A stretch of DNA of 64,000 nt. Origin: Woeseiaceae bacterium (GTDB lineage Bacteria; Pseudomonadota; Gammaproteobacteria; Steroidobacterales; Woeseiaceae). How positions within the stretch are numbered: the stretch's first letter is position 1; every line of letters begins with the position of its first letter. This document shows positions 1 to 64,000 of the stretch, piece by piece. Position numbers and translations under genes: made by a program. The stretch is from NCBI GenBank assembly GCA_024640345.1, contig JAHEFD010000003.1, forward strand, positions 1 through 64,000, given 5' to 3'. A model generated the notes under the pieces. That model worked only from the letters and a program-made list of their open reading frames with translations. It did not search any database and was not told the DNA's origin.

Positions 1-2
1 TG

Positions 3-407
3 CTCTCAACTCAGTTGCGCACGCCGGACAATCAGCTGGTTGTGGTCTCCAACAATTCGGTCTGGGGCGACGTTATTACGAACGTGACCGGGAACGACCA
101 GCGTCGTGTCGATCTCGTTTTTGGAATCGGCTACGGCGACGATGTCGAAAAGGCGCAAGGTATCCTCGAAAATATTCTCGAAGAACATGAAATGGTTCTG
201 GAGGACCCGAAACCGGTCATCAAGCTGCATGAGCTGGGCGACTCGTCGGTTAACTTCGTATGCCGGCCCTGGACCAAAACCGAGAACTACTGGGATGTTT
301 ACTGGGACGTTACCCGCGAGGTCAAACGTCGCTTCGATGCCGAAGGTATTTCGATTCCCTTTCCGCAGCGGGACGTGCATATCTACCAGCAACCTGCAGG
401 CGCCTGA
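3..407 (+). CDS. MscS-family mechanosensitive channel, C-terminal part (5' truncated)
   Basis: Open from the first bases to a TGA at 405-407, so about 134 C-terminal residues are present and the true start lies before the window. The visible part has the MscS beta-domain signature (TPDNQLVVVSN followed by W-G-D-V-I-T-N) and the cytoplasmic alpha/beta domain, ending with the family-typical ISIPFPQRDVHI. MscS channels open under membrane tension and release solutes during osmotic downshock. The transmembrane helices are not in view, so the subfamily cannot be assigned. An internal ATG at 15 is not the start because the family motif is already running there. No clear terminator follows; a decayed tRNA-Phe copy begins 13 bases after the stop. 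Confidence 0.9.
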   Translation, partial: LSTQLRTPDNQLVVVSNNSVWGDVITNVTGNDQRRVDLVFGIGYGDDVEKAQGILENILEEHEMVLEDPKPVIKLHELGDSSVNFVCRPWTKTENYWDVYWDVTREVKRRFDAEGISIPFPQRDVHIYQQPAGA

Positions 408-419
408 CGCGAGAGGCAA

Positions 420-500
420 TGGCCAGGGCGAAGAGGCACCGACATGCGGATTTTCAATCTGCTGCTCTACCCTGCGGCTTTGCGACCCCGCTACCTAGCC
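420..500 (-). pseudogene. Decayed tRNA-Phe copy
   Basis: On the minus strand this stretch aligns with the intact tRNA-Phe at 857-932. It keeps recognisable acceptor ends (tggccaggg at the 3' side, ctacctagcc at the 5' side) and the anticodon arm gcggattttcaatctgc. The T arm is damaged, and the D arm is replaced by a longer GC-rich insert at about 471-490. It cannot fold as a tRNA. A second degraded copy with a related insert lies at 955-1010, so these look like old duplications rather than chance similarity. Confidence 0.7.
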
Positions 501-544
501 CAAAATAAAGAAGGCCCCTAAAGATTAGGATCTTTCTTGAATGA

Positions 545-700
545 TGGTGGCCAGGGGCGGATCAGTTCGCGAAGCGAACTAAGACGGCGAAGCCGCCCGC
601 AGGGTGAGAATCGCCCCAAGGCGATTCGAATCAATCGAACGTGGTTCTTAGCTAATGGTCGCAGATACGACAAAGCCCCTTCACGGGGCTTTGTTGAATC
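545..700. repeat. 156-bp tandem unit A, beginning with the tRNA-Phe 3' end
   Basis: The unit starts with the 17 bases tggtggccaggggcgga, identical to the 3' end (CCA plus acceptor and T-arm side) of the tRNA-Phe at 857-873, then diverges. The rest is a chain of hairpins: agttcgc/gcgaact, a GGCG/CGCC stem, gaatcgcc/ggcgattc, and at 672-692 a terminator-like aaagcccc/ggggcttt stem. It is about 98 percent identical (three differences seen) to unit B directly downstream. Duplication of the tRNA tail with its downstream region, or repeated insertion at a tRNA 3' end, would explain it. Confidence 0.85.
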
Positions 701-856
701 TGGTGGCCAGGGGCGGATCAGCTCGCGAAGCGAACTAAGACGGCGAAGCCGCCCGCAGGGTGAGAATCGCCCCAAGGCGATTCGAATCAATCGAACGTGG
801 TTCTCAGCTACTGGTCGCAGATACGACAAAGCCCCTTCACGGGGCTTTGTTGAATC
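701..856. repeat. 156-bp tandem unit B, beginning with the tRNA-Phe 3' end
   Basis: Second copy of the 156-bp unit, directly abutting the tRNA-Phe gene. It again begins with the 17-base tRNA tail (701-717) and ends with the hairpin at 828-848, so the 17-mer occurs at exactly 545, 701 and 857. The only differences from unit A that I see are single bases near 721, 806 and 812. Near-identity argues for a recent duplication or strong homogenisation. Confidence 0.85.
828..848 (-). terminator. Putative terminator of tRNA-Phe
   Basis: Perfect stem AAAGCCCC/GGGGCTTT with a 5-base loop, 9 bases downstream of the CCA end of tRNA-Phe on the minus strand. The U-run after the stem is short (TTTGTCG), so termination may be incomplete. 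The same hairpin is repeated at 672-692 in unit A. Confidence 0.6.
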
Positions 857-932
<76 letters not shown>

Positions 933-954
933 ATACTTGGTCTGTCTTCATCAG

Positions 955-1010
955 GACGCGGATTTTCAGTCCTTGCCTACCTTGTCGCTTCGCGACCCCG
1001 CTACCTGGCC
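955..1010 (-). pseudogene. Second decayed tRNA-Phe fragment
   Basis: Minus-strand remnant of tRNA-Phe: the anticodon-arm sequence (gacgcggattttcagtcc) and the 5' acceptor/D-arm boundary (ctacctggcc) are preserved. The D arm is replaced by a small perfect hairpin GTCGC-TTC-GCGAC at 984-996, related to the insert in the copy at 420-500. The T arm and the 3' acceptor strand are missing. It runs directly into the REP array at 1011. Confidence 0.65.
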
Positions 1011-1310
1011 GTTTGATCGCGGCTGGAAGCCGCTCCTACAACGGATGTTCTGTCCTTGCCGTGTGATCGCGGCTGGAAGCCGCTCCTACAACGGATATTC
1101 TGTCCTGGCCGTGTGATCGCGGCTGGAAGCCGCTCCTACAACGGATATTCTGTCCTGGCCGTTTGATCGCGGCTGGAAGCCGCTCCTACAACGGATATTC
1201 TGTCCTGGCCGTGTGATCGCGGCTGGAAGCCGCTCCTACAACGGATGTTCTGTCCTGGCCGTTTGTTCGCGGCTGGAAGCCGCTCCTACAACGGATTTTC
1301 AGATCGCCGC
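1011..1310. repeat. 50-bp-period tandem array of REP palindromes
   Basis: Six units of exactly 50 bp, with the core gatcgcggctggaagccgc starting at 1015, 1065, 1115, 1165, 1215 and (gttcgc variant) 1265. A seventh, shorter unit at 1303-1337 follows at a 38-bp step. On the minus strand each core reads GTAGGAGCGGCTTCCAGCCGCGATC-like, with a GTAG tetranucleotide and a GCGGCT/AGCCGC hairpin: the layout of REP elements mobilised by RAYT (IS200-like) transposases. The 25-bp linkers (acggatattctgtcctggccg) resemble a shortened tRNA-Phe anticodon-acceptor fragment. No RAYT gene is in the window. Confidence 0.85.
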
Positions 1311-1337
1311 TGGAAGCCGCTCCTACAGCAGATTTTC

Positions 1338-1529
1338 AGCGGGACTCCAGCGAGCGGGGTATTAGACCGATGTTGCCCAATTCAGTCAAGGAGAACGGGT
1401 CGGTTCAGGCCTGAGGGGCCGGTATTGGCATGGATATCGGCCGATTCGCGTCATTTTCTCCGAAAAATCAGGCACCCGGGCCATGGCAGGTTGCCTGCAT
1501 ACACGGGATTCAACGGCTGTTTTTTCCCG
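1338..1529. other. Intergenic remainder, no feature seen
   Basis: After the last REP core the sequence to the next stop codon (1530) shows no further repeat, no convincing reading frame and no strong terminator. It is simply downstream of the minus-strand TPR gene. Confidence 0.5.
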
Positions 1530-2429
1530 TCAGTTCCGCAGCTGCAAAAGCTCCGTTTCAGCCGGCCAATAGCCTTGCGACGAGCCGGCAACGAGGTCCT
1601 GCAACATCGCCTCTGCCTTTTCCGCTCGTCCCTCGATGAGGTGCACCATCGCCACAGCAAATTTTGCATTCAAGCCGGCGCGCGGGAGAAGTTCCTCCTC
1701 GCCAAGCGTGCGTTTGAAGAATCGTATTCCGTCGTAATAGTCGTGGTTCTCGACAAGCTCGAGGCCCTCGGGAATCGCGCCGACCACGGCCTTTGCCTCA
1801 TCGTGTCGACCCAGTTTCCGAAGCGCCAGGTACTGCCAGTACCCTGTCGCAACGCGGCGGTCATCATGCGCCACTAAAGGCTCGGCGGCCGCCCGGGTCA
1901 TTCCGTCCAGCGTTGCCTGGTAGTCGCCCACAGCCCAGCTGGTCTGGCCCAGGTAATAATGGATGTTGGAGCGATAGGACCCGAGATACTGGTGGCGCGC
2001 GTTGATGATGCCATCCGGCTCATAGCTGTCCTGGATGCCCTCGACCAGTTGTGCCGCACGTTGGTAGTCCGCAATCGCGCGTTCAAACTGGCGATTCCGG
2101 GCAAGATGCCGGCCGCGAAACCGCAGCAGTTTGTAACTGTCCGGAAACTGTTCCAGCCCGGCCGTGAATACGTCGACTGCCTCGCCATTGCGCGCGAGAT
2201 AGCCAAGCCGCCTGCCCAACCAGATGTGCGAGTCCTCGCGCTCCGGCGCCACCTCCATGACGGCCCTGGCGATCTCCAAGTCCTTCTCAAGTCTTGCGCG
2301 CGTCGCAGCGCTCCAGGCTGGTTCCGTAATGGGCGTGCCGATCAGGGTCTCCGTCACCGTTTCCTCGGCCATCGCACCACCGCTCGTCGTCACGCAAAAC
2401 AATATCGCCAGGGAAATTAATCGTCGCAT
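1530..2429 (-). CDS. Secreted TPR-repeat protein
   Basis: 299 residues. An N-terminal signal peptide (MRRLISLAILFCVTTSGG, cleaved after AMA) is followed by TPR-like helical repeats. The clearest runs are SHIWLGRRLGYLARNGEAV, AVDVFTAGLEQFPDSYKLL and RHLARNRQFERAIADYQRA. TPR arrays are protein-binding scaffolds; no catalytic domain is visible, so partner and process are unknown and a periplasmic location is inferred. An upstream in-frame ATG exists at 2447, but the ATG at 2429 has GGAA seven bases before it and starts the signal peptide. The gene is paralogous to the divergent gene at 2504-3433: both share the IWLGRR motif and the repeat layout, and they are separated by 74 bp. Confidence 0.85.
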   Translation of the reverse strand: MRRLISLAILFCVTTSGGAMAEETVTETLIGTPITEPAWSAATRARLEKDLEIARAVMEVAPEREDSHIWLGRRLGYLARNGEAVDVFTAGLEQFPDSYKLLRFRGRHLARNRQFERAIADYQRAAQLVEGIQDSYEPDGIINARHQYLGSYRSNIHYYLGQTSWAVGDYQATLDGMTRAAAEPLVAHDDRRVATGYWQYLALRKLGRHDEAKAVVGAIPEGLELVENHDYYDGIRFFKRTLGEEELLPRAGLNAKFAVAMVHLIEGRAEKAEAMLQDLVAGSSQGYWPAETELLQLRN

Positions 2430-2503
2430 GTCACATTCCGGTTGCATTCAAAGGCGCCAGCTTATCAAATCATCAGACCAGCAATGACCCACCGGGGGCT
2501 CCA

Positions 2504-3433
2504 ATGATTCGAACAGCGTTCTTCATCACACTCGCCTTATTCTCCACGACCACGTTTGCGCAGGCGGATACGTCGATATTGCCCGAGGTGCCCGATGGCG
2601 TTCAGGCCATCTCACTGCTGGGCGAAGAACTAAGGTCGGGCGAACCAGGTGAACGGGTGCTCGAAAACCTGGCAGCGGCCCGCGCCGAATACGAGAAAGA
2701 CCCGAACGATGCCGACAACATCATCTGGCTCGGCCGGCGCATTGCTTATACAGGAGACTATCGTGGTGCAATTGAGGTCTTCTCCGAGGGCATCGAAAAG
2801 CACCCGGACGATGCCCGTTTCTATCGGCATCGCGGCCACCGTTATATCTCCATTCGCGAACTCGATCGCGCGATCGCTGATTTCGAGCACGCTGCCACGC
2901 TGATTGCGGGTACAAAAGACGAAGTCGAACCTGACGGCGCACCCAATGCCGCCGGCATTCCGGTCAGCACGTTGCATTCGAACATCTGGTATCACCTGGG
3001 GCTGGCCTATTACCTGAAGGGCGATCTCGACAATGCCCTGCGTGTCTACGAAATCGCCATGGCACAAACACCAAACGACGACATGCGGGTTGCCACCACG
3101 CACTGGCACTACATGACGCTGCGGCTGCTCGGACGTGATGAAGAAGCGCGCGCCGTGCTCGAGCCCATTCACGAGGACATGAACGTCATCGAAAGCATGC
3201 CCTACCACCAGCTTTGCCTTTTATACAAAGGTGAGTCAGAGACGGGCACGGTGCTCACCGCGAACGTCACCGATGCCGGTGGTGATTCAGCCATGTACGG
3301 AATTGCGAACTGGCACTACTACAACGGTCGACTGGACGAAGCCAGGGCCGGATTCGGAGAGATGATTGAGAAAAGCGGCTGGGCGTCCTTCGGCCGTTTG
3401 GCCGCGGAATCTGATCTCGCGCGGAAATACTAG
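2504..3433 (+). CDS. Secreted TPR-repeat protein (paralogue of the divergent neighbour)
   Basis: 309 residues with a signal peptide (MIRTAFFITLALFSTTTFAQA) and TPR-like repeats over roughly residues 45-210. Recognisable pieces are IIWLGRRIAYTGDYRGAIEV, RHRGHRYISIRELDRAIADF and IWYHLGLAYYLKGDLDNALR. It parallels the neighbouring minus-strand protein segment by segment (IWLGRR, RAIADxxxAA, MRVATxxWxYxxLRxLGRxxEA), so the pair arose by inverted duplication. The role is unknown; probably a periplasmic scaffold. The two genes are divergent and share a 74-bp promoter region, which suggests joint control. Confidence 0.85.
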   Translation: MIRTAFFITLALFSTTTFAQADTSILPEVPDGVQAISLLGEELRSGEPGERVLENLAAARAEYEKDPNDADNIIWLGRRIAYTGDYRGAIEVFSEGIEKHPDDARFYRHRGHRYISIRELDRAIADFEHAATLIAGTKDEVEPDGAPNAAGIPVSTLHSNIWYHLGLAYYLKGDLDNALRVYEIAMAQTPNDDMRVATTHWHYMTLRLLGRDEEARAVLEPIHEDMNVIESMPYHQLCLLYKGESETGTVLTANVTDAGGDSAMYGIANWHYYNGRLDEARAGFGEMIEKSGWASFGRLAAESDLARKY

Positions 3434-3473
3434 CGAGAGCAACCAACAGGAAAAAGTGATGCGGAAGGCGTCA

Positions 3474-4130
3474 TCAGCCTGTTGACCAGGCATTCGAGTG
3501 GATGTGGCTGATCTTGTCTGCCAGTTGCAGGCGGTAGAACCGGCGCAGTTCCGCCAGTGCGCCCTCGCTGTCCTCAAGTATTCCGGGGCGCAGACGGCGG
3601 CAGAAACGGGCCGCGTAATCGTTGGCAGCCCGGTATCGGGCAGACTGTTCTTCATCCAGGTCGTGGCGAAATCTCACCATGTCGAAGAGTCGCTGGAAGA
3701 GCTCGTTCAGCATGTCCGGGTCGCGTTGTTCCCGAGCCAGGTGCATAGTGCTCACGAACTTGTCCACCTCCGCCTGCAGTTCGAGCTCGAGCAGCGACAC
3801 CGTTCGGTCCTGGCTGGCCTTCCAGACAACGTAATTGAAGTGACTCAAACCTTCGATCACTTTGCACAGGTCATCGAGTTGTTCAGCGCGCAGCTCATCC
3901 AGCGGGTTGGCCGATTCAAGTCGGCTCAGGATCTCGCTGTCGAGATAAAGCGACAATGAAAGTCCGTCGTCTTCCTCGCACATCAAAAGCGTTTCGCCCG
4001 TGCGGGCCGAATTGATGCCGTTCGACAGCAACTGTGCCAGGGTTTCATCCGTGATCAGGAACTGGCGAACGTCGTGGCAGGACGCCGTCTGGTAAATGTC
4101 ATGCAACTGGCGTTGTAGTTCCGCCAGCAT
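3474..4130 (-). CDS. Conserved hypothetical protein, second gene of a pair
   Basis: 218 residues, mostly helical and acidic, with no signal peptide or membrane segment. I do not recognise a named domain. Visible stretches such as DDLCKVIEGLSHFNYVVWKA and DMLNELFQRLFDMVRFRHDL suggest a soluble alpha-helical cytoplasmic protein. The ATG at 4130 was chosen over one at 4172: it has AAGG seven bases upstream and begins one base after the stop of the preceding gene, the usual spacing for translational coupling. The tight pairing with the 209-residue gene upstream implies a shared role. Confidence 0.75.
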   Translation of the reverse strand: MLAELQRQLHDIYQTASCHDVRQFLITDETLAQLLSNGINSARTGETLLMCEEDDGLSLSLYLDSEILSRLESANPLDELRAEQLDDLCKVIEGLSHFNYVVWKASQDRTVSLLELELQAEVDKFVSTMHLAREQRDPDMLNELFQRLFDMVRFRHDLDEEQSARYRAANDYAARFCRRLRPGILEDSEGALAELRRFYRLQLADKISHIHSNAWSTG

Positions 4131-4131
4131 G

Positions 4132-4761
4132 CTAATGCCTTCGAACACCCGCGCCGGAAATCGGCACAACACCGTTCTTCTTGAGGATTGCCTGCGCGCG
4201 GCGACTGCCGGTCTTCAGCCAGACTTCATAGGTTCGCAGCAGATCGACTTCGGAGGCATCCTTCGCCCCCTCGCTCACCTCGTTCAGCACATCAACCAGC
4301 ACCTGGAACTTCTGTGCGAGCTCGCGGAAAACCGTGGCGAACGTATTGCCCCGCAACGTGCCACGAACTTCCTCGGATAATGAGCCATAGGCACTGCCGC
4401 CCATGTAGATGTAGTAATCGACGTCGACCGCCCTGGTCGCCAGGCTGTTGGCAAAAAAACCGGATATGAAGAGTGCGACATCGCCAATTCGTCGCAGGAT
4501 GGAATTTCGATGCTCGACGCTTTCCGCGTCCGATGCATCTGCAAGCATCAGTGCAAGTGGCCGGATGCCGTAGCATTCACCATCGTCTTCGTAAAGTTCA
4601 TCGGAGCGGGCGAAGGTCGTCAGCAGGTTGACGACATAGTGAGCGGCGTGGGGATCGATGTCGACTCGCTGGCGCGCAAGGACATCTTCAATTGAGGCGC
4701 GAAAGTAATCCTGCAGGTTTCGCACCGTAACAAGCTGTTCTGTCCCGCGGTTATCGATCAT
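4132..4761 (-). CDS. Conserved hypothetical protein, first gene of a pair
   Basis: 209 residues, soluble, no signal peptide, no domain that I can name. The middle (RRIGDVALFISGFFANSLAT, then VDVDYYIYMGGSAYGSLSE) is the most distinctive part and looks like a conserved core; the C-terminus is basic. It is followed after one base by the 218-residue gene and has its own AT-rich upstream region (taatatataa near 4795), so the two form a small operon. No neighbour gives a functional clue. Confidence 0.75.
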   Translation of the reverse strand: MIDNRGTEQLVTVRNLQDYFRASIEDVLARQRVDIDPHAAHYVVNLLTTFARSDELYEDDGECYGIRPLALMLADASDAESVEHRNSILRRIGDVALFISGFFANSLATRAVDVDYYIYMGGSAYGSLSEEVRGTLRGNTFATVFRELAQKFQVLVDVLNEVSEGAKDASEVDLLRTYEVWLKTGSRRAQAILKKNGVVPISGAGVRRH

Positions 4762-4952
4762 CGGATATCACCCTCAACTCAATCGAACGCCATTAATATA
4801 TAACTTAATCCGATCCCGTTTCGCGTGACCCGGTTCACGGTACCCGGATCTGCCGCTGGCGTGCTAGCCCGGTCAATCTTTGCCCGGAAGCAAAATGCGC
4901 AACAGGGCCCTGGTTTCTGGCGAATGGTGGCTTTTTTCAGTTAACCCTTAAT

Positions 4953-4981
4953 AAAAAAGAAAAGCCGGGCAGAGCCCGGCT
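4953..4981 (-). terminator. Rho-independent terminator of mscL
   Basis: On the minus strand AGCCGGGC-TCT-GCCCGGCT is followed by TTTTCTTTTTT: an 8-bp GC-rich stem with a 3-base loop and a U-rich tail, 33 bases after the mscL stop. Confidence 0.9.
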
Positions 4982-5013
4982 AGTCGAAGTAATTCATCGA
5001 AGGCAGGAGGGCG

Positions 5014-5433
5014 TCAGCTTTTGGCTTTCAGCGCATCCCTGATTTCGGTCAAGAGCTCCACTTCGGCCGATGGCTTGGCCGGCTCTGCCGGTTTTTCTTC
5101 TTCCTTTTTCTGCATCTTGTTCATGCCCCGAATGATCATGAAAATCGCAAACGCCACGATGACGAAATCCAGGACGGTATTGATGAACATGCCATAGTTA
5201 ATCGTTGCCGCACCGGCTTCCTTGGCAGCAGCCAGCGAGGCATATTCACCACCGGAAATATTGATGAAGAGCTGGCTGAAATCGACCTTGCCCATCAGCA
5301 ATCCAATCGGCGGCATGACGACATCGGCAACCAGCGAGCTGACGATTTTTCCAAAGGAGGCGCCGATGATGATACCAACGGCCATGTCGACCACGTTACC
5401 GCGCATCGCAAATTTCTTGAATTCATTAAGCAT
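5014..5433 (-). CDS. mscL: Large-conductance mechanosensitive channel MscL
   Basis: 139 residues, the usual length. The N-terminus [20 protein letters not shown] leads into TM1 (about residues 15-45, [20 protein letters not shown] with the pore-lining glycines). A periplasmic loop and TM2 (about 75-102, [20 protein letters not shown]) follow, then a charged cytoplasmic tail ([13 protein letters not shown]) and the C-terminal helix. It forms a homopentameric emergency pore in the inner membrane that opens at near-lytic tension. The start is supported by GGGGAA nine bases upstream. It is a single-gene unit with its own terminator at 4953-4981. An unrelated MscS-type channel is encoded at the left edge of the window. 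Confidence 0.97.
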
Positions 5434-5574
5434 TGATATTCCCCAAAGATTGCGGCGGCAGCCACGCGACTAACGCCTGTTAGAGTTTGTTTTTGACCTC
5501 GTGAGTATAGCGATGCGCATTCGCTGCAACCACCGCAGCGGCGTCGGGAAAATGGTATTTGAAGCGTGCGGGAA

Positions 5575-5601
5575 ATAAAAAAGCCGGGCTTTCGCCCGGC
5601 T
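5575..5601 (-). terminator. Rho-independent terminator of ald
   Basis: Minus-strand stem AGCCGGGC-GAAA-GCCCGGCT (8 bp, tetraloop) followed by TTTTTTATTT, 31 bases after the ald stop. It has the same stem sequence as the mscL terminator 620 bp away. Confidence 0.9.
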
Positions 5602-5631
5602 GAATAAACTGCCCGATCAAGGGGGAGTAGA

Positions 5632-6753
5632 TCAGGCTGCTTGTAAAGCGTCGCTTGCCGAGAGGTAGTCATAACCCAGGTCGTGGGCAACTGCCTCGTG
5701 ATTGACATGACCGGCGTGAACGTTCAGCCCGTTTGCGAGATGCGGGTCACGGCGTAATGCTTCGCGCCAACCCAGGTTCGCAAGGCTCTTCACAAACGGC
5801 AACGTTACATTGGTCAATGCAAACGTCGACGTTCTCGGAACGGCACCTGGCATGTTCGTTACGCAGTAATGAACGACGTCATCGACTGTGTAAGTCGGCT
5901 CAGCGTGAGTGGTCGGCCGGCTGGTTTCGAAGCAGCCGCCCTGATCAATTGAAATATCAACCAGGACCGAACCGGGTCGCATTTGCCTGACGTGCTCCGC
6001 TGAAACCAGCTTCGGCGCCGCCGCCCCTGCAACCAACACTGCGCCGATAATCAGGTCCGCATCCGGAACCAGCGTATCAACGGCATGTTTTGTAGAATAT
6101 TCTGTCCTGACTCGTCCCCCGTAAAGGTCGTTGATCTCGCGCAAACGTGGTACTGATCGATCCAGTATCGTCACCTGCGCTCCAAGCCCGACGGCCATCT
6201 CGGCCGCATTCGTGCCAGCAACGCCACCGCCAATAACCAGCACCTTACCTGGCGCTACACCGGGCACTCCGCCCAGCAATACACCACAACCACCGTTCGC
6301 TTTCTGCATTGCGAACGCGCCTGCCTGGATGGACAAACGACCGGCAACTTCACTCATCGGCGTCAAAAGCGGCAAAGAACCGTCTTTTGCCGTGACGGTC
6401 TCATAGGCGATTGCCGTGGTACCCGATTTAACCAGCGCGTCTGCCTGGGCAGGATCTGCCGCCAAATGAAGATAGGTGAACAGGACCTGGTCCGGGCGAA
6501 GCATGCCGCACTCAGCCAGCTGCGGTTCTTTGACTTTTACAATCATGTCCGCCGCGGCATATACCTCTTTTGCGGTAGCGACAACCCTGGCGCCTGCTTC
6601 CGTGTAGTCTGCATCCGTCATGCCGATGCCAGCGCCCGCGTTCGTCTCGACAATGACTTCATGGCCATCATGGACGAGCTCCCGCACACCTGCCGGCACC
6701 ATGCCAACACGGTATTCCAGAATCTTGATTTCCTTCGGTACGCCAATCTTCAT
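5632..6753 (-). CDS. ald: Alanine dehydrogenase
   Basis: 373 residues, matching the family. It catalyses reversible oxidative deamination of L-alanine to pyruvate with NAD. The N-terminus MKIGVPKEIKILEYRVGMVP is diagnostic. Substrate-binding and catalytic residues are visible in MIVKVKEPQ (Lys) and FTYLHLAAD (His). The Rossmann fold begins at GGGVAGTNAAEMAVGLGAQV and the C-terminus carries NVTLPFVKSLANLGW. The start at 6753 is chosen over 6786 because it fits the family and has GGGGGA upstream. It is divergent from an Lrp/AsnC regulator at 6901, a common arrangement in which the regulator responds to alanine and controls ald. Confidence 0.97.
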   Translation of the reverse strand: MKIGVPKEIKILEYRVGMVPAGVRELVHDGHEVIVETNAGAGIGMTDADYTEAGARVVATAKEVYAAADMIVKVKEPQLAECGMLRPDQVLFTYLHLAADPAQADALVKSGTTAIAYETVTAKDGSLPLLTPMSEVAGRLSIQAGAFAMQKANGGCGVLLGGVPGVAPGKVLVIGGGVAGTNAAEMAVGLGAQVTILDRSVPRLREINDLYGGRVRTEYSTKHAVDTLVPDADLIIGAVLVAGAAAPKLVSAEHVRQMRPGSVLVDISIDQGGCFETSRPTTHAEPTYTVDDVVHYCVTNMPGAVPRTSTFALTNVTLPFVKSLANLGWREALRRDPHLANGLNVHAGHVNHEAVAHDLGYDYLSASDALQAA

Positions 6754-6863
6754 GGCCGCTATCCCCCAAATTAGTGGTGTATACAATGTGGCGCACAGGA
6801 TACCGGCTTATATGCGCAATTCGCTTGCTGTTTCAGTGCCAAACGAGCCCGAATGTGGCATAT

Positions 6864-6893
6864 TCTGCGAACTCTACTCATATATTTCGCAGA
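6864..6893. promoter_or_regulatory. Inverted repeat, candidate Lrp/AldR operator
   Basis: TCTGCGAA (6864-6871) and TTCGCAGA (6886-6893) form a perfect 8-bp inverted repeat with a 14-base AT-rich spacer, ending 7 bases before the regulator's ATG and lying in the 147-bp gap to ald. Dyad sites in such gaps are typical targets for Lrp-family dimers; the assignment is by position and symmetry only. Confidence 0.5.
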
Positions 6894-6900
6894 TTCCGCT

Positions 6901-7362
6901 ATGACGCTGGACCGGTACGACAGGTTGATTCTGAAAGAGCTCCAGAAGGATGGCCGCATCAGCAATGTGCAGCTCGCCGCGACCGTGAACCTGTCGGAGT
7001 CCGCGTGCCTGCGGCGGGTCCGGGCACTGGAAAGCGAGGGCCTCATCGACCGCTACGTCGCCCTGCTCAGCCAGAAAGCCGTCGGCCTCACGGGTACGGT
7101 CTTCGTTCACATTGCGCTCCGGAGAGAGGAGCAGAGTGAGCTTGCGGCATTCGAGGAGGCCGTCAGGGATCTTCCGGAAGTGATGGAGTGCTACCTGATG
7201 ACCGGCGAGTTCGACTACCTGCTTCGCGTCGTCGTATCGGATATGGCCGATTTCGAGCGGCTGCACAACGAGGGCCTGACGCGACTGCCCGGCGTCTCCC
7301 GCGTCAATTCGAGTGTCGCGATCCGGACCGTGACGAAGACGACGGAGCTCCCGCTCGGCTGA
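6901..7362 (+). CDS. Lrp/AsnC-family transcriptional regulator
   Basis: 153 residues. The N-terminal winged helix-turn-helix (about residues 3-62, DRLILKELQKDGRISNVQLA) is followed by the C-terminal ligand-sensing RAM domain (about 70-145). That domain contains the conserved VMECYLMTGEFDYLLRVVV and the GVSRVNSSVAIRTV strand. Such proteins assemble as octamers that respond to amino acids. The ATG at 6901 fits the family start; the longer frame from 6853 adds 16 atypical residues. The divergent position next to ald suggests it is the alanine-responsive activator of that gene (AldR type), and a dyad lies just upstream. Confidence 0.93.
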   Translation: MTLDRYDRLILKELQKDGRISNVQLAATVNLSESACLRRVRALESEGLIDRYVALLSQKAVGLTGTVFVHIALRREEQSELAAFEEAVRDLPEVMECYLMTGEFDYLLRVVVSDMADFERLHNEGLTRLPGVSRVNSSVAIRTVTKTTELPLG

Positions 7363-7370
7363 CAGAAATT

Positions 7371-7387
7371 AAGGGGTCGGATCCCTT
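7371..7387. terminator. Weak bidirectional hairpin between convergent genes
   Basis: AAGGGG-TCGGA-TCCCTT (one G-T pair) lies in the 28 bp between the Lrp-type gene and yggX, which converge. The stem is short and no clean U-run follows, so terminator function is uncertain. Confidence 0.3.
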
Positions 7388-7390
7388 GCT

Positions 7391-7657
7391 CTATTCCGGA
7401 ACGAATTCTTTCGGCACGGCAGAGCCTTCGCCGAAAAAGAATTTCTCCATCTCGGTTTCAAGAAACTTGCGTGCTTCAGGCTCGATGGGGGTCAGCCGGT
7501 ATTCGTTGATCAGCATCGTCTGGTGGTTGACCCAGCGCTGCCACGCCTGCTTCGAAACGTTTTCATAAATTCTCTGCCCAAGCGCGCCGGGATACGGAGC
7601 GAAATCGAGGCCTTCCGCCTCCTCTTTGAGCATGATGCAATTAACTGTTCGGGCCAT
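7391..7657 (-). CDS. yggX: Probable Fe(2+)-trafficking protein YggX
   Basis: 88 residues, the standard length of the small YggX family. The N-terminal [19 protein letters not shown] contains the single conserved Cys7 used in protecting iron-sulfur clusters from oxidation. The middle has the typical [19 protein letters not shown]. It is linked to iron supply for labile Fe-S enzymes and oxidative stress resistance. The start lies 17 bp inside the end of mutY, the same mutY-yggX coupling known from E. coli; MutY itself is an Fe-S enzyme. Confidence 0.96.
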
Positions 7658-8711
7658 AAGTCTCGAGCTCTTTCAATTTCCGAATAAGGCCGCTCACGGG
7701 GGCGGCGATACCTAGTTGTTGCGGCGAGTCGATGTCATACCAGACATGGTCATCGCCATCCCCGACTTTACGCGATGCGGCAATCACGCGCACGGCAATC
7801 GGTGCAATGTCGAGATCGAAATGCGTGAAGCTGTGACGAACAGTGTCCCAGCGGTCGATTTCAAGCGCGCGAACACCCACCTGCGTTTCGCACCAGCTGG
7901 CGGGATCATCATCGACAGCGAGTTCGGGAAAGCTCCACAGGCCGCCCCAAATTCCACTGGCAGGTCTCCGCTCCAGGTAGACAGCGCCGTTGTCATGAAT
8001 GAGCGCCATATTTGTTTTTCGTAAGCGCTTGGCCTTCTTTTCTTTTCTGCCAGGAAAATCGGCTGTGCGCCCGACCGAGTGCGCGCGACAGTCACTGACC
8101 AGTGGACAATCGCCGCAGGCAGGCCGCGTGCGCGTACAAACTGTCGCGCCGAGATCCATCATCGCCTGTGAATAGTCGGCAACGTTCGCGGTTGGCGTAT
8201 GCCGCTCGGCATGACTCCAGAGTGACTCTGCCACTGACGACTTGCCCGGCCAGCCGTCAACGGCGTGAAACCGGGCCAGCACTCTCTTCACGTTGCCATC
8301 GAGAATCGCGTGCCGCTGGTTTCGCGACAGGGAAAGTATTGCACCCGCGGTTGACCGGCCAATGCCGGGAAGTGCCACGACGTCGTCGTAGTCTTCAGGA
8401 AAAATCCCGCCAAACTCATCCCGGATAAGCTGCGCTGTCTTGTGCAGGTTTCGCGCCCGCGCATAGTAGCCGAGCCCGGACCAGTGATGCAGAACATCGT
8501 CGACTCGCGCATCGGCAAGCGACAGTACATCCGGAAAGGAAGCCATGAACCGCTGGAAATAGGGAATGACGGTGCTCACCTGCGTCTGTTGCAGCATGAT
8601 TTCGGAAACCCATACGCGGTACGGCGATGGGTCCTGCTGCCACGGCAGGTCCTTGCGACCATTCCGCGCATACCAGTCGAGTACCCGACTTGAGAAAACC
8701 GCCTCACTCAT
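7641..8711 (-). CDS. mutY: A/G-specific adenine DNA glycosylase MutY
   Basis: 356 residues. It removes adenine mispaired with 8-oxoguanine. The HhH-GPD domain contains [18 protein letters not shown] with the catalytic Glu, the helix-hairpin-helix [13 protein letters not shown] and the catalytic Asp in [12 protein letters not shown]. The [4Fe-4S] ligands follow with the expected C-X6-C-X2-C-X5-C spacing ([17 protein letters not shown]). The C-terminal NUDIX-like domain (from about residue 230; [21 protein letters not shown]) recognises 8-oxoG. The start overlaps the SRPBCC gene's stop by four bases and the end overlaps yggX, so it is mid-operon. Confidence 0.97.
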
Positions 8712-9292
8712 CGCGCAGGTTCTTCGCCCCTTGCCAGAGCTTCGATCCTGTTAACGGCTTTCACGCCACCCGCCTGCAGCGCCCGTTTGATGTAGAAGGG
8801 GCCAAGTATCGGCGGAACCCAGAAATCCGGAATCATATGAAATTCGTAAACAAGCAGGGTGCCTCCGTTTTCCGGCACGAATTTCCAGGTTTCGCGGCTC
8901 AGTTTGAAATCGCTCTCTTTCGGATTTGTAATCGCCGTAATTTCCTTCACCGGATCAAGGACGAGGTAGCCGTTACGAACGAACGATTTACACCACAGCA
9001 AAACGCAGCCTTCCATTCGCGAATAAAACTGCGGTCGCCCTTTTTTGTCGGGTGCTACGTTACGGGATTCGGCTATCGCACTCGTAAACCGGGTGAACAG
9101 GTCGTAGTTGGACAGCACTCCATAGAGCGACTCCGGGCTGGCGTCGAACCACGCTGTCGAATTCAGGCGATAGTAATCGTCGTTGCGTTCGATCAGCACG
9201 TCACGCAATTCGGCGGGCTGCACGAGGCTCGAGCACAGTAACAGGATCGAAGGCAGGACTGCTCTTGCCCGGTTAAAGGGACTGTGAGGCAA
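8708..9292 (-). CDS. Secreted SRPBCC/START-like protein
   Basis: 194 residues: an N-terminal signal sequence (hydrophobic [17 protein letters not shown]) and then an SRPBCC (polyketide cyclase / START-like) fold. The latter is suggested by [20 protein letters not shown] near the N-terminus and [20 protein letters not shown] near the end. These folds bind hydrophobic ligands; here the location would be periplasmic and the ligand is unknown. Translation appears to start at a TTG, four bases after the asmA-like gene; the end overlaps mutY by 4 bp. Its place between an AsmA-type protein and mutY makes a lipid or envelope role plausible, but that is inference. Confidence 0.75.
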
Positions 9293-9296
9293 ACCG

Positions 9297-11492
9297 CTAA
9301 CGCTCGAAAATCTTTTTAAGCAGCTCTTTTTTTAGTTTTTCTTCGAGATCTTCCGGTGCTTCTTCCACCGGCACTTCCCCGGGTTCGCCATCAGCCTGCT
9401 CGGCAGGCGCTTCTCCCGCTGCCGGTTCGGCCGCGCCCCCGGTCAGGCGATTGAGCAGGTCCTTTTTCAGCTCCTGTTTCTTTTCTTCCAGGGCCTCTTC
9501 GACCTGGCCGCGGAAGATACCCTCGATGTCCGGCCTGACAACAGGGGCACTCAACAAGCCGGTGATCTTCAACGGAACGACGGTCTTGGTGAAATCCGCG
9601 AGCTCCTGTTCCGTTGCGCCGGACATGAACTCCGGTCGATCGAACACCCTGACCTGCATCGCATAGGTAACTTCTGTTGAATTGAGGTCGACCATGCCTG
9701 CGCCGGTCAGGCGAAGAAATGGCAGCTCGGCAACGAAATCATTGTTCTGGAATATTCCATCCGTGACGACGCCGGTGGCATTGACGGTCGAGAACTCCGT
9801 CCTGGCGGGCAGAGTCGGCTCCGGGACCGCTTGCTGCCGGTACATGGCCCTGGCTTTCCGCAGCTGGTACCAGACGTCCGTTCCTTCCCAGGCTCCGTCC
9901 GCCAGTTCGAATGACATAAGGCCATCGAGGTCACGGCGAATTGACGACAGGTTTCGCCCGGCTCCGGCGAGCACGAAGCTGCCGTTGATGGTTCCGGTAA
10001 TGTTCTCCTGGTCGAACATGGCTTTTGCAAGTGCTGCCAGATTGACGCCGTTGATCTTTTCGTTCGCCGATACTGACGGCACGTCACCCGACGCGTCGAC
10101 TTTCACATCGCCACGATAGGTGCCCTCGTAAAAATCCGCAGCCAGCGGATTAAGCCTAAGCCGCCCATCCGCGCTGTTGACACCGAGTTCAAGATTCTCG
10201 AATTCCATGCCGGCCAGGGACGCGCGTCGAATTTTGAAACTGCCGGCGGCATTCAGCGCCCGAATGAGATCGACCGGAATTTCCAGATCGCCTGCGTCCT
10301 CATCGTCCGCCGATTGCGCGCTTTCGTCGGTCGGCGCCATGTAGCCATCGAGCGTAATGGCGTCGACACCAAGGTCAAAACGCAACGCCCCGCTTTCAGT
10401 TAAAGGAACAGACAGGGTGCCGGTCATCACCGACTGGTCAAGTTCGAGGGTCATTGCACTCAACGCAATTGCCGTTTCATCAAAAGCAGCGCTCGCACTG
10501 AAAGACACCCGCTGTAGCGCGTTCGGATCTGCCGTTACCGGCGGTTCGATATCCAGCACTGACATCAATTCTTTCAGAGAAAATTCGGCCACTCGCAGTT
10601 CGGCCCTGGGCCGGGGCGAGTCCGCGTATGAAAATGGCTGGACGTTGGCAGACATCGACAAACCAAGCACCATGAGGTCGAGTTCGCCCGGATTGATGCT
10701 CTCGGCTGCCGTATCGATGCTTATGGCTCTCGAATCAAGGTTGAACTCCGTTGGCTCGGTAACGACACCACGCAATGCGCCCGACACATTCAGATCACTC
10801 AGCGAAATCTGCGAGCCGTCTTCATTCATCAGGGATGTGACGCGAACCTTCATGTGGCCACCGAGTTCGCCCGGGGATGAGTCGAAGTCAAACTCTGCCG
10901 ACATTTGAATCGGCGTATTCGCGGCAATTCTGCCGGTTTCAAAGTCGAGGCCGCTGATCATGTAGCTCGAGCCCGCCTGGGCATCGGAGTAGCTGACGCT
11001 GGCATTGCTGACGCTGATATTGGCGACATCGAATTCGGCGGCACCATCACCATCCTGCTCATCTGCCGATGTGGATGAATCTTCTTCCCGGGCAAGGTCA
11101 TCCCAGTTTGTCGAGCCATTCCTCGCCACTTCGAGATTCACGACAAGGCCGTCGAGCGATGCGGTTCCGACTGTCACCTGCTGCTTGAATATCAGCGGCA
11201 TCAGACGAACACTCAGGTTGGCGCTGTCAAAGCTCAGGAATTGCTCGGCGCGAAAGCCCTCGGCATTGCCCAGTTCGGTATGCCCGATCTCGACAGCCAG
11301 CCACGGGAAGAACGAGAGGGACAGGTCGCCCGCAATAACGAGATCGCGCCCGGTCTGTTCTTTCACGCTCGTGGAAATCCTGTCCCTGAAGTCATTCGGG
11401 TCAAAAAACAGGAATAGTGACACGGCGGCGACGGCAACGATGCCGACAATTGCAGCCAGGAGTACGAAGATAATTTTTAGTAAGCGGGCCAT
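9297..11492 (-). CDS. AsmA-family protein
   Basis: 731 residues. A single N-terminal transmembrane segment (MARLLKIIFVLLAAIVGIVAVAA...) is followed by the AsmA signature (FFDPNDFRDRISTSVKEQTG, DLVIAGDLSLSFFPWLAVEI). A long beta-rich periplasmic region comes next, with the AsmA C-terminal core NGSFVLAGAGRNLSSIRRDL and FSTVNATGVVTDG. The tail is Ala/Glu/Pro-rich and ends in a charged coiled-coil-like segment. AsmA proteins resemble bridge-like lipid transfer proteins and help maintain the outer membrane. The start at 11492 was chosen over 11561 because it immediately precedes the membrane anchor. It is the first gene of an operon with the SRPBCC gene, mutY and yggX. Confidence 0.93.
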   Translation of the reverse strand: MARLLKIIFVLLAAIVGIVAVAAVSLFLFFDPNDFRDRISTSVKEQTGRDLVIAGDLSLSFFPWLAVEIGHTELGNAEGFRAEQFLSFDSANLSVRLMPLIFKQQVTVGTASLDGLVVNLEVARNGSTNWDDLAREEDSSTSADEQDGDGAAEFDVANISVSNASVSYSDAQAGSSYMISGLDFETGRIAANTPIQMSAEFDFDSSPGELGGHMKVRVTSLMNEDGSQISLSDLNVSGALRGVVTEPTEFNLDSRAISIDTAAESINPGELDLMVLGLSMSANVQPFSYADSPRPRAELRVAEFSLKELMSVLDIEPPVTADPNALQRVSFSASAAFDETAIALSAMTLELDQSVMTGTLSVPLTESGALRFDLGVDAITLDGYMAPTDESAQSADDEDAGDLEIPVDLIRALNAAGSFKIRRASLAGMEFENLELGVNSADGRLRLNPLAADFYEGTYRGDVKVDASGDVPSVSANEKINGVNLAALAKAMFDQENITGTINGSFVLAGAGRNLSSIRRDLDGLMSFELADGAWEGTDVWYQLRKARAMYRQQAVPEPTLPARTEFSTVNATGVVTDGIFQNNDFVAELPFLRLTGAGMVDLNSTEVTYAMQVRVFDRPEFMSGATEQELADFTKTVVPLKITGLLSAPVVRPDIEGIFRGQVEEALEEKKQELKKDLLNRLTGGAAEPAAGEAPAEQADGEPGEVPVEEAPEDLEEKLKKELLKKIFER

Positions 11493-11645
11493 GATGCCTG
11501 TATCCGGATGACCAACACCCGGCCTCGGGTTATGTGATTGCCAGTTAGTGAAGGATAGCAAAGGGACCGCAGCCGGTCTGTGACATTTGTCCTCTGCAGG
11601 TCGCTAACGGCAAATCTGTCGCGGCGGCATCACGCTGGCGTGGCG

Positions 11646-11676
11646 ACGCCGCCGGTGCCCGGGCACACGGCGGCGT
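11646..11676. other. Long perfect GC hairpin between the DUF4097 gene and asmA
   Basis: ACGCCGCCG (11646-11654) pairs with CGGCGGCGT (11668-11676), and the loop contains the self-complementary GTGCCCGGGCAC. It lies 18 bases after the DUF4097 stop and 150 bases before the asmA-family start, on the same strand. There is no U-run, so it may be an mRNA 3' stabiliser or a weak or Rho-assisted terminator. Confidence 0.5.
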
Positions 11677-11693
11677 GGGGCACATCTCTTTAC

Positions 11694-12581
11694 CTACTTA
11701 CAGATGCCAATGCTGCCATTCAGGGTATTGATCGTAACCCGGCCCTCACCGCTTCCCTCAGTAAACTTCAGCTCACGTCCAGGTGCGTATTTACTGGTTC
11801 TGACCGGTTCGGGGCCGAAACAGTTCCGAATATTGCCGTTGAAGGTTTCAATGTCGAACCGGGCGGACACCTCGCCGCCGAAATTCACGTCCACTGCACC
11901 GTTGACCGTTTCTGCGTCCAGCCTGCCACCTTCCAGCAAGCCGACACGAAAGACGATTTCGCCATTGACCGTCTCGCCGGAAATACGTGCGAATGAGCCT
12001 TTGATGACGTTAATTTCACCGTTGACCGTTTCGGACCGAAGCTCGCCCGAAAGATTTTCGGCAACGATATCGCCACTGACAGTATGCAACCTGGCCTTGA
12101 TCGACTGATTATCGCCCTGGACCTCTATGTCTCCGCTGACCGAACCGGCATCGATTTCCGGCCCGAAAACTTCCGCCGTAATATCGCCACTTACCGACTC
12201 CAGTCGCAACTCTCCATGAACGTCGCCAATGTCGATGTCGGCACTGACCGTGTTGATCTGCAGAGAGCTCGCCTCGGGTACGTTGATCAGTAACTCTGCG
12301 GAGCCGCTTCGCGAACCCCTGTATGGCAGTTTGACCTTGATGATTACCTCATCGCCGTCTCTTTCGAAAATCAGCTCCTCAACGCCGCTGCCAAGCTCGC
12401 CCGTAACCTCGACCTGGTTACGTGACCAGCCGTGCACCTCTACGGAACCGGAAACATTCGAAATCGTAACCTCGCCATCGGCGGCGGCATCCAGCGTTTC
12501 ATTGACGTTTTCAGCAGCAAACGTCGCCGTTGCCATAAAGCTGAGAATCAACAATTTTGTCATCTTCATCATTTTCACCAT
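11694..12581 (-). CDS. DUF4097-family secreted beta-repeat protein
   Basis: 295 residues. After a signal peptide (LLILSFMATATFA) the protein is a series of about nine repeats of 18-21 residues, each carrying a V/N-[SN]-G-[DE]-[IV] turn: VSGSVEV, VSADIDI, VSGDITA, VSGDIEV, VSGDIVA, VNGEINV, VNGEIVF, VNGAVDV, FNGNIRN. This is the DUF4097 (adhesin-like beta-solenoid) pattern. It is exported to the periplasm or surface; the molecular role of the family is poorly known. The start at 12581 has GGAG six bases upstream; the longer frame from 12620 does not. Downstream of an ECF sigma factor and its putative anti-sigma, it is a likely member of that regulon. Confidence 0.85.
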   Translation of the reverse strand: MVKMMKMTKLLILSFMATATFAAENVNETLDAAADGEVTISNVSGSVEVHGWSRNQVEVTGELGSGVEELIFERDGDEVIIKVKLPYRGSRSGSAELLINVPEASSLQINTVSADIDIGDVHGELRLESVSGDITAEVFGPEIDAGSVSGDIEVQGDNQSIKARLHTVSGDIVAENLSGELRSETVNGEINVIKGSFARISGETVNGEIVFRVGLLEGGRLDAETVNGAVDVNFGGEVSARFDIETFNGNIRNCFGPEPVRTSKYAPGRELKFTEGSGEGRVTINTLNGSIGICK

Positions 12582-12650
12582 TCTTTCTCCGTAGCACCGA
12601 TCGGGCGCTGCCGTCTTCAATTGCGCACTCGCGCCTGAAATTCTATCTGC

Positions 12651-13232
12651 CTAAATGTCGCCCCTGCGCATTGCAGCGCGGGTTATTCCGTCCACTTTGT
12701 TCAATAACGACAATTCATCACGATAAGTGTCCAGCAGGAGTTCCTGTAACAGCACACTGTCCGGCTCTTCATCCAGTGCCTTGTTGATATCTTCAATCGC
12801 CTGTCGAATCGACGCCAGGTTAGCAATGACAGCCTCGCGCGTATCAGGGGCCAGGTTTTCGAGCTCTTCATCGACCCTGATCGCCAGCTCTCTGCGTGCA
12901 TCCTGGTAATCCGGGCCGAGCGTGTACTGGCTGCCAAAACTTCCTGATACCGGCGTAAAGACCAGGTCAGGCGTTTCTATGCTCGCCGACATCGTATCGG
13001 TGCCGTCATTCATGGCCAGGTAAGTGATACCTGACGAGCCACCAACCAGCAGCACGACAGCCGCGGCCCGGGCCCACACCGAATTCCATATTGCTCGGTT
13101 CGGCCGTTCGGTTACGCTGATTGCTTTCTCGATCTCCGGCCAAAGGTCGCGTGCAGGCGGGACCGAAGTGTCGAGCTTCGCCGCCCGGGCCATCAGATCA
13201 TCATCAAATCTTTTGTCGTCATTTTCGTTCAT
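12651..13232 (-). CDS. Putative membrane anti-sigma factor
   Basis: 193 residues with a cytoplasmic N-terminus (about 1-50), one transmembrane segment (about 52-74, AAAVVLLVGGSSGITYL) and a helical periplasmic domain (about 95-185) of unknown type. The start overlaps the sigma-factor stop by four bases. This topology and tight coupling to an ECF sigma gene are those of single-pass anti-sigma factors that hold the sigma factor at the membrane. The zinc-binding HX3CX2C motif of ZAS anti-sigmas is absent (no Cys in the N-terminal region), so the assignment rests on context and topology. Confidence 0.7.
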   Translation of the reverse strand: MNENDDKRFDDDLMARAAKLDTSVPPARDLWPEIEKAISVTERPNRAIWNSVWARAAAVVLLVGGSSGITYLAMNDGTDTMSASIETPDLVFTPVSGSFGSQYTLGPDYQDARRELAIRVDEELENLAPDTREAVIANLASIRQAIEDINKALDEEPDSVLLQELLLDTYRDELSLLNKVDGITRAAMRRGDI

Positions 13233-13825
13233 GTGCTTTCCGTCTTCAGCTGCTGCGCCAGCAGTCTGCGGGCGCGACTCAATTGTGCTTTGCTCGTTCC
13301 TTCCGCGATTCCAAGCATCTCGCCTGTCTCGCCGTGGCTGTATCCGTAAACCGCATTGAGCACGAATACATGTCTTGCGCCACTGGGTAATTCGTTAATC
13401 GCCTGTTCCAGGTCCTGCAATTCTCCGTTGTCACCTATCGATTCAGGCTGGGGTACAACATCCGACACCGCCCTGATTCGATCCTGTTCGCGTCGCGCCT
13501 TCCGCATCCGGCCGAGAACCGTGTTGACAGCCACCCGATGCAGCCACGTTCCAAAGGCACTGTCACCCCGGAATCGTGAAAGCTGGTTCCAGGCCTGTAT
13601 AAAAGCCTCCTGCGTACAGTCCTCCGCCTCGCCGGGATTGCCCGTCATACGCAGGCAAAGCCCGTAAACCTTGTTCACGTGGGCCCTGTAGAGCTTCTCG
13701 AAAGCCCCGGAATCAGCCGCCTGGGCCTGCCGGACCCAGCGGGCCTCGTCACCGGCCAATTCAGCCACCTGCGGCCTTGACTCCGACTCTGATTCCGCCG
13801 CTGTGGCGGTGGATTGTGCTCGCAA
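13229..13825 (-). CDS. ECF-type RNA polymerase sigma factor
   Basis: 198 residues from the chosen TTG. Sigma region 2 is seen in AFEKLYRAHVNKVYGLCLRM and DCTQEAFIQAWNQLSRFRG, then TWLHRVAVNTVLGRMRK. Region 4 is LPSGARHVFVLNAVYGYSHG followed by the helix-turn-helix GEMLGIAEGTSKAQLSRAR. There is no ATG before region 2. The frame is open back to a TTG at 13999, but the TTG at 13825 has GGAGAAAGG just upstream and gives a normal ECF length; a GTG at 13768 is another candidate. It heads an operon with the putative anti-sigma gene (4-bp overlap) and the DUF4097 gene. Confidence 0.85.
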   Translation of the reverse strand: MRAQSTATAAESESESRPQVAELAGDEARWVRQAQAADSGAFEKLYRAHVNKVYGLCLRMTGNPGEAEDCTQEAFIQAWNQLSRFRGDSAFGTWLHRVAVNTVLGRMRKARREQDRIRAVSDVVPQPESIGDNGELQDLEQAINELPSGARHVFVLNAVYGYSHGETGEMLGIAEGTSKAQLSRARRLLAQQLKTEST

Positions 13826-13875
13826 AGGCCCTTTCTCCGCTGTCTTTAATACTTTGATGTTCCCGGCTGTGCATC

Positions 13876-13904
13876 GGTTTAACTCACCCTCGATTGTCTG
13901 CCAA
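13876..13904 (-). promoter_or_regulatory. Candidate sigma-70 promoter of the ECF operon
   Basis: TTGGCA, a 17-bp spacer, then TAAACC on the minus strand. The -35 box matches the consensus at five of six positions and the -10 box is weak. Initiation here would leave a leader of about 40 nt before the TTG at 13825 and would exclude the longer reading frame. Confidence 0.3.
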
Positions 13905-14008
13905 ATAGTTGATTTCTGACTGAGTTTTTCAGCGATTCTGGTATTATGCGTCAGGCGTCCGGAATTGGTTACGGTCTCCGTAACGGCAACCAAAAACAAG
14001 AAAAACCT

Positions 14009-14125
14009 ATGGAAACACGGAAAACTTGCCCTGCTCCAGACCGTGCCAGGTTGTACAGTGGCCTGGCATCGAATCCGGCTCGAACTGCCTGCTGCAGCTT
14101 ACGCTTGATGGCGGCCAAAGACTGA
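14009..14125 (+). CDS. Possible leader ORF coupled to the GGDEF-EAL gene
   Basis: A 38-codon frame beginning METRKTCPAPD whose TGA (14123-14125) overlaps the ATG of the GGDEF-EAL gene at 14125 as TGATG. This geometry is typical of translational coupling. The Shine-Dalgarno sequence is weak and the peptide resembles nothing I know, so it may be chance. It is reported because it offers an explanation for a downstream ATG that has no ribosome binding site of its own. Confidence 0.25.
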   Translation: METRKTCPAPDRARLYSGLASNPARTACCSLRLMAAKD

Positions 14126-16233
14126 TGGCCGGGCGTTCCATCCTTTATCTCGGCGACAGCGACTTTGCCGCCGGTTTTTGCAACAAACTCGAAGCCTACG
14201 CCTGTTGCGACCGACTGACGCGCCAGCATGTGGTCTCCGTGCCGATTGAGAAACCGGACGCGATCGACCTGATCATGCTGGAACCAGGCCCGAGCTCCGC
14301 AGGGTCTGACGACTTGCTGAAATCCCTTATCCTGAATATCGGCAATTATCCGGTCGTCGCAGTCACCACCAGGGAAAATGAACACAGGGGAATTGCAGCG
14401 GTACGCGCAGGTGCGCAGGGATACCTTTGCGTCGATGTTGCCGGTCACGAAGAAATTGAATCGGTCCTCGATCACGCGGTGCAGCGCCACCGACTGCTGG
14501 CAAGGTTGTCGGCGTCGGACAGCACAGTCCTTTCCATTTTGAAGAGTATTAATGACGGCGCCATCGTCGTGGACCGGCATGGCCATGTACTCGACATCAA
14601 TCCGGCAGCGCGAACCATCCTGAGTCTTACGGCACGGGAACAGACTGATGCTGAGTGGGCCGGGAACTTCTGCAACGTCGCTGCCGATGGTGTAACTGCT
14701 GTCAGCCACGACGACCTGCCGCTTGTAAAAGCCTGCAGAGGTGAGAAGTTTTCAAACCAGGTCGCCGCCTACCAGCTGCCTGACCAGGGCGACACAATTC
14801 TCAGCATCAACGGCCAGGGCCTCTACGACAGCAACCGGTTGCTGGTCGGCGGAGTGATTACTTTTCGTGACATCACCGACATCATGTTGCGAACGGTTGA
14901 GCTCGAGAAGAGAGCCCAGTTCGATGACCTGACCAGCCTGCCCAATCGTCGACTCTTTACCGAGCAACTGCGCCGCGTTATGGGCCGCAGTCAACGCAGC
15001 GAACGGCCTATCGCAGTGCTGTTCATTGACCTGGATCGATTCAAGTCTGTCAACGACACGCTCGGTCATGACATCGGTGATGAGCTCCTGCGACAGGTAG
15101 CAGGAAGGCTCAAAAGCAATCTTCGCGTTGGCGATTTTTCCGGCCGATGGGGTGGCGACGAATTTGTCGTTTGCCTTGAGGACTTCGGCGAGTCGGCAAA
15201 CGCCGCAGCAGCAGCGCAAAAACTCGTGCTCGTGCTTTCTGACAAGTACGACGTCAACGGAAGCGAAGTCTACGCAACGCCAAGCATTGGCATCGCCATC
15301 TATCCCGGTGCCGGTGAAACAGCGGAACGCCTGATCAAGGCAGCCGATCTCGCCATGTACCAGGCCAAGAATCGTGGCGGCGGACGTTTCCAGTATTATT
15401 CCAGCGCGCTGAATACCCGGCTCGAGCAGCGGGAAGAACTGGAAATCGGCCTGCGTCATGCACTCGTCAGGAATGAATTCGTCCTGCACTACCAGCCGCG
15501 GATCGACGTCGGCACCGGCCGGCTGATCGGCCTCGAGGCGCTGCTGCGCTGGCAACACCCGCGGTTCGGTTTGCTTCCGCCAGCACGGTTTTTGTCAATC
15601 CTCGAAAGCAGCGGCCTGATTCACTCTGCAGGCGAGTGGATTATTAACACGGCTTGCAGGCAACTCGCGTCGTGGCAGCACAAGTTCGAACTCCCGGATC
15701 TTTCCGTTGCCATTAACCTGTCGCAGCAACAGTTAAAACACGGGCGCCTTGTAGAGTCTGTTGCGAAAGCAATCGCAAACAACGCACTCGACTCCGGGTG
15801 CCTTGAATTTGAAATCGGTGACGGCGAGATCGTACGGCAGCGCTCCGTGGAGCTCGAAACGCTTCATGGTTTACGCAAGCTGGGTGTGAGGTTGTCGCTT
15901 GACCACTTCGGGACGCGCGACGTTTCTTTCAGCTCCCTGGATACCGGTGTTATCGACAGCTTCGTACTCGATCAGTCCCTGATCCAGGACGTCGAAATCA
16001 ACGGCAGTCATCAGCGAATTGTGCGGGCCGCGATCGCAATGGCGCGCGGTCTTGATATCGAGGTCGCCGCAGAGGGCGTTGAAACCATTCCGCAACTCGA
16101 ATTCCTCAGAAGCTGTAATTGCGACCTGGCGCAGGGTTTCCTGATCTCCAGGCCGATGCAGGCCGACAAGGTTTCGAGGATATTGAGAAGCGAGATCGCC
16201 GGAACAAGGCTCTTGTCCCGCAGCGCTCCCTAG
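14125..16233 (+). CDS. GGDEF-EAL protein, probable diguanylate cyclase with inactive EAL domain
   Basis: 702 residues from the ATG at 14125; the frame is open upstream to a TTG at 14026. Domain order: a receiver-like domain without the phosphoacceptor Asp (about 1-130), a PAS-like domain (about 140-270, VLSILKSINDGAIVVDRHG), GGDEF (about 285-445) and EAL (about 455-700). The cyclase motif GGDEF (343-347) is intact and preceded by an RxxD inhibitory site (RVGD, 334-337). EAL itself is present (471-473), but loop-6 DDFGTG reads DHFGTR (His594) and the catalytic Lys of the KID motif is Val614. The protein therefore probably makes c-di-GMP, or binds it in the EAL domain, rather than degrading it. 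It converges on the DUF2007 gene. Confidence 0.9.
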   Translation: MAGRSILYLGDSDFAAGFCNKLEAYACCDRLTRQHVVSVPIEKPDAIDLIMLEPGPSSAGSDDLLKSLILNIGNYPVVAVTTRENEHRGIAAVRAGAQGYLCVDVAGHEEIESVLDHAVQRHRLLARLSASDSTVLSILKSINDGAIVVDRHGHVLDINPAARTILSLTAREQTDAEWAGNFCNVAADGVTAVSHDDLPLVKACRGEKFSNQVAAYQLPDQGDTILSINGQGLYDSNRLLVGGVITFRDITDIMLRTVELEKRAQFDDLTSLPNRRLFTEQLRRVMGRSQRSERPIAVLFIDLDRFKSVNDTLGHDIGDELLRQVAGRLKSNLRVGDFSGRWGGDEFVVCLEDFGESANAAAAAQKLVLVLSDKYDVNGSEVYATPSIGIAIYPGAGETAERLIKAADLAMYQAKNRGGGRFQYYSSALNTRLEQREELEIGLRHALVRNEFVLHYQPRIDVGTGRLIGLEALLRWQHPRFGLLPPARFLSILESSGLIHSAGEWIINTACRQLASWQHKFELPDLSVAINLSQQQLKHGRLVESVAKAIANNALDSGCLEFEIGDGEIVRQRSVELETLHGLRKLGVRLSLDHFGTRDVSFSSLDTGVIDSFVLDQSLIQDVEINGSHQRIVRAAIAMARGLDIEVAAEGVETIPQLEFLRSCNCDLAQGFLISRPMQADKVSRILRSEIAGTRLLSRSAP

Positions 16234-16252
16234 CGGATAAGAGTCCGTCTTT

Positions 16253-16561
16253 TTATTGCGCTTCGCTGCACTGCCAGCAGGCCGCAAATTGCCCTTCGTT
16301 TTCCGTGCCACAGTGACTGCATTTCCACGCAGCCGCAGGGCTTTCCTCGGCGAGTTTTTCACTGTCGATCAGCTGTACGGCGCGATCGTAATCCAGGTCG
16401 TTGCTGACCCATAGTTGTGGCCAGACCTCCTGAAACGGCATCTCGCCAACAATCGAACCCAGGTGTTCGTTCTTGAGGAACGCGGGAATGCCCTCGCTCT
16501 CGAGCAGGTTCTTGTAATGACTTATCGTTACCAGCGAATCGACAGACGTCACTTTTTTCAA
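16253..16561 (-). CDS. DUF2007 protein with C-terminal zinc ribbon
   Basis: 102 residues. The N-terminal DUF2007 domain (about 1-70, VTISHYKNLLESEGIPAFLK with VWPQLWVSNDLDYDRA) is a small GlnB-like fold with proposed signalling role. It is followed by a zinc ribbon CSHCGTENEGQFAACWQC (CxxC...CxxC). It starts at a TTG preceded by AAGGA and overlaps the trpA stop by four bases, so it is the last gene of the trp operon here. Why it is co-transcribed with tryptophan synthesis is unknown; in several other gammaproteobacteria accD follows trpA instead. Confidence 0.8.
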   Translation of the reverse strand: MKKVTSVDSLVTISHYKNLLESEGIPAFLKNEHLGSIVGEMPFQEVWPQLWVSNDLDYDRAVQLIDSEKLAEESPAAAWKCSHCGTENEGQFAACWQCSEAQ

Positions 16562-17325
16562 CGCAGGTCCTTCAGGAATTTCGCAGGATCCTCACCCCGC
16601 TCGAGCACTTCGACCAGCGCCGAACCGACAATTGCGCCTGCAACATGCCTGCCGACATTGCGTACGTCCTCTGCTGTTCGAATGCCGAACCCGGCGCAGA
16701 CCGGCAGATTTGAAATGGCGGCAACCCTGTCCAGGTAGCCCGCAAGATCGGCCGGCAGACCGACATCGCCGCCGGTTGTGCCGGTGATCGTTACCGCGTA
16801 GAGGAAGCCCCTGGAAGTGTCTGCAAGCACCCGGAGCCGCTTGTCCGGTGTTGCCGGCGTTACCAGCTGTATGAGCCCGATACCCTCGGCATCCAGTGCC
16901 GCGCGGATCTCGTCGCTTTCCTCCAGTGGCAGGTCAGGCACGATGAACCCGCATACACCGGTTTCCCGAGCCCGCTTCGCCAGGCTTTCGTAACCGAAGG
17001 CGAGCAATGGATTGAGATACGACATCATGACCAGCGGGGTATCAATCTCGCCGCTTGCCTTGTCGAGCTCTTCGAAGATCCAGCGAAGTGTTACTCCGTT
17101 CTCGATCGCGGCAAAACTGGAACGCTGGATGGTCATCCCGTCAGCCATCGGATCGGAAAACGGTACACCCAGTTCAACAACGTCACCGTGTTCGGCGACG
17201 GCCTTCAACGTCGCGATAAACTTCGCGGGATCCGGATAGCCGGCCGTGATGAACGGAACCAGGCCGGTGCGCCCGTTCTCTTTTGCCGTGGCAAGGGCGG
17301 CGCTTATTTTCTCATGCGGTAACAT
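16558..17325 (-). CDS. trpA: Tryptophan synthase alpha subunit
   Basis: 255 residues. It cleaves indole-3-glycerol phosphate to indole and glyceraldehyde 3-phosphate and passes indole to TrpB through a tunnel. Catalytic Glu51 (VVELGVPFSDPMADG) and Asp62 are in place. The phosphate-binding region (GFGIRTAEDV, GAIVGSALV) is near the end. The gene overlaps trpB by 14 bp at its start and the DUF2007 gene by 4 bp at its end, consistent with coupled translation of the alpha and beta subunits. Confidence 0.97.
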   Translation of the reverse strand: MLPHEKISAALATAKENGRTGLVPFITAGYPDPAKFIATLKAVAEHGDVVELGVPFSDPMADGMTIQRSSFAAIENGVTLRWIFEELDKASGEIDTPLVMMSYLNPLLAFGYESLAKRARETGVCGFIVPDLPLEESDEIRAALDAEGIGLIQLVTPATPDKRLRVLADTSRGFLYAVTITGTTGGDVGLPADLAGYLDRVAAISNLPVCAGFGIRTAEDVRNVGRHVAGAIVGSALVEVLERGEDPAKFLKDLR

Positions 17326-18568
17326 TTCTGCTCGTCCTTACCGGGTAGCGGGTCAGCGTCGGCATGTCCTTGTCGCCACGACCCGAGTTTCCAATCAAGA
17401 TTCTTTTGCCGGGATTCTTACGCGCCCATTTACTCGCCGCCGCATACGCGTGTGCGGTTTCGAGTGCCGTAAGAATGCCCTCCATTTCACAAAGCTCCTC
17501 GAGGGCAGCCAGGGCCTCCGCATCGCTCGCCGAGACGTAGCTTACCCTGCCCACCGCCTGCAGAAGCGCGTGTTCCGGCCCTACTCCCGAATAGTCGAGG
17601 CCTGCCGAGATCGAGTGCGTCTCCCTCACGTTACCGTTCTCGTCCTGCAGGATGACCGAGTAACTTCCCTGCAACACGCCTGGCGTTCCAGTGGCAAGCG
17701 TCGCCGCATTTTGCCCGAGGCCGTCGCCGGTTCCCCCCGCTTCCACGCCGATCAACTCGATTTCGCGATCGCCGAGCAGAGGATAAAAAAGTCCTATTGC
17801 GTTCGACCCGCCACCAACACACGCAAAAGCAGCATCCGGAAGTCCGCCGGCCTGCCTAATCATCTGCTCGCGCGCTTCCTGGCCGATGACTGCCTGCAGT
17901 TCCCTGACGAGATAAGGATAGGGGTGTGCGCCAACTGCCGAACCAATCAGGTAGTAGATGCCTGCAGGGTCAGTAACCCATTCGCGCAACGCTTCATCAA
18001 TGGCCGCGCGCAACGTCTTGTCGCCCGACTCCACGGGAAATACTTCGGCACCCAGGCGCAACATGCGATCGACATTGGGCGCCTGCCTTTCAATATCGAC
18101 GGCGCCCATATACACGCGACATGGCAGGCCGACACGTGCGCAAGCTGCAGCAGAGGCGACGCCGTGCTGGCCCGCACCGGTCTCGGCGATGATTCTCTTG
18201 GCGCCCAGGCGTTTTGCGAGCAATGCCTGGCCGATCGCATTGTTAATCTTGTGGGCGCCGGTATGGGCGAGGTCTTCGCGCTTCAGCCAGACATCGGCAC
18301 CCCAGGCTTCGGACAGCCGCGGCGCATGCGTCAATGCTGTCGGCCGGCCGACCCAGTTTTTCAGTTCCGATCTGAATTCAGACTGGAACGATTCCGTGTG
18401 AAGATGATCCGCTATTCCCTGTTCCAGGCGCTCGAAGGCCGGCACGAGGGTTTCCGGGATATACCGACCGCCGAATGGCCCGAAGCGACCCCGCTCGTCA
18501 GGGAGTGTCCCCGCGATGGAGGCCTCCAGGAGGATTTTCGCCTCATCGGCGTCGACCAGCGTACTCAT
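17312..18568 (-). CDS. trpB: Tryptophan synthase beta subunit
   Basis: 418 residues. The PLP enzyme joins indole and serine to give tryptophan. The PLP lysine is Lys107 in HTGAHKINNA, the catalytic Glu lies in IIAETGAGQHGVA, the phosphate-binding loop is CVGGGSNAIG and the C-terminal GRGDKDM is conserved. The N-terminus GRFGPFGGRYIPETLVPAFE is typical of the TrpB1 type that pairs with TrpA. The start overlaps the trpF stop by four bases (ATGA). Confidence 0.98.
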   Translation of the reverse strand: MSTLVDADEAKILLEASIAGTLPDERGRFGPFGGRYIPETLVPAFERLEQGIADHLHTESFQSEFRSELKNWVGRPTALTHAPRLSEAWGADVWLKREDLAHTGAHKINNAIGQALLAKRLGAKRIIAETGAGQHGVASAAACARVGLPCRVYMGAVDIERQAPNVDRMLRLGAEVFPVESGDKTLRAAIDEALREWVTDPAGIYYLIGSAVGAHPYPYLVRELQAVIGQEAREQMIRQAGGLPDAAFACVGGGSNAIGLFYPLLGDREIELIGVEAGGTGDGLGQNAATLATGTPGVLQGSYSVILQDENGNVRETHSISAGLDYSGVGPEHALLQAVGRVSYVSASDAEALAALEELCEMEGILTALETAHAYAAASKWARKNPGKRILIGNSGRGDKDMPTLTRYPVRTSRNVTA

Positions 18569-19203
18569 GTCATTTCCTTCTCATCTGGGTTCTGATTATT
18601 CGCCTTTGCGGCAGCAACAAACGCCGCAATCATCGCAGCATCTTTTTGACCGGGTGCCGATTCAACCGCACTGGACACGTCCACCCCGTAAGGCGACACC
18701 TGCCGTATCGCATCCGCGACATTGGCGATCGTCAGTCCGCCAGCGAGGATCATTCGACCCCGGCGCGCAATATCCGCCGCCAGCTTCCAGTTAACGGCCT
18801 GGCCCTGGCCGCTCCGCCTGCCCTCATACACGAAGGTCTCCGGCAGCGCGCCGTTTTCGGGAACCGAACCTTCCCTGAGCACAGGCCACTTTTCAACCGT
18901 TTTCGCTACCTCGAGGTAGGAAAAGTCATCACTGTCTGTCTGCAATACGTCCGGACGAAGTGCGTCGCTGACTTCGCGCCAGAGTGCCGCCTCCGGATGC
19001 AGCATGACTGCGACCCGCCTGACAGACGATGGCACCTCTGCCGCCAGTTTCGCGGCCGATTCGGGACTGAGGTTACGCGGAGATTTTTCATAGAAAACGA
19101 AACCTATCGCGTCGGCACCTGCATTTACTGCAGCATTCACGGACCTCGCGTCAGTCAGGCCACAGATCTTCACCATCATTGTCACCGGGTGATGTCCCGA
19201 CAT
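18565..19203 (-). CDS. trpF: Phosphoribosylanthranilate isomerase
   Basis: 212 residues, TIM barrel. It converts N-(5-phosphoribosyl)anthranilate to the carboxyphenylamino deoxyribulose phosphate. The general base Cys sits in MVKICGLTDARSV, and the general-acid Asp and phosphate motifs are in LAGGLTIANVADAIR and YGVDVSSAVES. The frame opens at 19203, but the family normally begins a few residues before KICGLT, so the ATG pair at 19179/19176 (with GGTGA before it) may be the true start. In this organism trpF is separate from trpC. Confidence 0.96.
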   Translation of the reverse strand: MSGHHPVTMMVKICGLTDARSVNAAVNAGADAIGFVFYEKSPRNLSPESAAKLAAEVPSSVRRVAVMLHPEAALWREVSDALRPDVLQTDSDDFSYLEVAKTVEKWPVLREGSVPENGALPETFVYEGRRSGQGQAVNWKLAADIARRGRMILAGGLTIANVADAIRQVSPYGVDVSSAVESAPGQKDAAMIAAFVAAAKANNQNPDEKEMT

Positions 19204-19231
19204 TCATGGACGTGATTCCAGGCCGCTTTGG

Positions 19232-20041
19232 TCATTGACCTCGTCCTGCAATGAGCATGTCGCGGATGAGCTCAGACGGGTCCGTCGCGCGCATCAATGC
19301 CGTGCCAACCAGCGCAATGTCGTAACCCCAGGCTGCCACGTTTGCCGCATCTTTCGCTGTGTGCTGACCGCTTTCCGCCACGCAGGTGATTCCCTCGGGC
19401 AGAAGCAGGCCGAAATTCTTCAGTCGAACCGGATCGACAGACAACGTACGAAGGTTTCTCGTATTCACGCCGAGCAGAAATTTCTGCCTGGCCGCCTGCT
19501 CACGGTACCTGACCCGCTGCAATACATGCACCGACCGCTCCAGGTCGATCTCCTCGAACGATTCCAGCAAGACGAAAAGATCATGCTCGAACGCGCAGTC
19601 GAGCATGCTCATCAGTTTTGCGTCATCGAGCATTGCTGCAATCAGCAAGACACCGCTGGCGCCCGCCGCCTTTGCTTCCAGGACCTGGAGCGGATCGACA
19701 AGGAAATCCTTTCGCATCACCGGGATCTCGTTCGGCGAAACGGCCGCAACGACTTCTTCCAGGTGCGAGAGGGAGCCGTCAAACCTGTCAGGCTCGGTTA
19801 ATACCGATATCGCCGCCGCACCACCAGCGACATAACTGGCGGCGCGCTGCCGACGATCGACCTGGCCTGTCGCCAGTTCACCCTCGGCTGGCGACCGGTC
19901 CTTGATCTCTGCAATCAGGTCGAACCCTGAAAGCCGCAGCGGGTAGGAAGGTCGATCGAGTTCGACGGACGTAAAGGATCGCTTTGCGCTGGCGGCTCGC
20001 GCAGCGCTCGACTCGGCCATTTGTCCGAGAAAATTACTCAT
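19232..20041 (-). CDS. trpC: Indole-3-glycerol phosphate synthase
   Basis: 269 residues, TIM barrel. It closes the indole ring with loss of CO2. The motifs FDLIAEIKDRSPAEG (catalytic Lys), AAAISVLTEPDRFDG, PVMRKDFLVDP (catalytic Lys) and LGVNTRNLRTLSVD are all present. The C-terminal phosphate loop is CVAESGQHTA and ALVGTALMRA. The ATG at 20041 starts MSNFLGQMA and overlaps the trpD stop by 8 bp; the longer frame to 20212 lies inside trpD and is rejected. Confidence 0.97.
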   Translation of the reverse strand: MSNFLGQMAESSAARAASAKRSFTSVELDRPSYPLRLSGFDLIAEIKDRSPAEGELATGQVDRRQRAASYVAGGAAAISVLTEPDRFDGSLSHLEEVVAAVSPNEIPVMRKDFLVDPLQVLEAKAAGASGVLLIAAMLDDAKLMSMLDCAFEHDLFVLLESFEEIDLERSVHVLQRVRYREQAARQKFLLGVNTRNLRTLSVDPVRLKNFGLLLPEGITCVAESGQHTAKDAANVAAWGYDIALVGTALMRATDPSELIRDMLIAGRGQ

Positions 20042-21065
20042 CGTCGGCGAAATGACCTCTGAATTTCTCGAGGAATGCCGCGCCCTTGCCACTGTCGATG
20101 GCGTCTTCTGCCATCGCAACACCCTCTGCCAGGTTCCGGGCAAGGCCAACCACTTCCAGAACGAGCGACGTACCCATGACCAAGGCATCCCTGTGCGCAC
20201 CCGTGTCCTCACCGGTCAGGACGCGGACAAGCTCTGTCGCGTTGTGGGCCGCATCGGCACCGCGCAGTTCCTCCGGCGCGCATCGGGTCATTCCATAGTC
20301 TTCCGGCGTGCGCCTCGTTTCCTGAACCGCGCCGGGACGCACGTCATAGAGAACGAACGCTCCTGCCGGCGTCGCCTCGTCCCATCCCGGCTCACCATGG
20401 ACCACGAAAGCGCGCTCTATCGGCATGCCGGAAAGCGTATCTGCCATCAGGCGGGCGGCCTCCGGACTGAAAGCGCCGATGAGCTGGTATGGCGGCGCGG
20501 CCGGATTCGTCAGCGGTCCCAGAAGGTTGAAGACGGTTCGTACGCCCAGGGCGCCGCGCACCGGCATGATCGCCTTCATCGCAGGGTGGTATGCCGGCGC
20601 AAAGAGAAATGTGAAATTCAGTGCCTCAAGGCTTGCGATACTTTGCCGCTCATCGAGCGGCACCGGCATTCCCAGGCACTCGAGCAGATCGGCGCTGCCG
20701 GACTTGCTCGAGATGGAGCGATTGCCATGCTTGACCACCCTCGCTCCGGCAGCCGCCGCGAGAAGACCTGCCCCGGTGGACAGATTCAGGCTGCCGGATC
20801 CGTCGCCGCCTGTGCCTACAGTGTCCACGGTTGGTGCGCCCTCGGGAATGGCCGGGTGCAGGGCGAGCTCGCGCATTGCCGTCGCGAAGCCGCGGATCTC
20901 CCCGGCGGTTTCTCCCTTCGCTCGTAATGCCGCGAGTAAAGCGCCGGCGAGCGCAGGTGCCATCTCGCCGCTGGCAAGCTCACGCATCAGGTCGGCAGCG
21001 GCCGACTCGGTCAGCGCTTTGCCGTTTAACAGCGAGTCCAGCATGGTTGAATTGTCGTCAGTCAT
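20034..21065 (-). CDS. trpD: Anthranilate phosphoribosyltransferase
   Basis: 343 residues. It transfers phosphoribose from PRPP to anthranilate. The PRPP-binding TVDTVGTGGDGSGSLNLSTG and VVKHGNRSISSKSGSADLLE are diagnostic, and VFNLLGPLTNPA is conserved. The N-terminal helical bundle typical of TrpD (ADLMRELASGEMAPALAGAL) is intact. It is not fused to the amidotransferase, unlike in enterics. It overlaps trpG by 8 bp upstream and trpC by 8 bp downstream. Confidence 0.98.
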   Translation of the reverse strand: MTDDNSTMLDSLLNGKALTESAAADLMRELASGEMAPALAGALLAALRAKGETAGEIRGFATAMRELALHPAIPEGAPTVDTVGTGGDGSGSLNLSTGAGLLAAAAGARVVKHGNRSISSKSGSADLLECLGMPVPLDERQSIASLEALNFTFLFAPAYHPAMKAIMPVRGALGVRTVFNLLGPLTNPAAPPYQLIGAFSPEAARLMADTLSGMPIERAFVVHGEPGWDEATPAGAFVLYDVRPGAVQETRRTPEDYGMTRCAPEELRGADAAHNATELVRVLTGEDTGAHRDALVMGTSLVLEVVGLARNLAEGVAMAEDAIDSGKGAAFLEKFRGHFADDE

Positions 21066-21645
21066 CCATCGTCATCCGCATGAAATTGTTCATCAACTTG
21101 TCGCCCTCCGGTGTCAACACACTCTCCGGGTGAAACTGCACGCCATGAAGCGGCAACGTACGGTGGCGGACACCCATTATTTCGCCGCGCTTCGTTCTCG
21201 CCGTGACAATAAGCTCTTCCGGCAACGATTGATCGGTGGCACATAAGGAATGGTAACGGCCCGCCTCGAATGGCAGGGACATGCCGTCAAACAGCGCGCT
21301 GTTGTCATGGTTAACCATCGAGGTCTTGCCATGCATCAGTCGTTCCGCACGAACGATGTCCCCTCCGTAATGATGCACCAGGCTCTGGTGTCCGAGGCAA
21401 ACACCCAGCATCGGCACTTTCCCCGCGAAAGCGTCGATCATCTCCAGCGAAACGCCTGCGTCCTCAGGACGTCCCGGACCTGGCGAAATGACGAGGTGAG
21501 TTGCGTCCAGCGCCAGCGCCTCCCCGATGCTGATCTCGTCGTTTCGATAGACAAGCACTTCTGCACCATTCGCTGCAAAAGCCTGCACAAGGTTATAGGT
21601 AAATGAATCGTAATTATCGATCAGCAAAATTCGAATCTTGCTCAT
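21058..21645 (-). CDS. trpG: Anthranilate synthase glutamine amidotransferase component
   Basis: 195 residues, class I glutamine amidotransferase. The nucleophile is Cys83 in MLGVCLGHQSLVHHYGG, and the His/Glu of the triad lie in GVQFHPESVLTPEG. The N-terminus ILLIDNYDSFTYNLVQ is typical of TrpG/PabA. It supplies ammonia to TrpE; TrpG proteins of this type often also serve PabB in folate synthesis, and no second copy is visible here. The start overlaps the trpE stop by four bases. Confidence 0.96.
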   Translation of the reverse strand: MSKIRILLIDNYDSFTYNLVQAFAANGAEVLVYRNDEISIGEALALDATHLVISPGPGRPEDAGVSLEMIDAFAGKVPMLGVCLGHQSLVHHYGGDIVRAERLMHGKTSMVNHDNSALFDGMSLPFEAGRYHSLCATDQSLPEELIVTARTKRGEIMGVRHRTLPLHGVQFHPESVLTPEGDKLMNNFMRMTMDD

Positions 21646-23027
21646 AGCCCCTGCCCCGCGATCTCGAGTGCGCGCCTCAGGATCGCACTCTTGGCAAGCA
21701 CCTCCCGGTATTCCTTTTGCGGAACACTATCCGCGACGATGCCCGCCCCGGCCTGGAAGCTGTATTCATCACCATTGAAAACAAGGGTACGTATCGTGAT
21801 CGCCTGGTCCATATCGCCCGATGCCCCGAAGTAACCTGCCGTACCGGCATAAAGCCCGCGGCCCGTGTTTTCCATCTCCTCGATGATCTCCATCGCACGA
21901 ACTTTTGGCGCACCAACCAGCGTGCCAGCCGGAAAACTCGCGGCAAACAGATCGAAAGCGTCGTATCCCGGCGCCAGGGTTCCCTGCACACCGCTGACGA
22001 TATGCATCACGTGGCTATAGCGCTCGATTGACCGGTAGGGATCAACGCGAACGCTGCCGGCTGTTGCAACCCGGCCGAGATCGTTGCGCGCCAGGTCGAC
22101 CAGCATGACATGCTCCGCCGATTCCTTCGGGTCGGCCAGCAGCGCTTTCTCGTTCAGAAGGTCTTCCTCGACGCTCGCGCCTCGTGGCAACGTGCCTGCG
22201 ATCGGACGCAGCGATGCGTTTCCGCCATGCAGTCGTACCAGCGCTTCAGGCGATGAGCCCGCCACCTTGAGGTCGCCGAAATCGAAGAAAAACATGTAGG
22301 GAGACGGGTTCAGCAAACGCAGCGCCCGGTAGACCTCGAAAGGCTGAACGTTGCTTCGACCCTTGAACAAAACGGAGATGACAATCTGGTAGATATCGCC
22401 CGCCCCGATGTATTCCTTGCAAGCCCGGACGCGATCGGCGTAGTCATCCTCCGTCATGCAGGCTGTTGCCGCAGACACCACGACATCTGCTCCATTTGCA
22501 GGGATTGCCCCGCGCAGCAGTCGCATGACATCTTTGCGCAGGCTTTCGCGCTCGGCGCTCGTACCATCATGCAGAAGCGCTACACGCCGGGTCAGGTGAT
22601 CAAACACCAGTACTGATGAGGTCGCACAAAATGCCGCCTCAGGAATGCCGGATTGCGGCTTTGTCGTGTGCGGTAGTCGCTCGAACAGGCGAACAACGTC
22701 GTAACCGGACACGCCCACCAGGCCACCTGAAAACGGCAATCCTGGAACCTCCGGCTTCGGGGCCGGTGCAGTTTTCAAAGCTTCGCGCAGGGCATCAAGA
22801 TATTCGTGCTGATCAGCCGGATGATCCCGGCGCACGTCACCTGTATAAAAGCCGGCCTCATCAAGGCGGATATCCTGCGACTCACCAAAACCCAGGAAAG
22901 AGTAGCGTGCAAGACGCTCGCCACCCTCAACACTCTCCAGCAGGTATCGTGGTTTCAGGCTGGCAAGTTTCAGCCAGGCAGACACCGGTGTATCGAGATC
23001 TGCCGCTATATCAAATGGTGGTTCCAT
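21642..23027 (-). CDS. trpE: Anthranilate synthase component I
   Basis: 461 residues. It makes anthranilate from chorismate. The N-terminal Trp feedback site LLESVEGGERLARYSFLG and the chorismate-binding core (GDIYQIVISVLF, RPIAGTLPRGA, EHVMLVDLARNDLGRV, GAPKVRAMEIIEE, QAGAGIVADSVPQKE) are complete. The ATG at 23027 has AGGAAG three bases upstream and replaces a longer frame (23108) that would start inside the attenuator. It is the first structural gene of trpLEGDCFBA and is controlled by the attenuator at 23107-23145. Confidence 0.97.
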   Translation of the reverse strand: MEPPFDIAADLDTPVSAWLKLASLKPRYLLESVEGGERLARYSFLGFGESQDIRLDEAGFYTGDVRRDHPADQHEYLDALREALKTAPAPKPEVPGLPFSGGLVGVSGYDVVRLFERLPHTTKPQSGIPEAAFCATSSVLVFDHLTRRVALLHDGTSAERESLRKDVMRLLRGAIPANGADVVVSAATACMTEDDYADRVRACKEYIGAGDIYQIVISVLFKGRSNVQPFEVYRALRLLNPSPYMFFFDFGDLKVAGSSPEALVRLHGGNASLRPIAGTLPRGASVEEDLLNEKALLADPKESAEHVMLVDLARNDLGRVATAGSVRVDPYRSIERYSHVMHIVSGVQGTLAPGYDAFDLFAASFPAGTLVGAPKVRAMEIIEEMENTGRGLYAGTAGYFGASGDMDQAITIRTLVFNGDEYSFQAGAGIVADSVPQKEYREVLAKSAILRRALEIAGQGL

Positions 23028-23106
23028 CTTCTTCCTGTTTAGCTCCGGCCAACATGGCCCTCGTTCCTGCACTCTGCGACAACGCCGCTCTGGTAAACAC
23101 ATGCAC

Positions 23107-23145
23107 AAAAAAACCCGTCTTCACTTTCGTGGTGGAGACGGGTTT
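23107..23145 (-). terminator. trp attenuator (Rho-independent terminator)
   Basis: On the minus strand AAACCCGTCT (23145-23136) pairs with AGACGGGTTT (23120-23111), with an inner CAC-GAAA-GTG stem in the loop and seven Ts in a row ending the hairpin. It lies 26 bases after the trpL stop and about 80 bases before trpE. Together with the Trp-rich leader peptide this is a ribosome-mediated transcription attenuator. Confidence 0.9.
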
Positions 23146-23171
23146 CGGTGTCTGTTCGATTTGCTTAAACG

Positions 23172-23240
23172 CTAGCCGGCCGCCCGCTCCTTTTTGGGCA
23201 ACCACCACCAGCTCTGATTCGTGTTCTGCTTGGCGCTCAT
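23172..23240 (-). CDS. trpL: trp operon leader peptide
   Basis: A 22-codon frame beginning MSAKQNTNQS with three consecutive Trp codons at residues 11-13 (positions 23202-23210), then LPKKERAAG and a TAG. It stops 26 bases before the attenuator hairpin. Ribosome stalling at the three Trp codons under tryptophan starvation would favour read-through into trpE. The predicted promoter -10 box ends seven bases before the ATG, so the peptide may be translated from a leaderless or nearly leaderless transcript; no Shine-Dalgarno sequence is placed correctly. Confidence 0.88.
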   Translation of the reverse strand: MSAKQNTNQSWWWLPKKERAAG

Positions 23241-23247
23241 GTGTCCG

Positions 23248-23276
23248 AGTATCCCTGCGGCTACTCCGGTCGTCAA
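23248..23276 (-). promoter_or_regulatory. trp operon promoter
   Basis: TTGACG (23276-23271), a 17-bp spacer and GATACT (23253-23248) on the minus strand: five of six and four of six consensus matches with optimal spacing. It lies in the 46-bp gap between the SLC13-type transporter stop and trpL. Initiation six to eight bases after the -10 box would fall at or next to the trpL start codon. Confidence 0.7.
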
Positions 23277-23286
23277 GCCGAAACGG

Positions 23287-25125
23287 CTACCCCAACTCAT
23301 AAAGCACCGGCAACAGAAACGAAAAACCGAGCCACATCAGGATCGTGAGCGGTATCCCGACGCGCAGGAAATCTGAAAACTTGTAACCACCGGCACTGAG
23401 GATGAGGAGATTGGTCTGATAGCCGAAGGGTGTCGCGAAACTCATGTTGGCGCCGAAAAGTACCGCCAGCACAAACGGGATTGGATCGGCACCCAGCCGC
23501 CCTGCAATGGCGATCGCGATAGGCGTACCAATTACCGCCGCGGCGTTGTTAGACACGACATTGGTCAACAACGTCATGATCAATATGAAAGCGCTGAGAA
23601 TGATCGGTATCGGAAAATCCGCAACCATGCTGACAAAACCTACGGCGAGATAGTCCGCCATGCCGGTGCTCATCAATGCCTTGCCAAGCGCGAGACTGGT
23701 CACGATGATCAGGATGACCTGCGTCGACAGGGCACTTCCCGCGTCTCGCCACGTCAGGCAATCGAACGCAATCATCAGGCCGACGCCGATCAGCGAGCTG
23801 ACCGAGATCGGCATGATGCCGAACGCCGCGGCAAGAATAACGAACGCCATAATGCCAAGGGCACGATTTGCCCTGTGCGTATGGGGCAGGTTCGTCGTGC
23901 CATCGAGAACAAGCATGCTGCCGCTGGATTTCAACGTTTCGATGGCATCACTGGTGCCCTGTACGAGTAACACGTCGCCCGCCCGAAGCCGGATTGAACT
24001 CAGGTCCCCGGTCACCTGCGAACTCGGCGCACGTGCACGATGGATTGCCAGTGGCAGCAGGCCGTAACTGGCACTGAAGCGGGCCGCTGCGAGGCTGCGC
24101 AGGTGAAGCGGTGACCCGCGCGTTACGACAACCTCTGCAAGCTGCTGGCCCTCGGCCTGCAGTGGCGTGTCCTCGTCAATCGGATGCTCACTGTCGGAAA
24201 CATTGTAGAGCGTCGCACCCAGCAGCATTTCGTAATGCTTCAGGTTTTCCGGCGAATCTTTTACAAAAAGCCTGTCGCCCGGCAGCAGGGTCACGGACGG
24301 CAGCTTGGCGAGGAACAGCGATTCACTGCGTTGAATCTTGTCCACGCGCATTTGACCGCTGGTCTTCGCAAGTACCTCGGACAAAGTCTTCCCGGCAGCG
24401 AAACAGTCCTCTGTAATGAAAAGCTGACTTGCGAAAACGCGCGGCGTTGTATCAGCGAGTGGCGGTACGCGATCGGGCAGCATTTTGGGTGCGACGATCC
24501 AGAGGAAGAGAATCGCGACTCCCCCCACTATGGCAACAGGCAGGACGAAGTCGAACATGCCGAAGCTCTTCAGACCCATATCGGCGGCAATACCAACGAC
24601 CAGCAAGTTCGTCGAAGTGCCGATCGTTGTCGACATCCCGCCGATGATCGTGGCCAGTCCCATTGGCAGCATGACGCCGGAGACCGGGAACTTGACCCGC
24701 AGCGACACGCTGACAAGTATTGGCATAAGCAACACGACTATTGGCGTGTTGTTCATGAATGCGCTGAGCACGGCGCCTGCAAATAATGTGACCAGCAGCG
24801 CGAGCAGCGGTCGGGTAGACCATGCATGTCCGACAACCACCGCAAGCGGCTGCAGGGAACCCGTCGTTTCCAGCGCTTTGCCAACCATCATCAGCGCGCA
24901 GATCGTAATCAGCGCCTCGTTGCCAAATCCTGCAAAGAATTGGGCGGGCCCCAGCACCACGCCGTCGGCCTCATAGGGAAACAGCTGAAAACCGGTGACG
25001 AGGATGATCAGAATAACGAGGCTGGAGGTCTCCAGGGGCAACCAGTCACGCGTAAACAGGAAAAGCGCAACTGCGGTTAGCAGAAGGACGGCGACTCCGT
25101 GAATGTCTGGCGTAACTGGCGGCAA
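23287..25125 (-). CDS. SLC13/DASS-family transporter with two RCK_C domains
   Basis: 612 residues. Two blocks of transmembrane helices (about 10-215 and 415-610) flank a cytoplasmic region with two tandem TrkA-C/RCK_C-type domains (about 225-310 and 325-405; LLPGDRLFVKD, RLRAGDVLLVQGT). The family signatures SAFMNNTPIVVLLMPI and GTSTNLLVVG in the first half and NVVSNNAAAVIGTPIAIAIA and ATPFGYQTNLLI in the second are the paired Na+/substrate-binding motifs. The substrate is uncertain: dicarboxylate, sulfate or another anion. Translation appears to begin at a TTG with a weak GAGAG upstream. It lies just upstream of the trp promoter on the same strand. Confidence 0.9.
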   Translation of the reverse strand: MPPVTPDIHGVAVLLLTAVALFLFTRDWLPLETSSLVILIILVTGFQLFPYEADGVVLGPAQFFAGFGNEALITICALMMVGKALETTGSLQPLAVVVGHAWSTRPLLALLVTLFAGAVLSAFMNNTPIVVLLMPILVSVSLRVKFPVSGVMLPMGLATIIGGMSTTIGTSTNLLVVGIAADMGLKSFGMFDFVLPVAIVGGVAILFLWIVAPKMLPDRVPPLADTTPRVFASQLFITEDCFAAGKTLSEVLAKTSGQMRVDKIQRSESLFLAKLPSVTLLPGDRLFVKDSPENLKHYEMLLGATLYNVSDSEHPIDEDTPLQAEGQQLAEVVVTRGSPLHLRSLAAARFSASYGLLPLAIHRARAPSSQVTGDLSSIRLRAGDVLLVQGTSDAIETLKSSGSMLVLDGTTNLPHTHRANRALGIMAFVILAAAFGIMPISVSSLIGVGLMIAFDCLTWRDAGSALSTQVILIIVTSLALGKALMSTGMADYLAVGFVSMVADFPIPIILSAFILIMTLLTNVVSNNAAAVIGTPIAIAIAGRLGADPIPFVLAVLFGANMSFATPFGYQTNLLILSAGGYKFSDFLRVGIPLTILMWLGFSFLLPVLYELG

Positions 25126-25193
25126 TCGACTCTCGCGAAAGGGTTTCGGCTGAAAACTGGCAGGATTGGACGGATCGCAGACCGTATATCAGT

Positions 25194-26519
25194 TCATACC
25201 CCCGCTGCAACGAAAGATGCGGTATGTGACCGCTGAATCGTTGCCCTGGCGCGACAATGGAAGTGGCGAAACTGGGCGACACTCCAGCCCCTGAAATCAG
25301 CGGGTTCGGCGAAGGTCCACGCATCGGCCAGGCCGATAACCGGGAGAAGGTCAGCGAAGCCTGCGGTCGACGCCGCGTCGTCAGGAACAACAGAGTAAGG
25401 CGAGATGACCAGCAGATTCCTGTAGCGCACCGCCGATCGCCTCAGAGCATTATTCCAGTGCCGACTCCAGGAATCCCGATGAGGTCCGGCAGTCCATTGG
25501 TCGACATGATTGGCCTCCGCCAGGGCTGGAATCGCCCCGAATTCGGCGGCAATCCGCGCAGACTCACGGCGCAGTTCTGACCGGATGCGGCCAACGGTTT
25601 TTGCTGCCCACTCCAGGCTCGCCAGGCTGCCGGGATCGTCGCCTCTTCTCATGACAAGATCACCGATTTCAGTTACCTCGAACGCCAGGCGGCGGTTCTT
25701 TCTCGCATCATTTTGTTGCGCCGGGGCGGGCCAGTCGAGCTGGTCAAACCGTTGCTCAACAACAACCAGGACCTCTCGAATGGCGCTGCGAAGTCGCCGC
25801 CACCGGATTTTTCCCGCCGGAGTTGCAAAGTTGGTCAGCGGCAGGACGATCGGCAACCAGGCCGAGTCGAGGGGGCAGTGCAATCCCCTGCCTGGCAGGA
25901 CAGCTGCCGCAACTTCATCGGCGAGCAGGGGGCAGGCGCTCCTGACAAGTCCTCCGTAAACGGGCATCACGGGCCTGTCTGCGCTCCGCTGGCGCCAGAG
26001 GAATAACCAGTTGGCCTCGGCGCGCTGTACCACCTCGTCGCTTCCGTGCGGCTGCATCTGCAGGCTGTCGAGAAACACGTAGCGCGGACCTCGCCCCAGC
26101 ACCACGTCGGCGATCAGGCAGTAGGCCTCCAGGGGCATTTGATGGGAGTGCATACACAGGCCTATGGAGCGACCCGACAATCCGTGGGAGGACAGTGCTG
26201 ATTGGATCAGCTCACAGAAACGCTGCCACGAATCAATGCCTGGCCCCTTACAGGGGAAATCATGGGGCGAAAGATTGAGCGGAATGCCGGTCGCCACGAG
26301 CGTGCAAACGCGCGGCAGGAACGATTTTTGCAGGTGCTCATTTTCAAGGACATCCCGGACAGATACCCGTTCCGCGGCACCACACACAGCGTTGCGACCA
26401 GCACCAAAACGCGGGGGAGGCGTAAATCCGGCAGCAGCAATCGCCGCATCTGCAGCAGCCGCATCATCCGCAACGACATGTTGCCGACCATCGAATTGTG
26501 TACCCGCATGATTGTGCAT
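25194..26519 (-). CDS. Unrecognised 441-residue protein
   Basis: 441 residues from an ATG at 26519 with a strong GGAAGGG five bases upstream; the frame continues upstream to 26750 but without support. No signal peptide or membrane helix is visible and I recognise no domain. Distinctive stretches are LVATGIPLNLSPHDFPCKGP, LCMHSHQMPLEAYCLIADVV, GRGPRYVFLDSLQMQPHG and PVMPVYGGLVRSACPLLADE, with several Cys and His residues that could be ligands. The C-terminus is Arg-rich. It is likely soluble. It is divergent from the thioredoxin-like lipoprotein gene and upstream of the transporter gene on the same strand; neither suggests a role. Confidence 0.7.
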   Translation of the reverse strand: MHNHAGTQFDGRQHVVADDAAAADAAIAAAGFTPPPRFGAGRNAVCGAAERVSVRDVLENEHLQKSFLPRVCTLVATGIPLNLSPHDFPCKGPGIDSWQRFCELIQSALSSHGLSGRSIGLCMHSHQMPLEAYCLIADVVLGRGPRYVFLDSLQMQPHGSDEVVQRAEANWLFLWRQRSADRPVMPVYGGLVRSACPLLADEVAAAVLPGRGLHCPLDSAWLPIVLPLTNFATPAGKIRWRRLRSAIREVLVVVEQRFDQLDWPAPAQQNDARKNRRLAFEVTEIGDLVMRRGDDPGSLASLEWAAKTVGRIRSELRRESARIAAEFGAIPALAEANHVDQWTAGPHRDSWSRHWNNALRRSAVRYRNLLVISPYSVVPDDAASTAGFADLLPVIGLADAWTFAEPADFRGWSVAQFRHFHCRARATIQRSHTASFVAAGV

Positions 26520-26706
26520 CGTTGCCCTTCCCTGGACCTTTGGGCATTTTCGTTCAGGCCAGCGGTCATTCCGAGCTGACAAAATGGGCTTCCCGCAGAG
26601 ATTTTCCACTACAGCCGCACGCGGGCGGACACGGTCTGCGATACAATTCCCCAATGGGTTTCGCGGTTTCGCGGAACAGGGGCAGTCGGCCGGAACGGTG
26701 TAGATC

Positions 26707-28020
26707 GTGCGCAAAGGAACGATTCGAGCAGCAATTCTTGGCTGTGTCATAGCAGCCGCCTCACCGGGCTGTCAGCAACCGACACCGGCGCTGGCACCGT
26801 CCGGGCTGCCAACCGGTTACTGGCAGGCAACCATCACCCTCCCGGGTGGCGACATTGAGACCGGGATCGAATTGAGTCGCGATGGCGAAAATTACAGAGC
26901 GAGCCTCATCAATGGCCAGGAGCGCGTACGAATCGATGAGGTTTCTTTTGTCGATGGCGAGTTATTGCTCAGGTTCCCTGCATTCAATAACGAAATTCGA
27001 GCGACATTTGCTGACGGACAGTTGAATGGCAAGCTCACACTGATACAGCGTTTCGGTGAAACGCAGGTAATGCCTTTTGCGGCGGCGCGTGGCAACGCGG
27101 CCGAGCAGGAAATGAACGAGGCAACCACGCATGACCTGTCCGGTCGCTGGGCGGTGAACTTTCGCGAACCCGATGGCAGTGATAATGCGTCCATCGGCGA
27201 ATTCTCGCAGCGGGGCTCAAGGATATTTGGCACCTTCCTGAATCCAAACGGAGACCATCGCTTCCTTGCAGGACATGTCCGCGGCAACAATTTTCACATG
27301 TCGACATTTGACGGCGCGCATGCTTTTGTTTTTTCCGGCAGCGTGAATGAATCCGGCATTATCGAAAACGCCGGATTCTGGTCCGGTACCTCCTGGTACC
27401 AGCCCTGGTCGGCTGAGCGTAACAACAATGTCGAGTTGCCGGACGCCTTCGGCAGGACGTTCCTGAAACCCGGCTACGATAAATTCGAGTTCGAGTTCCC
27501 TGACGAAGAAGGAAGACTGGTTTCCTTAAACGACGAAAAATTCAGGGACAAGGTCGTACTCGTGACGATCGCCGGTACGTGGTGCCCGAACTGTAATGAC
27601 GAAGCCAGGTTCCTTGCGCCGTTTTACCGTGAGCACCGCGCCAGTGGCCTGGAAATCGTCGCCTTGCTTTTTGAGCACTTTGAAGACCCCGGCCTCGCCG
27701 CGCAACAGGTCCGCCGGTTCCGGGAAAAATTCGACATACAGTACGACACGCTGGTCGCCGGCATCTCGGACAAGACGGAAGCCGGCAAGGCATTGCCCTC
27801 CCTGAGTGGCGTGCTCGCTTTCCCCACGACCATATTTATCGACAGGGGTGGCAGGGTTCGGCAAATTCACACCGGATTCACGGGGCCGGGCACTGGTGAT
27901 TACTATGTTCAGTTACAGAAGACATTCGCTGACCTTACGGCCACACTGTTGGCGGAGCCTGTGGATCTGATCGAATCGTTGACGAGCAGTGAACCGGACG
28001 AAGAAACGAGCTCCAACTAA
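26707..28020 (+). CDS. Thioredoxin-like (TlpA-type) lipoprotein
   Basis: 437 residues, GTG start. A probable lipobox (ASPGC near residue 22) indicates a lipoprotein. Residues about 35-260 form beta-rich, lipocalin-like repeats (LPTGYWQATITLPGGDIETG and LSGRWAVNFREPDGSDN). The C-terminal part (about 265-415) is a TlpA/peroxiredoxin-like thioredoxin fold with the redox motif WCPNC (292-296) and the cis-Pro segment FPTTIFIDRGG. It is probably a periplasmic thiol-disulfide reductase, with the partner unknown. Family resemblance is to TlpA proteins with an N-terminal accessory domain. It is followed after 44 bp by yajQ. Confidence 0.85.
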   Translation: MRKGTIRAAILGCVIAAASPGCQQPTPALAPSGLPTGYWQATITLPGGDIETGIELSRDGENYRASLINGQERVRIDEVSFVDGELLLRFPAFNNEIRATFADGQLNGKLTLIQRFGETQVMPFAAARGNAAEQEMNEATTHDLSGRWAVNFREPDGSDNASIGEFSQRGSRIFGTFLNPNGDHRFLAGHVRGNNFHMSTFDGAHAFVFSGSVNESGIIENAGFWSGTSWYQPWSAERNNNVELPDAFGRTFLKPGYDKFEFEFPDEEGRLVSLNDEKFRDKVVLVTIAGTWCPNCNDEARFLAPFYREHRASGLEIVALLFEHFEDPGLAAQQVRRFREKFDIQYDTLVAGISDKTEAGKALPSLSGVLAFPTTIFIDRGGRVRQIHTGFTGPGTGDYYVQLQKTFADLTATLLAEPVDLIESLTSSEPDEETSSN

Positions 28021-28064
28021 TCACCCGAAAACAGACGAACGTCCAATTTATCCAGGAGAGAGAA

Positions 28065-28547
28065 ATGCCGTCTTTTGATGTCGTGAGTGAGTTCGACGCT
28101 CACGAGGCAAGCAACGCAGTCGACCAGGCCAATCGGGAAGTCGGTACGCGCTTCGACTTTAAAGGAACCGGCTCCAAGTTCGAGCTCGAAGAAAACGTCA
28201 TTAACCTTTCGAGCCAGACTGATTTCCAGTTGCAGCAGATGCTGGACATCCTTCGCCAGAAACTCTCCAAGCGCGGCATCGATATTGCCTGCCTGAAGGA
28301 AGAGGAACCGGAGCTGACCGGCAATACGGCCAGGCAAAAAGTCATCTTGCGCCAGGGCCTCGATACGCCACTCGCAAGGGATTTGGTTAAGAAGATCAAG
28401 GTCAGCAAGATTAAAGTTCAGTCTTCCATTCAGGGCGAGAAATTGCGGATCAGCGGGAAGAAGCGCGATGACCTGCAGGCGGTAATTGCCTTGTTAAAAG
28501 ACCTCGACACCGATCTCCCGTTACAGTACGAAAATTTTCGAGACTGA
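28065..28547 (+). CDS. yajQ: YajQ-family cyclic-di-GMP/nucleotide-binding protein
   Basis: 160 residues, the usual length. The N-terminus MPSFDVVSEFDAHEASNAVD and the segment KISK-like VKKIKVSKIKVQSSIQGEKL are diagnostic; two ferredoxin-like domains are expected. Members bind RNA, nucleotides or c-di-GMP and affect virulence and phage transcription in other species. AGGAGAG lies close before the ATG. With the GGDEF-EAL protein at 14-16 kb this is a second c-di-GMP-linked gene in the window. The gene is followed by ppc after 17 bp, possibly in one transcript. Confidence 0.95.
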   Translation: MPSFDVVSEFDAHEASNAVDQANREVGTRFDFKGTGSKFELEENVINLSSQTDFQLQQMLDILRQKLSKRGIDIACLKEEEPELTGNTARQKVILRQGLDTPLARDLVKKIKVSKIKVQSSIQGEKLRISGKKRDDLQAVIALLKDLDTDLPLQYENFRD

Positions 28548-28564
28548 AGCAGAAGTATAAGATC

Positions 28565-31294
28565 ATGCAAAAAGAACTTCGTCGCCAGGACATCACCTTC
28601 GAAGAAAAGGAGCAGCCGCTTCGCGACGATGTTCGCGTGCTTGGTGCACTGGTTGGAGAACTGCTCGCTGACCAGGGAGGAGCGGAGTTTTTCGAGCTGG
28701 TCGAGAACGCCCGTCAACGGTCGATTCGCAGGCGGGAAGGCAACGAAGGACCTGGCGAGGGCCTGGCCGAACTGGTGAGCAACCTCGACCTGTCGGTTGC
28801 TATGGAAGTGATCCGCGCGTTCTCGACTTATTTCCAGATGGTTAACACCGCGGAAAAAGTTCACCGAATTCGCCGACGCCGGGAATACATGCAGGAATAC
28901 GGTCAATATCAGCCCGGCGGTCTCGAAGAAACACTGGTCAAACTCAAAGCGGCCGGAATTGATCGCGCTGCGCTCCAGGCGTTGCTGCGTCGGCTGCAAA
29001 TCGAACCCGTGTTTACGGCACACCCGACCGAGCCGACGCGCAGAACCATTCTGCGCAAAGAGCAACACATTGTGCGCCGCCTGATCGACATGTTGAATCC
29101 GACGATGACCGCGCAGGAAACCCACGCATGCCTGCAAAACATCAAGCTCGAGATGACGACAGGCTGGCAGACCGACGAACATCCGTCAGAGCAGATGACT
29201 GTCGCCGATGAACTCGAACACGTGTTGTTCTTCATGACCGACGTGTTGTACAGGGCGATGCCACCTTTCTATGAAGACATCGAGAATGCAATCGCAAGAG
29301 TTTACGGTGACGAGGGCGAACCCGTTAAGGTTCCGGGAATTGTGCGCTTCGCTTCGTGGGTTGGCGGTGACATGGATGGAAATCCGAATGTAAATGCCAA
29401 GACCATCCGCTCGACACTGGCCAGGCAACGATCGCTTATCCTCGACCTTTATTACCGTGAGTGCGCCGCCATCGCTGCGAAGTTGAGCCAGTCAACGACA
29501 CGGGTCAATGTCGACCAGCGCATCCTGGAGAAGATCGAAAAATATCGCGGCATGTTCCAGAATGCCTACCACGCGGTACCGGCCCGGCACCGCGATATGC
29601 CTTACCGTGTCTACCTGCGCCTTGTGGAAGAACGCCTGCAGGCCACCTACGACGACGATGCCTATCCTTACGAGTCTGCAAAGCAACTGCGCGATGACAT
29701 TGCGCTGCTTGCCGAAAGCCTTGCAGAGAACCACGGAGAACATGCCGGGCTTTTTGCCGTAAGACGCCTGCTGAGAAGAATTGATACTTTCGGTTTTCAT
29801 TTCCTGACGCTCGATATCCGGCAGGACGCACATGTTCTACGCCAGGTCGTAGGTGAGCTCCTGGGCGAAGAGGACTGGCTGGAGTGGAGTGCCGAAGACC
29901 GAATGAAGCGAATCGCAGGAGCAATTGAATCCCGCGATTCGGTCACCGAAAACCAGAGCATCATTGCAAGAAAAACGCTGGCCGTGTTCCAGGCAATCGC
30001 TTTTTGCCGGAGAAAATACGGTAGCAGGTCCATCGGGCCATTTATCGTCAGCATGACCCAGGGCGCCGATGACATCCTGTCTGTCCTGTTACTCGCAACC
30101 CTGAGCGAGCTGCACAATCGGCGCGACGAGGTGCCCCTGGATATCGCGCCTCTGCTGGAAACCGTAGGTGACCTCAGGCGGGGAAGTGAAATCCTCGAAG
30201 ATATGCTTGAGAACGAGCTTTACCGCGCTCACCTGAAACAACGATCCGACCGGCAAACGGTCATGATCGGTTACTCGGACAGCAACAAGGATTCCGGGCT
30301 TGCATCGGCGAGATGGGCGCTTCAGAACGCACAGCTCGAACTGGTGGAAGTCGTTTCCAAGAGAGATATCGAATTGCACCTGTTCCACGGCAGGGGCGGA
30401 ACGATCAGTCGGGGCGGAGGAAAAACGCACACGGCCGTTCTCGGAGCACCTCCGGGCACCGTCAATGGCCGTCTTCGCGTTACGGAACAGGGCGAGATAA
30501 TTAACGAAAAATACGGTCTTCGTGGAATTGCATTGAGGACGCTCGAGCAGGCAACCGGCTCGGTCGCGCTGGCGACAGCAATGCCCGAGCACCGCGGCAA
30601 TGACAAGCCTGAATGGCATGACATGATGCAGGTCATTGCCGACGTCAGCCGCAAGACCTATCGTGACCTGGTTTTTGATACGCCCCGGTTTTACGACTAT
30701 TTCAGACTCGCAACACCGATCGACCTGATCGAAAGAATGCGTATCGGCTCAAGACCGGCATCGCGGCGCGGTGGCAAGGGCGTTGCTAATCTCAGGGCAA
30801 TTCCCTGGGTCTTCGCCTGGACGCAAAGTCGCCTGATGCTCCCGGGATGGTTTGGCCTCGGAAGCGGTCTGGCTGCGGCGAGCAAACAGTTTGATGACGC
30901 CGCCTTCAGGGATATGTTTCGGGAATGGTATTTCATGCGGGCGCTAACCGCCGATGCCGAGATGGTACTTGCCAAGGCAGATCTCGGTATAGCAAAGCTT
31001 TACTCATCACTGGCCGGGGAACTCAATGAGGAGTTTTTCCCGCTTGTCGAAAAAGAATTCCTTTTGACTCGGGACCTGATCCTCGAATACAGCGACGAGG
31101 AATTCCTGCTCGCAGGCGATTTGACGTTACAGCGCGCGATCATGCTCAGAAATCCTTACGTCGACCCGATGAGCTTTATGCAGGTGGATTTGCTGCGACG
31201 GTGGCGGGAAACCGGTTGCGAAGACCAGGCGCTTTTCGACGCATTGCTGGCAAGCGTAAACGGCATTGCCCAGGGCCTGCAGAATACGGGTTAG
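28565..31294 (+). CDS. ppc: Phosphoenolpyruvate carboxylase
   Basis: 909 residues, full length. It carboxylates PEP to oxaloacetate, refilling the TCA cycle. Catalytic His153 sits in FTAHPTEPTRRTIL and the second signature with Lys575 is MIGYSDSNKDSG. The flexible catalytic loop FHGRGGTISRGGG is intact, and the C-terminus ends in the conserved form (LRNPYVDPMSFMQVDLLRRW ... QNTG), which lines the inhibitor aspartate site. It ends one base before the convergent ycgN stop, leaving no room for a separate intergenic terminator. Confidence 0.98.
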   Translation: MQKELRRQDITFEEKEQPLRDDVRVLGALVGELLADQGGAEFFELVENARQRSIRRREGNEGPGEGLAELVSNLDLSVAMEVIRAFSTYFQMVNTAEKVHRIRRRREYMQEYGQYQPGGLEETLVKLKAAGIDRAALQALLRRLQIEPVFTAHPTEPTRRTILRKEQHIVRRLIDMLNPTMTAQETHACLQNIKLEMTTGWQTDEHPSEQMTVADELEHVLFFMTDVLYRAMPPFYEDIENAIARVYGDEGEPVKVPGIVRFASWVGGDMDGNPNVNAKTIRSTLARQRSLILDLYYRECAAIAAKLSQSTTRVNVDQRILEKIEKYRGMFQNAYHAVPARHRDMPYRVYLRLVEERLQATYDDDAYPYESAKQLRDDIALLAESLAENHGEHAGLFAVRRLLRRIDTFGFHFLTLDIRQDAHVLRQVVGELLGEEDWLEWSAEDRMKRIAGAIESRDSVTENQSIIARKTLAVFQAIAFCRRKYGSRSIGPFIVSMTQGADDILSVLLLATLSELHNRRDEVPLDIAPLLETVGDLRRGSEILEDMLENELYRAHLKQRSDRQTVMIGYSDSNKDSGLASARWALQNAQLELVEVVSKRDIELHLFHGRGGTISRGGGKTHTAVLGAPPGTVNGRLRVTEQGEIINEKYGLRGIALRTLEQATGSVALATAMPEHRGNDKPEWHDMMQVIADVSRKTYRDLVFDTPRFYDYFRLATPIDLIERMRIGSRPASRRGGKGVANLRAIPWVFAWTQSRLMLPGWFGLGSGLAAASKQFDDAAFRDMFREWYFMRALTADAEMVLAKADLGIAKLYSSLAGELNEEFFPLVEKEFLLTRDLILEYSDEEFLLAGDLTLQRAIMLRNPYVDPMSFMQVDLLRRWRETGCEDQALFDALLASVNGIAQGLQNTG

Positions 31295-31295
31295 G

Positions 31296-31727
31296 TCAGT
31301 CGCCCAGTTTTCTCAGCACCGTCCACTCACCGGACTCATCTTCCGATACCGCTTTTCCCTTCGCTGAAATACCTGCCTTGTGAACCGAGTCCGGATCGCC
31401 GCTGACCAGCGGGTGCCAGGCGGGTAGTTCCCGGCCCTCGGCAACCCGGCGATACGCACACGTCGCCGGGAGCCAGCGAAAAACTTCCGGTTTGTCGGCA
31501 GACAGGATCATGCAGTCGGCGACCTTCTGCGCTCTCGATGTGTAGTCCCGACAACGACATTCCTCGAGGTTCAGCAAGCGGCACGCCAGGTCGGTAAAAT
31601 AAATTTCGCTGGTTTCCTCGTCCTCGATCTTCTGCAGGCAGCAGAGCGCGCAGCCATCGCAAAGTGATTCCCATTCGTCAGCTGACATGTCCGCAAGCGA
31701 TTTGCGTTTCCAGAACTCATCGTTCAT
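31296..31727 (-). CDS. ycgN: UPF0260 protein YcgN, cysteine-rich
   Basis: 143 residues matching the UPF0260 family. The Cys-rich motif WESLCDGCALCCLQK, followed by CRLLNLEECRCRDY and the later ATCAYRR, suggests a metal or Fe-S cluster (YkgJ/CxxCxxCC-like family). GAGGAG precedes the ATG. The biochemical role is unknown. It is divergent from the hydroxyacid dehydrogenase gene across 36 bp and convergent with ppc. Confidence 0.9.
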   Translation of the reverse strand: MNDEFWKRKSLADMSADEWESLCDGCALCCLQKIEDEETSEIYFTDLACRLLNLEECRCRDYTSRAQKVADCMILSADKPEVFRWLPATCAYRRVAEGRELPAWHPLVSGDPDSVHKAGISAKGKAVSEDESGEWTVLRKLGD

Positions 31728-31763
31728 CTTTTGCTCTCCTCTACCCGGGACAGACCATACACC

Positions 31764-32723
31764 ATGAAAGCCGTATTTCTTGACTTCGCAACCGTGGGCT
31801 CCGATGAGCTTGACCTGTCCGCGTTGCGGGGCGTCACTCCTGATCTTTCATTGTTTGATAACACCGCGCACGCAGATGTGAATTCGCGAATTTCTGGCTG
31901 CGAATTCGTTTTTCTGAACAAGGTTCGAATGACGAGGGAACTGATTGAGTCCAGCGACACCTTGCGATTTATCGGGCTCACGGCAACAGGCACCGACAAT
32001 GTCGACCTCGATGCTGCAAGGGATAACGACATAGCGGTCTGTAACATACGAGGATATTGCACGAATTCTGTTGTCGAGCACGTATTCGCCGTGCTCCTGC
32101 AGCTGACGCACAGTATTGCTGCGTTTAACGGAAGTGTCCGTGCCGGCGACTGGCAAAAAGCGACCGATTTTTGCATGCTGGGACACCCGCTTCGGGAGTT
32201 GTCGGCGATGACGCTGGGGATCGTCGGCTACGGTGAACTTGGCCGGAACGTGGCGCGGATTGCCCGGGCATTCGGGATGAAGGTCCTCATTGCCCGGCGA
32301 ACTGGCCAGAAGCCGGTCGCCGGAGACGGCAGGGTCACGCTCAACGAACTTCTTCGCGAAAGTGATGCGATATCGCTGCACTGCCCGCTGACCGATAACA
32401 CTCGGGACCTGGTCGGAGAGGCGGAACTTGCGCTCATGAAATCGAACGCGATCCTGGTCAACACGGCCCGCGGCGGACTTGTCGACTCCGCCGCCCTCGT
32501 TTCCGCCCTGGCCGATGGGACGATAGCCGCGGCCGCAGTTGACGTGTTGAAGCAGGAGCCGCCCGTCGACGGTGATCCTCTGCTCGATTACCAGGGAGAA
32601 AACCTTATCGTTACACCACACATCGCGTGGGCAAGCGTTGAGGCGAGACAAAATGCGATAGATGAGGTTGCGGAAAATGTGCGGTCATTTCTACAGGGGG
32701 AAAAAAGGAACCGCGTCGCCTGA
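31764..32723 (+). CDS. D-2-hydroxyacid dehydrogenase (glycerate dehydrogenase type)
   Basis: 319 residues. It is an NAD(P)-dependent dehydrogenase of the HprA/SerA superfamily. The Rossmann motif GIVGYGELGRNVARIARAFG is followed by the catalytic Arg (LVNTARGGLVDSAALV), Glu (LKQEPPVDGDPLL) and His (VTPHIAWAS). The N-terminal half supplies the substrate domain (IGLTATGTDNVDLDAA). Glycerate/hydroxypyruvate is the most likely substrate by overall similarity, but phosphorylated or other 2-keto acids cannot be excluded. The ATG at 31764 is preferred over a TTG at 31731. Confidence 0.92.
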   Translation: MKAVFLDFATVGSDELDLSALRGVTPDLSLFDNTAHADVNSRISGCEFVFLNKVRMTRELIESSDTLRFIGLTATGTDNVDLDAARDNDIAVCNIRGYCTNSVVEHVFAVLLQLTHSIAAFNGSVRAGDWQKATDFCMLGHPLRELSAMTLGIVGYGELGRNVARIARAFGMKVLIARRTGQKPVAGDGRVTLNELLRESDAISLHCPLTDNTRDLVGEAELALMKSNAILVNTARGGLVDSAALVSALADGTIAAAAVDVLKQEPPVDGDPLLDYQGENLIVTPHIAWASVEARQNAIDEVAENVRSFLQGEKRNRVA

Positions 32724-32737
32724 TTGCCCGGCTGCCT

Positions 32738-33175
32738 CTAGGTGCCGATGACCTGCCGCGCCCACGTGATGACCTGCCGGACTCGCGGCCCCGCAAGATC
32801 GTGCGCCTCATCGAAACTGACCCAGCGGTACTCGTGATGCTCCGGCCTGCCCAGCTCGGGAGAAATGCCCATCTCGACCTCGACCTCAACCGTGTTCACC
32901 AGGTAGTACCTGGCAACTTTGCCACGGTGGTAAGGGCCGGTTTCCACATGACAATCACCCCAGCTGAATTCCGCGCTGTGAATGCCGGTCTCCTCCTCGA
33001 CTTCACGAAGAGCGGCCTCTTTAGGCTCCTCTCCTTCCTCACAGATCCCCTTGGGAAAATCCCAATGCTTGTACGCTCTCAACATCAGGGTCAGCCAGCC
33101 GGAGCCCGCCTCCCGGACGACGACCGCACCGCATGAAAGCTTGTAATTCAGGTCTGCCACGATTGCCCGAAGCAA
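32738..33175 (-). CDS. Nudix hydrolase, Ap4A-type
   Basis: 145 residues. The complete Nudix box G-X5-E-X7-REVEEETGI is present within GICEEGEEPKEAALREVEEE. The small fold, the KHWDFPKG sequence before the box and the YRWVSFDEA strand near the end resemble bis(5'-nucleosyl)-tetraphosphatases of the MutT/NudA type; the substrate remains a guess. The start is uncertain: TTG at 33175 opens the frame and GTG at 33160 is an alternative; neither has a good ribosome binding site. It lies 6 bp downstream of the ABC permease gene. Confidence 0.9.
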   Translation of the reverse strand: MLRAIVADLNYKLSCGAVVVREAGSGWLTLMLRAYKHWDFPKGICEEGEEPKEAALREVEEETGIHSAEFSWGDCHVETGPYHRGKVARYYLVNTVEVEVEMGISPELGRPEHHEYRWVSFDEAHDLAGPRVRQVITWARQVIGT

Positions 33176-33181
33176 GGGTGC

Positions 33182-35671
33182 TTATGCAGCTCGGAGCACA
33201 TCCGCTGGCGGTGCATTGATCGCACCCCGGGCAGCCAGAAAGCCGCTGCCGCAAACGAGTGCGATGCCGCCGGCAAGCCCCGCAGCCCATAGCGCCGGAT
33301 TAAATGCATAGTCGAGATCGAACAGCTGCACCGTCACGATCGCGGCAAGGATTGTCGCGCCCGCAGATGCCAGCAGGCCGGCCGCGAAACCAAGGGCGGC
33401 GAACTCGGTGAGGACTCCGGAAATCACCGTGCGACGCCTGACGCCCAGCGCACGCAACATCGCACTTTCAAAGCGACGCTCATCGATGGTCGACTGCACT
33501 GCAGCGAACAGAACTGCGATCCCGGCAGCCAGTGTAAAAACAAAAACTGCCTGAACGGCGAGACTTACTTTGTCCAGGATCCCCTTTATCTGCAGGAGAA
33601 TTGCATCGATGTCGATAACCGATACCGTTGGATGCGTTCTGACCAGGTCAATCAAAGCGCCCTTGTTCTCTTCCGGAATTCGGGCACCGGAAATAAATGT
33701 CGCGGGATAGCCGTCCAACGCACCCGGCGACATCACCATGAAGAAATTTGGCTGGAATGAATCCCAGTTCACCAGCCGCGTGCTGGCCACAGTCGCTTCG
33801 ATTTCCTGTCCGGCAATCAGAAAACTGATGTGGTCGCCGATATCGACGCCCAGCTCGGTCGCGGCATCTTTTTCAAGGGACACCAGCGGTGTCCCCGAAT
33901 AATCAGCCGGCCACCATTCGCCGGAAAGCAACTCGTTGCTGTCGCTTATCTCTTCTGCCCAGGTAAGGTTTTGTTCGCGATTGGCCATCCATTTGCCATC
34001 CTCGACGGGGTAGTCACGGGTCTTCACATCCTCACCATTGATCGCTTTCATTCGTGCGCGAACCATGGGCACGAATTTTGGTGCATCAACGTCGTTGGCT
34101 GAAAAAATACCGGCAATGGAATCCCGTTCACCGGGCTGGATGTTGATAAGAAAATGATTGGGCGCATTTTCATCAAGCGTCTGCTGCCAGTTTTTTAACA
34201 GGTCGGTACGAACAAATGTCAGCAACAAGAGCACGGTCAGGCCGAGCCCAAATGCCACTACCTGGATTGCACTGGCCCGTCCGCGCCGAGCAACATTGGC
34301 CAGGCCATAGCGCCACGCGATGCCGACACCCCCTCGGGAACGACCCATCAGCGCAACCAGGCCTCTTCCTGCGACATAGAGTGCACCCGAAACAACCAGC
34401 ATGCCGCCCAGCACGATCAACAACATAAGACCGTCACCGATCGCCTGGTAAAGCATTACCGCCACGGCGATCAGCGACGTGCCCACGACCATCAGCCTGG
34501 ATGGCGGGGGCGGCATTTCATCATGCCGAAGGATACGAAGTGGCGGCGTATCGCGCAGTTGAATCAGTGAAGGCAGCGCGAAACCGATCAGAAGAATCAT
34601 CGCGCTTCCGCACGCGAGCAATACCGGCGTGAAGCCGACACCAGGCAGGTCGCCCTGGATAATGTCAGCCAACATTTTGGTCACTATCATTTCGACGATG
34701 TAGCCGGCAAAACTGCCGATGACGACACCAAAGATGCCCAACAACACAAGCTGAACCGATGCGGCAGTGATGACGAAGCGCTGGCTTGCACCGAGACTTT
34801 TCATCAATGCGACAGTGTCCATTCGGCGATGCGCAAATCGTCGTGCCGACATCGCAATGGCGACCGCACTGAGAAGCAGGCTGATCACAGCCGTCAGGGA
34901 CAGGAATCGCTGCGCCCGGTCTGCCGCTTCGCTGGCCCGATCACTGCCTTCCTCCCGGTTCCGGCTCCTGACCGAGTCAGGCAACAAATCTTCTATCGCC
35001 TCGTAAAATTCGTCGACCGCTTCTTCCTCGCCGGCGACCAGCAGCGCGTAACTGACACGACTGCCTTCATTGACCAGGCCGGTTGCCGGAAGATCCAGCG
35101 TATTGATGATTAATGATGGCGCAAGCGATGCGAATCCAATGGACTGATCGGGACGGTAGGTTAGTACGGAATCGATCGTCAGTTGCGACTCACCAACCGA
35201 AATCCTGGCGCCGACATCGACACCCAGCCGCGCCATCAGGGCACCGTCTGCCCAGATCCGGCCCCTGCCCGGTACACCGCTGGCGATCCGTTGTTCGCCA
35301 AACAGTTGGTCGGATACCCGGACGTTTCCACGCAGTGGATAGCCATCACTGACACCCTTGATGGTTGCCAGGCTACTCAGGTCACCGGCGAAAACAACAC
35401 TCGGGAAAGTCTGTGTTTCCGCGGACCGGAGGCCATACGTAGCGGCCAGCTCATGCCACTCCGCCGGAATCGGATCCGGTGTTCGCAATCGAAGGTCGGC
35501 AGCCAGAACCTCGTTTGCCTGGCGCTCCACGGCTCGTCCTATCCGGTCGGTAAGAAAGCCGACCGCCGTCAGGGCGGCAACGGCAAGTGCGACGGCCGCG
35601 AGCAACACGATCACCTCGCCCGAGCGTAATTCCCGTCCGAAGGTTCTCAATGCATAAAGAAAGGCTTTCAC
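33182..35671 (-). CDS. ybbP: ABC transporter permease, YbbP/FtsX type
   Basis: 829 residues. A first transmembrane helix near the N-terminus (about 20-42), a periplasmic MacB-PCD-like domain and two FtsX permease modules (about 265-430 and 715-820) give the usual YbbP architecture of roughly ten helices. Clear marks are the FtsX-type TVALMKSLGASQRFVITAAS and SAMLRALGVRRRTVISGVL. It works with the YbbA ATPase, with which it overlaps by four bases; such pairs act as mechanotransmission or lipoprotein/lipid-handling systems and the E. coli equivalents also lie next to tesA. No substrate can be read from the sequence. Confidence 0.93.
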   Translation of the reverse strand: MKAFLYALRTFGRELRSGEVIVLLAAVALAVAALTAVGFLTDRIGRAVERQANEVLAADLRLRTPDPIPAEWHELAATYGLRSAETQTFPSVVFAGDLSSLATIKGVSDGYPLRGNVRVSDQLFGEQRIASGVPGRGRIWADGALMARLGVDVGARISVGESQLTIDSVLTYRPDQSIGFASLAPSLIINTLDLPATGLVNEGSRVSYALLVAGEEEAVDEFYEAIEDLLPDSVRSRNREEGSDRASEAADRAQRFLSLTAVISLLLSAVAIAMSARRFAHRRMDTVALMKSLGASQRFVITAASVQLVLLGIFGVVIGSFAGYIVEMIVTKMLADIIQGDLPGVGFTPVLLACGSAMILLIGFALPSLIQLRDTPPLRILRHDEMPPPPSRLMVVGTSLIAVAVMLYQAIGDGLMLLIVLGGMLVVSGALYVAGRGLVALMGRSRGGVGIAWRYGLANVARRGRASAIQVVAFGLGLTVLLLLTFVRTDLLKNWQQTLDENAPNHFLINIQPGERDSIAGIFSANDVDAPKFVPMVRARMKAINGEDVKTRDYPVEDGKWMANREQNLTWAEEISDSNELLSGEWWPADYSGTPLVSLEKDAATELGVDIGDHISFLIAGQEIEATVASTRLVNWDSFQPNFFMVMSPGALDGYPATFISGARIPEENKGALIDLVRTHPTVSVIDIDAILLQIKGILDKVSLAVQAVFVFTLAAGIAVLFAAVQSTIDERRFESAMLRALGVRRRTVISGVLTEFAALGFAAGLLASAGATILAAIVTVQLFDLDYAFNPALWAAGLAGGIALVCGSGFLAARGAINAPPADVLRAA

Positions 35672-36375
35672 GACGATGCCCGTTCGTCCGTGACCAGCCG
35701 GCCGGCGTCAAGGCCAAGCACCCGGTCGCAACGTTCGGCGAGAGATTTATCGTGTGTAACCAGAATGAGCGTCGTTGACGAGTTGTGATTGAGTTCGAAC
35801 ATCAGGTCAACGATATGCCCGCCCGTGGCGCTGTCCAGGTTACCTGTTGGCTCATCTGCAAACAGGACCGCCGGCTCCGTCGCGAATGCCCGAGCGATTG
35901 CGACGCGTTGTTTCTCTCCGCCAGAGAGTTGTGAAGGATAGTGACTCCAGCGTTCTCCGAGCCCGACCTGCTCGAGAATCTTTCGCGCTGCCTGTCGTGG
36001 CGCTTCCTTCCCGGCGAGTTCCAGCGGCAACATGACATTTTCCAGGGCATTCAGCGAAGGAACGAGGTGAAAAGACTGAAATACGAAGCCGACACTGGCT
36101 GCGCGAACGGCTGCTCTGCCATCTTCGTCAAGCTTCGTAAGGTCGACTCCATCGAGCAGGATTTCCCCTTCGGTCGGCAGGTCGAGACCGGCGAGCAACC
36201 CCAGCAAAGTCGACTTTCCGGCACCTGAAGCACCTACGATCGCCACCGAATCACCCTTTTCAATAGCGAAACTGACGTCTGAAAGGATGGTCAGAGTACC
36301 TTCGGGACTGCTAACCTGCTTGCTGACGTTTTTTGTGGCAAGCACCTTCGTGCTATTGAGTACCTGATCTGACAT
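35668..36375 (-). CDS. ybbA: ABC transporter ATPase, YbbA type
   Basis: 235 residues of the LolD/MacB-like class. Walker [11 protein letters not shown]-loop [20 protein letters not shown], signature LSGGEKQR, Walker [15 protein letters not shown] and the switch His in [12 protein letters not shown] are all intact. The ATG at 36375 (MSDQVLNS) overlaps the oppositely oriented tesA ATG at 36374, so its ribosome binding site (AAGGAAA at about 36386-36392) is read from tesA codons. It is co-transcribed with the permease gene. The frame extends upstream to 36582 within tesA and is rejected there. Confidence 0.95.
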
Positions 36376-37009
36376 GCGAAAATTTGTTTCCTTATTGATG
36401 TTTATTCTGGCGACGGCAACCCAGGCTGCAAGCCCGCCAACCGTTCTTGTGTTCGGAGACAGCCTTAGTGCCGGGTACGGAGTAGATGTTGACCAGACCT
36501 GGGTCGCTTTGTTGCAATCCCGTCTCACAGCACAAGGGTACGAACATCGCGTCATTAACGCCAGCATTAGCGGCGAGACCACTCAGGGCGGAATGACGCG
36601 AATCGATGCAGCACTGGACAATTTCAGTCCTGACCTCGTAATACTGGAATTAGGTGGCAATGACGGTCTGCGCGGATTCCCGCCAGAGATCATCAAGGAA
36701 AATATTCGATCGATCATTGCAGCATCAAGAGACCGGGGCGCGGCGGCCGTTATTCTTGGTATTCGAATTCCGACGAATTATGGATCTCGTTATACCCAGG
36801 CGTTTGAAGGGATTTACAGTGAGCTGGCCACCGAGCTTGACGTGCCGTGGATTGAGTTCTTCATGGAGGGCGTCGCGCTCAATGAGGAATTGATGCAGGA
36901 GGACGGCATTCATCCGAATGCCGAGGCACAACCGATGCTGCTTGATAACGCCTGGCCGATCATTCACGAGGCCCTGGACGACCATAGTCGCAACAACGCC
37001 AGCCACTAG
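36374..37009 (+). CDS. tesA: Periplasmic acyl-CoA thioesterase / lysophospholipase TesA
   Basis: 211 residues. The signal peptide ([19 protein letters not shown]) is followed by an SGNH-hydrolase: block I VFGDSLSAGYG with nucleophile Ser30, block III LELGGNDGLRG and block V DGIHPNAEAQ with the Asp-His pair. It hydrolyses acyl thioesters and lysophospholipids in the periplasm. It overlaps the start of ybbA on the other strand, an arrangement also known around tesA in enterics, and is followed after 17 bp by an acyl-CoA ligase gene on the same strand. Confidence 0.96.
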   Translation: MRKFVSLLMFILATATQAASPPTVLVFGDSLSAGYGVDVDQTWVALLQSRLTAQGYEHRVINASISGETTQGGMTRIDAALDNFSPDLVILELGGNDGLRGFPPEIIKENIRSIIAASRDRGAAAVILGIRIPTNYGSRYTQAFEGIYSELATELDVPWIEFFMEGVALNEELMQEDGIHPNAEAQPMLLDNAWPIIHEALDDHSRNNASH

Positions 37010-37026
37010 TACAGGAACGCTGCACC

Positions 37027-38691
37027 GTGGAAAAGCCGTGGCTAACGTCCTATCCGGAGGGAATTCCGGCAAGCATCCCGACTCCCGAGGTACATTCTGT
37101 CCGGGACATGTGTGAGCGAGCGTTTCGCGACTATGCCGATCGTCCCGCGTATACCAACATGGGAACGACCATCACCTATCGCGAGCTCGACCGGTTGTCG
37201 TATCAGTTTGCCAGCTACCTGCAAAACACGCTCGGCCTGACCCGTGGAGAACGGGTCGCGATCATGCTGCCCAACATACTGCAGTACCCGGTCGCGATGT
37301 TCGGCATATTTCGCGCCGGGCTGGTCGTCGTCAACATCAACCCTCTTTATACCGCCCGCGAGCTCCACCATCAGCTCTCCGACTCGGGCGCTCGATGCAT
37401 TGTCATTCTGAACAACTTCATCAACACGCTTGATGACGTAATCGGCGAGACCAAAGTAAAGCACGTCATTACCACCGGGATCGGGGATTTACTCCGTTGG
37501 CCAAAGGGCGTTATTACCAATTTTGCGCTGCGTTATATCAAGAAGGTGATTCCGAAGTCTTCACTGCAGGGCACTGTCCGGTTTACCAAAGCGCTGGCGC
37601 TTGGAAAAAAGTCGACGCTACGGCCGGTTGGACTGGGTTTTGCAGATATTGCTTTCCTGCAATACACCGGCGGCACGACCGGCCTGTCAAAAGGCGCGAT
37701 GCTGAGTCATCGCAATATGGTCTTCAACGTTTACCAGACTCGCGCGTGGCAGGGTGCTGCATTCGCCGACATTGATCGCGTCATTGCAATAACCGCGTTA
37801 CCGCTCTACCACATTTTTTCGTTGAAAAGTAATTGCCTGCTGATGCTCGAACAAGGCGGCGAAAATGTTCTGATCACCAATCCTCGCGATTCGAAAGGGT
37901 TCGTGGCCGAGCTTCGGAAACACAAGTTCGTGTATTTCACCGGCGTCAATACAATGTTTTCAGCACTGCTGAACACGCCGGGATTTGCTGATATTGATTT
38001 CAGCAAGCTGCGCCTGACGATTGGCGGCGGTATGGCGGTGCAGGAAGCCGTAGCGAAACAGTGGCAATCCGTTACCGGAAAACCAATCATCCAGGCATAC
38101 GGCCTGACCGAGACATCTCCCGCTGCAATCATCAATCCCCTCGATTCGGGTTCGTTCAACGGCTCTATTGGTTTGCCAATTCCGTCAACAGACGTCCGTA
38201 TCTGTGATGATGCCGGCAGGGATGTCCGAAACGGCGCAGGTGAAATATGCGTTCGCGGGCCGCAAGTGATGGAAGGCTACTGGCAGAATGCGGCCGAGAC
38301 AGCGAAGGTAATGTTGCCAGGGGGATGGTTTCGAACCGGCGACATCGGCCGTATGAATGAAGCTGGTTATGTTTTCATCGAAGATCGCAAGAAGGACATG
38401 ATCCTGGTGTCCGGTTTCAACGTTTATCCGAACGAGATAGAGGGTGTTGTCGTGGAAATGGACGGCGTCCTCGAGGCGGCAGCAGTCAGCGTGCCTGACG
38501 AGAAATCGGGAGAGGCGGTGAAGCTTTTCGTCGTCAGAAAAGACCATTCGCTGACCGAAGCGGATGTCATCGGGTATTGCCGTGAGCACCTGACGGCTTA
38601 CAAAGTGCCCAGACTGGTTGAGTTCAGGGAAGAACTGCCAAAAACCAATGTCGGGAAGATTCTCCGCAGGGCTCTGCGCGAAAACCCGTGA
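37027..38691 (+). CDS. fadD: Long-chain fatty acid-CoA ligase (FadD-like)
   Basis: 554 residues, GTG start. It is an ANL-superfamily AMP-forming ligase. P-loop YTGGTTGLSKGAMLSHRN, adenine motif QAYGLTETSPAAIINP, the hinge/A8 region WFRTGDIGRMNEAGYVFIED with RKKDMILVSGFNVYPNEIE, and the A10 Lys in LPKTNVGKILRRAL are all complete. It activates fatty acids for beta-oxidation or phospholipid synthesis. Only 17 bp separate it from tesA, so release of fatty acids by TesA and their activation may be co-expressed. FadD is the best family match; the exact chain-length preference is not readable. Confidence 0.93.
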   Translation: MEKPWLTSYPEGIPASIPTPEVHSVRDMCERAFRDYADRPAYTNMGTTITYRELDRLSYQFASYLQNTLGLTRGERVAIMLPNILQYPVAMFGIFRAGLVVVNINPLYTARELHHQLSDSGARCIVILNNFINTLDDVIGETKVKHVITTGIGDLLRWPKGVITNFALRYIKKVIPKSSLQGTVRFTKALALGKKSTLRPVGLGFADIAFLQYTGGTTGLSKGAMLSHRNMVFNVYQTRAWQGAAFADIDRVIAITALPLYHIFSLKSNCLLMLEQGGENVLITNPRDSKGFVAELRKHKFVYFTGVNTMFSALLNTPGFADIDFSKLRLTIGGGMAVQEAVAKQWQSVTGKPIIQAYGLTETSPAAIINPLDSGSFNGSIGLPIPSTDVRICDDAGRDVRNGAGEICVRGPQVMEGYWQNAAETAKVMLPGGWFRTGDIGRMNEAGYVFIEDRKKDMILVSGFNVYPNEIEGVVVEMDGVLEAAAVSVPDEKSGEAVKLFVVRKDHSLTEADVIGYCREHLTAYKVPRLVEFREELPKTNVGKILRRALRENP

Positions 38692-38774
38692 TTCGGCACC
38701 TGGCAATCTTCAAGAAAGGGCTCGCTTGCAATCAGCGATGACCAGCTGACGCGATAATTGGATCCGGCCCTTTT

Positions 38775-39842
38775 TTAAGAATGATACTGCGGACTCAACC
38801 TGCGCACGGCATCCACCAGCACACCCAGGTGATCCGGATTGATGTCGGGCGTAATTCCATGACCGAGGTTGAATACATGGCCCGGCCCATTGCCATAACT
38901 CGCCAGTACATCGGCCACGCCCTTTTCAATCGATTCAGGTGACTCACGCAACATGGCCGGGTTCAGGTTTCCCTGTAGTGCAACCTTGTCGCCGGTGTAC
39001 CGACGGGCATCGGCGAGGTCTGTTGTCCAGTCGACACCCAACGCATCGCAACCAGTTTCTGCCATGTCGCTCAGCAGGACGCCGGCGCCCTTGGTGAACA
39101 GTATGACGGGAATCTTCTGTCCGTCTTTCTCGCGCTGCAGACCATCGAGAATTTGCTGCATGCTGGCAAGGGAGAAGCGCCGATAGTCATCGGCTGGCAG
39201 TGCGGCGCCCCAGGTATCAAATATCATGACTGCCTGCGCACCAGCATCGATTTGCGCATTGAGGTAGTCCGTGGTTGTTTGTGCAACCACCTTCAGCAGC
39301 CTTTCGAACACGGCGGGATTTTCGGCGACCAATGCCTTGATCGTTGGGAATTCCCTGCTCGAGCCACCCTCCACCATGTAAGTGCCCACCGTAAACGGGC
39401 TGCCGGCAAATCCGATCAGCGGCACCTGTCCGTCAAGTTCGCGGCGGATCAGGCTTACCGCATCGAAAACGTACGCAAGCGAATCCGCAACATCCGGTAC
39501 TGCAAGATTGTTGATTTCCTTTTCCGATCGAACAGGACGCTCGAACTTCGGCCCCTCTCCGGTGACGAAATAAAGACCAAGGCCCATCGCATCGGGAATG
39601 GTCAGAATGTCGGAGAAAAGAATCGCCGCGTCCAGGGGGAAACGTCTCAGCGGTTGCAGCGTCACTTCGCAGGCGAGTTCGGGATTCGAACAAAGGTTCA
39701 TGAAGCTTCCGGCCTGCTCCCGTAATTTTCGGTACTCAGGCAGATATCTCCCGGCCTGGCGCATGATCCATACCGGGGTCCTGTCCACAGGCTGCCGCAT
39801 CAAAGCCCGCAGAAACAGATCATTTTTGAGTGTAGCCGCCAT
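38775..39842 (-). CDS. hemE: Uroporphyrinogen decarboxylase
   Basis: 355 residues, complete TIM barrel. It converts uroporphyrinogen III to coproporphyrinogen III in haem synthesis. The N-terminal [20 protein letters not shown] and the second signature [19 protein letters not shown] carry the substrate-binding Arg and Asp residues. The start overlaps the pyrF stop by one base (TGATG), so the two genes form a coupled pair despite unrelated pathways. Confidence 0.98.
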
Positions 39843-40552
39843 CAGAATTGCGCCTCGATCGTTGCCTGGATCGCTTCCGCGGCCGCTCGCGGACTTTCAG
39901 CATCGCGAATCGGACGCCCGACAACAATATGATCGGCGCCATTAATAAAAGCCTGCTCAACGCTGACGACCCGCTTCTGGTCTTCGGTTGGCTTGTTGTC
40001 AACCGGCCGGATTCCCGGTGTTATGACCAACAACTTATTATCGATGAATTCGCGAAGCTTTGGTGCCTCCAGGCCGGACGAAATCACGCCATCGCACCCC
40101 GACTCAAGCGCCCGTTTTGCCCGCGACAGAACCAGCGCACCAACATCGCAATCGAATCCCAAATCGTCCAGATCACCTCTGTCCAGGCTCGTGAGAACAG
40201 TCACCGCGAGGACCTTCAGGTAATCTCCTTTGTTTTCTGCGGCTGCCTCCATGATCGACTGATTGCCATGTACCGTGACGAAGCTGGCGCCACGGTCCTT
40301 CAGCTGGCGAACCGCAGAACCGACCGTTGCCGGGATATCAAAAAACTTCAGATCCGCAAAAACCTTTTTATCCCTGGCCAGCATCCAGTCGAGCAGCTCG
40401 AAATAGCCCCCGCTCATCATCAGTTCCAGGCCAATCTTGTAGAAAGTGACTGCGTCTCCGAGCTCATCTGCAAGTTCACGTGCACGATCACAATCGGGCA
40501 CATCCATCGCGAAAATCAGTCGGTCCTTGGCTGGGATATCTTTTTTAATCAC
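39842..40552 (-). CDS. pyrF: Orotidine 5'-phosphate decarboxylase
   Basis: 236 residues, GTG start, of the short bacterial PyrF type. It produces UMP. The catalytic Lys/Asp array is in [15 protein letters not shown], the substrate loop is TPGIRP and the phosphate gripper region is [17 protein letters not shown]. The N-terminal Asp motif is [13 protein letters not shown] 189-bp gap separates it from dgt upstream, so a promoter is expected there, though I see none that is convincing. hemE follows directly. Confidence 0.97.
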
Positions 40553-40741
40553 GGCTTGTCCGGTGTGGAGAAAATCGCGGCGAATTGTAGCGCAATCCGA
40601 CTGCAGTCTCGAACAAATAGATCACGGGTGGTGCGGATTGGTCTTCGGTGCCGAGGTCAAGAGGCTATTGTCCAGATTCTGCTGATTACCGAGAGTTTTA
40701 TTGCAGATACATAACGCCGTATTGCGCCGGCTGAAGCAGGT

Positions 40742-41875
40742 TCAGCTGAGCCGTTCGTATTCGGCAATCGCAAATCGATCCGTCATCCCGGCTATGTAGT
40801 CGGCAACCACCCGTGCCCTTTGAGCCTCGTTGTGCGCATTTGCCTGGTCTGCAAATGTTGCCGGTATTTGCCCGAAATCAGCCATGTACGTGTCGAACAG
40901 GCTCTCTACTATCACCTTGGTCTCATCATTCATTCTCCTGACCTGCTCGTGGCGGTAGAGATTGCTGCGCAGGAACTCCTTGAGCGCTTTGTGCTGGGTA
41001 AAGACCCTGTCGCTGAAGCCGATAACGGGTCCGTTTGCGGCCCTCACGTCTTCAATGGATTGCGGGGCTAATTGCGCTATTCGAAACGAAGACTGTTCGA
41101 TCAGATCGGTCACCACGTGTCCTATCATGCGCCGGATAACTTCGTATATCAGGCGACGATCATCGAGATCCGGATAACGAGCATGAACCTCGTCGTAGTG
41201 CTCTCCGAAAAGCGGCTGCTCGCGAAGCTGGTCAAGGTCCAGCAGCCCGGCGCGGAAGCCATCGTCAACGTCATGATTGTTGTAGGCAATGGCATCGGCG
41301 AGATTGACGAGTTGCGCCTCGAGCCCGGGTTGCCCGCGTTCGAGAAATCGCCTGCCTAATTCACCGAGGTCGCGCGCGTTTCGAGCGGAGCAATGCTTCA
41401 GGATGCCTTCCCGGGTTTCGAAAGTGAGATTGAGCCCGGGAAAATCAGCATATTTTTCCTCCAGGTCATCGACAACCCGCAGTGACTGCAGGTTGTGTTC
41501 AAAGCCGCCAAAATTTCGCATACACGCGTTCAGTGCATCCTGTCCGGCGTGGCCGAAAGGTGTATGACCGAGATCGTGTGCCAGGCTGATTGCCTCGACC
41601 AGCGGTTCATTGATATGCAATGCCCGGGCAACTGTGCGGGCAATCTGTGCGACCTCGAGCGAGTGAGTGAGGCGCGTGCGATAGAGATCACCTTCATGGT
41701 TCACGAATACCTGCGTCTTGTATACGAGACGCCGAAAGGCGGTGGAGTGAATAATTCTGTCGCGGTCTCTCTGGTACTCGCCGCGGTAGGCTGCCGGCCG
41801 CTCCCGGTAGCGGCGGCCTTTACCCGACTCTTCTCGAGCGGCGTAGGGCGCCAATATTTCTCCTTGCGTCGTCAT
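40742..41875 (-). CDS. dgt: dGTP triphosphohydrolase-like HD-domain protein
   Basis: 377 residues. HD-domain metal ligands are visible in RLTHSLEVAQIARTVAR, LAHDLGHTPFGHAGQDALN and the later Asp of LVNLADAIAYNNHD. The N-terminus RDRIIHSTAFRRLVYKTQVF is typical of the type that removes triphosphate from dNTPs (dGTPase-like). The length (377) matches the shorter non-enteric Dgt-like subfamily; enteric Dgt is over 500 residues. The start overlaps the aroB stop by four bases. Confidence 0.94.
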   Translation of the reverse strand: MTTQGEILAPYAAREESGKGRRYRERPAAYRGEYQRDRDRIIHSTAFRRLVYKTQVFVNHEGDLYRTRLTHSLEVAQIARTVARALHINEPLVEAISLAHDLGHTPFGHAGQDALNACMRNFGGFEHNLQSLRVVDDLEEKYADFPGLNLTFETREGILKHCSARNARDLGELGRRFLERGQPGLEAQLVNLADAIAYNNHDVDDGFRAGLLDLDQLREQPLFGEHYDEVHARYPDLDDRRLIYEVIRRMIGHVVTDLIEQSSFRIAQLAPQSIEDVRAANGPVIGFSDRVFTQHKALKEFLRSNLYRHEQVRRMNDETKVIVESLFDTYMADFGQIPATFADQANAHNEAQRARVVADYIAGMTDRFAIAEYERLS

Positions 41876-42942
41876 TCATCCGCCATACCGAGAATTTCCT
41901 GCAGCGCCAGTTCATCGTATTTCTCGGTTATAAAAGCGTCTCCCAAAGAGCGCAACAATACAAAACGCAGTTTGCCCGCTTTGACTTTTTTGTCCATGTC
42001 CATGACAGCGCGCAATTGAGCTGATCCCACGGGTGGAGGGGAAGATGGCAATCCGGCAGCATCGAGCAGCGCTTTTAACCGGTCCTGGTCAGCTTCGTCA
42101 ATTCCGCTCAGCCGGGCAGCCATTGACATTCCGGCAGCCACTGCTTCGCCGTGCAGCCACTCCCCATAGCCCAGTGAATTTTCTATCGCGTGACCAAACG
42201 TGTGGCCAAAATTCAAAAGAGCCCGTCTCCCGGATTCGCGTTCATCTTCCTGAACGATCCGTGCCTTGATTTCGCACGATCGCCTGATTGCGTAGATAAG
42301 CGCTTCCGGGTCCCGGTTAAGCAGGGCGTGAATGTTGGTCTCGATCCAGGTAAAGAAATCAGGATCGACGATTGCGCCATACTTGATGACTTCGGCAAGC
42401 CCCGCGCTCAGCTCCCGATCCGGCAGTGTGGAGAGCGTGTCCGTGTCGATCAGTACGATCTGCGGTTGATGAAACGCACCGATCAGGTTCTTTCCGCCCG
42501 GATGATTGACACCGGTTTTCCCTCCAACCGAAGAGTCAACCTGTGCCAGCAGCGTTGTTGGAACCTGGATGAACGCAATTCCACGCATATAACAGGCGGC
42601 CGCAAATCCAGCTATATCACCGACAACACCGCCACCGAGAGCGACGACAGTCGCGTCGCGAGCAGCCCGCGACTCCACAAGTTCATCAAGTATCGACTCT
42701 GCGGTTAACAGTGTTTTGTGGCTTTCGCCATCGGGCAAAAGAACGCTCGACTGCTTTATCCCGGGCAGGCATTTCCGGAGTTTTTCGAGGTAAAGCGGTG
42801 CGACCGTTTCGTTGCTGACGACCAGGCAGGTATTTCCCGGCATGGCCGGCGAAAGGTCGAAAGCACTGTCAAGCAGCCCGGTACCGATGACAATCGGGTA
42901 GCTGCGAGTGCCCAGGTCAACGGTCAGTGTTTGAGGAGTCAC
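41872..42942 (-). CDS. aroB: 3-Dehydroquinate synthase
   Basis: 356 residues, GTG start. It is the second step of the shikimate pathway, using NAD and a divalent metal. The NAD-binding VVALGGGVVGDIAGFAAACY, the substrate region SVGGKTGVNHPGGKNLIGAF and metal ligands in RALLNFGHTFGHAIEN and LHGEAVAAGM are intact. It forms the operon aroK-aroB-dgt behind the pilus genes and feeds the chorismate that the trp operon in this window uses. Confidence 0.97.
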   Translation of the reverse strand: MTPQTLTVDLGTRSYPIVIGTGLLDSAFDLSPAMPGNTCLVVSNETVAPLYLEKLRKCLPGIKQSSVLLPDGESHKTLLTAESILDELVESRAARDATVVALGGGVVGDIAGFAAACYMRGIAFIQVPTTLLAQVDSSVGGKTGVNHPGGKNLIGAFHQPQIVLIDTDTLSTLPDRELSAGLAEVIKYGAIVDPDFFTWIETNIHALLNRDPEALIYAIRRSCEIKARIVQEDERESGRRALLNFGHTFGHAIENSLGYGEWLHGEAVAAGMSMAARLSGIDEADQDRLKALLDAAGLPSSPPPVGSAQLRAVMDMDKKVKAGKLRFVLLRSLGDAFITEKYDELALQEILGMADE

Positions 42943-43026
42943 AGGAGTTCCCGCCTAAAAACAGGAGGGAAAGGTTACATGAAACCGGCGAGCCGATGAC
43001 AGAAAAAGAACAGCATGGTCGCCCTC

Positions 43027-43539
43027 TCAGCCGACGGCGTCTGCAATATCGCGAGCTACGGCCTGCACTCTTCTGCCGTCTGTCTCAATTACGAGATCGG
43101 CAATTTCTCGATACAGGGGATCTCGAATCGTCATCAGCGTCTCGAGGACCTCTTCCTTGTCCCCGTTTTCAAGCAATGGCCTGGTTCGACCTCGCTGGGT
43201 CCGATCGACTTGCTGTTGAACCGTCGTAAAGAGATAAACGACGAAGCCCCTGGCACCAAGGTGGCTGCGGCTGTTTGCGTCAAGTACTGCGCCACCGCCG
43301 GTGGCCAGAACGATCCCTTGCTTCTGTGAGAGGTCGTCTATGACCTTGACCTCGCGCTTTCGAAATCCTTCCTCGCCTTCTTTCTCGAAAATGAAGGGAA
43401 TGTCGACTCCAGTGCGCCGCTCGATTTCTTCGTCGCTATCGAAGAAATCAAGATGCAGCAGGCGCGCAAGCTGCCGACCAACAGCCGACTTGCCAGCGCC
43501 CATCGGGCCAATCAGAAAAAGATTCTTTGGTGGTGTCAT
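43027..43539 (-). CDS. aroK: Shikimate kinase
   Basis: 170 residues. P-loop GPMGAGKSAVGRQLARLL, shikimate-binding DFFDSDEEIERRTG and FRKREVKVIDD, the GGGAV motif (VLATGGGAVLDAN) and the lid RTQRGRTRPLLE are present. The ATG at 43539 is chosen; the frame extends to a TTG at 43569 that would lie inside the terminator hairpin. No good Shine-Dalgarno precedes the ATG. A strong terminator ends only 20 bases upstream, so aroK-aroB-dgt depend on read-through or on a promoter overlapping the hairpin. Confidence 0.95.
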   Translation of the reverse strand: MTPPKNLFLIGPMGAGKSAVGRQLARLLHLDFFDSDEEIERRTGVDIPFIFEKEGEEGFRKREVKVIDDLSQKQGIVLATGGGAVLDANSRSHLGARGFVVYLFTTVQQQVDRTQRGRTRPLLENGDKEEVLETLMTIRDPLYREIADLVIETDGRRVQAVARDIADAVG

Positions 43540-43559
43540 TGATAACTGATTATTGAAGG

Positions 43560-43587
43560 AAAAAGCCAACCCGAAGGTTGGCTTTTT
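43560..43587 (-). terminator. Rho-independent terminator of the pil operon
   Basis: Perfect 12-bp stem AAAAAGCCAACC/GGTTGGCTTTTT with a 4-base loop; the Ts on the 3' side serve the minus strand. It lies 52 bases after the pilQ stop and 20 bases before the aroK ATG. Symmetric A/T flanks would also let it work on the plus strand. Confidence 0.9.
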
Positions 43588-43639
43588 GATTTGCTTTCAC
43601 ATCTGTGTACAAGCGATCTTTCGACACTAAAGCAAGTGT

Positions 43640-45817
43640 CTAGTAAATGCTTGCACCCTCGTCCAGAATTCGCGGCGTCACGAATATCAGCAACTCGGAC
43701 TTGTTAGCGATGTCATTCCGCGACCGGAACATCACGCCTACGCCCGGCAGGTCGCCGAGAAACGGCACCTTGCTGATCGTCTCGCGTTGTTCTGTTTCGT
43801 AAATGCCGCCCAGTACAACGGTTTGTCCATCCCGAACCAATACCTGGGTCTCAACAGACCGTGTATCGATGCTCGGAACGAAACCACCGGTGGCACTCGG
43901 GGTCAGCTCACCAACATTATCCTTGCTGACGAGCAAATCCATGATGATGTTGTCATCCGGTGTAATTTGTGGCGTCACAGTAAGGCTTAGGACCGCTTTC
44001 TTGAACTGGGTAGTCGTTGCACCGGAAGATGCCGATTCCTGGTAAGGAATTTCGACACCCTGCTCGATGCGCGCCTCTTTCTGATTGGCCGTGATTACCC
44101 TCGGCGTAGAAATGATTTCACCACGACCTTCTGCCTGCATCGCGGAAAGTTCGAGGTCCACGAGATATTCGGTCTCCAGCACCGCGAGAGAAAAACGACC
44201 AGCCGGATTGTTGACTGGCAGGTTCACGTTGTATCGATCCGTCAGGGACGGCAACTCGATCGGATAAATCGTGCCACTGTTGCCCAGGTTATCGACGATC
44301 GAATCGATCATCGTAGCCGTACCGGCGCCGCCACCTGAAATTACCGTGGCGCCATCGCTGCTATTTTCGTTGTAGGCGGTTGCTCCGAACCGGATTCCCA
44401 GCTCCTTGCTGAAGTCATCGTTGACAACCACGATGCGCGATTCGATCAGTACCTGGCGAATCGGAATATCAAGGGTGCGTACGAGTCGGCGAATGATCTG
44501 CAGTTGCTCCGCAGTATCCTGGACCAGCAATGTATTCGTTCGATCGTCGATGCCGACGCTACCACGCTCAGAAAGGAGGGAGTTGCCACTGGCACTACCA
44601 CCTATCAAGGAAGCAAGATCGGATGCCTTGGCATAATTGACCTGCAGGAATTCGGAGTATAGCGGCTCAAGCTCAAGAATCGCCTGGCGAGCTTCGAGAT
44701 CTGCAGTTTCACGGGCGGCAATTTCTTCGGCCGGTGCAACGATGATGACATTGCCATTCTCGCGCATGTCGAGACCCTTGGTCGTCATCACGATATCAAG
44801 CGCCTGGTCCCAGGGAACATTTCTAAGGCGCAAGGTTACGTTACCCTGAACCGTATCGGACACGACGATGTTGCGTCCCGATGTCTCAGCGAGTAATTGC
44901 AGCACAGCTCGCGTTTCGATGTCCTGGAAATTCAGCGTCAGTCGCTGGCCTTCGTATTCTTTCGTCTCCGAGAAGAGGGATGAGCCTGCCTCGGCTTCCG
45001 CTGTACTCGGATTGATTTCGATGGTGAATTCGTTGTCCGACTGATACGCAAGCTGCTCATACTTGCCTTCTGCGGAAATCACGATTCGCGTATCGAGATT
45101 CGTTCGCAGCGTATCGACTGTCGTAACCGGGGTCGCAAAATCCATCACGTCCAGGCGTCGCATCAACTCGGCCGGCAGGCTGGTGTCTTTGAACACCGCT
45201 ACGACACGACCACCTTCCTGGCGAATGTCTACCGGTGTGGACGGATCGCTGAGATTAACCAGGACACGGCCGCCACCGTCACGGGTACGCCGGAAATCAA
45301 CGCTGTTGATCTGGCGAGCGCCGCTTGATGCAAATGACGGAGATGACGCTTGCGAAGAACTTCCGGCGAACTGGGTTGTCTGGCTACCCTGATCCCCATC
45401 AATCCCGAGGGTTACAAAAATTGTGTTGCCACTTTTGCGTGTTTCGTAAGGAACCATAGAGTCCAGATTCAGCACCACCCGTGTCCGGCCATTGGCCTCC
45501 GCGGTCAGTACGGTATCCAGGGGTCCAAGGTTGACATCACGTCGCCTGGAAGACAGCCCTAATACCGTCTCTGGCAAATCGATCGCGATGCGTGCCGGGT
45601 CCTCGATGGTGAAAGCCAACGGGTCGGGTGCTGTGCCGCTGAGGATTAGTTTCAGCTCCACGCGTTGTCCCGGCAGGCTCTGAACCTGAATGTCCTGCAG
45701 GCGATTGCTTTCCTGCGCGTTTGCGGTAATCCCGCAAACCAGCAGCAGCGCCGCAGCCATTTGCATGACCCAACGTCGGTGTGCGTTGCCGATCGTCGTC
45801 TTAATATTAAGCGTCAT
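43640..45817 (-). CDS. pilQ: Type IV pilus secretin PilQ
   Basis: 725 residues. After a signal peptide (MQMAAALLLVCGITANAQ) there are two AMIN peptidoglycan-binding domains (about 30-120 and 155-250), a secretin N0/STN domain (about 275-350, RLTLNFQDIETRAVLQLLAE), an N1/NolW domain (RQVLIESRIVVVNDD marks its end) and the C-terminal secretin barrel. Barrel marks are GRGEIISTPRVITANQKEAR, DGQTVVLGGIYE and LLIFVTPRIL. It forms the outer-membrane ring through which pili pass. The ATG at 45817 has GGGAG eight bases upstream. It is the last gene of pilMNOPQ. Confidence 0.97.
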   Translation of the reverse strand: MTLNIKTTIGNAHRRWVMQMAAALLLVCGITANAQESNRLQDIQVQSLPGQRVELKLILSGTAPDPLAFTIEDPARIAIDLPETVLGLSSRRRDVNLGPLDTVLTAEANGRTRVVLNLDSMVPYETRKSGNTIFVTLGIDGDQGSQTTQFAGSSSQASSPSFASSGARQINSVDFRRTRDGGGRVLVNLSDPSTPVDIRQEGGRVVAVFKDTSLPAELMRRLDVMDFATPVTTVDTLRTNLDTRIVISAEGKYEQLAYQSDNEFTIEINPSTAEAEAGSSLFSETKEYEGQRLTLNFQDIETRAVLQLLAETSGRNIVVSDTVQGNVTLRLRNVPWDQALDIVMTTKGLDMRENGNVIIVAPAEEIAARETADLEARQAILELEPLYSEFLQVNYAKASDLASLIGGSASGNSLLSERGSVGIDDRTNTLLVQDTAEQLQIIRRLVRTLDIPIRQVLIESRIVVVNDDFSKELGIRFGATAYNENSSDGATVISGGGAGTATMIDSIVDNLGNSGTIYPIELPSLTDRYNVNLPVNNPAGRFSLAVLETEYLVDLELSAMQAEGRGEIISTPRVITANQKEARIEQGVEIPYQESASSGATTTQFKKAVLSLTVTPQITPDDNIIMDLLVSKDNVGELTPSATGGFVPSIDTRSVETQVLVRDGQTVVLGGIYETEQRETISKVPFLGDLPGVGVMFRSRNDIANKSELLIFVTPRILDEGASIY

Positions 45818-45845
45818 TCCAAATACTCCCAGTTCCATTCAGGTA

Positions 45846-46373
45846 TCAATCCGCCAGAGCAACGGCGGCGTCTCGTTCCAGATACCCTCCGATCCCGTCA
45901 GAAATAATTTCAACCAATTCAATCTCAGAATCCCGGATTGCAATAATTCGTCCGTCGTTCTGTCCCATGTAGTTGCCCGGTACTACGCGATGAACAAGTC
46001 CGTCCGAAGTCTGTATGAGTCCGAAATTTGTATCACCAAGTTGCAATGTTCCGACCATTCGAAGCGTATCCAGAGGAAAACTTTCCAGAAACTCGCGACT
46101 GCGCCTCTCGTCCGGTCGTGTGCCACCATCAGCCGGCCCACCCGCGACCTGCGGCGAGTCCGGTACGAACGGTGAGCGCAAACCCTGAACATCTGCCGTG
46201 TACGAAAACACTTCGTACGGTGTAATTTCCGGCAGCGGCTCTATGCGGCCACCAGGCCGTAATTTGATTTCGTTGATGTATTGATCAAGATCGTCCATGT
46301 CGCTGCCACAAGCTCCCAGCAGGAGTCCGGCAGAAAGCATGATGACCAGGTTTTTTGAGAAGAAAGCCCTCAT
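45846..46373 (-). CDS. pilP: Type IV pilus lipoprotein PilP
   Basis: 175 residues. The lipobox LLLGAC directly after the hydrophobic signal identifies a lipoprotein. A flexible segment (about 30-95) and the beta-sandwich HR domain follow (LRMVGTLQLGDTNFGLIQTS, VHRVVPGNYMGQNDGRI), which binds PilQ N0. It connects the PilMNO platform to the secretin. The ATG at 46373 follows the pilO stop by one base and has GAGGAG upstream; a TTG at 46394 is rejected. Confidence 0.95.
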   Translation of the reverse strand: MRAFFSKNLVIMLSAGLLLGACGSDMDDLDQYINEIKLRPGGRIEPLPEITPYEVFSYTADVQGLRSPFVPDSPQVAGGPADGGTRPDERRSREFLESFPLDTLRMVGTLQLGDTNFGLIQTSDGLVHRVVPGNYMGQNDGRIIAIRDSEIELVEIISDGIGGYLERDAAVALAD

Positions 46374-46374
46374 T

Positions 46375-46974
46375 TTAATCAGACTCCTCTTCAAGGTATC
46401 GGTAGGTCTTCGCTGTCACCGATAGCGTAAGCGCATCGTAATTCGTCGGATTTTCCGGTGAGATATTGATGTCGTGCAGTGTCACGATACGCGGCAACGC
46501 TGCAATGCCGCTCACGAAGTTTGCAATCTCGTGATAGCCACCGGATAAGCTGATCGTAATCGGCTTCTCGGCATAGAAATCTCGTGGTACTTCAGGTTGC
46601 GGCACGAATAATTTTTCCTGCAGCCCCGCAGCAAGCCCTGTCTGGGATATGTCGACGATCAGGCTCGGTATTTCGGTTTCACCTGGCAACTGACGCAGCA
46701 TCGTGCCAAAAGACTGTTCCATTTGTGCAAGTTGCGCCTTGTAGGCATCGAAATTAGCCGCTTTTCGTTGCTTGTTTTCAAACACGTCACGCAGCGTTAC
46801 TTCTTCCTGGCGAATGCGCTCCAGCGCCGGCGCCTTATCCTCAATGATCGTGTAATAGATTCCCGCACCGACTACCAGCAGGAAAACGATGCCGATAACA
46901 CCGGCACGAAAAATTAATGGCCATCGCCCAACGTCATTGGCGTCAAGACTCTTCAGCTCTTCAATTAGATTCAC
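46375..46974 (-). CDS. pilO: Type IV pilus inner-membrane protein PilO
   Basis: 199 residues, GTG start. A short cytoplasmic N-terminus, one membrane helix (about 25-45, AGVIGIVFLLVVGAGIYYTI), a coiled-coil (about 50-95) and a ferredoxin-like periplasmic domain (about 105-195, ITISLSGGYHEIANFVSGIA) are visible. It heterodimerises with PilN. The start overlaps the pilN stop by four bases (GTGA). Confidence 0.95.
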   Translation of the reverse strand: MNLIEELKSLDANDVGRWPLIFRAGVIGIVFLLVVGAGIYYTIIEDKAPALERIRQEEVTLRDVFENKQRKAANFDAYKAQLAQMEQSFGTMLRQLPGETEIPSLIVDISQTGLAAGLQEKLFVPQPEVPRDFYAEKPITISLSGGYHEIANFVSGIAALPRIVTLHDINISPENPTNYDALTLSVTAKTYRYLEEESD

Positions 46975-47537
46975 AGCGAATCCTCCGCATCCGGATCTGA
47001 GCTAACCTGCCTGAGATTAACCACAAACTCTGCCTGTCGTGCCGGGCCCGCGTCGGTGGTTTCCACCTTGGTCACGCTCGGATCCGTAAGCCATTCCGAT
47101 TCATCAGCCTGGCGCATCAGTGCGGACACCCTGGTACTCGACTGTGCGACACCCTTCAACTCGATCCTGTTACCGGTCTGCCTCATGCCATTGAGGTAAA
47201 CACCCTCGGGCAACACCAGTGCAATTTCGTCAAACAGGTGAACGATCTCCGGGCGACTGCGTTGCAGCTGCTCGATGATCTCCATGCGAGCGAGCAATCT
47301 CTCTTTTTGCCGCTCGAGGCTGTCGATTTCCGCGATGCTCTTTTCCAGCACTGCGATCTCTGTTTCAAGTCGCTGATTTCTGGCTTGCTGGTTGTCAATC
47401 ATCTGTGAGAATGCAAAGAAGGTAAGGCCAACAACAGCAATACCGGCAATTACCGATGCTGCCAATGCGACCATAAAGTCCTGTTGGCGTTTCTTACGCT
47501 CTTCTTCGCGCCATGGGAGGAGATTAATGCGTGGCAT
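46971..47537 (-). CDS. pilN: Type IV pilus inner-membrane protein PilN
   Basis: 188 residues. The conserved cytoplasmic peptide INLLPWREEERK at the extreme N-terminus docks into PilM. It is followed by a membrane helix (about 24-45), a coiled-coil (about 50-95) and a periplasmic domain (VYLNGMRQTGNRIELKGVA). It begins one base after the pilM stop. Together with PilO and PilP it forms the alignment complex across the periplasm. Confidence 0.96.
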   Translation of the reverse strand: MPRINLLPWREEERKKRQQDFMVALAASVIAGIAVVGLTFFAFSQMIDNQQARNQRLETEIAVLEKSIAEIDSLERQKERLLARMEIIEQLQRSRPEIVHLFDEIALVLPEGVYLNGMRQTGNRIELKGVAQSSTRVSALMRQADESEWLTDPSVTKVETTDAGPARQAEFVVNLRQVSSDPDAEDSL

Positions 47538-47538
47538 A

Positions 47539-48600
47539 TCAGTCGAAGCTCCTCAGTGCGAGCCCACAGGCTGTCAGCAAGGCAGTTGCATCTTTGTGCA
47601 CACCTTGCGACTTTGCCTTGGAGGAAATTTTCATTTGCCCGAGCGGATCACCAACCTCAGTCGGGATTCCTACCCGACTCGAGATCACATCGGCGATGCC
47701 CGGTATATTGGCGCAGCCGCCACAAACCAGGATCATATCCGGTTGTTCGCGGCCGCCTCCGGATGCCAGGTAGAACTGCAAAGAGCGGCTCACCTGCTGC
47801 GTCATGTCATCAACGAAAGGCTCCAGAACTTCCGGCTGGTAGTTGCTCGGCAAGCCACCCTGTTTCTTGGCTCGGCCGGCGTCTTCCATCGAAAGGCCAT
47901 AGGTACGCATGATCTCTTCGGTCAACTGTTGTCCACCGAAGGCAAAATCACGCGTGTAAATAACCTTGAGATCGTGCAATACGCTGAATGTCGTACTACT
48001 GGCACCGATGTCAACGATTGCGACTGATTGATCACTGCCGCCATCGGGGATCTGGTGACTCAGGAGCTGGCAGGCATTTTCCAGGGCAAAGGCCTCAACA
48101 TCCACGATCTGGGTTGAGAGCCCGGCGGCATGCACTGCCGCCTGGCGCTGATCGACATTCTCGGTTCGTGTTGCCACCAGGAGAACATCCATCAGTTCCG
48201 GATCGTTTGCGTTTGGTCCGACGATTTCGTAGTCGAAACTGACCTCTTCCATCGGGAACGGAATGTATTGATCCGCCTGAATTTCAACCTGGCCTTCCAT
48301 GTCTCTTTCAGACAGGGATATAGGCATCTGGATGACCTTCGTAATGGCAGCATCACCACTGATCGCAATGGCAACATCGGTTGCTTTCGCACCGGCTCGT
48401 TTTACGGCACGTCGTATAGCTTCACCGACCGCCTTAGCATCCACAATCGCCTTTTCGTTTACCGAACTCGGCGGGGTGGGCTCTGCCGAATAGGCCTCGA
48501 CACGGAACCTTTTTCCACTCTGTGAAAGCTCAATCAGCTTCACCGAGGAAGTGGTTATGTCTAGACCTAACAGAGGCTGTGATTTTTTTCCAAAAAGCAC
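47539..48600 (-). CDS. pilM: Type IV pilus actin-like protein PilM
   Basis: 353 residues, GTG start. It has the actin/FtsA-like ATPase fold: LGLDITTSSVKLIELSQ (phosphate 1), VAIVDIGASSTTFSVLHD (phosphate 2) and ILVCGGCANIPGIADVIS (adenosine). Helical domain 1C (IPFPMEEVSFDYEIV) is typical. It polymerises at the cytoplasmic face and binds the PilN tail. It is the first gene of the pil operon; the 526-bp gap upstream, shared with ponA, holds a CRP/Vfr-like site and an AT-rich promoter-like stretch. Confidence 0.97.
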   Translation of the reverse strand: MLFGKKSQPLLGLDITTSSVKLIELSQSGKRFRVEAYSAEPTPPSSVNEKAIVDAKAVGEAIRRAVKRAGAKATDVAIAISGDAAITKVIQMPISLSERDMEGQVEIQADQYIPFPMEEVSFDYEIVGPNANDPELMDVLLVATRTENVDQRQAAVHAAGLSTQIVDVEAFALENACQLLSHQIPDGGSDQSVAIVDIGASSTTFSVLHDLKVIYTRDFAFGGQQLTEEIMRTYGLSMEDAGRAKKQGGLPSNYQPEVLEPFVDDMTQQVSRSLQFYLASGGGREQPDMILVCGGCANIPGIADVISSRVGIPTEVGDPLGQMKISSKAKSQGVHKDATALLTACGLALRSFD

Positions 48601-49126
48601 GTATTTTTCCTTCTAAGTCGGTAAGTTGCGAAGCAAATGTAAGCTTGGCCTCAGCAAATCGATTTAACTATATATCAATAAAATGTTAAATAAAACGTGA
48701 CTTTGTTCACGATCCGGCGATCCTCATAGTACTGACGCGGACTTATGGATACCGTGAACTGGTCGGCGACTACCATCCTCTCAGGAAAAATCTTCCGGTC
48801 CTGTGATCGGCGTCCAGTTTCCCCGACAAATAAATGCCCAAAAACGGGTCCGGAGTCTCTTTTCGGGCCGGTTATTGTGGTCAGGCTTGCCTGGCGCGCC
48901 GTTTGGCCGGTATACGGGTCCCTATCCGCCACTCTTCGGGGCCTGTAAGATGCGGCCGCCATGGCCCGTTTTGGAGCGTTGCCACGGGAATGCCACATTT
49001 GAAATGCAACATTCCCTTTCGCAAGCCTGGAAACCGGGTCAACATGGACAGGTGATGAATATATTGTCGGGCGGCTGAAGTTCGACCCCCAATTTTTGAC
49101 TGGTTTGCCCTAAAACGCGCATACGC
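48601..49126. other. Divergent pilM/ponA intergenic region
   Basis: A 526-bp spacer. The pilM side (48650-48700) is AT-rich (aactatatatcaataaaatg) and should carry the pil promoter, although no clean -35/-10 pair stands out. The CRP/Vfr-like dyad is at 48697-48710. The ponA side contains ttttgactgg at about 49096 as a possible -35, but its -10 would touch the start codon. Small reading frames occur here on both strands; none has a ribosome binding site or recognisable product. Confidence 0.5.
48697..48710. promoter_or_regulatory. CRP/Vfr-like binding site
   Basis: GTGA-CTTTGT-TCAC, extended to CGTGA/TCACG, matches the GTGA-N6-TCAC core of CRP and Pseudomonas Vfr sites. It lies about 97-110 bp upstream of the pilM start, next to AT-rich DNA. 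Vfr/CRP control of pilus genes is known in other gammaproteobacteria; the assignment here is by motif and position only. Confidence 0.45.
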
Positions 49127-51829
49127 ATGCAAAACGACAGAAAACAAATGACTTCCGCTGGCTCGGCGGATCGAAAGCCCGGCAGAAAATCAGGCCATAG
49201 CGGCTTGCGTTGGCTGGTTTTGCTGCTCGGCCTGGCTATGACCGGTTCACTGGCGATTGCCGCCGGCGTGATCGGCGCTTACTACTATGTAGCACCGAGT
49301 CTTCCCAAGGCGGAAACGATACGGGAAATACCCCTGCAGATTCCGCTGCGCATATTCAGTCGCGACGGGCGCCTTATAGAAGAGGTCGGCGAACGGCGCC
49401 GGATGCTCGTCGGCTATGACGACCTGCCACAATATGTTGTCGATGCTTTCGTCTCTGCGGAGGATGGCCGTTTCTTTGAACATCCGGGTGTCGACTACCA
49501 GGGCATACTTCGTGCCTTGCTTCAGCTCGTCAGCACCGGTGAAATCCGCAGCGGTGGCAGCACCATCACACAGCAACTTGCCCGCGATTATTTCCTGACC
49601 CGGGAACAGACGTTCATTCGCAAGCTGCGAGAGGCTTTTCTTGCCTACAAGATTGAACAGGCTTTCAGCAAAGAAGAGATCATGGCCCTGTTCGTGAACA
49701 AGATGTTTTTCGGGCAACGAGCCTATGGGGTCGCGGCGGCAGCACAGGTTTATTACGGCAAAAACCTCCAGGACATCAATATCGCCGAAGCGGCAACACT
49801 CGCCGGCGTTTTGCCTGCACCGTCCGAATACAACCCGGTCCGAAGTCCCAAAGAGGCGGGTGAGCGCCGCGACTATGTTCTTCATCGCATGAACGACCTC
49901 GGCTACATCGACGATAACCAGCTCGCCGAAGCACAGAACTATCCGCTGGAGTCGAAACTCCATGGCACAGCCACGGAACTGTCTGCGCCTTACGTTGCCG
50001 AGATGGTTCGCCGTGAAATGCTGAATCGATATGGTGAGTCCACCTACTCGGCGGGGTACCGCGTGGTAACCACTCTCGACTCCAAACTGCAGTCGTCGGC
50101 CAATTATGCAATCAGAAACGGACTGCTTGAATTTACCCGCCGTCGCGGTTATCGCGGACCACTCGCATCGGTTGACACCGACCCGGCGATACTGGGTCAG
50201 CCTTATGGCGAATGGCCGGAGGACGTGCAGCAGGCATTACTGGACTATGGCAATCCGGCGGGCCTCAACACAGCCATTGTGACGGCAGTCAATGAAGACA
50301 ACACGGCGAATATCGTCTTGCGAAACGGCGACCCCGCATTGCTGCCCTGGCACGGCATTTCATGGGCGAAGCCGTTCATTGACAGGGAGACGACCGGCCC
50401 CGCGCCACAGTCGGCGCATGAAGTGCTGGCGGTTGGCGACATTATTTATGTGATGCCAATTACAATTGGTGGCTGGGCGCTTGCACAGGTTCCTGAGGCG
50501 CAGGCTGCCCTCGTTTCCGTAGATCCGCAGGACGGAGCGATCACCAGCCTCGTCGGGGGCCTCGATTTTTCATTGAGCAAATTCAATCGCGCCAGCCAGG
50601 CCGCGCGACAACCGGGCTCATCCTTCAAACCGTTCATTTACTCAGCCGCACTTGAAGCCGGTAACACGCTGGCCACGGTCGTTCTCGATGCGCCCGTCGT
50701 CATTAACTCGTCGGAACTCGAGCAGTTGTGGCGGCCTGTCAATTACAGCGGGCGATTCTACGGTGAGCAACGTATGCGGGAGGCGATGGTGCGTTCGATG
50801 AACCTTGCGTCCGTTCGCCTTCTGTTGAACAACACCGGTATACGCAATGCAGTCAATCATCTTGCCCCGTTTGGCTTCAACGACTCAGCCCTGCCGCGAA
50901 ACGGATCGCTTGCTCTCGGGGGAGGAAATGCATCACCGCTGGATATGGCCCAGGCCTACGCCACGTTTGCCAATGGCGGCTATGCCGTCAAACCCTACGT
51001 CATCGATGCGATCATTGGACCGGATGACGAGGTACTGTACCGGGCGGAACCGTTCGTCGTTTGCCCGAAGTGCGAACCGGGAGAGGAACCGGCGGCAGAT
51101 GAATTTTTGCCGAAGTACCCGATCAGAGACCCTCTTTCGAATACGGTGACAGGAGTCGATGCTGACATCGCAGCGGCGAACAACGTCACCCTGGATCCGA
51201 GCGACCTGACCACGGTTAATGAATTAAGTGAAGCGGAGGTACGCACCGCCTCGCTGGAACAGATGGCGGAGCTGGGCGAAACGTACCAGCCGGATGCATC
51301 GGTCGCGCCGGAGCTCTTTCAGAATGTGAAGGTCGCGCAACGCATCATCAGTCCGCAAAATGCCTTTTTGATTCAGGACACGATGCGAGAAGTTATTCGT
51401 CGTGGCACGGGTGTTCGCGCACGAGTCCTCGGCCGCAGTGACCTTTCCGGCAAGACCGGAACGTCCAATGATCGGCGTGATGCATGGTTCGCCGGTTTCA
51501 ACTCCAACCTGGTCGCAGTTGTCTGGGTAGGTTATGACGATGATCTGCCACTTGGCCCCCGCGAGGAAGGTTCACGTACTGCGCTACCGATCTGGATCGA
51601 ATTTGCGCGCAGGGCGCTGAAAGGCGTGCCCAATAACCAGATGGACATGCCGCCGGGAATCGTAACCGTCCGAATTTCAAAAACGACGGGTTGTCCCGCC
51701 AGCGCGACACACCCTTTTGAAGATGTCATGTTCGAGCATTTCCGCGAGGACCATGTCCCGGATTGTAGAGTTGAGGACAGCATCCCGGATATATTCAATA
51801 CCTCGGATGAAGACCAGGAATTATTTTAA
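49127..51829 (+). CDS. ponA: Penicillin-binding protein 1A
   Basis: 900 residues, class A bifunctional PBP. A short cytoplasmic N-terminus and one membrane helix (about 27-50) precede the GT51 glycosyltransferase: catalytic Glu112 in SAEDGRFFEHPGVD, then GGSTITQQLARDYFL and AYGVAAAAQVYYGK. An OB-like insert follows, then the transpeptidase with SxxK at Ser498 (QPGSSFKPF), SMN and KTGT (Lys776). A linker near residues 645-720 with a CPKC pair splits the transpeptidase, as PBP1A inserts do. It polymerises and cross-links peptidoglycan. The start has no clear Shine-Dalgarno; ATG 49148 is an alternative. ponA divergent from pilM is a conserved gammaproteobacterial arrangement. Confidence 0.97.
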   Translation: MQNDRKQMTSAGSADRKPGRKSGHSGLRWLVLLLGLAMTGSLAIAAGVIGAYYYVAPSLPKAETIREIPLQIPLRIFSRDGRLIEEVGERRRMLVGYDDLPQYVVDAFVSAEDGRFFEHPGVDYQGILRALLQLVSTGEIRSGGSTITQQLARDYFLTREQTFIRKLREAFLAYKIEQAFSKEEIMALFVNKMFFGQRAYGVAAAAQVYYGKNLQDINIAEAATLAGVLPAPSEYNPVRSPKEAGERRDYVLHRMNDLGYIDDNQLAEAQNYPLESKLHGTATELSAPYVAEMVRREMLNRYGESTYSAGYRVVTTLDSKLQSSANYAIRNGLLEFTRRRGYRGPLASVDTDPAILGQPYGEWPEDVQQALLDYGNPAGLNTAIVTAVNEDNTANIVLRNGDPALLPWHGISWAKPFIDRETTGPAPQSAHEVLAVGDIIYVMPITIGGWALAQVPEAQAALVSVDPQDGAITSLVGGLDFSLSKFNRASQAARQPGSSFKPFIYSAALEAGNTLATVVLDAPVVINSSELEQLWRPVNYSGRFYGEQRMREAMVRSMNLASVRLLLNNTGIRNAVNHLAPFGFNDSALPRNGSLALGGGNASPLDMAQAYATFANGGYAVKPYVIDAIIGPDDEVLYRAEPFVVCPKCEPGEEPAADEFLPKYPIRDPLSNTVTGVDADIAAANNVTLDPSDLTTVNELSEAEVRTASLEQMAELGETYQPDASVAPELFQNVKVAQRIISPQNAFLIQDTMREVIRRGTGVRARVLGRSDLSGKTGTSNDRRDAWFAGFNSNLVAVVWVGYDDDLPLGPREEGSRTALPIWIEFARRALKGVPNNQMDMPPGIVTVRISKTTGCPASATHPFEDVMFEHFREDHVPDCRVEDSIPDIFNTSDEDQELF

Positions 51830-51879
51830 GCCGGTAACCTGGTGCCACTACTTTAAGACAGAACACGAAGGGCAGACCA

Positions 51880-52494
51880 ATGGCCAAAAGAAGCGCGTCC
51901 GGTAACGATCGCGCGCGGCAAATACTTGCGCAGGAAGCTGCGCGAATTATTGTCGAACAAGGTGTTCAGGACTACCGGCTGGCCAAAACCAAGGCAGCCG
52001 AGCGTCTCGGAATGACTGAACGGGGTTCTTTGCCGGGCAACAGTGAAATCGAAGCGGCTGTAACTGAACATCTGCAAATATTTGGCAGGGAGCGTCATTT
52101 TGACCTGCTGCAATCACTACGGCGTGCAGCGCTGTCCGCGATGGATATCCTTTCTCCTTTTGAACCTCGCCTTGTAGGCCCGGTGCTCCACGGCACGGCC
52201 GGCGTGAGTTCTGTTATCAACCTGCACGTCTTTTCCGACACGCCTGAATTGATCGCGATGCGTCTTGACGACGTTCGGTTGGCTTATAAACCGTATGAAA
52301 GGCGACTGAAGAGCAGGCGAGACCGACTGGAGACATATGCCGGGTTTCGTTTCTTTCAGGACGACTCGTCCGTCGAAGCTACTGTTTTCCCGGTGGACGG
52401 CATGCGCCAGGCTCCGATAAGCCCGGTCGATGGCAAGCCGATGATGCGTGCGGATCAATCGGCTGTGCGGAAACTGCTGAACGACAGCGGATAA
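51880..52494 (+). CDS. Nucleotidyltransferase-like conserved protein
   Basis: 204 residues. A helical, basic N-terminal region (about 1-60, DRARQILAQEAARIIVEQG) is followed by a core with GPVLHGTAGVSSVINLHVFS. This core resembles a nucleotidyltransferase-superfamily motif, though the catalytic Asp pair is not obvious. It is a conserved hypothetical family in gammaproteobacteria as far as I recall; function unknown. AAGGG lies seven bases before the ATG. It follows ponA by 50 bp and converges on gltA. Confidence 0.75.
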   Translation: MAKRSASGNDRARQILAQEAARIIVEQGVQDYRLAKTKAAERLGMTERGSLPGNSEIEAAVTEHLQIFGRERHFDLLQSLRRAALSAMDILSPFEPRLVGPVLHGTAGVSSVINLHVFSDTPELIAMRLDDVRLAYKPYERRLKSRRDRLETYAGFRFFQDDSSVEATVFPVDGMRQAPISPVDGKPMMRADQSAVRKLLNDSG

Positions 52495-52542
52495 TCACTG
52501 GTCGCTGTCGTCCGACAGCACCAGGAATAACAATTTGTGACT

Positions 52543-52574
52543 AACCGGGAGTCAGAGCAACCCTGATCCCGGTT
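52543..52574. terminator. Inverted repeat between convergent genes, possible bidirectional terminator
   Basis: AACCGGGA (52543-52550) and TCCCGGTT (52567-52574) form an 8-bp stem with a 16-base partly pairable loop, 7 bases beyond the gltA stop. No long U-run follows on either strand. A second, smaller hairpin (GCTGTCG/CGACAGC at 52504-52519) lies just after the nucleotidyltransferase-like gene. Confidence 0.4.
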
Positions 52575-52581
52575 ATTGTCT

Positions 52582-53877
52582 TCAGCCGCGCTTTTCGACA
52601 GCGACGTAATCCCGCTGCGTCGAGCCGGTATACAGCTGTCGCGGCCTGCTGATACGACCGTTCGGATCGGTAATCATTTCCCGCCAGTGGGCGACCCAGC
52701 CTACCGTCCTGCCAATTGCGAACATGACGGTAAACATCGACGTTGGTATGCCAAGCGCCCGATAGATAATGCCTGAATAGAAGTCGACGTTCGGGTACAG
52801 GTTCTTCTCAACGAAGTAATCATCTTTAAGGGCGACCTGCTCCAGCTCCAGTGCGAGATCGAAAAGCGGAGAGTCCGTTCGACCCATTTGCTTCAGCACC
52901 TTGTGACACATATCGCGAATGATCGTCGCTCGCGGGTCGAAATTCTTGTAAACACGATGGCCGAATCCCATCAATCGAAACGGGTCGTCCTTGTCCTTGG
53001 CTTTTTCGACAAACTTCGGAATGTTCTTGACGGTGCCGATTTCTTTCAACATCTTCAGGACAGCTTCGTTGGCGCCACCATGCGCCGGCCCCCAAAGCGC
53101 CGAGATTCCTGCAGCAATTGCCGAGTACGGGTTTGCACCCGAACTACCCGCCATTCGCACCGTTGATGTAGAACAGTTTTGCTCGTGATCGGCATGAAGG
53201 ATAAAGAGCAGGTCGAGTGCCTCCGCGGCAATCTTGTTGATCTTGTATTCCTCGGCCGGCACGGCAAACAACATGTAAAGCAGATTTTCCGCGTAGTTCA
53301 GGTCGTTGCGCGGATATCTGTAGGGCTGGCCCGCTGTAAGCTTATGAGCGGCGGCAGCGATCGTTGGTAGTTTCGCGATGATGCGATGCGTAAAGACTTC
53401 ACGAGCATCCGGGTTCTTGATGTCCATCGTGTCGTGATAGTAGGCAGACATCGAGCCAACGACGGCGGACAGGACAGCCATCGGATGCGCGTCATAGCGG
53501 AATCCGTTGAAAAAGCGCAGCATGCCTTCGTTGAGCATCGTGTGCGTTCGGATGGAAGTGTCAAATTGCTGCAGCTGATCGGCGGTTGGCAGATCTCCGT
53601 ATAACAGGAGGTAGGCCACTTCAATGAAGTTTGAATGCTTGGCGAGTTGTTCAACGGGGTAGCCCCGGTACATCAATATGCCTTCCTGGCCATCGATGAA
53701 AGTGATGTCGCTGTCGCAGCTGCCTGTTGATACAAATCCGGGGTCGTAGGTGAATACGCCCTGCTCGGCAAATAACTTTCCGATTTCAATAACGTCCGGG
53801 CCGACCGTTCCTTTGCGGATCGGGAGCTCCATGGTTTTGCCATCCGGGCTTGTTAGCGTATATGCGTCTTTGCTCAT
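52582..53877 (-). CDS. gltA: Citrate synthase, type II
   Basis: 431 residues, the length of the hexameric NADH-regulated gram-negative type. It condenses oxaloacetate and acetyl-CoA. Active-site residues lie in [18 protein letters not shown] (His), [15 protein letters not shown] (His) and [16 protein letters not shown] (Asp). The N-terminal beta domain ([20 protein letters not shown]) is typical. AGAGGA precedes the ATG by four bases. An inverted repeat at 53895-53911 lies just upstream. With ppc, the window encodes both oxaloacetate supply and its entry into the TCA cycle. Confidence 0.98.
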
Positions 53878-53894
53878 AGCGTCCTCTGTCCTTG

Positions 53895-53911
53895 GCTGAC
53901 GGCCAGTCAGC
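53895..53911. promoter_or_regulatory. Inverted repeat upstream of gltA
   Basis: GCTGAC-GGCCA-GTCAGC, a perfect 6-bp dyad, centred about 26 bases before the gltA ATG. It could be an operator or an mRNA hairpin next to the ribosome binding site. No known consensus is matched. Confidence 0.3.
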
Positions 53912-54054
53912 AGTCATTCCTTGCCGCCAGATAGCGGCTTCCTTAAGTCCTCCGGCGCAGTAAGCCGGGCGCGCCGACAGGCCAGCCGACAGCACATGGG
54001 CGCTGCCGAAAGCCGGAAATACGGGTGTGGCTAAGTCAGGCTATACCGTCGAGA

Positions 54055-54069
54055 ATAGCAGATTGCTAT
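54055..54069 (-). terminator. Weak hairpin after rpmE
   Basis: ATAGCA-ATC-TGCTAT on the minus strand, 15 bases after the rpmE stop, followed by TTCTCG. The stem is AT-rich and short, so it is a poor terminator at best. Confidence 0.3.
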
Positions 54070-54083
54070 ACCAGATCGCTCTG

Positions 54084-54287
54084 TTAGCCGATGCCGTACT
54101 TGCGACGGAACTTGTCAACCCGTCCACCAGAATCGACGATTTTCTGCTTGCCTGTATAGAAAGGATGACAGGACGAGCAAACCTCAATGATGAGGTCTTC
54201 ACGCAATGTAGACCGTGTGGTGAATTCGTTGCCACAACTACAGGTCACTTTGATGTCGCTGTAATCGGGATGGATCTCGGCTTTCAT
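54084..54287 (-). CDS. rpmE: 50S ribosomal protein L31 (zinc-binding type)
   Basis: 67 residues. [20 protein letters not shown] starts in the family-typical way. Four Cys (C16, C18, C37, C40 in CSCGN and VCSSCHPFY) make this the zinc-binding C+ form rather than the zinc-free paralogue used under zinc limitation. The C-terminus [17 protein letters not shown] is conserved. It sits at the subunit interface of the ribosome. A DnaA-box cluster lies about 100 bp upstream of the start. Confidence 0.98.
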
Positions 54288-54643
54288 TTCAGGTCGTCCT
54301 TAAGGCAGAAGCGCTGGAAAAAGGGCGCGTAGGATATAGCGATGTGGTTCCCTCTGCAAGCCGGCGCGATTGCGGCACAGATTTTATCCACAAATCCTGT
54401 GGATAACTCTGTGGATTAAAATTGAACGAGTGACCTAAGTGAGGATTTTTAAAGCGGTGTTTCCAGAATGCCTATTTTGTGTCCAATTTTGAAATTACTT
54501 ATTTATCAATAAGTTATAGTCGTTTGTGAACGGCGCAGCTGAGTTGTCACGCTTATCACACGGAAAAACTAGGCATCCGCCAGCCGTTGTGCATAAGCGC
54601 GACGGGTCAACGCTCAGCATTTCCCTCCCGCGGCCGCCACCGG
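54288..54643. other. rpmE/hemW intergenic region
   Basis: A 356-bp spacer between two minus-strand genes, so it must hold the rpmE promoter and the hemW 3' region. It contains three DnaA boxes (54384-54418) followed by an AT-rich stretch (about 54415-54525) with the dyad CTTATT-TATC-AATAAG at 54498-54513. A short reading frame at 54526-54756 on the plus strand overlaps hemW antisense and is not credible. No recognisable RNA gene. Confidence 0.5.
54384..54418. promoter_or_regulatory. Cluster of three DnaA boxes
   Basis: TTATCCACA at 54384-54392 (perfect consensus), its reverse complement TGTGGATAA at 54398-54406 (perfect), and TGTGGATTA at 54410-54418 (one mismatch). Three boxes in 35 bp, next to AT-rich DNA, are well above chance. 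DnaA could regulate rpmE or be titrated here. With only three boxes and no dnaA, gidA or parAB nearby, a replication origin is unlikely. Confidence 0.65.
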
Positions 54644-55792
54644 TCAGGGTAAAAAACGCGCTTGCAGGTCGTTCAGAAAGCGAAAACCGGCGGCGGTGGG
54701 TCGCCATCGACCCTGGTCTCCGGTCTCCATCAGTCCATCGGCGACTGCCGCAGTAATGGTTTCCATGACGGTCACGGCCTCGAGACCGGTTCGGTCGCGG
54801 AACTCGTCCTCGCTAAATCCATCGTAAAGCCGTAATGCGTTTAGCATGAATTCGAAGCCCAGATCCCCGGTTTTGATGCGGACGGCAGCATCCGGCGCCT
54901 GGTCGCTCCCAACCTTCTCCATGTAAGAGAGCGGATTGGCGAGCTTCTGATAGCGGCAGGCCACGCCCTCGTCATCGGTCCACTTGCCATGTGCTCCGGC
55001 GCCAACGGCAAGATAGTCACCAAATGTCCAGTAATTCAGATTGTGCCGGCAGCGATGGCCAGGCTGGGCAAATGCAGAGATTTCGTACTGTTGGTAACCA
55101 GCCGAGGCGAGCAGCTCCTGGCCTCTTTCCTGTATTTCCCAGGCCAGGTCGTCGTCGGGTATATCCCGCGGCGGCCTTCGGTGGAAAACCGTGTTCGGTT
55201 CCAGCGTCAGCTGGTAATAGGAAATGTGCGGCGGCGCGAGTTCCAGCAGGCTTTCGACATCGCGGACCGCCAGAGCCAGGTCCTGGCCCGGCAGGGCAAA
55301 CATCAGGTCGACGTTGATACTGTCGAAGCCGGCTGTGCGGGCATCTTCATAGGCCGACCGAATATCCTCCGGACTGTGAATTCGCCCCAGCACCCTTAGC
55401 GTTTCGGCGTCGAAGCTCTGAGCGCCCAGCGACAATCGCGTCACGCCAGCGGACCGGTACTCTGCCAGGCTGCCCCGTTCGAGCGTGCCCGGATTCGCTT
55501 CCATCGTGATCTCACTATCCGCGTTCATGTTGAGATGCCGGCGCGCCGATTCGAGGACCTCTGCAATTTCGGCTGGCGAAAAGAAACTCGGGGTGCCGCC
55601 GCCCAGGAATACCGTAGTAACGGGTCGCCCCCCGGAACGCCCTGCTTCGCGCTGCAGGTCGGAGATCAGCGCGCTAACGTAACGGTCCCGCGGCGCATTG
55701 TCTCCCGCCGTGTGCGAATTGAAATCACAGTAAGGGCACTTCCGGACACACCACGGAAAATGCACATACAATGACAATGGCGGTTGTTGCAT
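54644..55792 (-). CDS. hemW: Radical SAM haem chaperone HemW (HemN-like)
   Basis: 382 residues. The radical SAM motif CVRKCPYC (Cys15, 19, 22) is followed by the family-specific DFNSH. SAM-binding TVFLGGGTPSFF and the ISYYQLTLEPNT region are present, and the C-terminal winged domain (GFEFMLNALRLYDGF) matches HemW. HemW lacks coproporphyrinogen oxidase activity in studied species and acts in haem insertion; it is often misannotated as HemN. The start is three bases from the rdgB stop, within the operon rph-rdgB-hemW. Confidence 0.95.
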   Translation of the reverse strand: MQQPPLSLYVHFPWCVRKCPYCDFNSHTAGDNAPRDRYVSALISDLQREAGRSGGRPVTTVFLGGGTPSFFSPAEIAEVLESARRHLNMNADSEITMEANPGTLERGSLAEYRSAGVTRLSLGAQSFDAETLRVLGRIHSPEDIRSAYEDARTAGFDSINVDLMFALPGQDLALAVRDVESLLELAPPHISYYQLTLEPNTVFHRRPPRDIPDDDLAWEIQERGQELLASAGYQQYEISAFAQPGHRCRHNLNYWTFGDYLAVGAGAHGKWTDDEGVACRYQKLANPLSYMEKVGSDQAPDAAVRIKTGDLGFEFMLNALRLYDGFSEDEFRDRTGLEAVTVMETITAAVADGLMETGDQGRWRPTAAGFRFLNDLQARFLP

Positions 55793-55795
55793 AAA

Positions 55796-56416
55796 CTATC
55801 GTTCAGCGGAAACGATTCGCTCACCGAGCTTGCGCTTCAATTCCGCAAACGCCTTGCCACGATGGCTCACTGCATTCTTTTCTTCACGAGACATTTGAGC
55901 GCCCGTTTTTCCCGCGGCCTCGTCCAGGAAAATGGGGTCGTAGCCGAAACCGCCGTCACCGACACGCTGGTGCAAGATCCGCCCCCGCCAGACGCCCTCG
56001 GCTACGACCGGGTCGACCTCGTCGCCGGGAAATGCAATTACCGCTGCGCAATGAAAACCGGCGCCACGATCGTCGTCGGGAACATCCGCCATCTCCCTGA
56101 GCAACAGGTCAAGGTTCTCATCATCAGAGGCGTTCTCTCCCGCATACCGTGCCGAGCGGACACCGGGCAAGCCACCCAGCGCGTCAACCGATATGCCTGA
56201 GTCGTCAGCCACCGCGGGCAATCCGGACATGTCGGCCGCATAGCGAGCCTTGAGGAGTGCGTTCTCGACAAATGTCTTGCCGGTCTCTTCCGGTGACTCG
56301 ATACCGAGATCACCCTGTGCAGCAATTTCAATTTCCAGTTCGGAGAACAGCTCCGCTATTTCACGAATTTTGCCGGCATTGCCACTGGCGAGAACAATTT
56401 TCTTCAGCGTCGGCAA
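55796..56416 (-). CDS. rdgB: dITP/XTP pyrophosphatase (non-canonical purine NTP)
   Basis: 206 residues, TTG start. It hydrolyses ITP, dITP and XTP to prevent their incorporation. The N-terminal KIVLASGNAGKIREI, the catalytic Asp in LPAVADDSGISVDAL, the specificity loop GFGYDPIFL and the C-terminal SHRGKAF are diagnostic. It is placed between rph and hemW with gaps of 2-3 bp. Confidence 0.97.
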   Translation of the reverse strand: MPTLKKIVLASGNAGKIREIAELFSELEIEIAAQGDLGIESPEETGKTFVENALLKARYAADMSGLPAVADDSGISVDALGGLPGVRSARYAGENASDDENLDLLLREMADVPDDDRGAGFHCAAVIAFPGDEVDPVVAEGVWRGRILHQRVGDGGFGYDPIFLDEAAGKTGAQMSREEKNAVSHRGKAFAELKRKLGERIVSAER

Positions 56417-56418
56417 GA

Positions 56419-57150
56419 TCAGGAACCCCGGCTGGCAGACTCCGCTGCAGCGAGCTGCAGACGCAAAATCTCGCTAATACCCTTGTCAGCAAGTACAAGC
56501 AGTTGTTCAAATTCACTGCGATCGAACGCGTGCCCTTCCGCGGTTCCCTGGACCTCAACAAATCTACCCGCGTCGTTCATCACGACGTTCATGTCGGTCT
56601 CGGCCTGCGAATCTTCAGCGTAATCGAGATCGAGTACAGGCGTACCATTGTAGATTCCAACAGACACTGCGGCGATCTGGCCGTGCAGCGGATTCTTCTT
56701 CAGGTCACCGCTGGCGCACAAGCGGTTCATGGCAATCAACAGTGCAACAAAAGAACCGCTGATCGCGGCGGTACGTGTGCCGCCATCCGCCTGCAGTACA
56801 TCGCAATCGAGTGTGACCGTTCGTTCGCCCAGGGCTTTTAAGTCCGTCGCCGCGCGAAGTGACCTTCCGATGAGCCGCTGGATTTCCTGGGTTCGACCGC
56901 TTTGCTTGCCACGCGCCGCCTCGCGGCCTGAACGCGTATTCGTGGAGCCCGGCAACATGCCGTATTCACCCGTCACCCAACCCTGGCCACCACCGCGTAA
57001 CCAGGGTGGCACCCGGTTTTCAACGCTGGCGGTACAAAGGACTCGGGTATCCCCAAACTCTGCCAGTACGCTTCCGGCCGCGTGTTTTGTGTAGTCAGTA
57101 ATGAATTGCACCGACCGCAATTCGTCGGGCGCACGGCCACTTGGTCGCAT
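56419..57150 (-). CDS. rph: Ribonuclease PH
   Basis: 243 residues, full length and without the frameshift known from E. coli K-12. It trims tRNA 3' ends by phosphorolysis. The N-terminus [14 protein letters not shown], the phosphate-binding [20 protein letters not shown] and the catalytic [14 protein letters not shown] and [19 protein letters not shown] are intact. First gene of rph-rdgB-hemW. Confidence 0.97.
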
Positions 57151-57319
57151 AAGTTTCTCCAGGATGTGAGAGCGGATATTAGCAGCTTGTCGAGGAAAGC
57201 CTCAGCTGCCCTGCGACGGCACTATCCGCCCAATCGTCGAATGCGCTATGCAGATACCTGCGCTAAAAATCACCATCTCGCAGCCGGCGGTTCCGGACAC
57301 AGGGACAGGTCAGGCGAGA

Positions 57320-58066
57320 TCACTCACCCAGCCAGAGCAAAGCCGTCGCGGTTGTATTGTCGCTGTAGGGTGAATTCATTGTCAGGGCTTTCATGCTCAG
57401 CGACTTCAGGTTATCGGCAAGACTCATCGTTTTGCGGGTCGCGACCTCGGCGATCTCGTCGTCGTTCATGCCGGACCAGAGTCCGTCGGAACAAGCGAGC
57501 AGTACATCCCCGGGCTCGAGCGTTTGCTTGCGCGTAATGCTCATGTCCGGAACTGGCGCATCACCGCCGATACAGCACTCCACAAAGTTTCTCATTGGAT
57601 GGTCCAGCGCCTCTTCTTCTGTGATCGCGCCTTCCTGAATAAGCACTTCGACATGGCTATGGTCACGGGATCGTGTAATCAGGCGGCTTGCGCGCAGCTG
57701 ATAGATTCTGCTGTCGCCAATATGCGCCCACCAACTGCCACCTTCCTGCACGAGACAGACAGCACAGGTGGCGCGGGGCCGGAAGTCCACGGCAAGCTCC
57801 GCGCCGAGCTTGACGACTTCATCGTGTGCCCTGGACAGGGCCATATAGAGAAATCCCTGGGGATCAAAGATTGGCAGCGATGCGTTCGTAAAATAGTCCT
57901 GCACAACTTTCAAACCAACTTCCGCCGCCCGTGCGCCATCCGAGTGCCCGCCCATTCCGTCGAAAACAAGCATGAGAGCAGCATCGCCCGCGACGACGAT
58001 CGCCGCCCGGTCCTGGTTGTCCTGGCGGTCTCCCAGTGCTGAGACTTTTGCATACTCGATTTTCAT
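57320..58066 (-). CDS. PP2C-family serine/threonine phosphatase
   Basis: 248 residues, about the minimal PP2C/Stp1 domain. Metal-binding motifs are VFDGMGGHSDGARAAE, HIGDSRIYQLR, LLACSDGLWSGMNDDEI and SDNTTATALLW; the first Asp motif is DRQDNQDRA. It dephosphorylates Ser/Thr residues in the cytoplasm, usually opposing a Hanks-type kinase, but no kinase or type VI secretion genes are next to it. It is divergent from yicC. Confidence 0.93.
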   Translation of the reverse strand: MKIEYAKVSALGDRQDNQDRAAIVVAGDAALMLVFDGMGGHSDGARAAEVGLKVVQDYFTNASLPIFDPQGFLYMALSRAHDEVVKLGAELAVDFRPRATCAVCLVQEGGSWWAHIGDSRIYQLRASRLITRSRDHSHVEVLIQEGAITEEEALDHPMRNFVECCIGGDAPVPDMSITRKQTLEPGDVLLACSDGLWSGMNDDEIAEVATRKTMSLADNLKSLSMKALTMNSPYSDNTTATALLWLGE

Positions 58067-58256
58067 TTCAGGGTGGATCTAACCTTTTGCTGGTCCGCAT
58101 CGGCCGGCCAGCTTAGAATAAATGGACTCATAAGCAAAACACACACATTCTCATTGCGCGTTTACGCGTGCAGTATCGCCCGACCCTGCAGCGAAGTCTG
58201 TGATGGGCGCATCGAATTTCTCGGCCCGCCCGGAGAGATTCCCAAAGGATTCGTTC

Positions 58257-59123
58257 ATGTTGAACAGTATGACCGGCTTCGCCCGGGCAGTGACCGAGAC
58301 ACCGTTCGGCACCCTGACGTGCGAGTTGCGAACCGTGAATCACCGCTATCTTGACGTGCAGTTCCGCCTGCCGGATGAACTGCGACCCAAGGAAATCGAT
58401 CTTCGAAACAGGATCGGAGACTCGGTGAAAAGGGGGAAGGTCGAGTGTTCGCTACATCTCCGTCGCGTGGCATCAGGGTCAGGGGAGCTCCGGCTGAACG
58501 AAGCGCTGGTCGGTCAGCTCGGCGCGCGTATCCAGGAGATAGTCAGGCTGCTGCCGGAAGCCTGTTCTGTCAACCCGGTCGACGTGCTGCGCTGGCCAGG
58601 CGTGGTTGCGGAGCCGGAAATCGATACGGAACCACTGTTTATGGAGGCCAGCGCCCTGGTCGACGAGGCCCTGCAAGCCCTTTGCCTGATGCGGGAAAGT
58701 GAGGGTGCACGCATTGCCGAAATGCTGGCTTCGCGCCTGGACGATATCCATGGCATAGCGGCTGGCGTTCGCGTACGGATGCCGGAGGTGCTGGCCGCTG
58801 TCCGAACCCGGCAAAAAGAGCGTATCGACAAGCTTGATGTGGAGACGGATCCCGCCCGCCTCGAGACCGAGCTCGCATTGATCGCGCAGAAGCTCGACGT
58901 CGATGAGGAACTGGATCGACTGGAAAGCCATATCAGCGAAGTGACAGCAACGCTGAAGAAAGATGAGGCCGTGGGGCGACGCCTTGATTTTCTGATGCAG
59001 GAACTCAACCGCGAAGCCAACACGCTTGGCTCAAAATCTGCGGATACCGAGACAACGAATGCCGCGGTTGACCTCAAGGTCCTGATCGAGCAGATGCGTG
59101 AACAGATTCAGAACATCGAGTAG
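58257..59123 (+). CDS. yicC: YicC-family endoribonuclease
   Basis: 288 residues. MLNSMTGFARAVTETPFG is the standard N-terminus, LRTVNHRYLDVQFRLP and the C-terminal DUF1732 segment (GRRLDFLMQELNREANTLGS KSAD) are highly conserved. YicC proteins are endoribonucleases acting on small RNAs and mRNAs in E. coli. The ATG at 58257 has AAAGGA seven bases before it; the frame upstream to 58200 is rejected. It is the first gene of yicC-gmk-rpoZ-spoT-ridA-recG. Confidence 0.96.
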   Translation: MLNSMTGFARAVTETPFGTLTCELRTVNHRYLDVQFRLPDELRPKEIDLRNRIGDSVKRGKVECSLHLRRVASGSGELRLNEALVGQLGARIQEIVRLLPEACSVNPVDVLRWPGVVAEPEIDTEPLFMEASALVDEALQALCLMRESEGARIAEMLASRLDDIHGIAAGVRVRMPEVLAAVRTRQKERIDKLDVETDPARLETELALIAQKLDVDEELDRLESHISEVTATLKKDEAVGRRLDFLMQELNREANTLGSKSADTETTNAAVDLKVLIEQMREQIQNIE

Positions 59124-59128
59124 AGCAA

Positions 59129-59746
59129 TTGAATTCCGCAGGTAGATTATTCGTCATCGCTGCGCCCTCGGGCGCGGGCAAGACAACCCTGGTCAGGGCC
59201 CTTGTTGAGCGAAATCCGGATTTGAAGTTTTCGATTTCCTATACGACGCGAAAAAGACGCGACACCGAGCAGCACGGGCGCGACTATTTCTTTGTAGATA
59301 TAGATGAGTTTCACTCTTTGCAGCAACGCGGCGAGTTGCTCGAGTCGGCTACCGTTTTCGATAACCTGTACGGAACCAGCCGCTCCCAGGTGGAAAGTCA
59401 CCTGGCGAAGGGCAACCACGTGATCCTGGAAATCGACTGGCAGGGCGCCCGGCAGGTCCGCGAATCAATGCCCGGCTGCATCACCATCTTTATTCTTCCG
59501 CCGTCGCGCCGGGAGCTCGAGCGACGCCTTCGCGGACGCCGCACCGACAGCGACACCGTCATCGCGAGGCGGCTGGCCGACGCGGTAGGGGATATGTCGC
59601 ACTGGGCAGAATTCGACTTCGTCATTATCAATGACGATCTCGACGACTCGGTTGATGAACTGCAGGCAATCCTGGCTGGGGAAGGGGAAGCCAGCCTCAC
59701 GAATAACCCTGATATCAGGGCCAGGATCGAAAATATTCTGGTTTAG
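59129..59746 (+). CDS. gmk: Guanylate kinase
   Basis: 205 residues, apparent TTG start. It phosphorylates GMP to GDP. P-loop IAAPSGAGKTTLVRALV, GMP-binding SISYTTRKRRDTEQHGRDYF, VILEIDWQGARQVRE and the lid RRLRGRRTDSDTVIARRL are complete. It is 5 bp downstream of yicC and followed by rpoZ after 77 bp. Its product pool supplies the substrate of SpoT encoded downstream, and (p)ppGpp inhibits many guanylate kinases. Confidence 0.97.
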   Translation: MNSAGRLFVIAAPSGAGKTTLVRALVERNPDLKFSISYTTRKRRDTEQHGRDYFFVDIDEFHSLQQRGELLESATVFDNLYGTSRSQVESHLAKGNHVILEIDWQGARQVRESMPGCITIFILPPSRRELERRLRGRRTDSDTVIARRLADAVGDMSHWAEFDFVIINDDLDDSVDELQAILAGEGEASLTNNPDIRARIENILV

Positions 59747-59823
59747 CCATCCCGAATTGGGATAGACTGGTGGGTCTTGATTTTTGAAAGTGCCCGCCGG
59801 GCAGGTATTGGAGTAAGGATCAC

Positions 59824-60105
59824 ATGGCCAGAATTACGGTCGAAGATTGTCTGCAAAACATAGACAATATTTTTGAAATGGTACTCGTCGCCGCCAAGCG
59901 TGCACGCCGGGTCGCACATGGCGCGGATGCGCTGGTTGAGCTTGAGAACGACAAGCCCACTGTTGTTGCCTTGCGTGAAATCGCCGAAGGTCACATTACG
60001 CCGTCAATCCTGGAAGAGATCGAGCAGCCCTCCACGGAAGAGTTCATGCAGCCTGAATCTTTGGATGAAATGATGCCGATGCGTGGAATCTCGATCGGCG
60101 ATTGA
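59824..60105 (+). CDS. rpoZ: RNA polymerase omega subunit
   Basis: 93 residues. [20 protein letters not shown], the conserved [11 protein letters not shown] and [13 protein letters not shown] identify omega, which assists assembly of the beta-prime subunit and forms part of the ppGpp site on the polymerase. A good ribosome binding site (GGAGTAAGGA) precedes the ATG. The rpoZ-spoT order is widespread in gammaproteobacteria. Confidence 0.98.
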
Positions 60106-60162
60106 CCATAACTAAAGCCCCTCCGTCCATGCGGCTGCTCCAGCTTCGAGCTATTATGGGTC

Positions 60163-62346
60163 ATGGATTACGCCGCCACTTTACTCGCTAGACTTCCAGG
60201 TACGTCTGCCAGGCGTAGCAAGGATTTAAGGCAGCTCATAGAAACGCTGGAGGCGTACGTTCCTGCCGAGCAGGTCGAGCTGGTTCTCAAGGCGTATGAA
60301 TTTGGTGCCATCGCCCACCAGGGGCAAACCCGAATGTCCGGGGAGCCCTACATCTCTCACCCCGTCGCCGTGGCAAAAATGCTTGCCGACATGCATTTTG
60401 ATTCGCAGACAATTATCGCTGCGATATTGCATGATGTAATTGAAGACACCGATGTGCCGGTTTCCGAACTTGAGGAGTTGTTCGGCAAAGAGGTGGCGAC
60501 TTTAGTTGACGGTGTCAGCAAGCTCGACCAAATGGAATTCACCAGCCGCGCCGAGGCGCAGGCGGAGAGCTTTCGCAAGATGATGCTGGCGATGATCGAG
60601 GACATCCGTGTCATTCTCGTGAAGCTCGCCGATCGTTTGCACAACATGGAAACGCTGGATGCGATGCCTCGTGAAAAACAGGCCCGCATCGCGAGAGAAA
60701 CGCTCGAAATTTATGCCCCGATTGCCAATCGCCTTGGCATCAACCACATGAAAGTCGCGCTTGAAGACCTTGGTTTTCGTTACCTTTATCCTTTTCGATA
60801 CGCCGTGCTCGATCGCGCGCTGAAGCGGAGCAAAGGCAGCCAGCGACAGATCGTCAGGAAAATCTCCGAGCGCATCATGAAAGCAATGGTGGACGAAGGC
60901 ATTCAGGGCGATGTGCGCGGGCGCGAAAAACACCTTTACAGCATCTACAAGAAGATGGCGGGTAAGAAACGCCTCATGAGCGACGTAGTTGACGTTTACG
61001 GTTTTCGAATCATCGTCCCGGATGTAAATACCTGTTACCGCGTTCTCGGCATAGTGCACGGCCTGTACAAGCCAATGCCGGGTCGCTTCAAGGATTACAT
61101 CGCCATCCCGCGCATCAACGGCTACCAGTCACTGCACACAACGCTCTTCGGCCCAAAGGGACTACCGCTGGAAGTGCAGATTCGCACGACCAATATGGAC
61201 CGGGTCGCCGAGTCAGGCGTTGCTGCCCACTGGCAATATAAAGCCATCGACAAATCGATAGCGACGCCACAACGCCGCGCGCGGGACTGGCTGGCCCGTT
61301 TGAACGAGATTCAGCAGACCGGCACATCCGAGGAGTTCCTGGAAAGCGTCAAGGTCGATCTCTTTCCCGACAAGATCTATGTGTTTACGCCCAGGGGCGA
61401 CATCATGCCGCTGCCCAAGGGGGCGACGATCGTTGACTTCGCATACGCCGTTCACACAGATGTTGGCGACCGTTGTGTAGCCGCCAAGGTCGATCGAATG
61501 CTCGTGCCACTGCGCTCAACACTGCTAAACAGCCAGACGGTTGAAATCATTACTGCTCGTGGCGCAAAGCCGAACCCAAACTGGGTCTCTTTTGTTACCA
61601 CCGCGAAAGCCCGAACGGCGATTCAGAAATACATGAAGAACATGCGTTCTAGCGAATCGATCGATCTCGGCAGGCGACTTCTCGACCGTTCATTGAAGGA
61701 CCTTGGCTCATCAGTTCGAAAGGTCGGCAAAGTTCGTCTTCATGAAGCGCTCGAAGAACTGGGAATCAAGGATGCGGATGCACTTTATGAGCAACTGGGA
61801 CTCGGCGAACGACTGGCGCCGCTCACGGCCCGATTCCTGATCGGCGAGAAAGAAGACAGCCCGGAACCCACATCGGCCAACCTTGTCATCGCCGGCACCG
61901 AGGGCATGGTGGTGAGCTATGCAAAATGCTGTTACCCGATACCGGGCGATGATGTGATGGGTTACCTGAGCACTGGTCGTGGCGTCGTTATTCACAGGAA
62001 CTCCTGTGGCAACCTGGCCAACTTTCGCAAACAACCAAACAAGTGGATAACCGTCAGCTGGGAAGAAGGCATTGACCGCGACTTTTCCAGCCAGATACAG
62101 GTTGAGACCGTTGACAAAACCGGCGTACTGGCGGAAGTCGCTGCCGTCATCGCCGACTCGGAGTCAAACATCGAGGAAGTTTCCGTCAATAATCATCATG
62201 AAGATATTTCATCGATGACCTTCCTCCTGCAAGTCAAGAATCGCGTTCACCTGGCACGCATCCTGCGCAACGTACGCAAAATGCAGAATGTCATTCGGGT
62301 CAGTCGCGACAACGCCATGAAAAATACAGCTCGGAGAATGAAGTGA
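60163..62346 (+). CDS. spoT: Bifunctional (p)ppGpp synthetase/hydrolase SpoT
   Basis: 727 residues. HD hydrolase domain with SHPVAVAKMLADMHF and LHDVIEDT (metal ligands intact); synthetase domain with GRFKDYIAIPRINGYQSLHT, the RFKD motif marking the bifunctional SpoT/Rel type rather than RelA; TGS domain (DKIYVFTPRGDIMPLPKGAT); the conserved Cys motif AKCCYPIPGD; and a C-terminal ACT domain (from about 650, VDKTGVLAEVAAVIADSESN). It sets alarmone levels in response to carbon, lipid and other starvation. It ends inside the ridA start codon region (4-bp overlap). Confidence 0.98.
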   Translation: MDYAATLLARLPGTSARRSKDLRQLIETLEAYVPAEQVELVLKAYEFGAIAHQGQTRMSGEPYISHPVAVAKMLADMHFDSQTIIAAILHDVIEDTDVPVSELEELFGKEVATLVDGVSKLDQMEFTSRAEAQAESFRKMMLAMIEDIRVILVKLADRLHNMETLDAMPREKQARIARETLEIYAPIANRLGINHMKVALEDLGFRYLYPFRYAVLDRALKRSKGSQRQIVRKISERIMKAMVDEGIQGDVRGREKHLYSIYKKMAGKKRLMSDVVDVYGFRIIVPDVNTCYRVLGIVHGLYKPMPGRFKDYIAIPRINGYQSLHTTLFGPKGLPLEVQIRTTNMDRVAESGVAAHWQYKAIDKSIATPQRRARDWLARLNEIQQTGTSEEFLESVKVDLFPDKIYVFTPRGDIMPLPKGATIVDFAYAVHTDVGDRCVAAKVDRMLVPLRSTLLNSQTVEIITARGAKPNPNWVSFVTTAKARTAIQKYMKNMRSSESIDLGRRLLDRSLKDLGSSVRKVGKVRLHEALEELGIKDADALYEQLGLGERLAPLTARFLIGEKEDSPEPTSANLVIAGTEGMVVSYAKCCYPIPGDDVMGYLSTGRGVVIHRNSCGNLANFRKQPNKWITVSWEEGIDRDFSSQIQVETVDKTGVLAEVAAVIADSESNIEEVSVNNHHEDISSMTFLLQVKNRVHLARILRNVRKMQNVIRVSRDNAMKNTARRMK

Positions 62347-62723
62347 GCAAAAACCCCGTAGTAACCGCTGACGCACCATCCGCTATTGGTACCTACTCGC
62401 AGGCTATCAAGGTCGGCAACCTGGTGTTCATGTCTGGACAGATTCCCCTGGTCCCGGCAACGATGGAAATTGTCGAAGGTGATTTCGAAGCCCGTGCGCA
62501 CCAGGTTTTCAGCAACCTTCGTGCGATCGCAGAGGCGGCTGGCGGAGATCTCGACCAGATCGTCAAGCTCACCATTTATCTGACTGACCTCGGCAACTTC
62601 GCCACAGTAAACAGCGTGATGGAAAGCTACTTCGAGAAGCCGTATCCCGCGCGTGCCGCGCTGGGGGTTGCCTCCTTGCCAAAGGGCGTCGATATTGAAG
62701 CCGAGGCTATACTGGCTCTCTAA
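62343..62723 (+). CDS. ridA: RidA-family reactive imine/enamine deaminase
   Basis: 126 residues, GTG start overlapping the spoT stop by four bases. It hydrolyses 2-aminoacrylate and related imines released by PLP enzymes. The signatures NLVFMSGQIPLVPATMEIV and the catalytic Arg in PYPARAALGVASLPKGVDIE are present. The spoT-ridA-recG order is common in gammaproteobacteria. Confidence 0.97.
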   Translation: MSKNPVVTADAPSAIGTYSQAIKVGNLVFMSGQIPLVPATMEIVEGDFEARAHQVFSNLRAIAEAAGGDLDQIVKLTIYLTDLGNFATVNSVMESYFEKPYPARAALGVASLPKGVDIEAEAILAL

Positions 62724-62741
62724 ACGGAACGACGGGCCGGC

Positions 62742-64000
62742 GTGGATAATCGTGGAAATCAACCGGCTTCCAGTCTCGCCGCGCCGTTAACCGTTCTGAA
62801 GGGCGTCGGCCCTGCGCTGGCCAAGACACTTGAACGTCTCGACCTGTTCAGGGTCGAGGATGTCCTCTTTCTACTCCCGTTTCGCTATGAAGACCGGACG
62901 AAACTCAATCGAATCGGATCCGTCCGACCCGGTATGCGTTGCCTCGTCAGTGGAGAGGTGCTGCTGGCCGAAACGGTATACCGCGGGCGGCGCAACCTTT
63001 TGGTTCGGATTGGCGACGGCAGCGGACAGATGACGCTGCGCTTCTTCCATTTCTCACGGCAGCAGTTGCTGCAATTCCAGGCCGGGCTCACGGTGACGTG
63101 TTTCGGGGACGTTCGCGCCGGGCCTCTCGGACCTGAGATGGTTCATCCCGAGTACCGGATACTGCGCGAAGGCCAGCGCCCCACGGTCACGGACGCGCTG
63201 ACGCCCGTCTACCCGATGACCGAGGGTATTCAGCAGGGTCGCATGAGAAATCTCGTCGCCCAGGCCCTGTCGATAATGCGGAGAGAGGCTCCTGCGGAAC
63301 TGCTGCCATCGACGATTCTCGAAAAACTTCAGCTGCCGAAACTTTCCGAGGCCCTGAGTTACCTGCACACGCCACCGCCCGATGTTGACCTGGCCAGCAT
63401 CGAAGCCGGCAAGCACCCCTGCCAGGTCCGGCTGGCGTTCGAGGAACTGCTGGCTCATTACATGAGCCTCAGAAACCTGCGGCACCTCGCCAACCAGGAG
63501 GCAGCCGTTGCGCTTGGCGACAATTCGGGGCTACCGCAGAGATTCATTGACAGCCTGCCCTATCAACTCACCAGCGCTCAACAGCGTGTCGTCGCGGAAA
63601 TTGCCGCCGACCTGAAAGAACCACACCCGATGATGCGTTTGATCCAGGGCGACGTTGGTTCGGGAAAGACCGTCGTGGCGGCGACCGCGTGCGCGCAGGC
63701 TGTCTCGTCCGGTGTACAGGCGGCAGTAATGGCGCCTACCGAGTTGCTGGCCGAGCAGCACTGGACCAGCTTCGCAGACTGGTTTCGCGAATTTGATGTC
63801 GAGTTGGCATGGCTGTCAGGCAGCCAGAAACAATCGGAACGACGGGCATCCCTTGAAGCGATCCAGACAGGCAAGGCAAAAATCATTATCGGGACGCATG
63901 CGTTGTTCCAGGAGGGCGTCGACTTTGACAATCTCGCGCTGGTCGTTATCGACGAGCAACATCGCTTCGGGGTACATCAACGTGTAGCGCTTAGAAATAA
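62742..64000 (+). CDS. recG: ATP-dependent DNA helicase RecG (3' truncated by window end)
   Basis: Starts at a GTG (62742) and stays open for 419 codons to the last base, so the C-terminal helicase lobe lies beyond the window. The N-terminal wedge/OB domain is seen in LTVLKGVGPALAKTLERL, DVLFLLPFRYEDRT and TLRFFHFSRQQLLQFQAG. Helicase motif I is GDVGSGKT (about 303-310), motif Ia VMAPTELLAEQHW, and motif II is the RecG-type DEQHRFG (404-410). It remodels stalled replication forks and branches D-loops and R-loops. The gap to ridA is 18 bp. Confidence 0.95.
   Translation, partial: MDNRGNQPASSLAAPLTVLKGVGPALAKTLERLDLFRVEDVLFLLPFRYEDRTKLNRIGSVRPGMRCLVSGEVLLAETVYRGRRNLLVRIGDGSGQMTLRFFHFSRQQLLQFQAGLTVTCFGDVRAGPLGPEMVHPEYRILREGQRPTVTDALTPVYPMTEGIQQGRMRNLVAQALSIMRREAPAELLPSTILEKLQLPKLSEALSYLHTPPPDVDLASIEAGKHPCQVRLAFEELLAHYMSLRNLRHLANQEAAVALGDNSGLPQRFIDSLPYQLTSAQQRVVAEIAADLKEPHPMMRLIQGDVGSGKTVVAATACAQAVSSGVQAAVMAPTELLAEQHWTSFADWFREFDVELAWLSGSQKQSERRASLEAIQTGKAKIIIGTHALFQEGVDFDNLALVVIDEQHRFGVHQRVALRN

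Follow-up and report, generated by a model that had tools for sequence, protein, structure and literature searches.

The window analysed here is a stretch of 64,000 nucleotides from a Woeseiaceae bacterium (Gammaproteobacteria, order Steroidobacterales). Its minus strand carries a short open reading frame with tandem Trp codons upstream of trp biosynthesis genes, an intrinsic terminator between this frame (trpL) and trpE, and the genes trpE, trpG, trpD and trpC in this order, with 79 bases separating the end of the terminator U-tract from the start of trpE (Table 1). The best NCBIfam match of trpE is trpE_most, with 485.4 bits and thus under the cut-off of 517.7, and the closest TrpE among the matches listed belongs to a Woeseia MAG (74% identity). 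The TrpE of the order is a short form (461 aa). Matches to it from the rest of the class, among those listed, are only about 43–50% identical over most of the length, and judging from these alignments the trpE of the order may have a separate history.

Table 1. The trp attenuator and operon of the window, from the promoter downstream
Feature	Position	Strand	Basis or remark
-35 box TTGACG	23271..23276	-	promoter scan
Spacer between -35 and -10 boxes	17 bp	-	
-10 box GATACT	23248..23253	-	promoter scan
Gap from -10 box to ATG, seven bases	23241..23247	-	without Shine-Dalgarno
Predicted transcript start	23240 or 23241	-	predicted from promoter position
trpL start codon ATG	23240-23238	-	
trpL ORF, leader peptide MSAKQNTNQSWWWLPKKERAAG, 22 codons	23172..23240	-	ORF translation and relatives
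Three consecutive Trp control codons TGGTGGTGG	23202..23210	-	read in trpL
1:2 hairpin, 23204-23196 paired with 23185-23177	23177..23204	-	folding only
Antiterminator left arm GGAGCGGG	23183..23190	-	pairs with 23142-23134; folding and covariation
trpL stop codon	23174-23172	-	
Segment 3 CCCGTCTCC, common to antiterminator and terminator	23134..23142	-	folding and covariation
Intrinsic terminator, stem 23142-23114 and seven Us 23113-23107	23107..23142	-	folding and covariation
trpE, anthranilate synthase component I, 461 aa	21642..23027	-	AGGA ahead
trpG-type glutamine amidotransferase	21058..21645	-	trpG_papA above its cut-off
trpD	20034..21062	-	profile match above its cut-off
trpC, start not refined	19232..20017	-	best NCBIfam matches TrpC, below their cut-offs

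An initial annotation of this DNA had placed a promoter, a leader peptide with three Trp codons and a seven-U terminator within 170 bp, with the -10 box ending seven bases before the trpL ATG, and the coordinates obtained here agree with it to the base. It had also described the attenuator as very compact. This is only partly accurate, as it applies to the 5' UTR, which is predicted to be missing, and not to the leader itself: the distance from the ATG to the end of the U-tract is 134 nt, compared to a median of 129 nt (range 118–165) among 141 leaders of the order. The promoter scan returned one site in 651 bp on both strands compared with a mean of 0.2 in shuffled sequences, and the pattern TTGAC-N18-20-ATACT-N6-8-ATG has a single match in the 3.66-Mb assembly, at trpL, compared to none for the reversed control. 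Together with the recurrence of the promoter across the order, these counts led us to reject a chance promoter. As to a general excess of leaderless-type genes, the looser pattern TTGAC-N18-20-ANNNT-N6-8-ATG yielded 305 matches summed over 7 genomes of the genus compared with 234 for the reversed control, a weak excess.

The spacing between promoter and start codon was compared across the order by locating promoters ahead of Trp-rich leaders solely from their resemblance to TTGACA/TATAAT, with no use of the place of the start codon. We examined 157 genomes from 13 families, of which 141 from 12 families passed the filters for leader, T-run and promoter; the selection of leaders required a Trp-Trp or Trp-X-Trp pair. 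The family was represented by 82 of 88 genomes with matches, six being left out because no trpE start in their listed matches could be used, and the addition of two less complete members of the genus brought this set to 84. Outside the family, 73 of 141 genomes were hand-picked to spread over the families of the order, and two of a further 15 genomes, both of family f12, were left out as they gave distant matches only. From the class outside the order we took 60 of 228 genomes (219 with a match), mostly one per family and from among the better matches, in each case with 600 nt ahead of the point where the trpE alignment begins, except for one genome at a contig end, which contributed 476 bases in total. 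Named contigs were inspected for leaders and left out of the counts.

The initial annotation had suggested the conservation of the seven-base spacing as a check on its proposal that trpL is leaderless, and the comparison supports the proposal strongly. The first in-frame start codon lies 6–10 nt past the -10 box in 140 of the 141 leaders, a count taken over related genomes that do not represent independent events, with 33, 75, 19, 9 and 4 leaders having gaps of 6, 7, 8, 9 and 10 nt, respectively (6–8 nt in 127 leaders). The one exception (L162) was scored at 64 nt, where another promoter-like site won, and TTGACG/GATACT with a gap of 8 nt is present there as well. By raw count, a start codon falls at 6–10 nt in the Trp frame of 141 of 141 leaders, compared with 0 and 6 of 141 for the two remaining frames. 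Gap length, frame and the base at -1 are not built into the promoter scoring; conservation of the boxes partly is, as the scoring rewards boxes similar to TTGACA and TATAAT.

The start codon is ATG in 136 leaders and GTG in 5, the latter 6–7 nt from the -10 box (L189–L191, L144 and L209). All three members of family f14 (L189–L191) use GTG at 6 nt, and their -10 boxes are degenerate (AACAAT, AAGAAT and AATGAT). With gaps of 6–8 nt, the first transcribed base is expected from the promoter position to be the start codon or its neighbour, and the 13 leaders with gaps of 9–10 nt would have two or three untranslated bases at the 5' end. Transcription that starts on a purine usually has a pyrimidine at -1. 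Relative to the start codon, a pyrimidine occupies this position in 117 of 140 leaders, compared to 89 leaders at -2 and 69 at -4, which fits the start codon's purine being the first transcribed base. Among the leaders with a 9-nt gap, the -1 pyrimidine is found in only 2 of 9.

No leader among the 141 has a Shine-Dalgarno core before an in-frame start within the predicted transcript, and the trpL of the window has no 4-mer core at the corresponding place. For comparison, a core precedes 9 of 24 further ORFs that we selected from the window, with unverified starts, and occurs in 8.7% of random 10-mers. One might suppose that the attenuator is real and nevertheless leadered, the main transcript starting further upstream and the promoter adjoining the ATG playing a minor part. 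The transporter gene (23287-25125, same strand) ends only 46 bp before the trpL ATG with no terminator-like site listed between the two, and an in-frame ATG at 23300 would lengthen the leader ORF; such upstream in-frame ATGs are found in 6 of the 10 loci of the genus (L002–L011), including that of the window. Against this scenario, they lie at varying distances and recur in only 3 of 23 further loci of the family (L012–L034), and a Shine-Dalgarno core 5–14 nt upstream of the first start is found in a single leader, the other 140 lacking it whatever the transcript. Moreover, the best conserved upstream blocks are the -35 and -10 boxes, the distance between the -10 box and the start codon is maintained across 12 families, and GTG replaces ATG at the same place. 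We therefore consider a leadered transcript improbable and a transcript starting at or next to the trpL start codon much the better explanation.

The -10 box has the form G/A/C-ATACT in 124 of the 141 leaders. Among the leaders in which the spacer measures 17 bp and the gap 7 nt, TTGAC is present in 62 of 62, a figure to which the scoring contributes by favouring such boxes. The information content in this set amounts to 2 bits for TTGAC, 1.6–2 bits for ATACT and 1.8–2 bits for the start codon, compared with values under 0.5 bit in most of the spacer and ahead of the -35 box; a few flanking positions reach 0.8–1.2 bits. Of the 157 upstream regions from the order, 133 have the strict motif, compared with 0 of 60 from elsewhere in the class, which shows the motif to be particular to the order; this class count is no demonstration of leadered trpL genes elsewhere, as the filter left 48 of the 60 genomes with no Trp-leader candidate. 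The other 12 have Trp-rich leader candidates, several of which are probably spurious. In L284, L301 and L309 the ATG lies 30, 51 and 29 nt, respectively, after the best-scoring promoter, and these leaders look leadered.

The filters dropped 16 of the 157 order genomes. By eye, 11 of them have a similar promoter with a start codon 7–10 nt behind it, and failed the Trp-pair or the T-run filter. In the remaining five the strict promoter is missing. One locus is truncated where its contig ends, no leader is seen in two genomes of family f10 and in one of family f5, and in a genome of family f8 the leader follows a different promoter.

The leader RNA of the window folds as a 1:2 hairpin and a 3:4 terminator. 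When the left arm GGAGCGGG is covered, the remaining RNA folds as the terminator, whereas the freed region, taken as far as the terminator's right arm, folds as an antiterminator with -16.7 kcal/mol. The antiterminator and the terminator are mutually exclusive, and in the folding the former is uncovered by stalling at the Trp codons. A simple terminator scan does not list the trpL terminator, which folding does find, probably because of a mismatch within the stem. An Rfam search of 10 kb around the attenuator up to E = 1 returned only Trp_leader and the snoRNA model sR32. The score for Trp_leader (RF00513) is 23.6 bits, under the gathering score of 41, and a T-box or other listed leader RNA was dismissed for lack of an Rfam match.

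Covariation was assessed in 54 of 79 distinct leaders of the family, hand-picked with omission of near-duplicates and of several longer or divergent leaders, a choice that may favour the structure. The covariation score is 0.156 for the antiterminator compared to 0.116 in shuffles, and 0.287 for the terminator compared to 0.204, and none of 500 shuffles reaches either score. Each structure also outscores all six slid registers, a comparison in which it is favoured by having been derived from the same sequences. The antiterminator contains two double exchanges, G-C to A-U at columns 51/110 in 11 sequences and C-G to U-A at columns 59/101 in 7 sequences; this number of doubly changed pairs is no excess over shuffles, 489 of 500 of which reach 2. 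The outermost named pair of the antiterminator is unpaired in 49 of 54 leaders. In the order as a whole, the antiterminator ranks among the top 5 against 100 dinucleotide shuffles in only 72 of 141 leaders, and in 0 of 8 leaders of families f6, f7, f9 and f11. From these alignments and foldings, support for the antiterminator is good in the family and weaker in distant families.

These results lead us to interpret the element with high confidence as a ribosome-mediated trp attenuator with a leaderless trpL. A sigma-70-type RNA polymerase would start at, or about 1–3 nt from, the A of the trpL AUG, and a ribosome would load on the bare 5' AUG with no Shine-Dalgarno sequence. When charged tRNA-Trp is scarce, the ribosome would stall at UGG-UGG-UGG and mask segment 1, so that GGAGCGGG could pair with CCCGUCUCC, which forms the terminator's left half; the antiterminator so formed would allow transcription of trpEGDC. 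When Trp is plentiful, a ribosome at the stop codon would mask segment 2, the 3:4 terminator would form, and termination would free a leader RNA of about 134 nt. The promoter, its spacing, the missing Shine-Dalgarno sequence, the Trp codons and the two exclusive hairpins are evident from the DNA and from the related leaders; the exact 5' end, the leaderless initiation and the response of the attenuator to Trp we infer from them. Taken together, the element is real and well conserved, very probably leaderless, and classical in its predicted mechanism.

Leaderless initiation is generally weak in gammaproteobacteria. It is conceivable, then, that transcription starts at the AUG and trpL is barely translated, the element working mostly as a constitutive terminator, or giving rise to a short trans-acting RNA, in place of a Trp sensor. 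A precedent for the latter exists in Sinorhizobium meliloti, where the released leader rnTrpL and the peptide act in trans according to the accessible parts of that study (PMC7298713). On the other hand, at least two adjacent Trp codons in 118 of the 141 leaders (a Trp pair being a selection criterion) along with a covarying antiterminator are the signature of a translated sensor, and Ribo-seq indicates that the leaderless trpL of S. meliloti is translated, as stated in the available portion of the report (PMC10117765). We regard a barely translated trpL as highly improbable and favour its translation as part of the attenuator.

The sole match to the Trp_repressor family in the genome from which the window derives (92% complete) fits YerC/YecD with 58.5 bits (cut-off 42.2), and the same match scores only 31.6 bits as TrpR, for which the cut-off is 67.25. 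Control by TrpR was rejected for this genome, its homologue being YerC/YecD-like. The protein, TrpR-related and of the YerC/YecD family, is encoded at L349 (G000:C85:21900-22500). With no TrpR and only this homologue found, attenuation is probably the main control of the trp operon. The trp attenuator of Escherichia coli resembles the element described here in its tandem Trp codons, its 1:2, 2:3 and 3:4 hairpins, its U-tract and its position before trpE. In E. coli, trpL is preceded by a 5' UTR that contains a Shine-Dalgarno sequence, and TrpR controls the operon, whereas here there is no Shine-Dalgarno sequence and TrpR was not found.

The original work on the S. meliloti trp attenuator is reportedly that of Bae and Crawford in 1990, and Canestrari in 2020 is said to have treated mycobacterial polycysteine leaderless ORFs. 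The initial annotation regarded leaderless initiation as undescribed for trp operons, which is contradicted by the S. meliloti rnTrpL, whose 5' end is the ATG of trpL according to the accessible parts of the same study (PMC7298713). Judging from these parts, S. meliloti trpLE(G) shares with the window a leaderless trpL (predicted here) and attenuation upstream of trpE, and is not subject to repression (PMC7298713). The two differ in that S. meliloti, an alphaproteobacterium, has trpE(G) and a leader peptide of 14 aa, compared to separate trpE and trpG and 22 aa in the gammaproteobacterial window. In addition, so far as these sources extend, the 5' end is established in S. meliloti and predicted here, and activity in trans is reported for S. 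meliloti only. The leuL, metL and thrL leader peptides of Streptomyces lividans are, in the part of that report at hand, also amino-acid leader peptides without a 5' UTR, as predicted for trpL here, in another phylum and for other amino acids; several S. lividans leaders have no classical terminator, and two trpL are listed as well (PMC8079986).

The element in the window is best classed as another probable case of leaderless trp attenuation. Leaderless trp attenuation itself is already known, documented so far for one alphaproteobacterium in the sources available to us, and the new part is the conservation of the probably leaderless arrangement, with its fixed gap between -10 box and start codon, across one gammaproteobacterial order. 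In the literature searched, which consisted mostly of papers outside subscription, we found no description of a leaderless trpL in Gammaproteobacteria. The occurrence of this arrangement in 12 families of the order, with both ATG and GTG starts, points to a stable design rather than an oddity of one species, and provides many natural examples in which to test how leaderless initiation is timed with respect to RNA polymerase. We further speculate that across the order attenuation alone, read by ribosomes starting on a bare 5' AUG or GUG, governs the trp operon, that the switch senses the availability of fMet-tRNA and of initiation-competent 70S ribosomes in addition to the charging of tRNA-Trp, and that the released leaderless leader RNA acts in trans like that of S. 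meliloti, a combination that we consider unlikely.

Two further observations concern the surroundings of the leaders. In L229 and in four named contigs (L039, L042, L043 and L045), the Trp leader lacks the TTGAC/ATACT promoter. A TATTGTA block starting about 35–39 nt upstream of the ATG is common to the five, and three of them also have an ATAGGCT block, which suggests another type of promoter. The stretch between the terminator and trpE (23028-23106 in the window) differs in length across the genus, and in L004, L005, L006 and L008 it contains similar-looking palindromic blocks around ATGCCGCGACA...GGAGCGGCG, which by their appearance are perhaps REP-like repeats.
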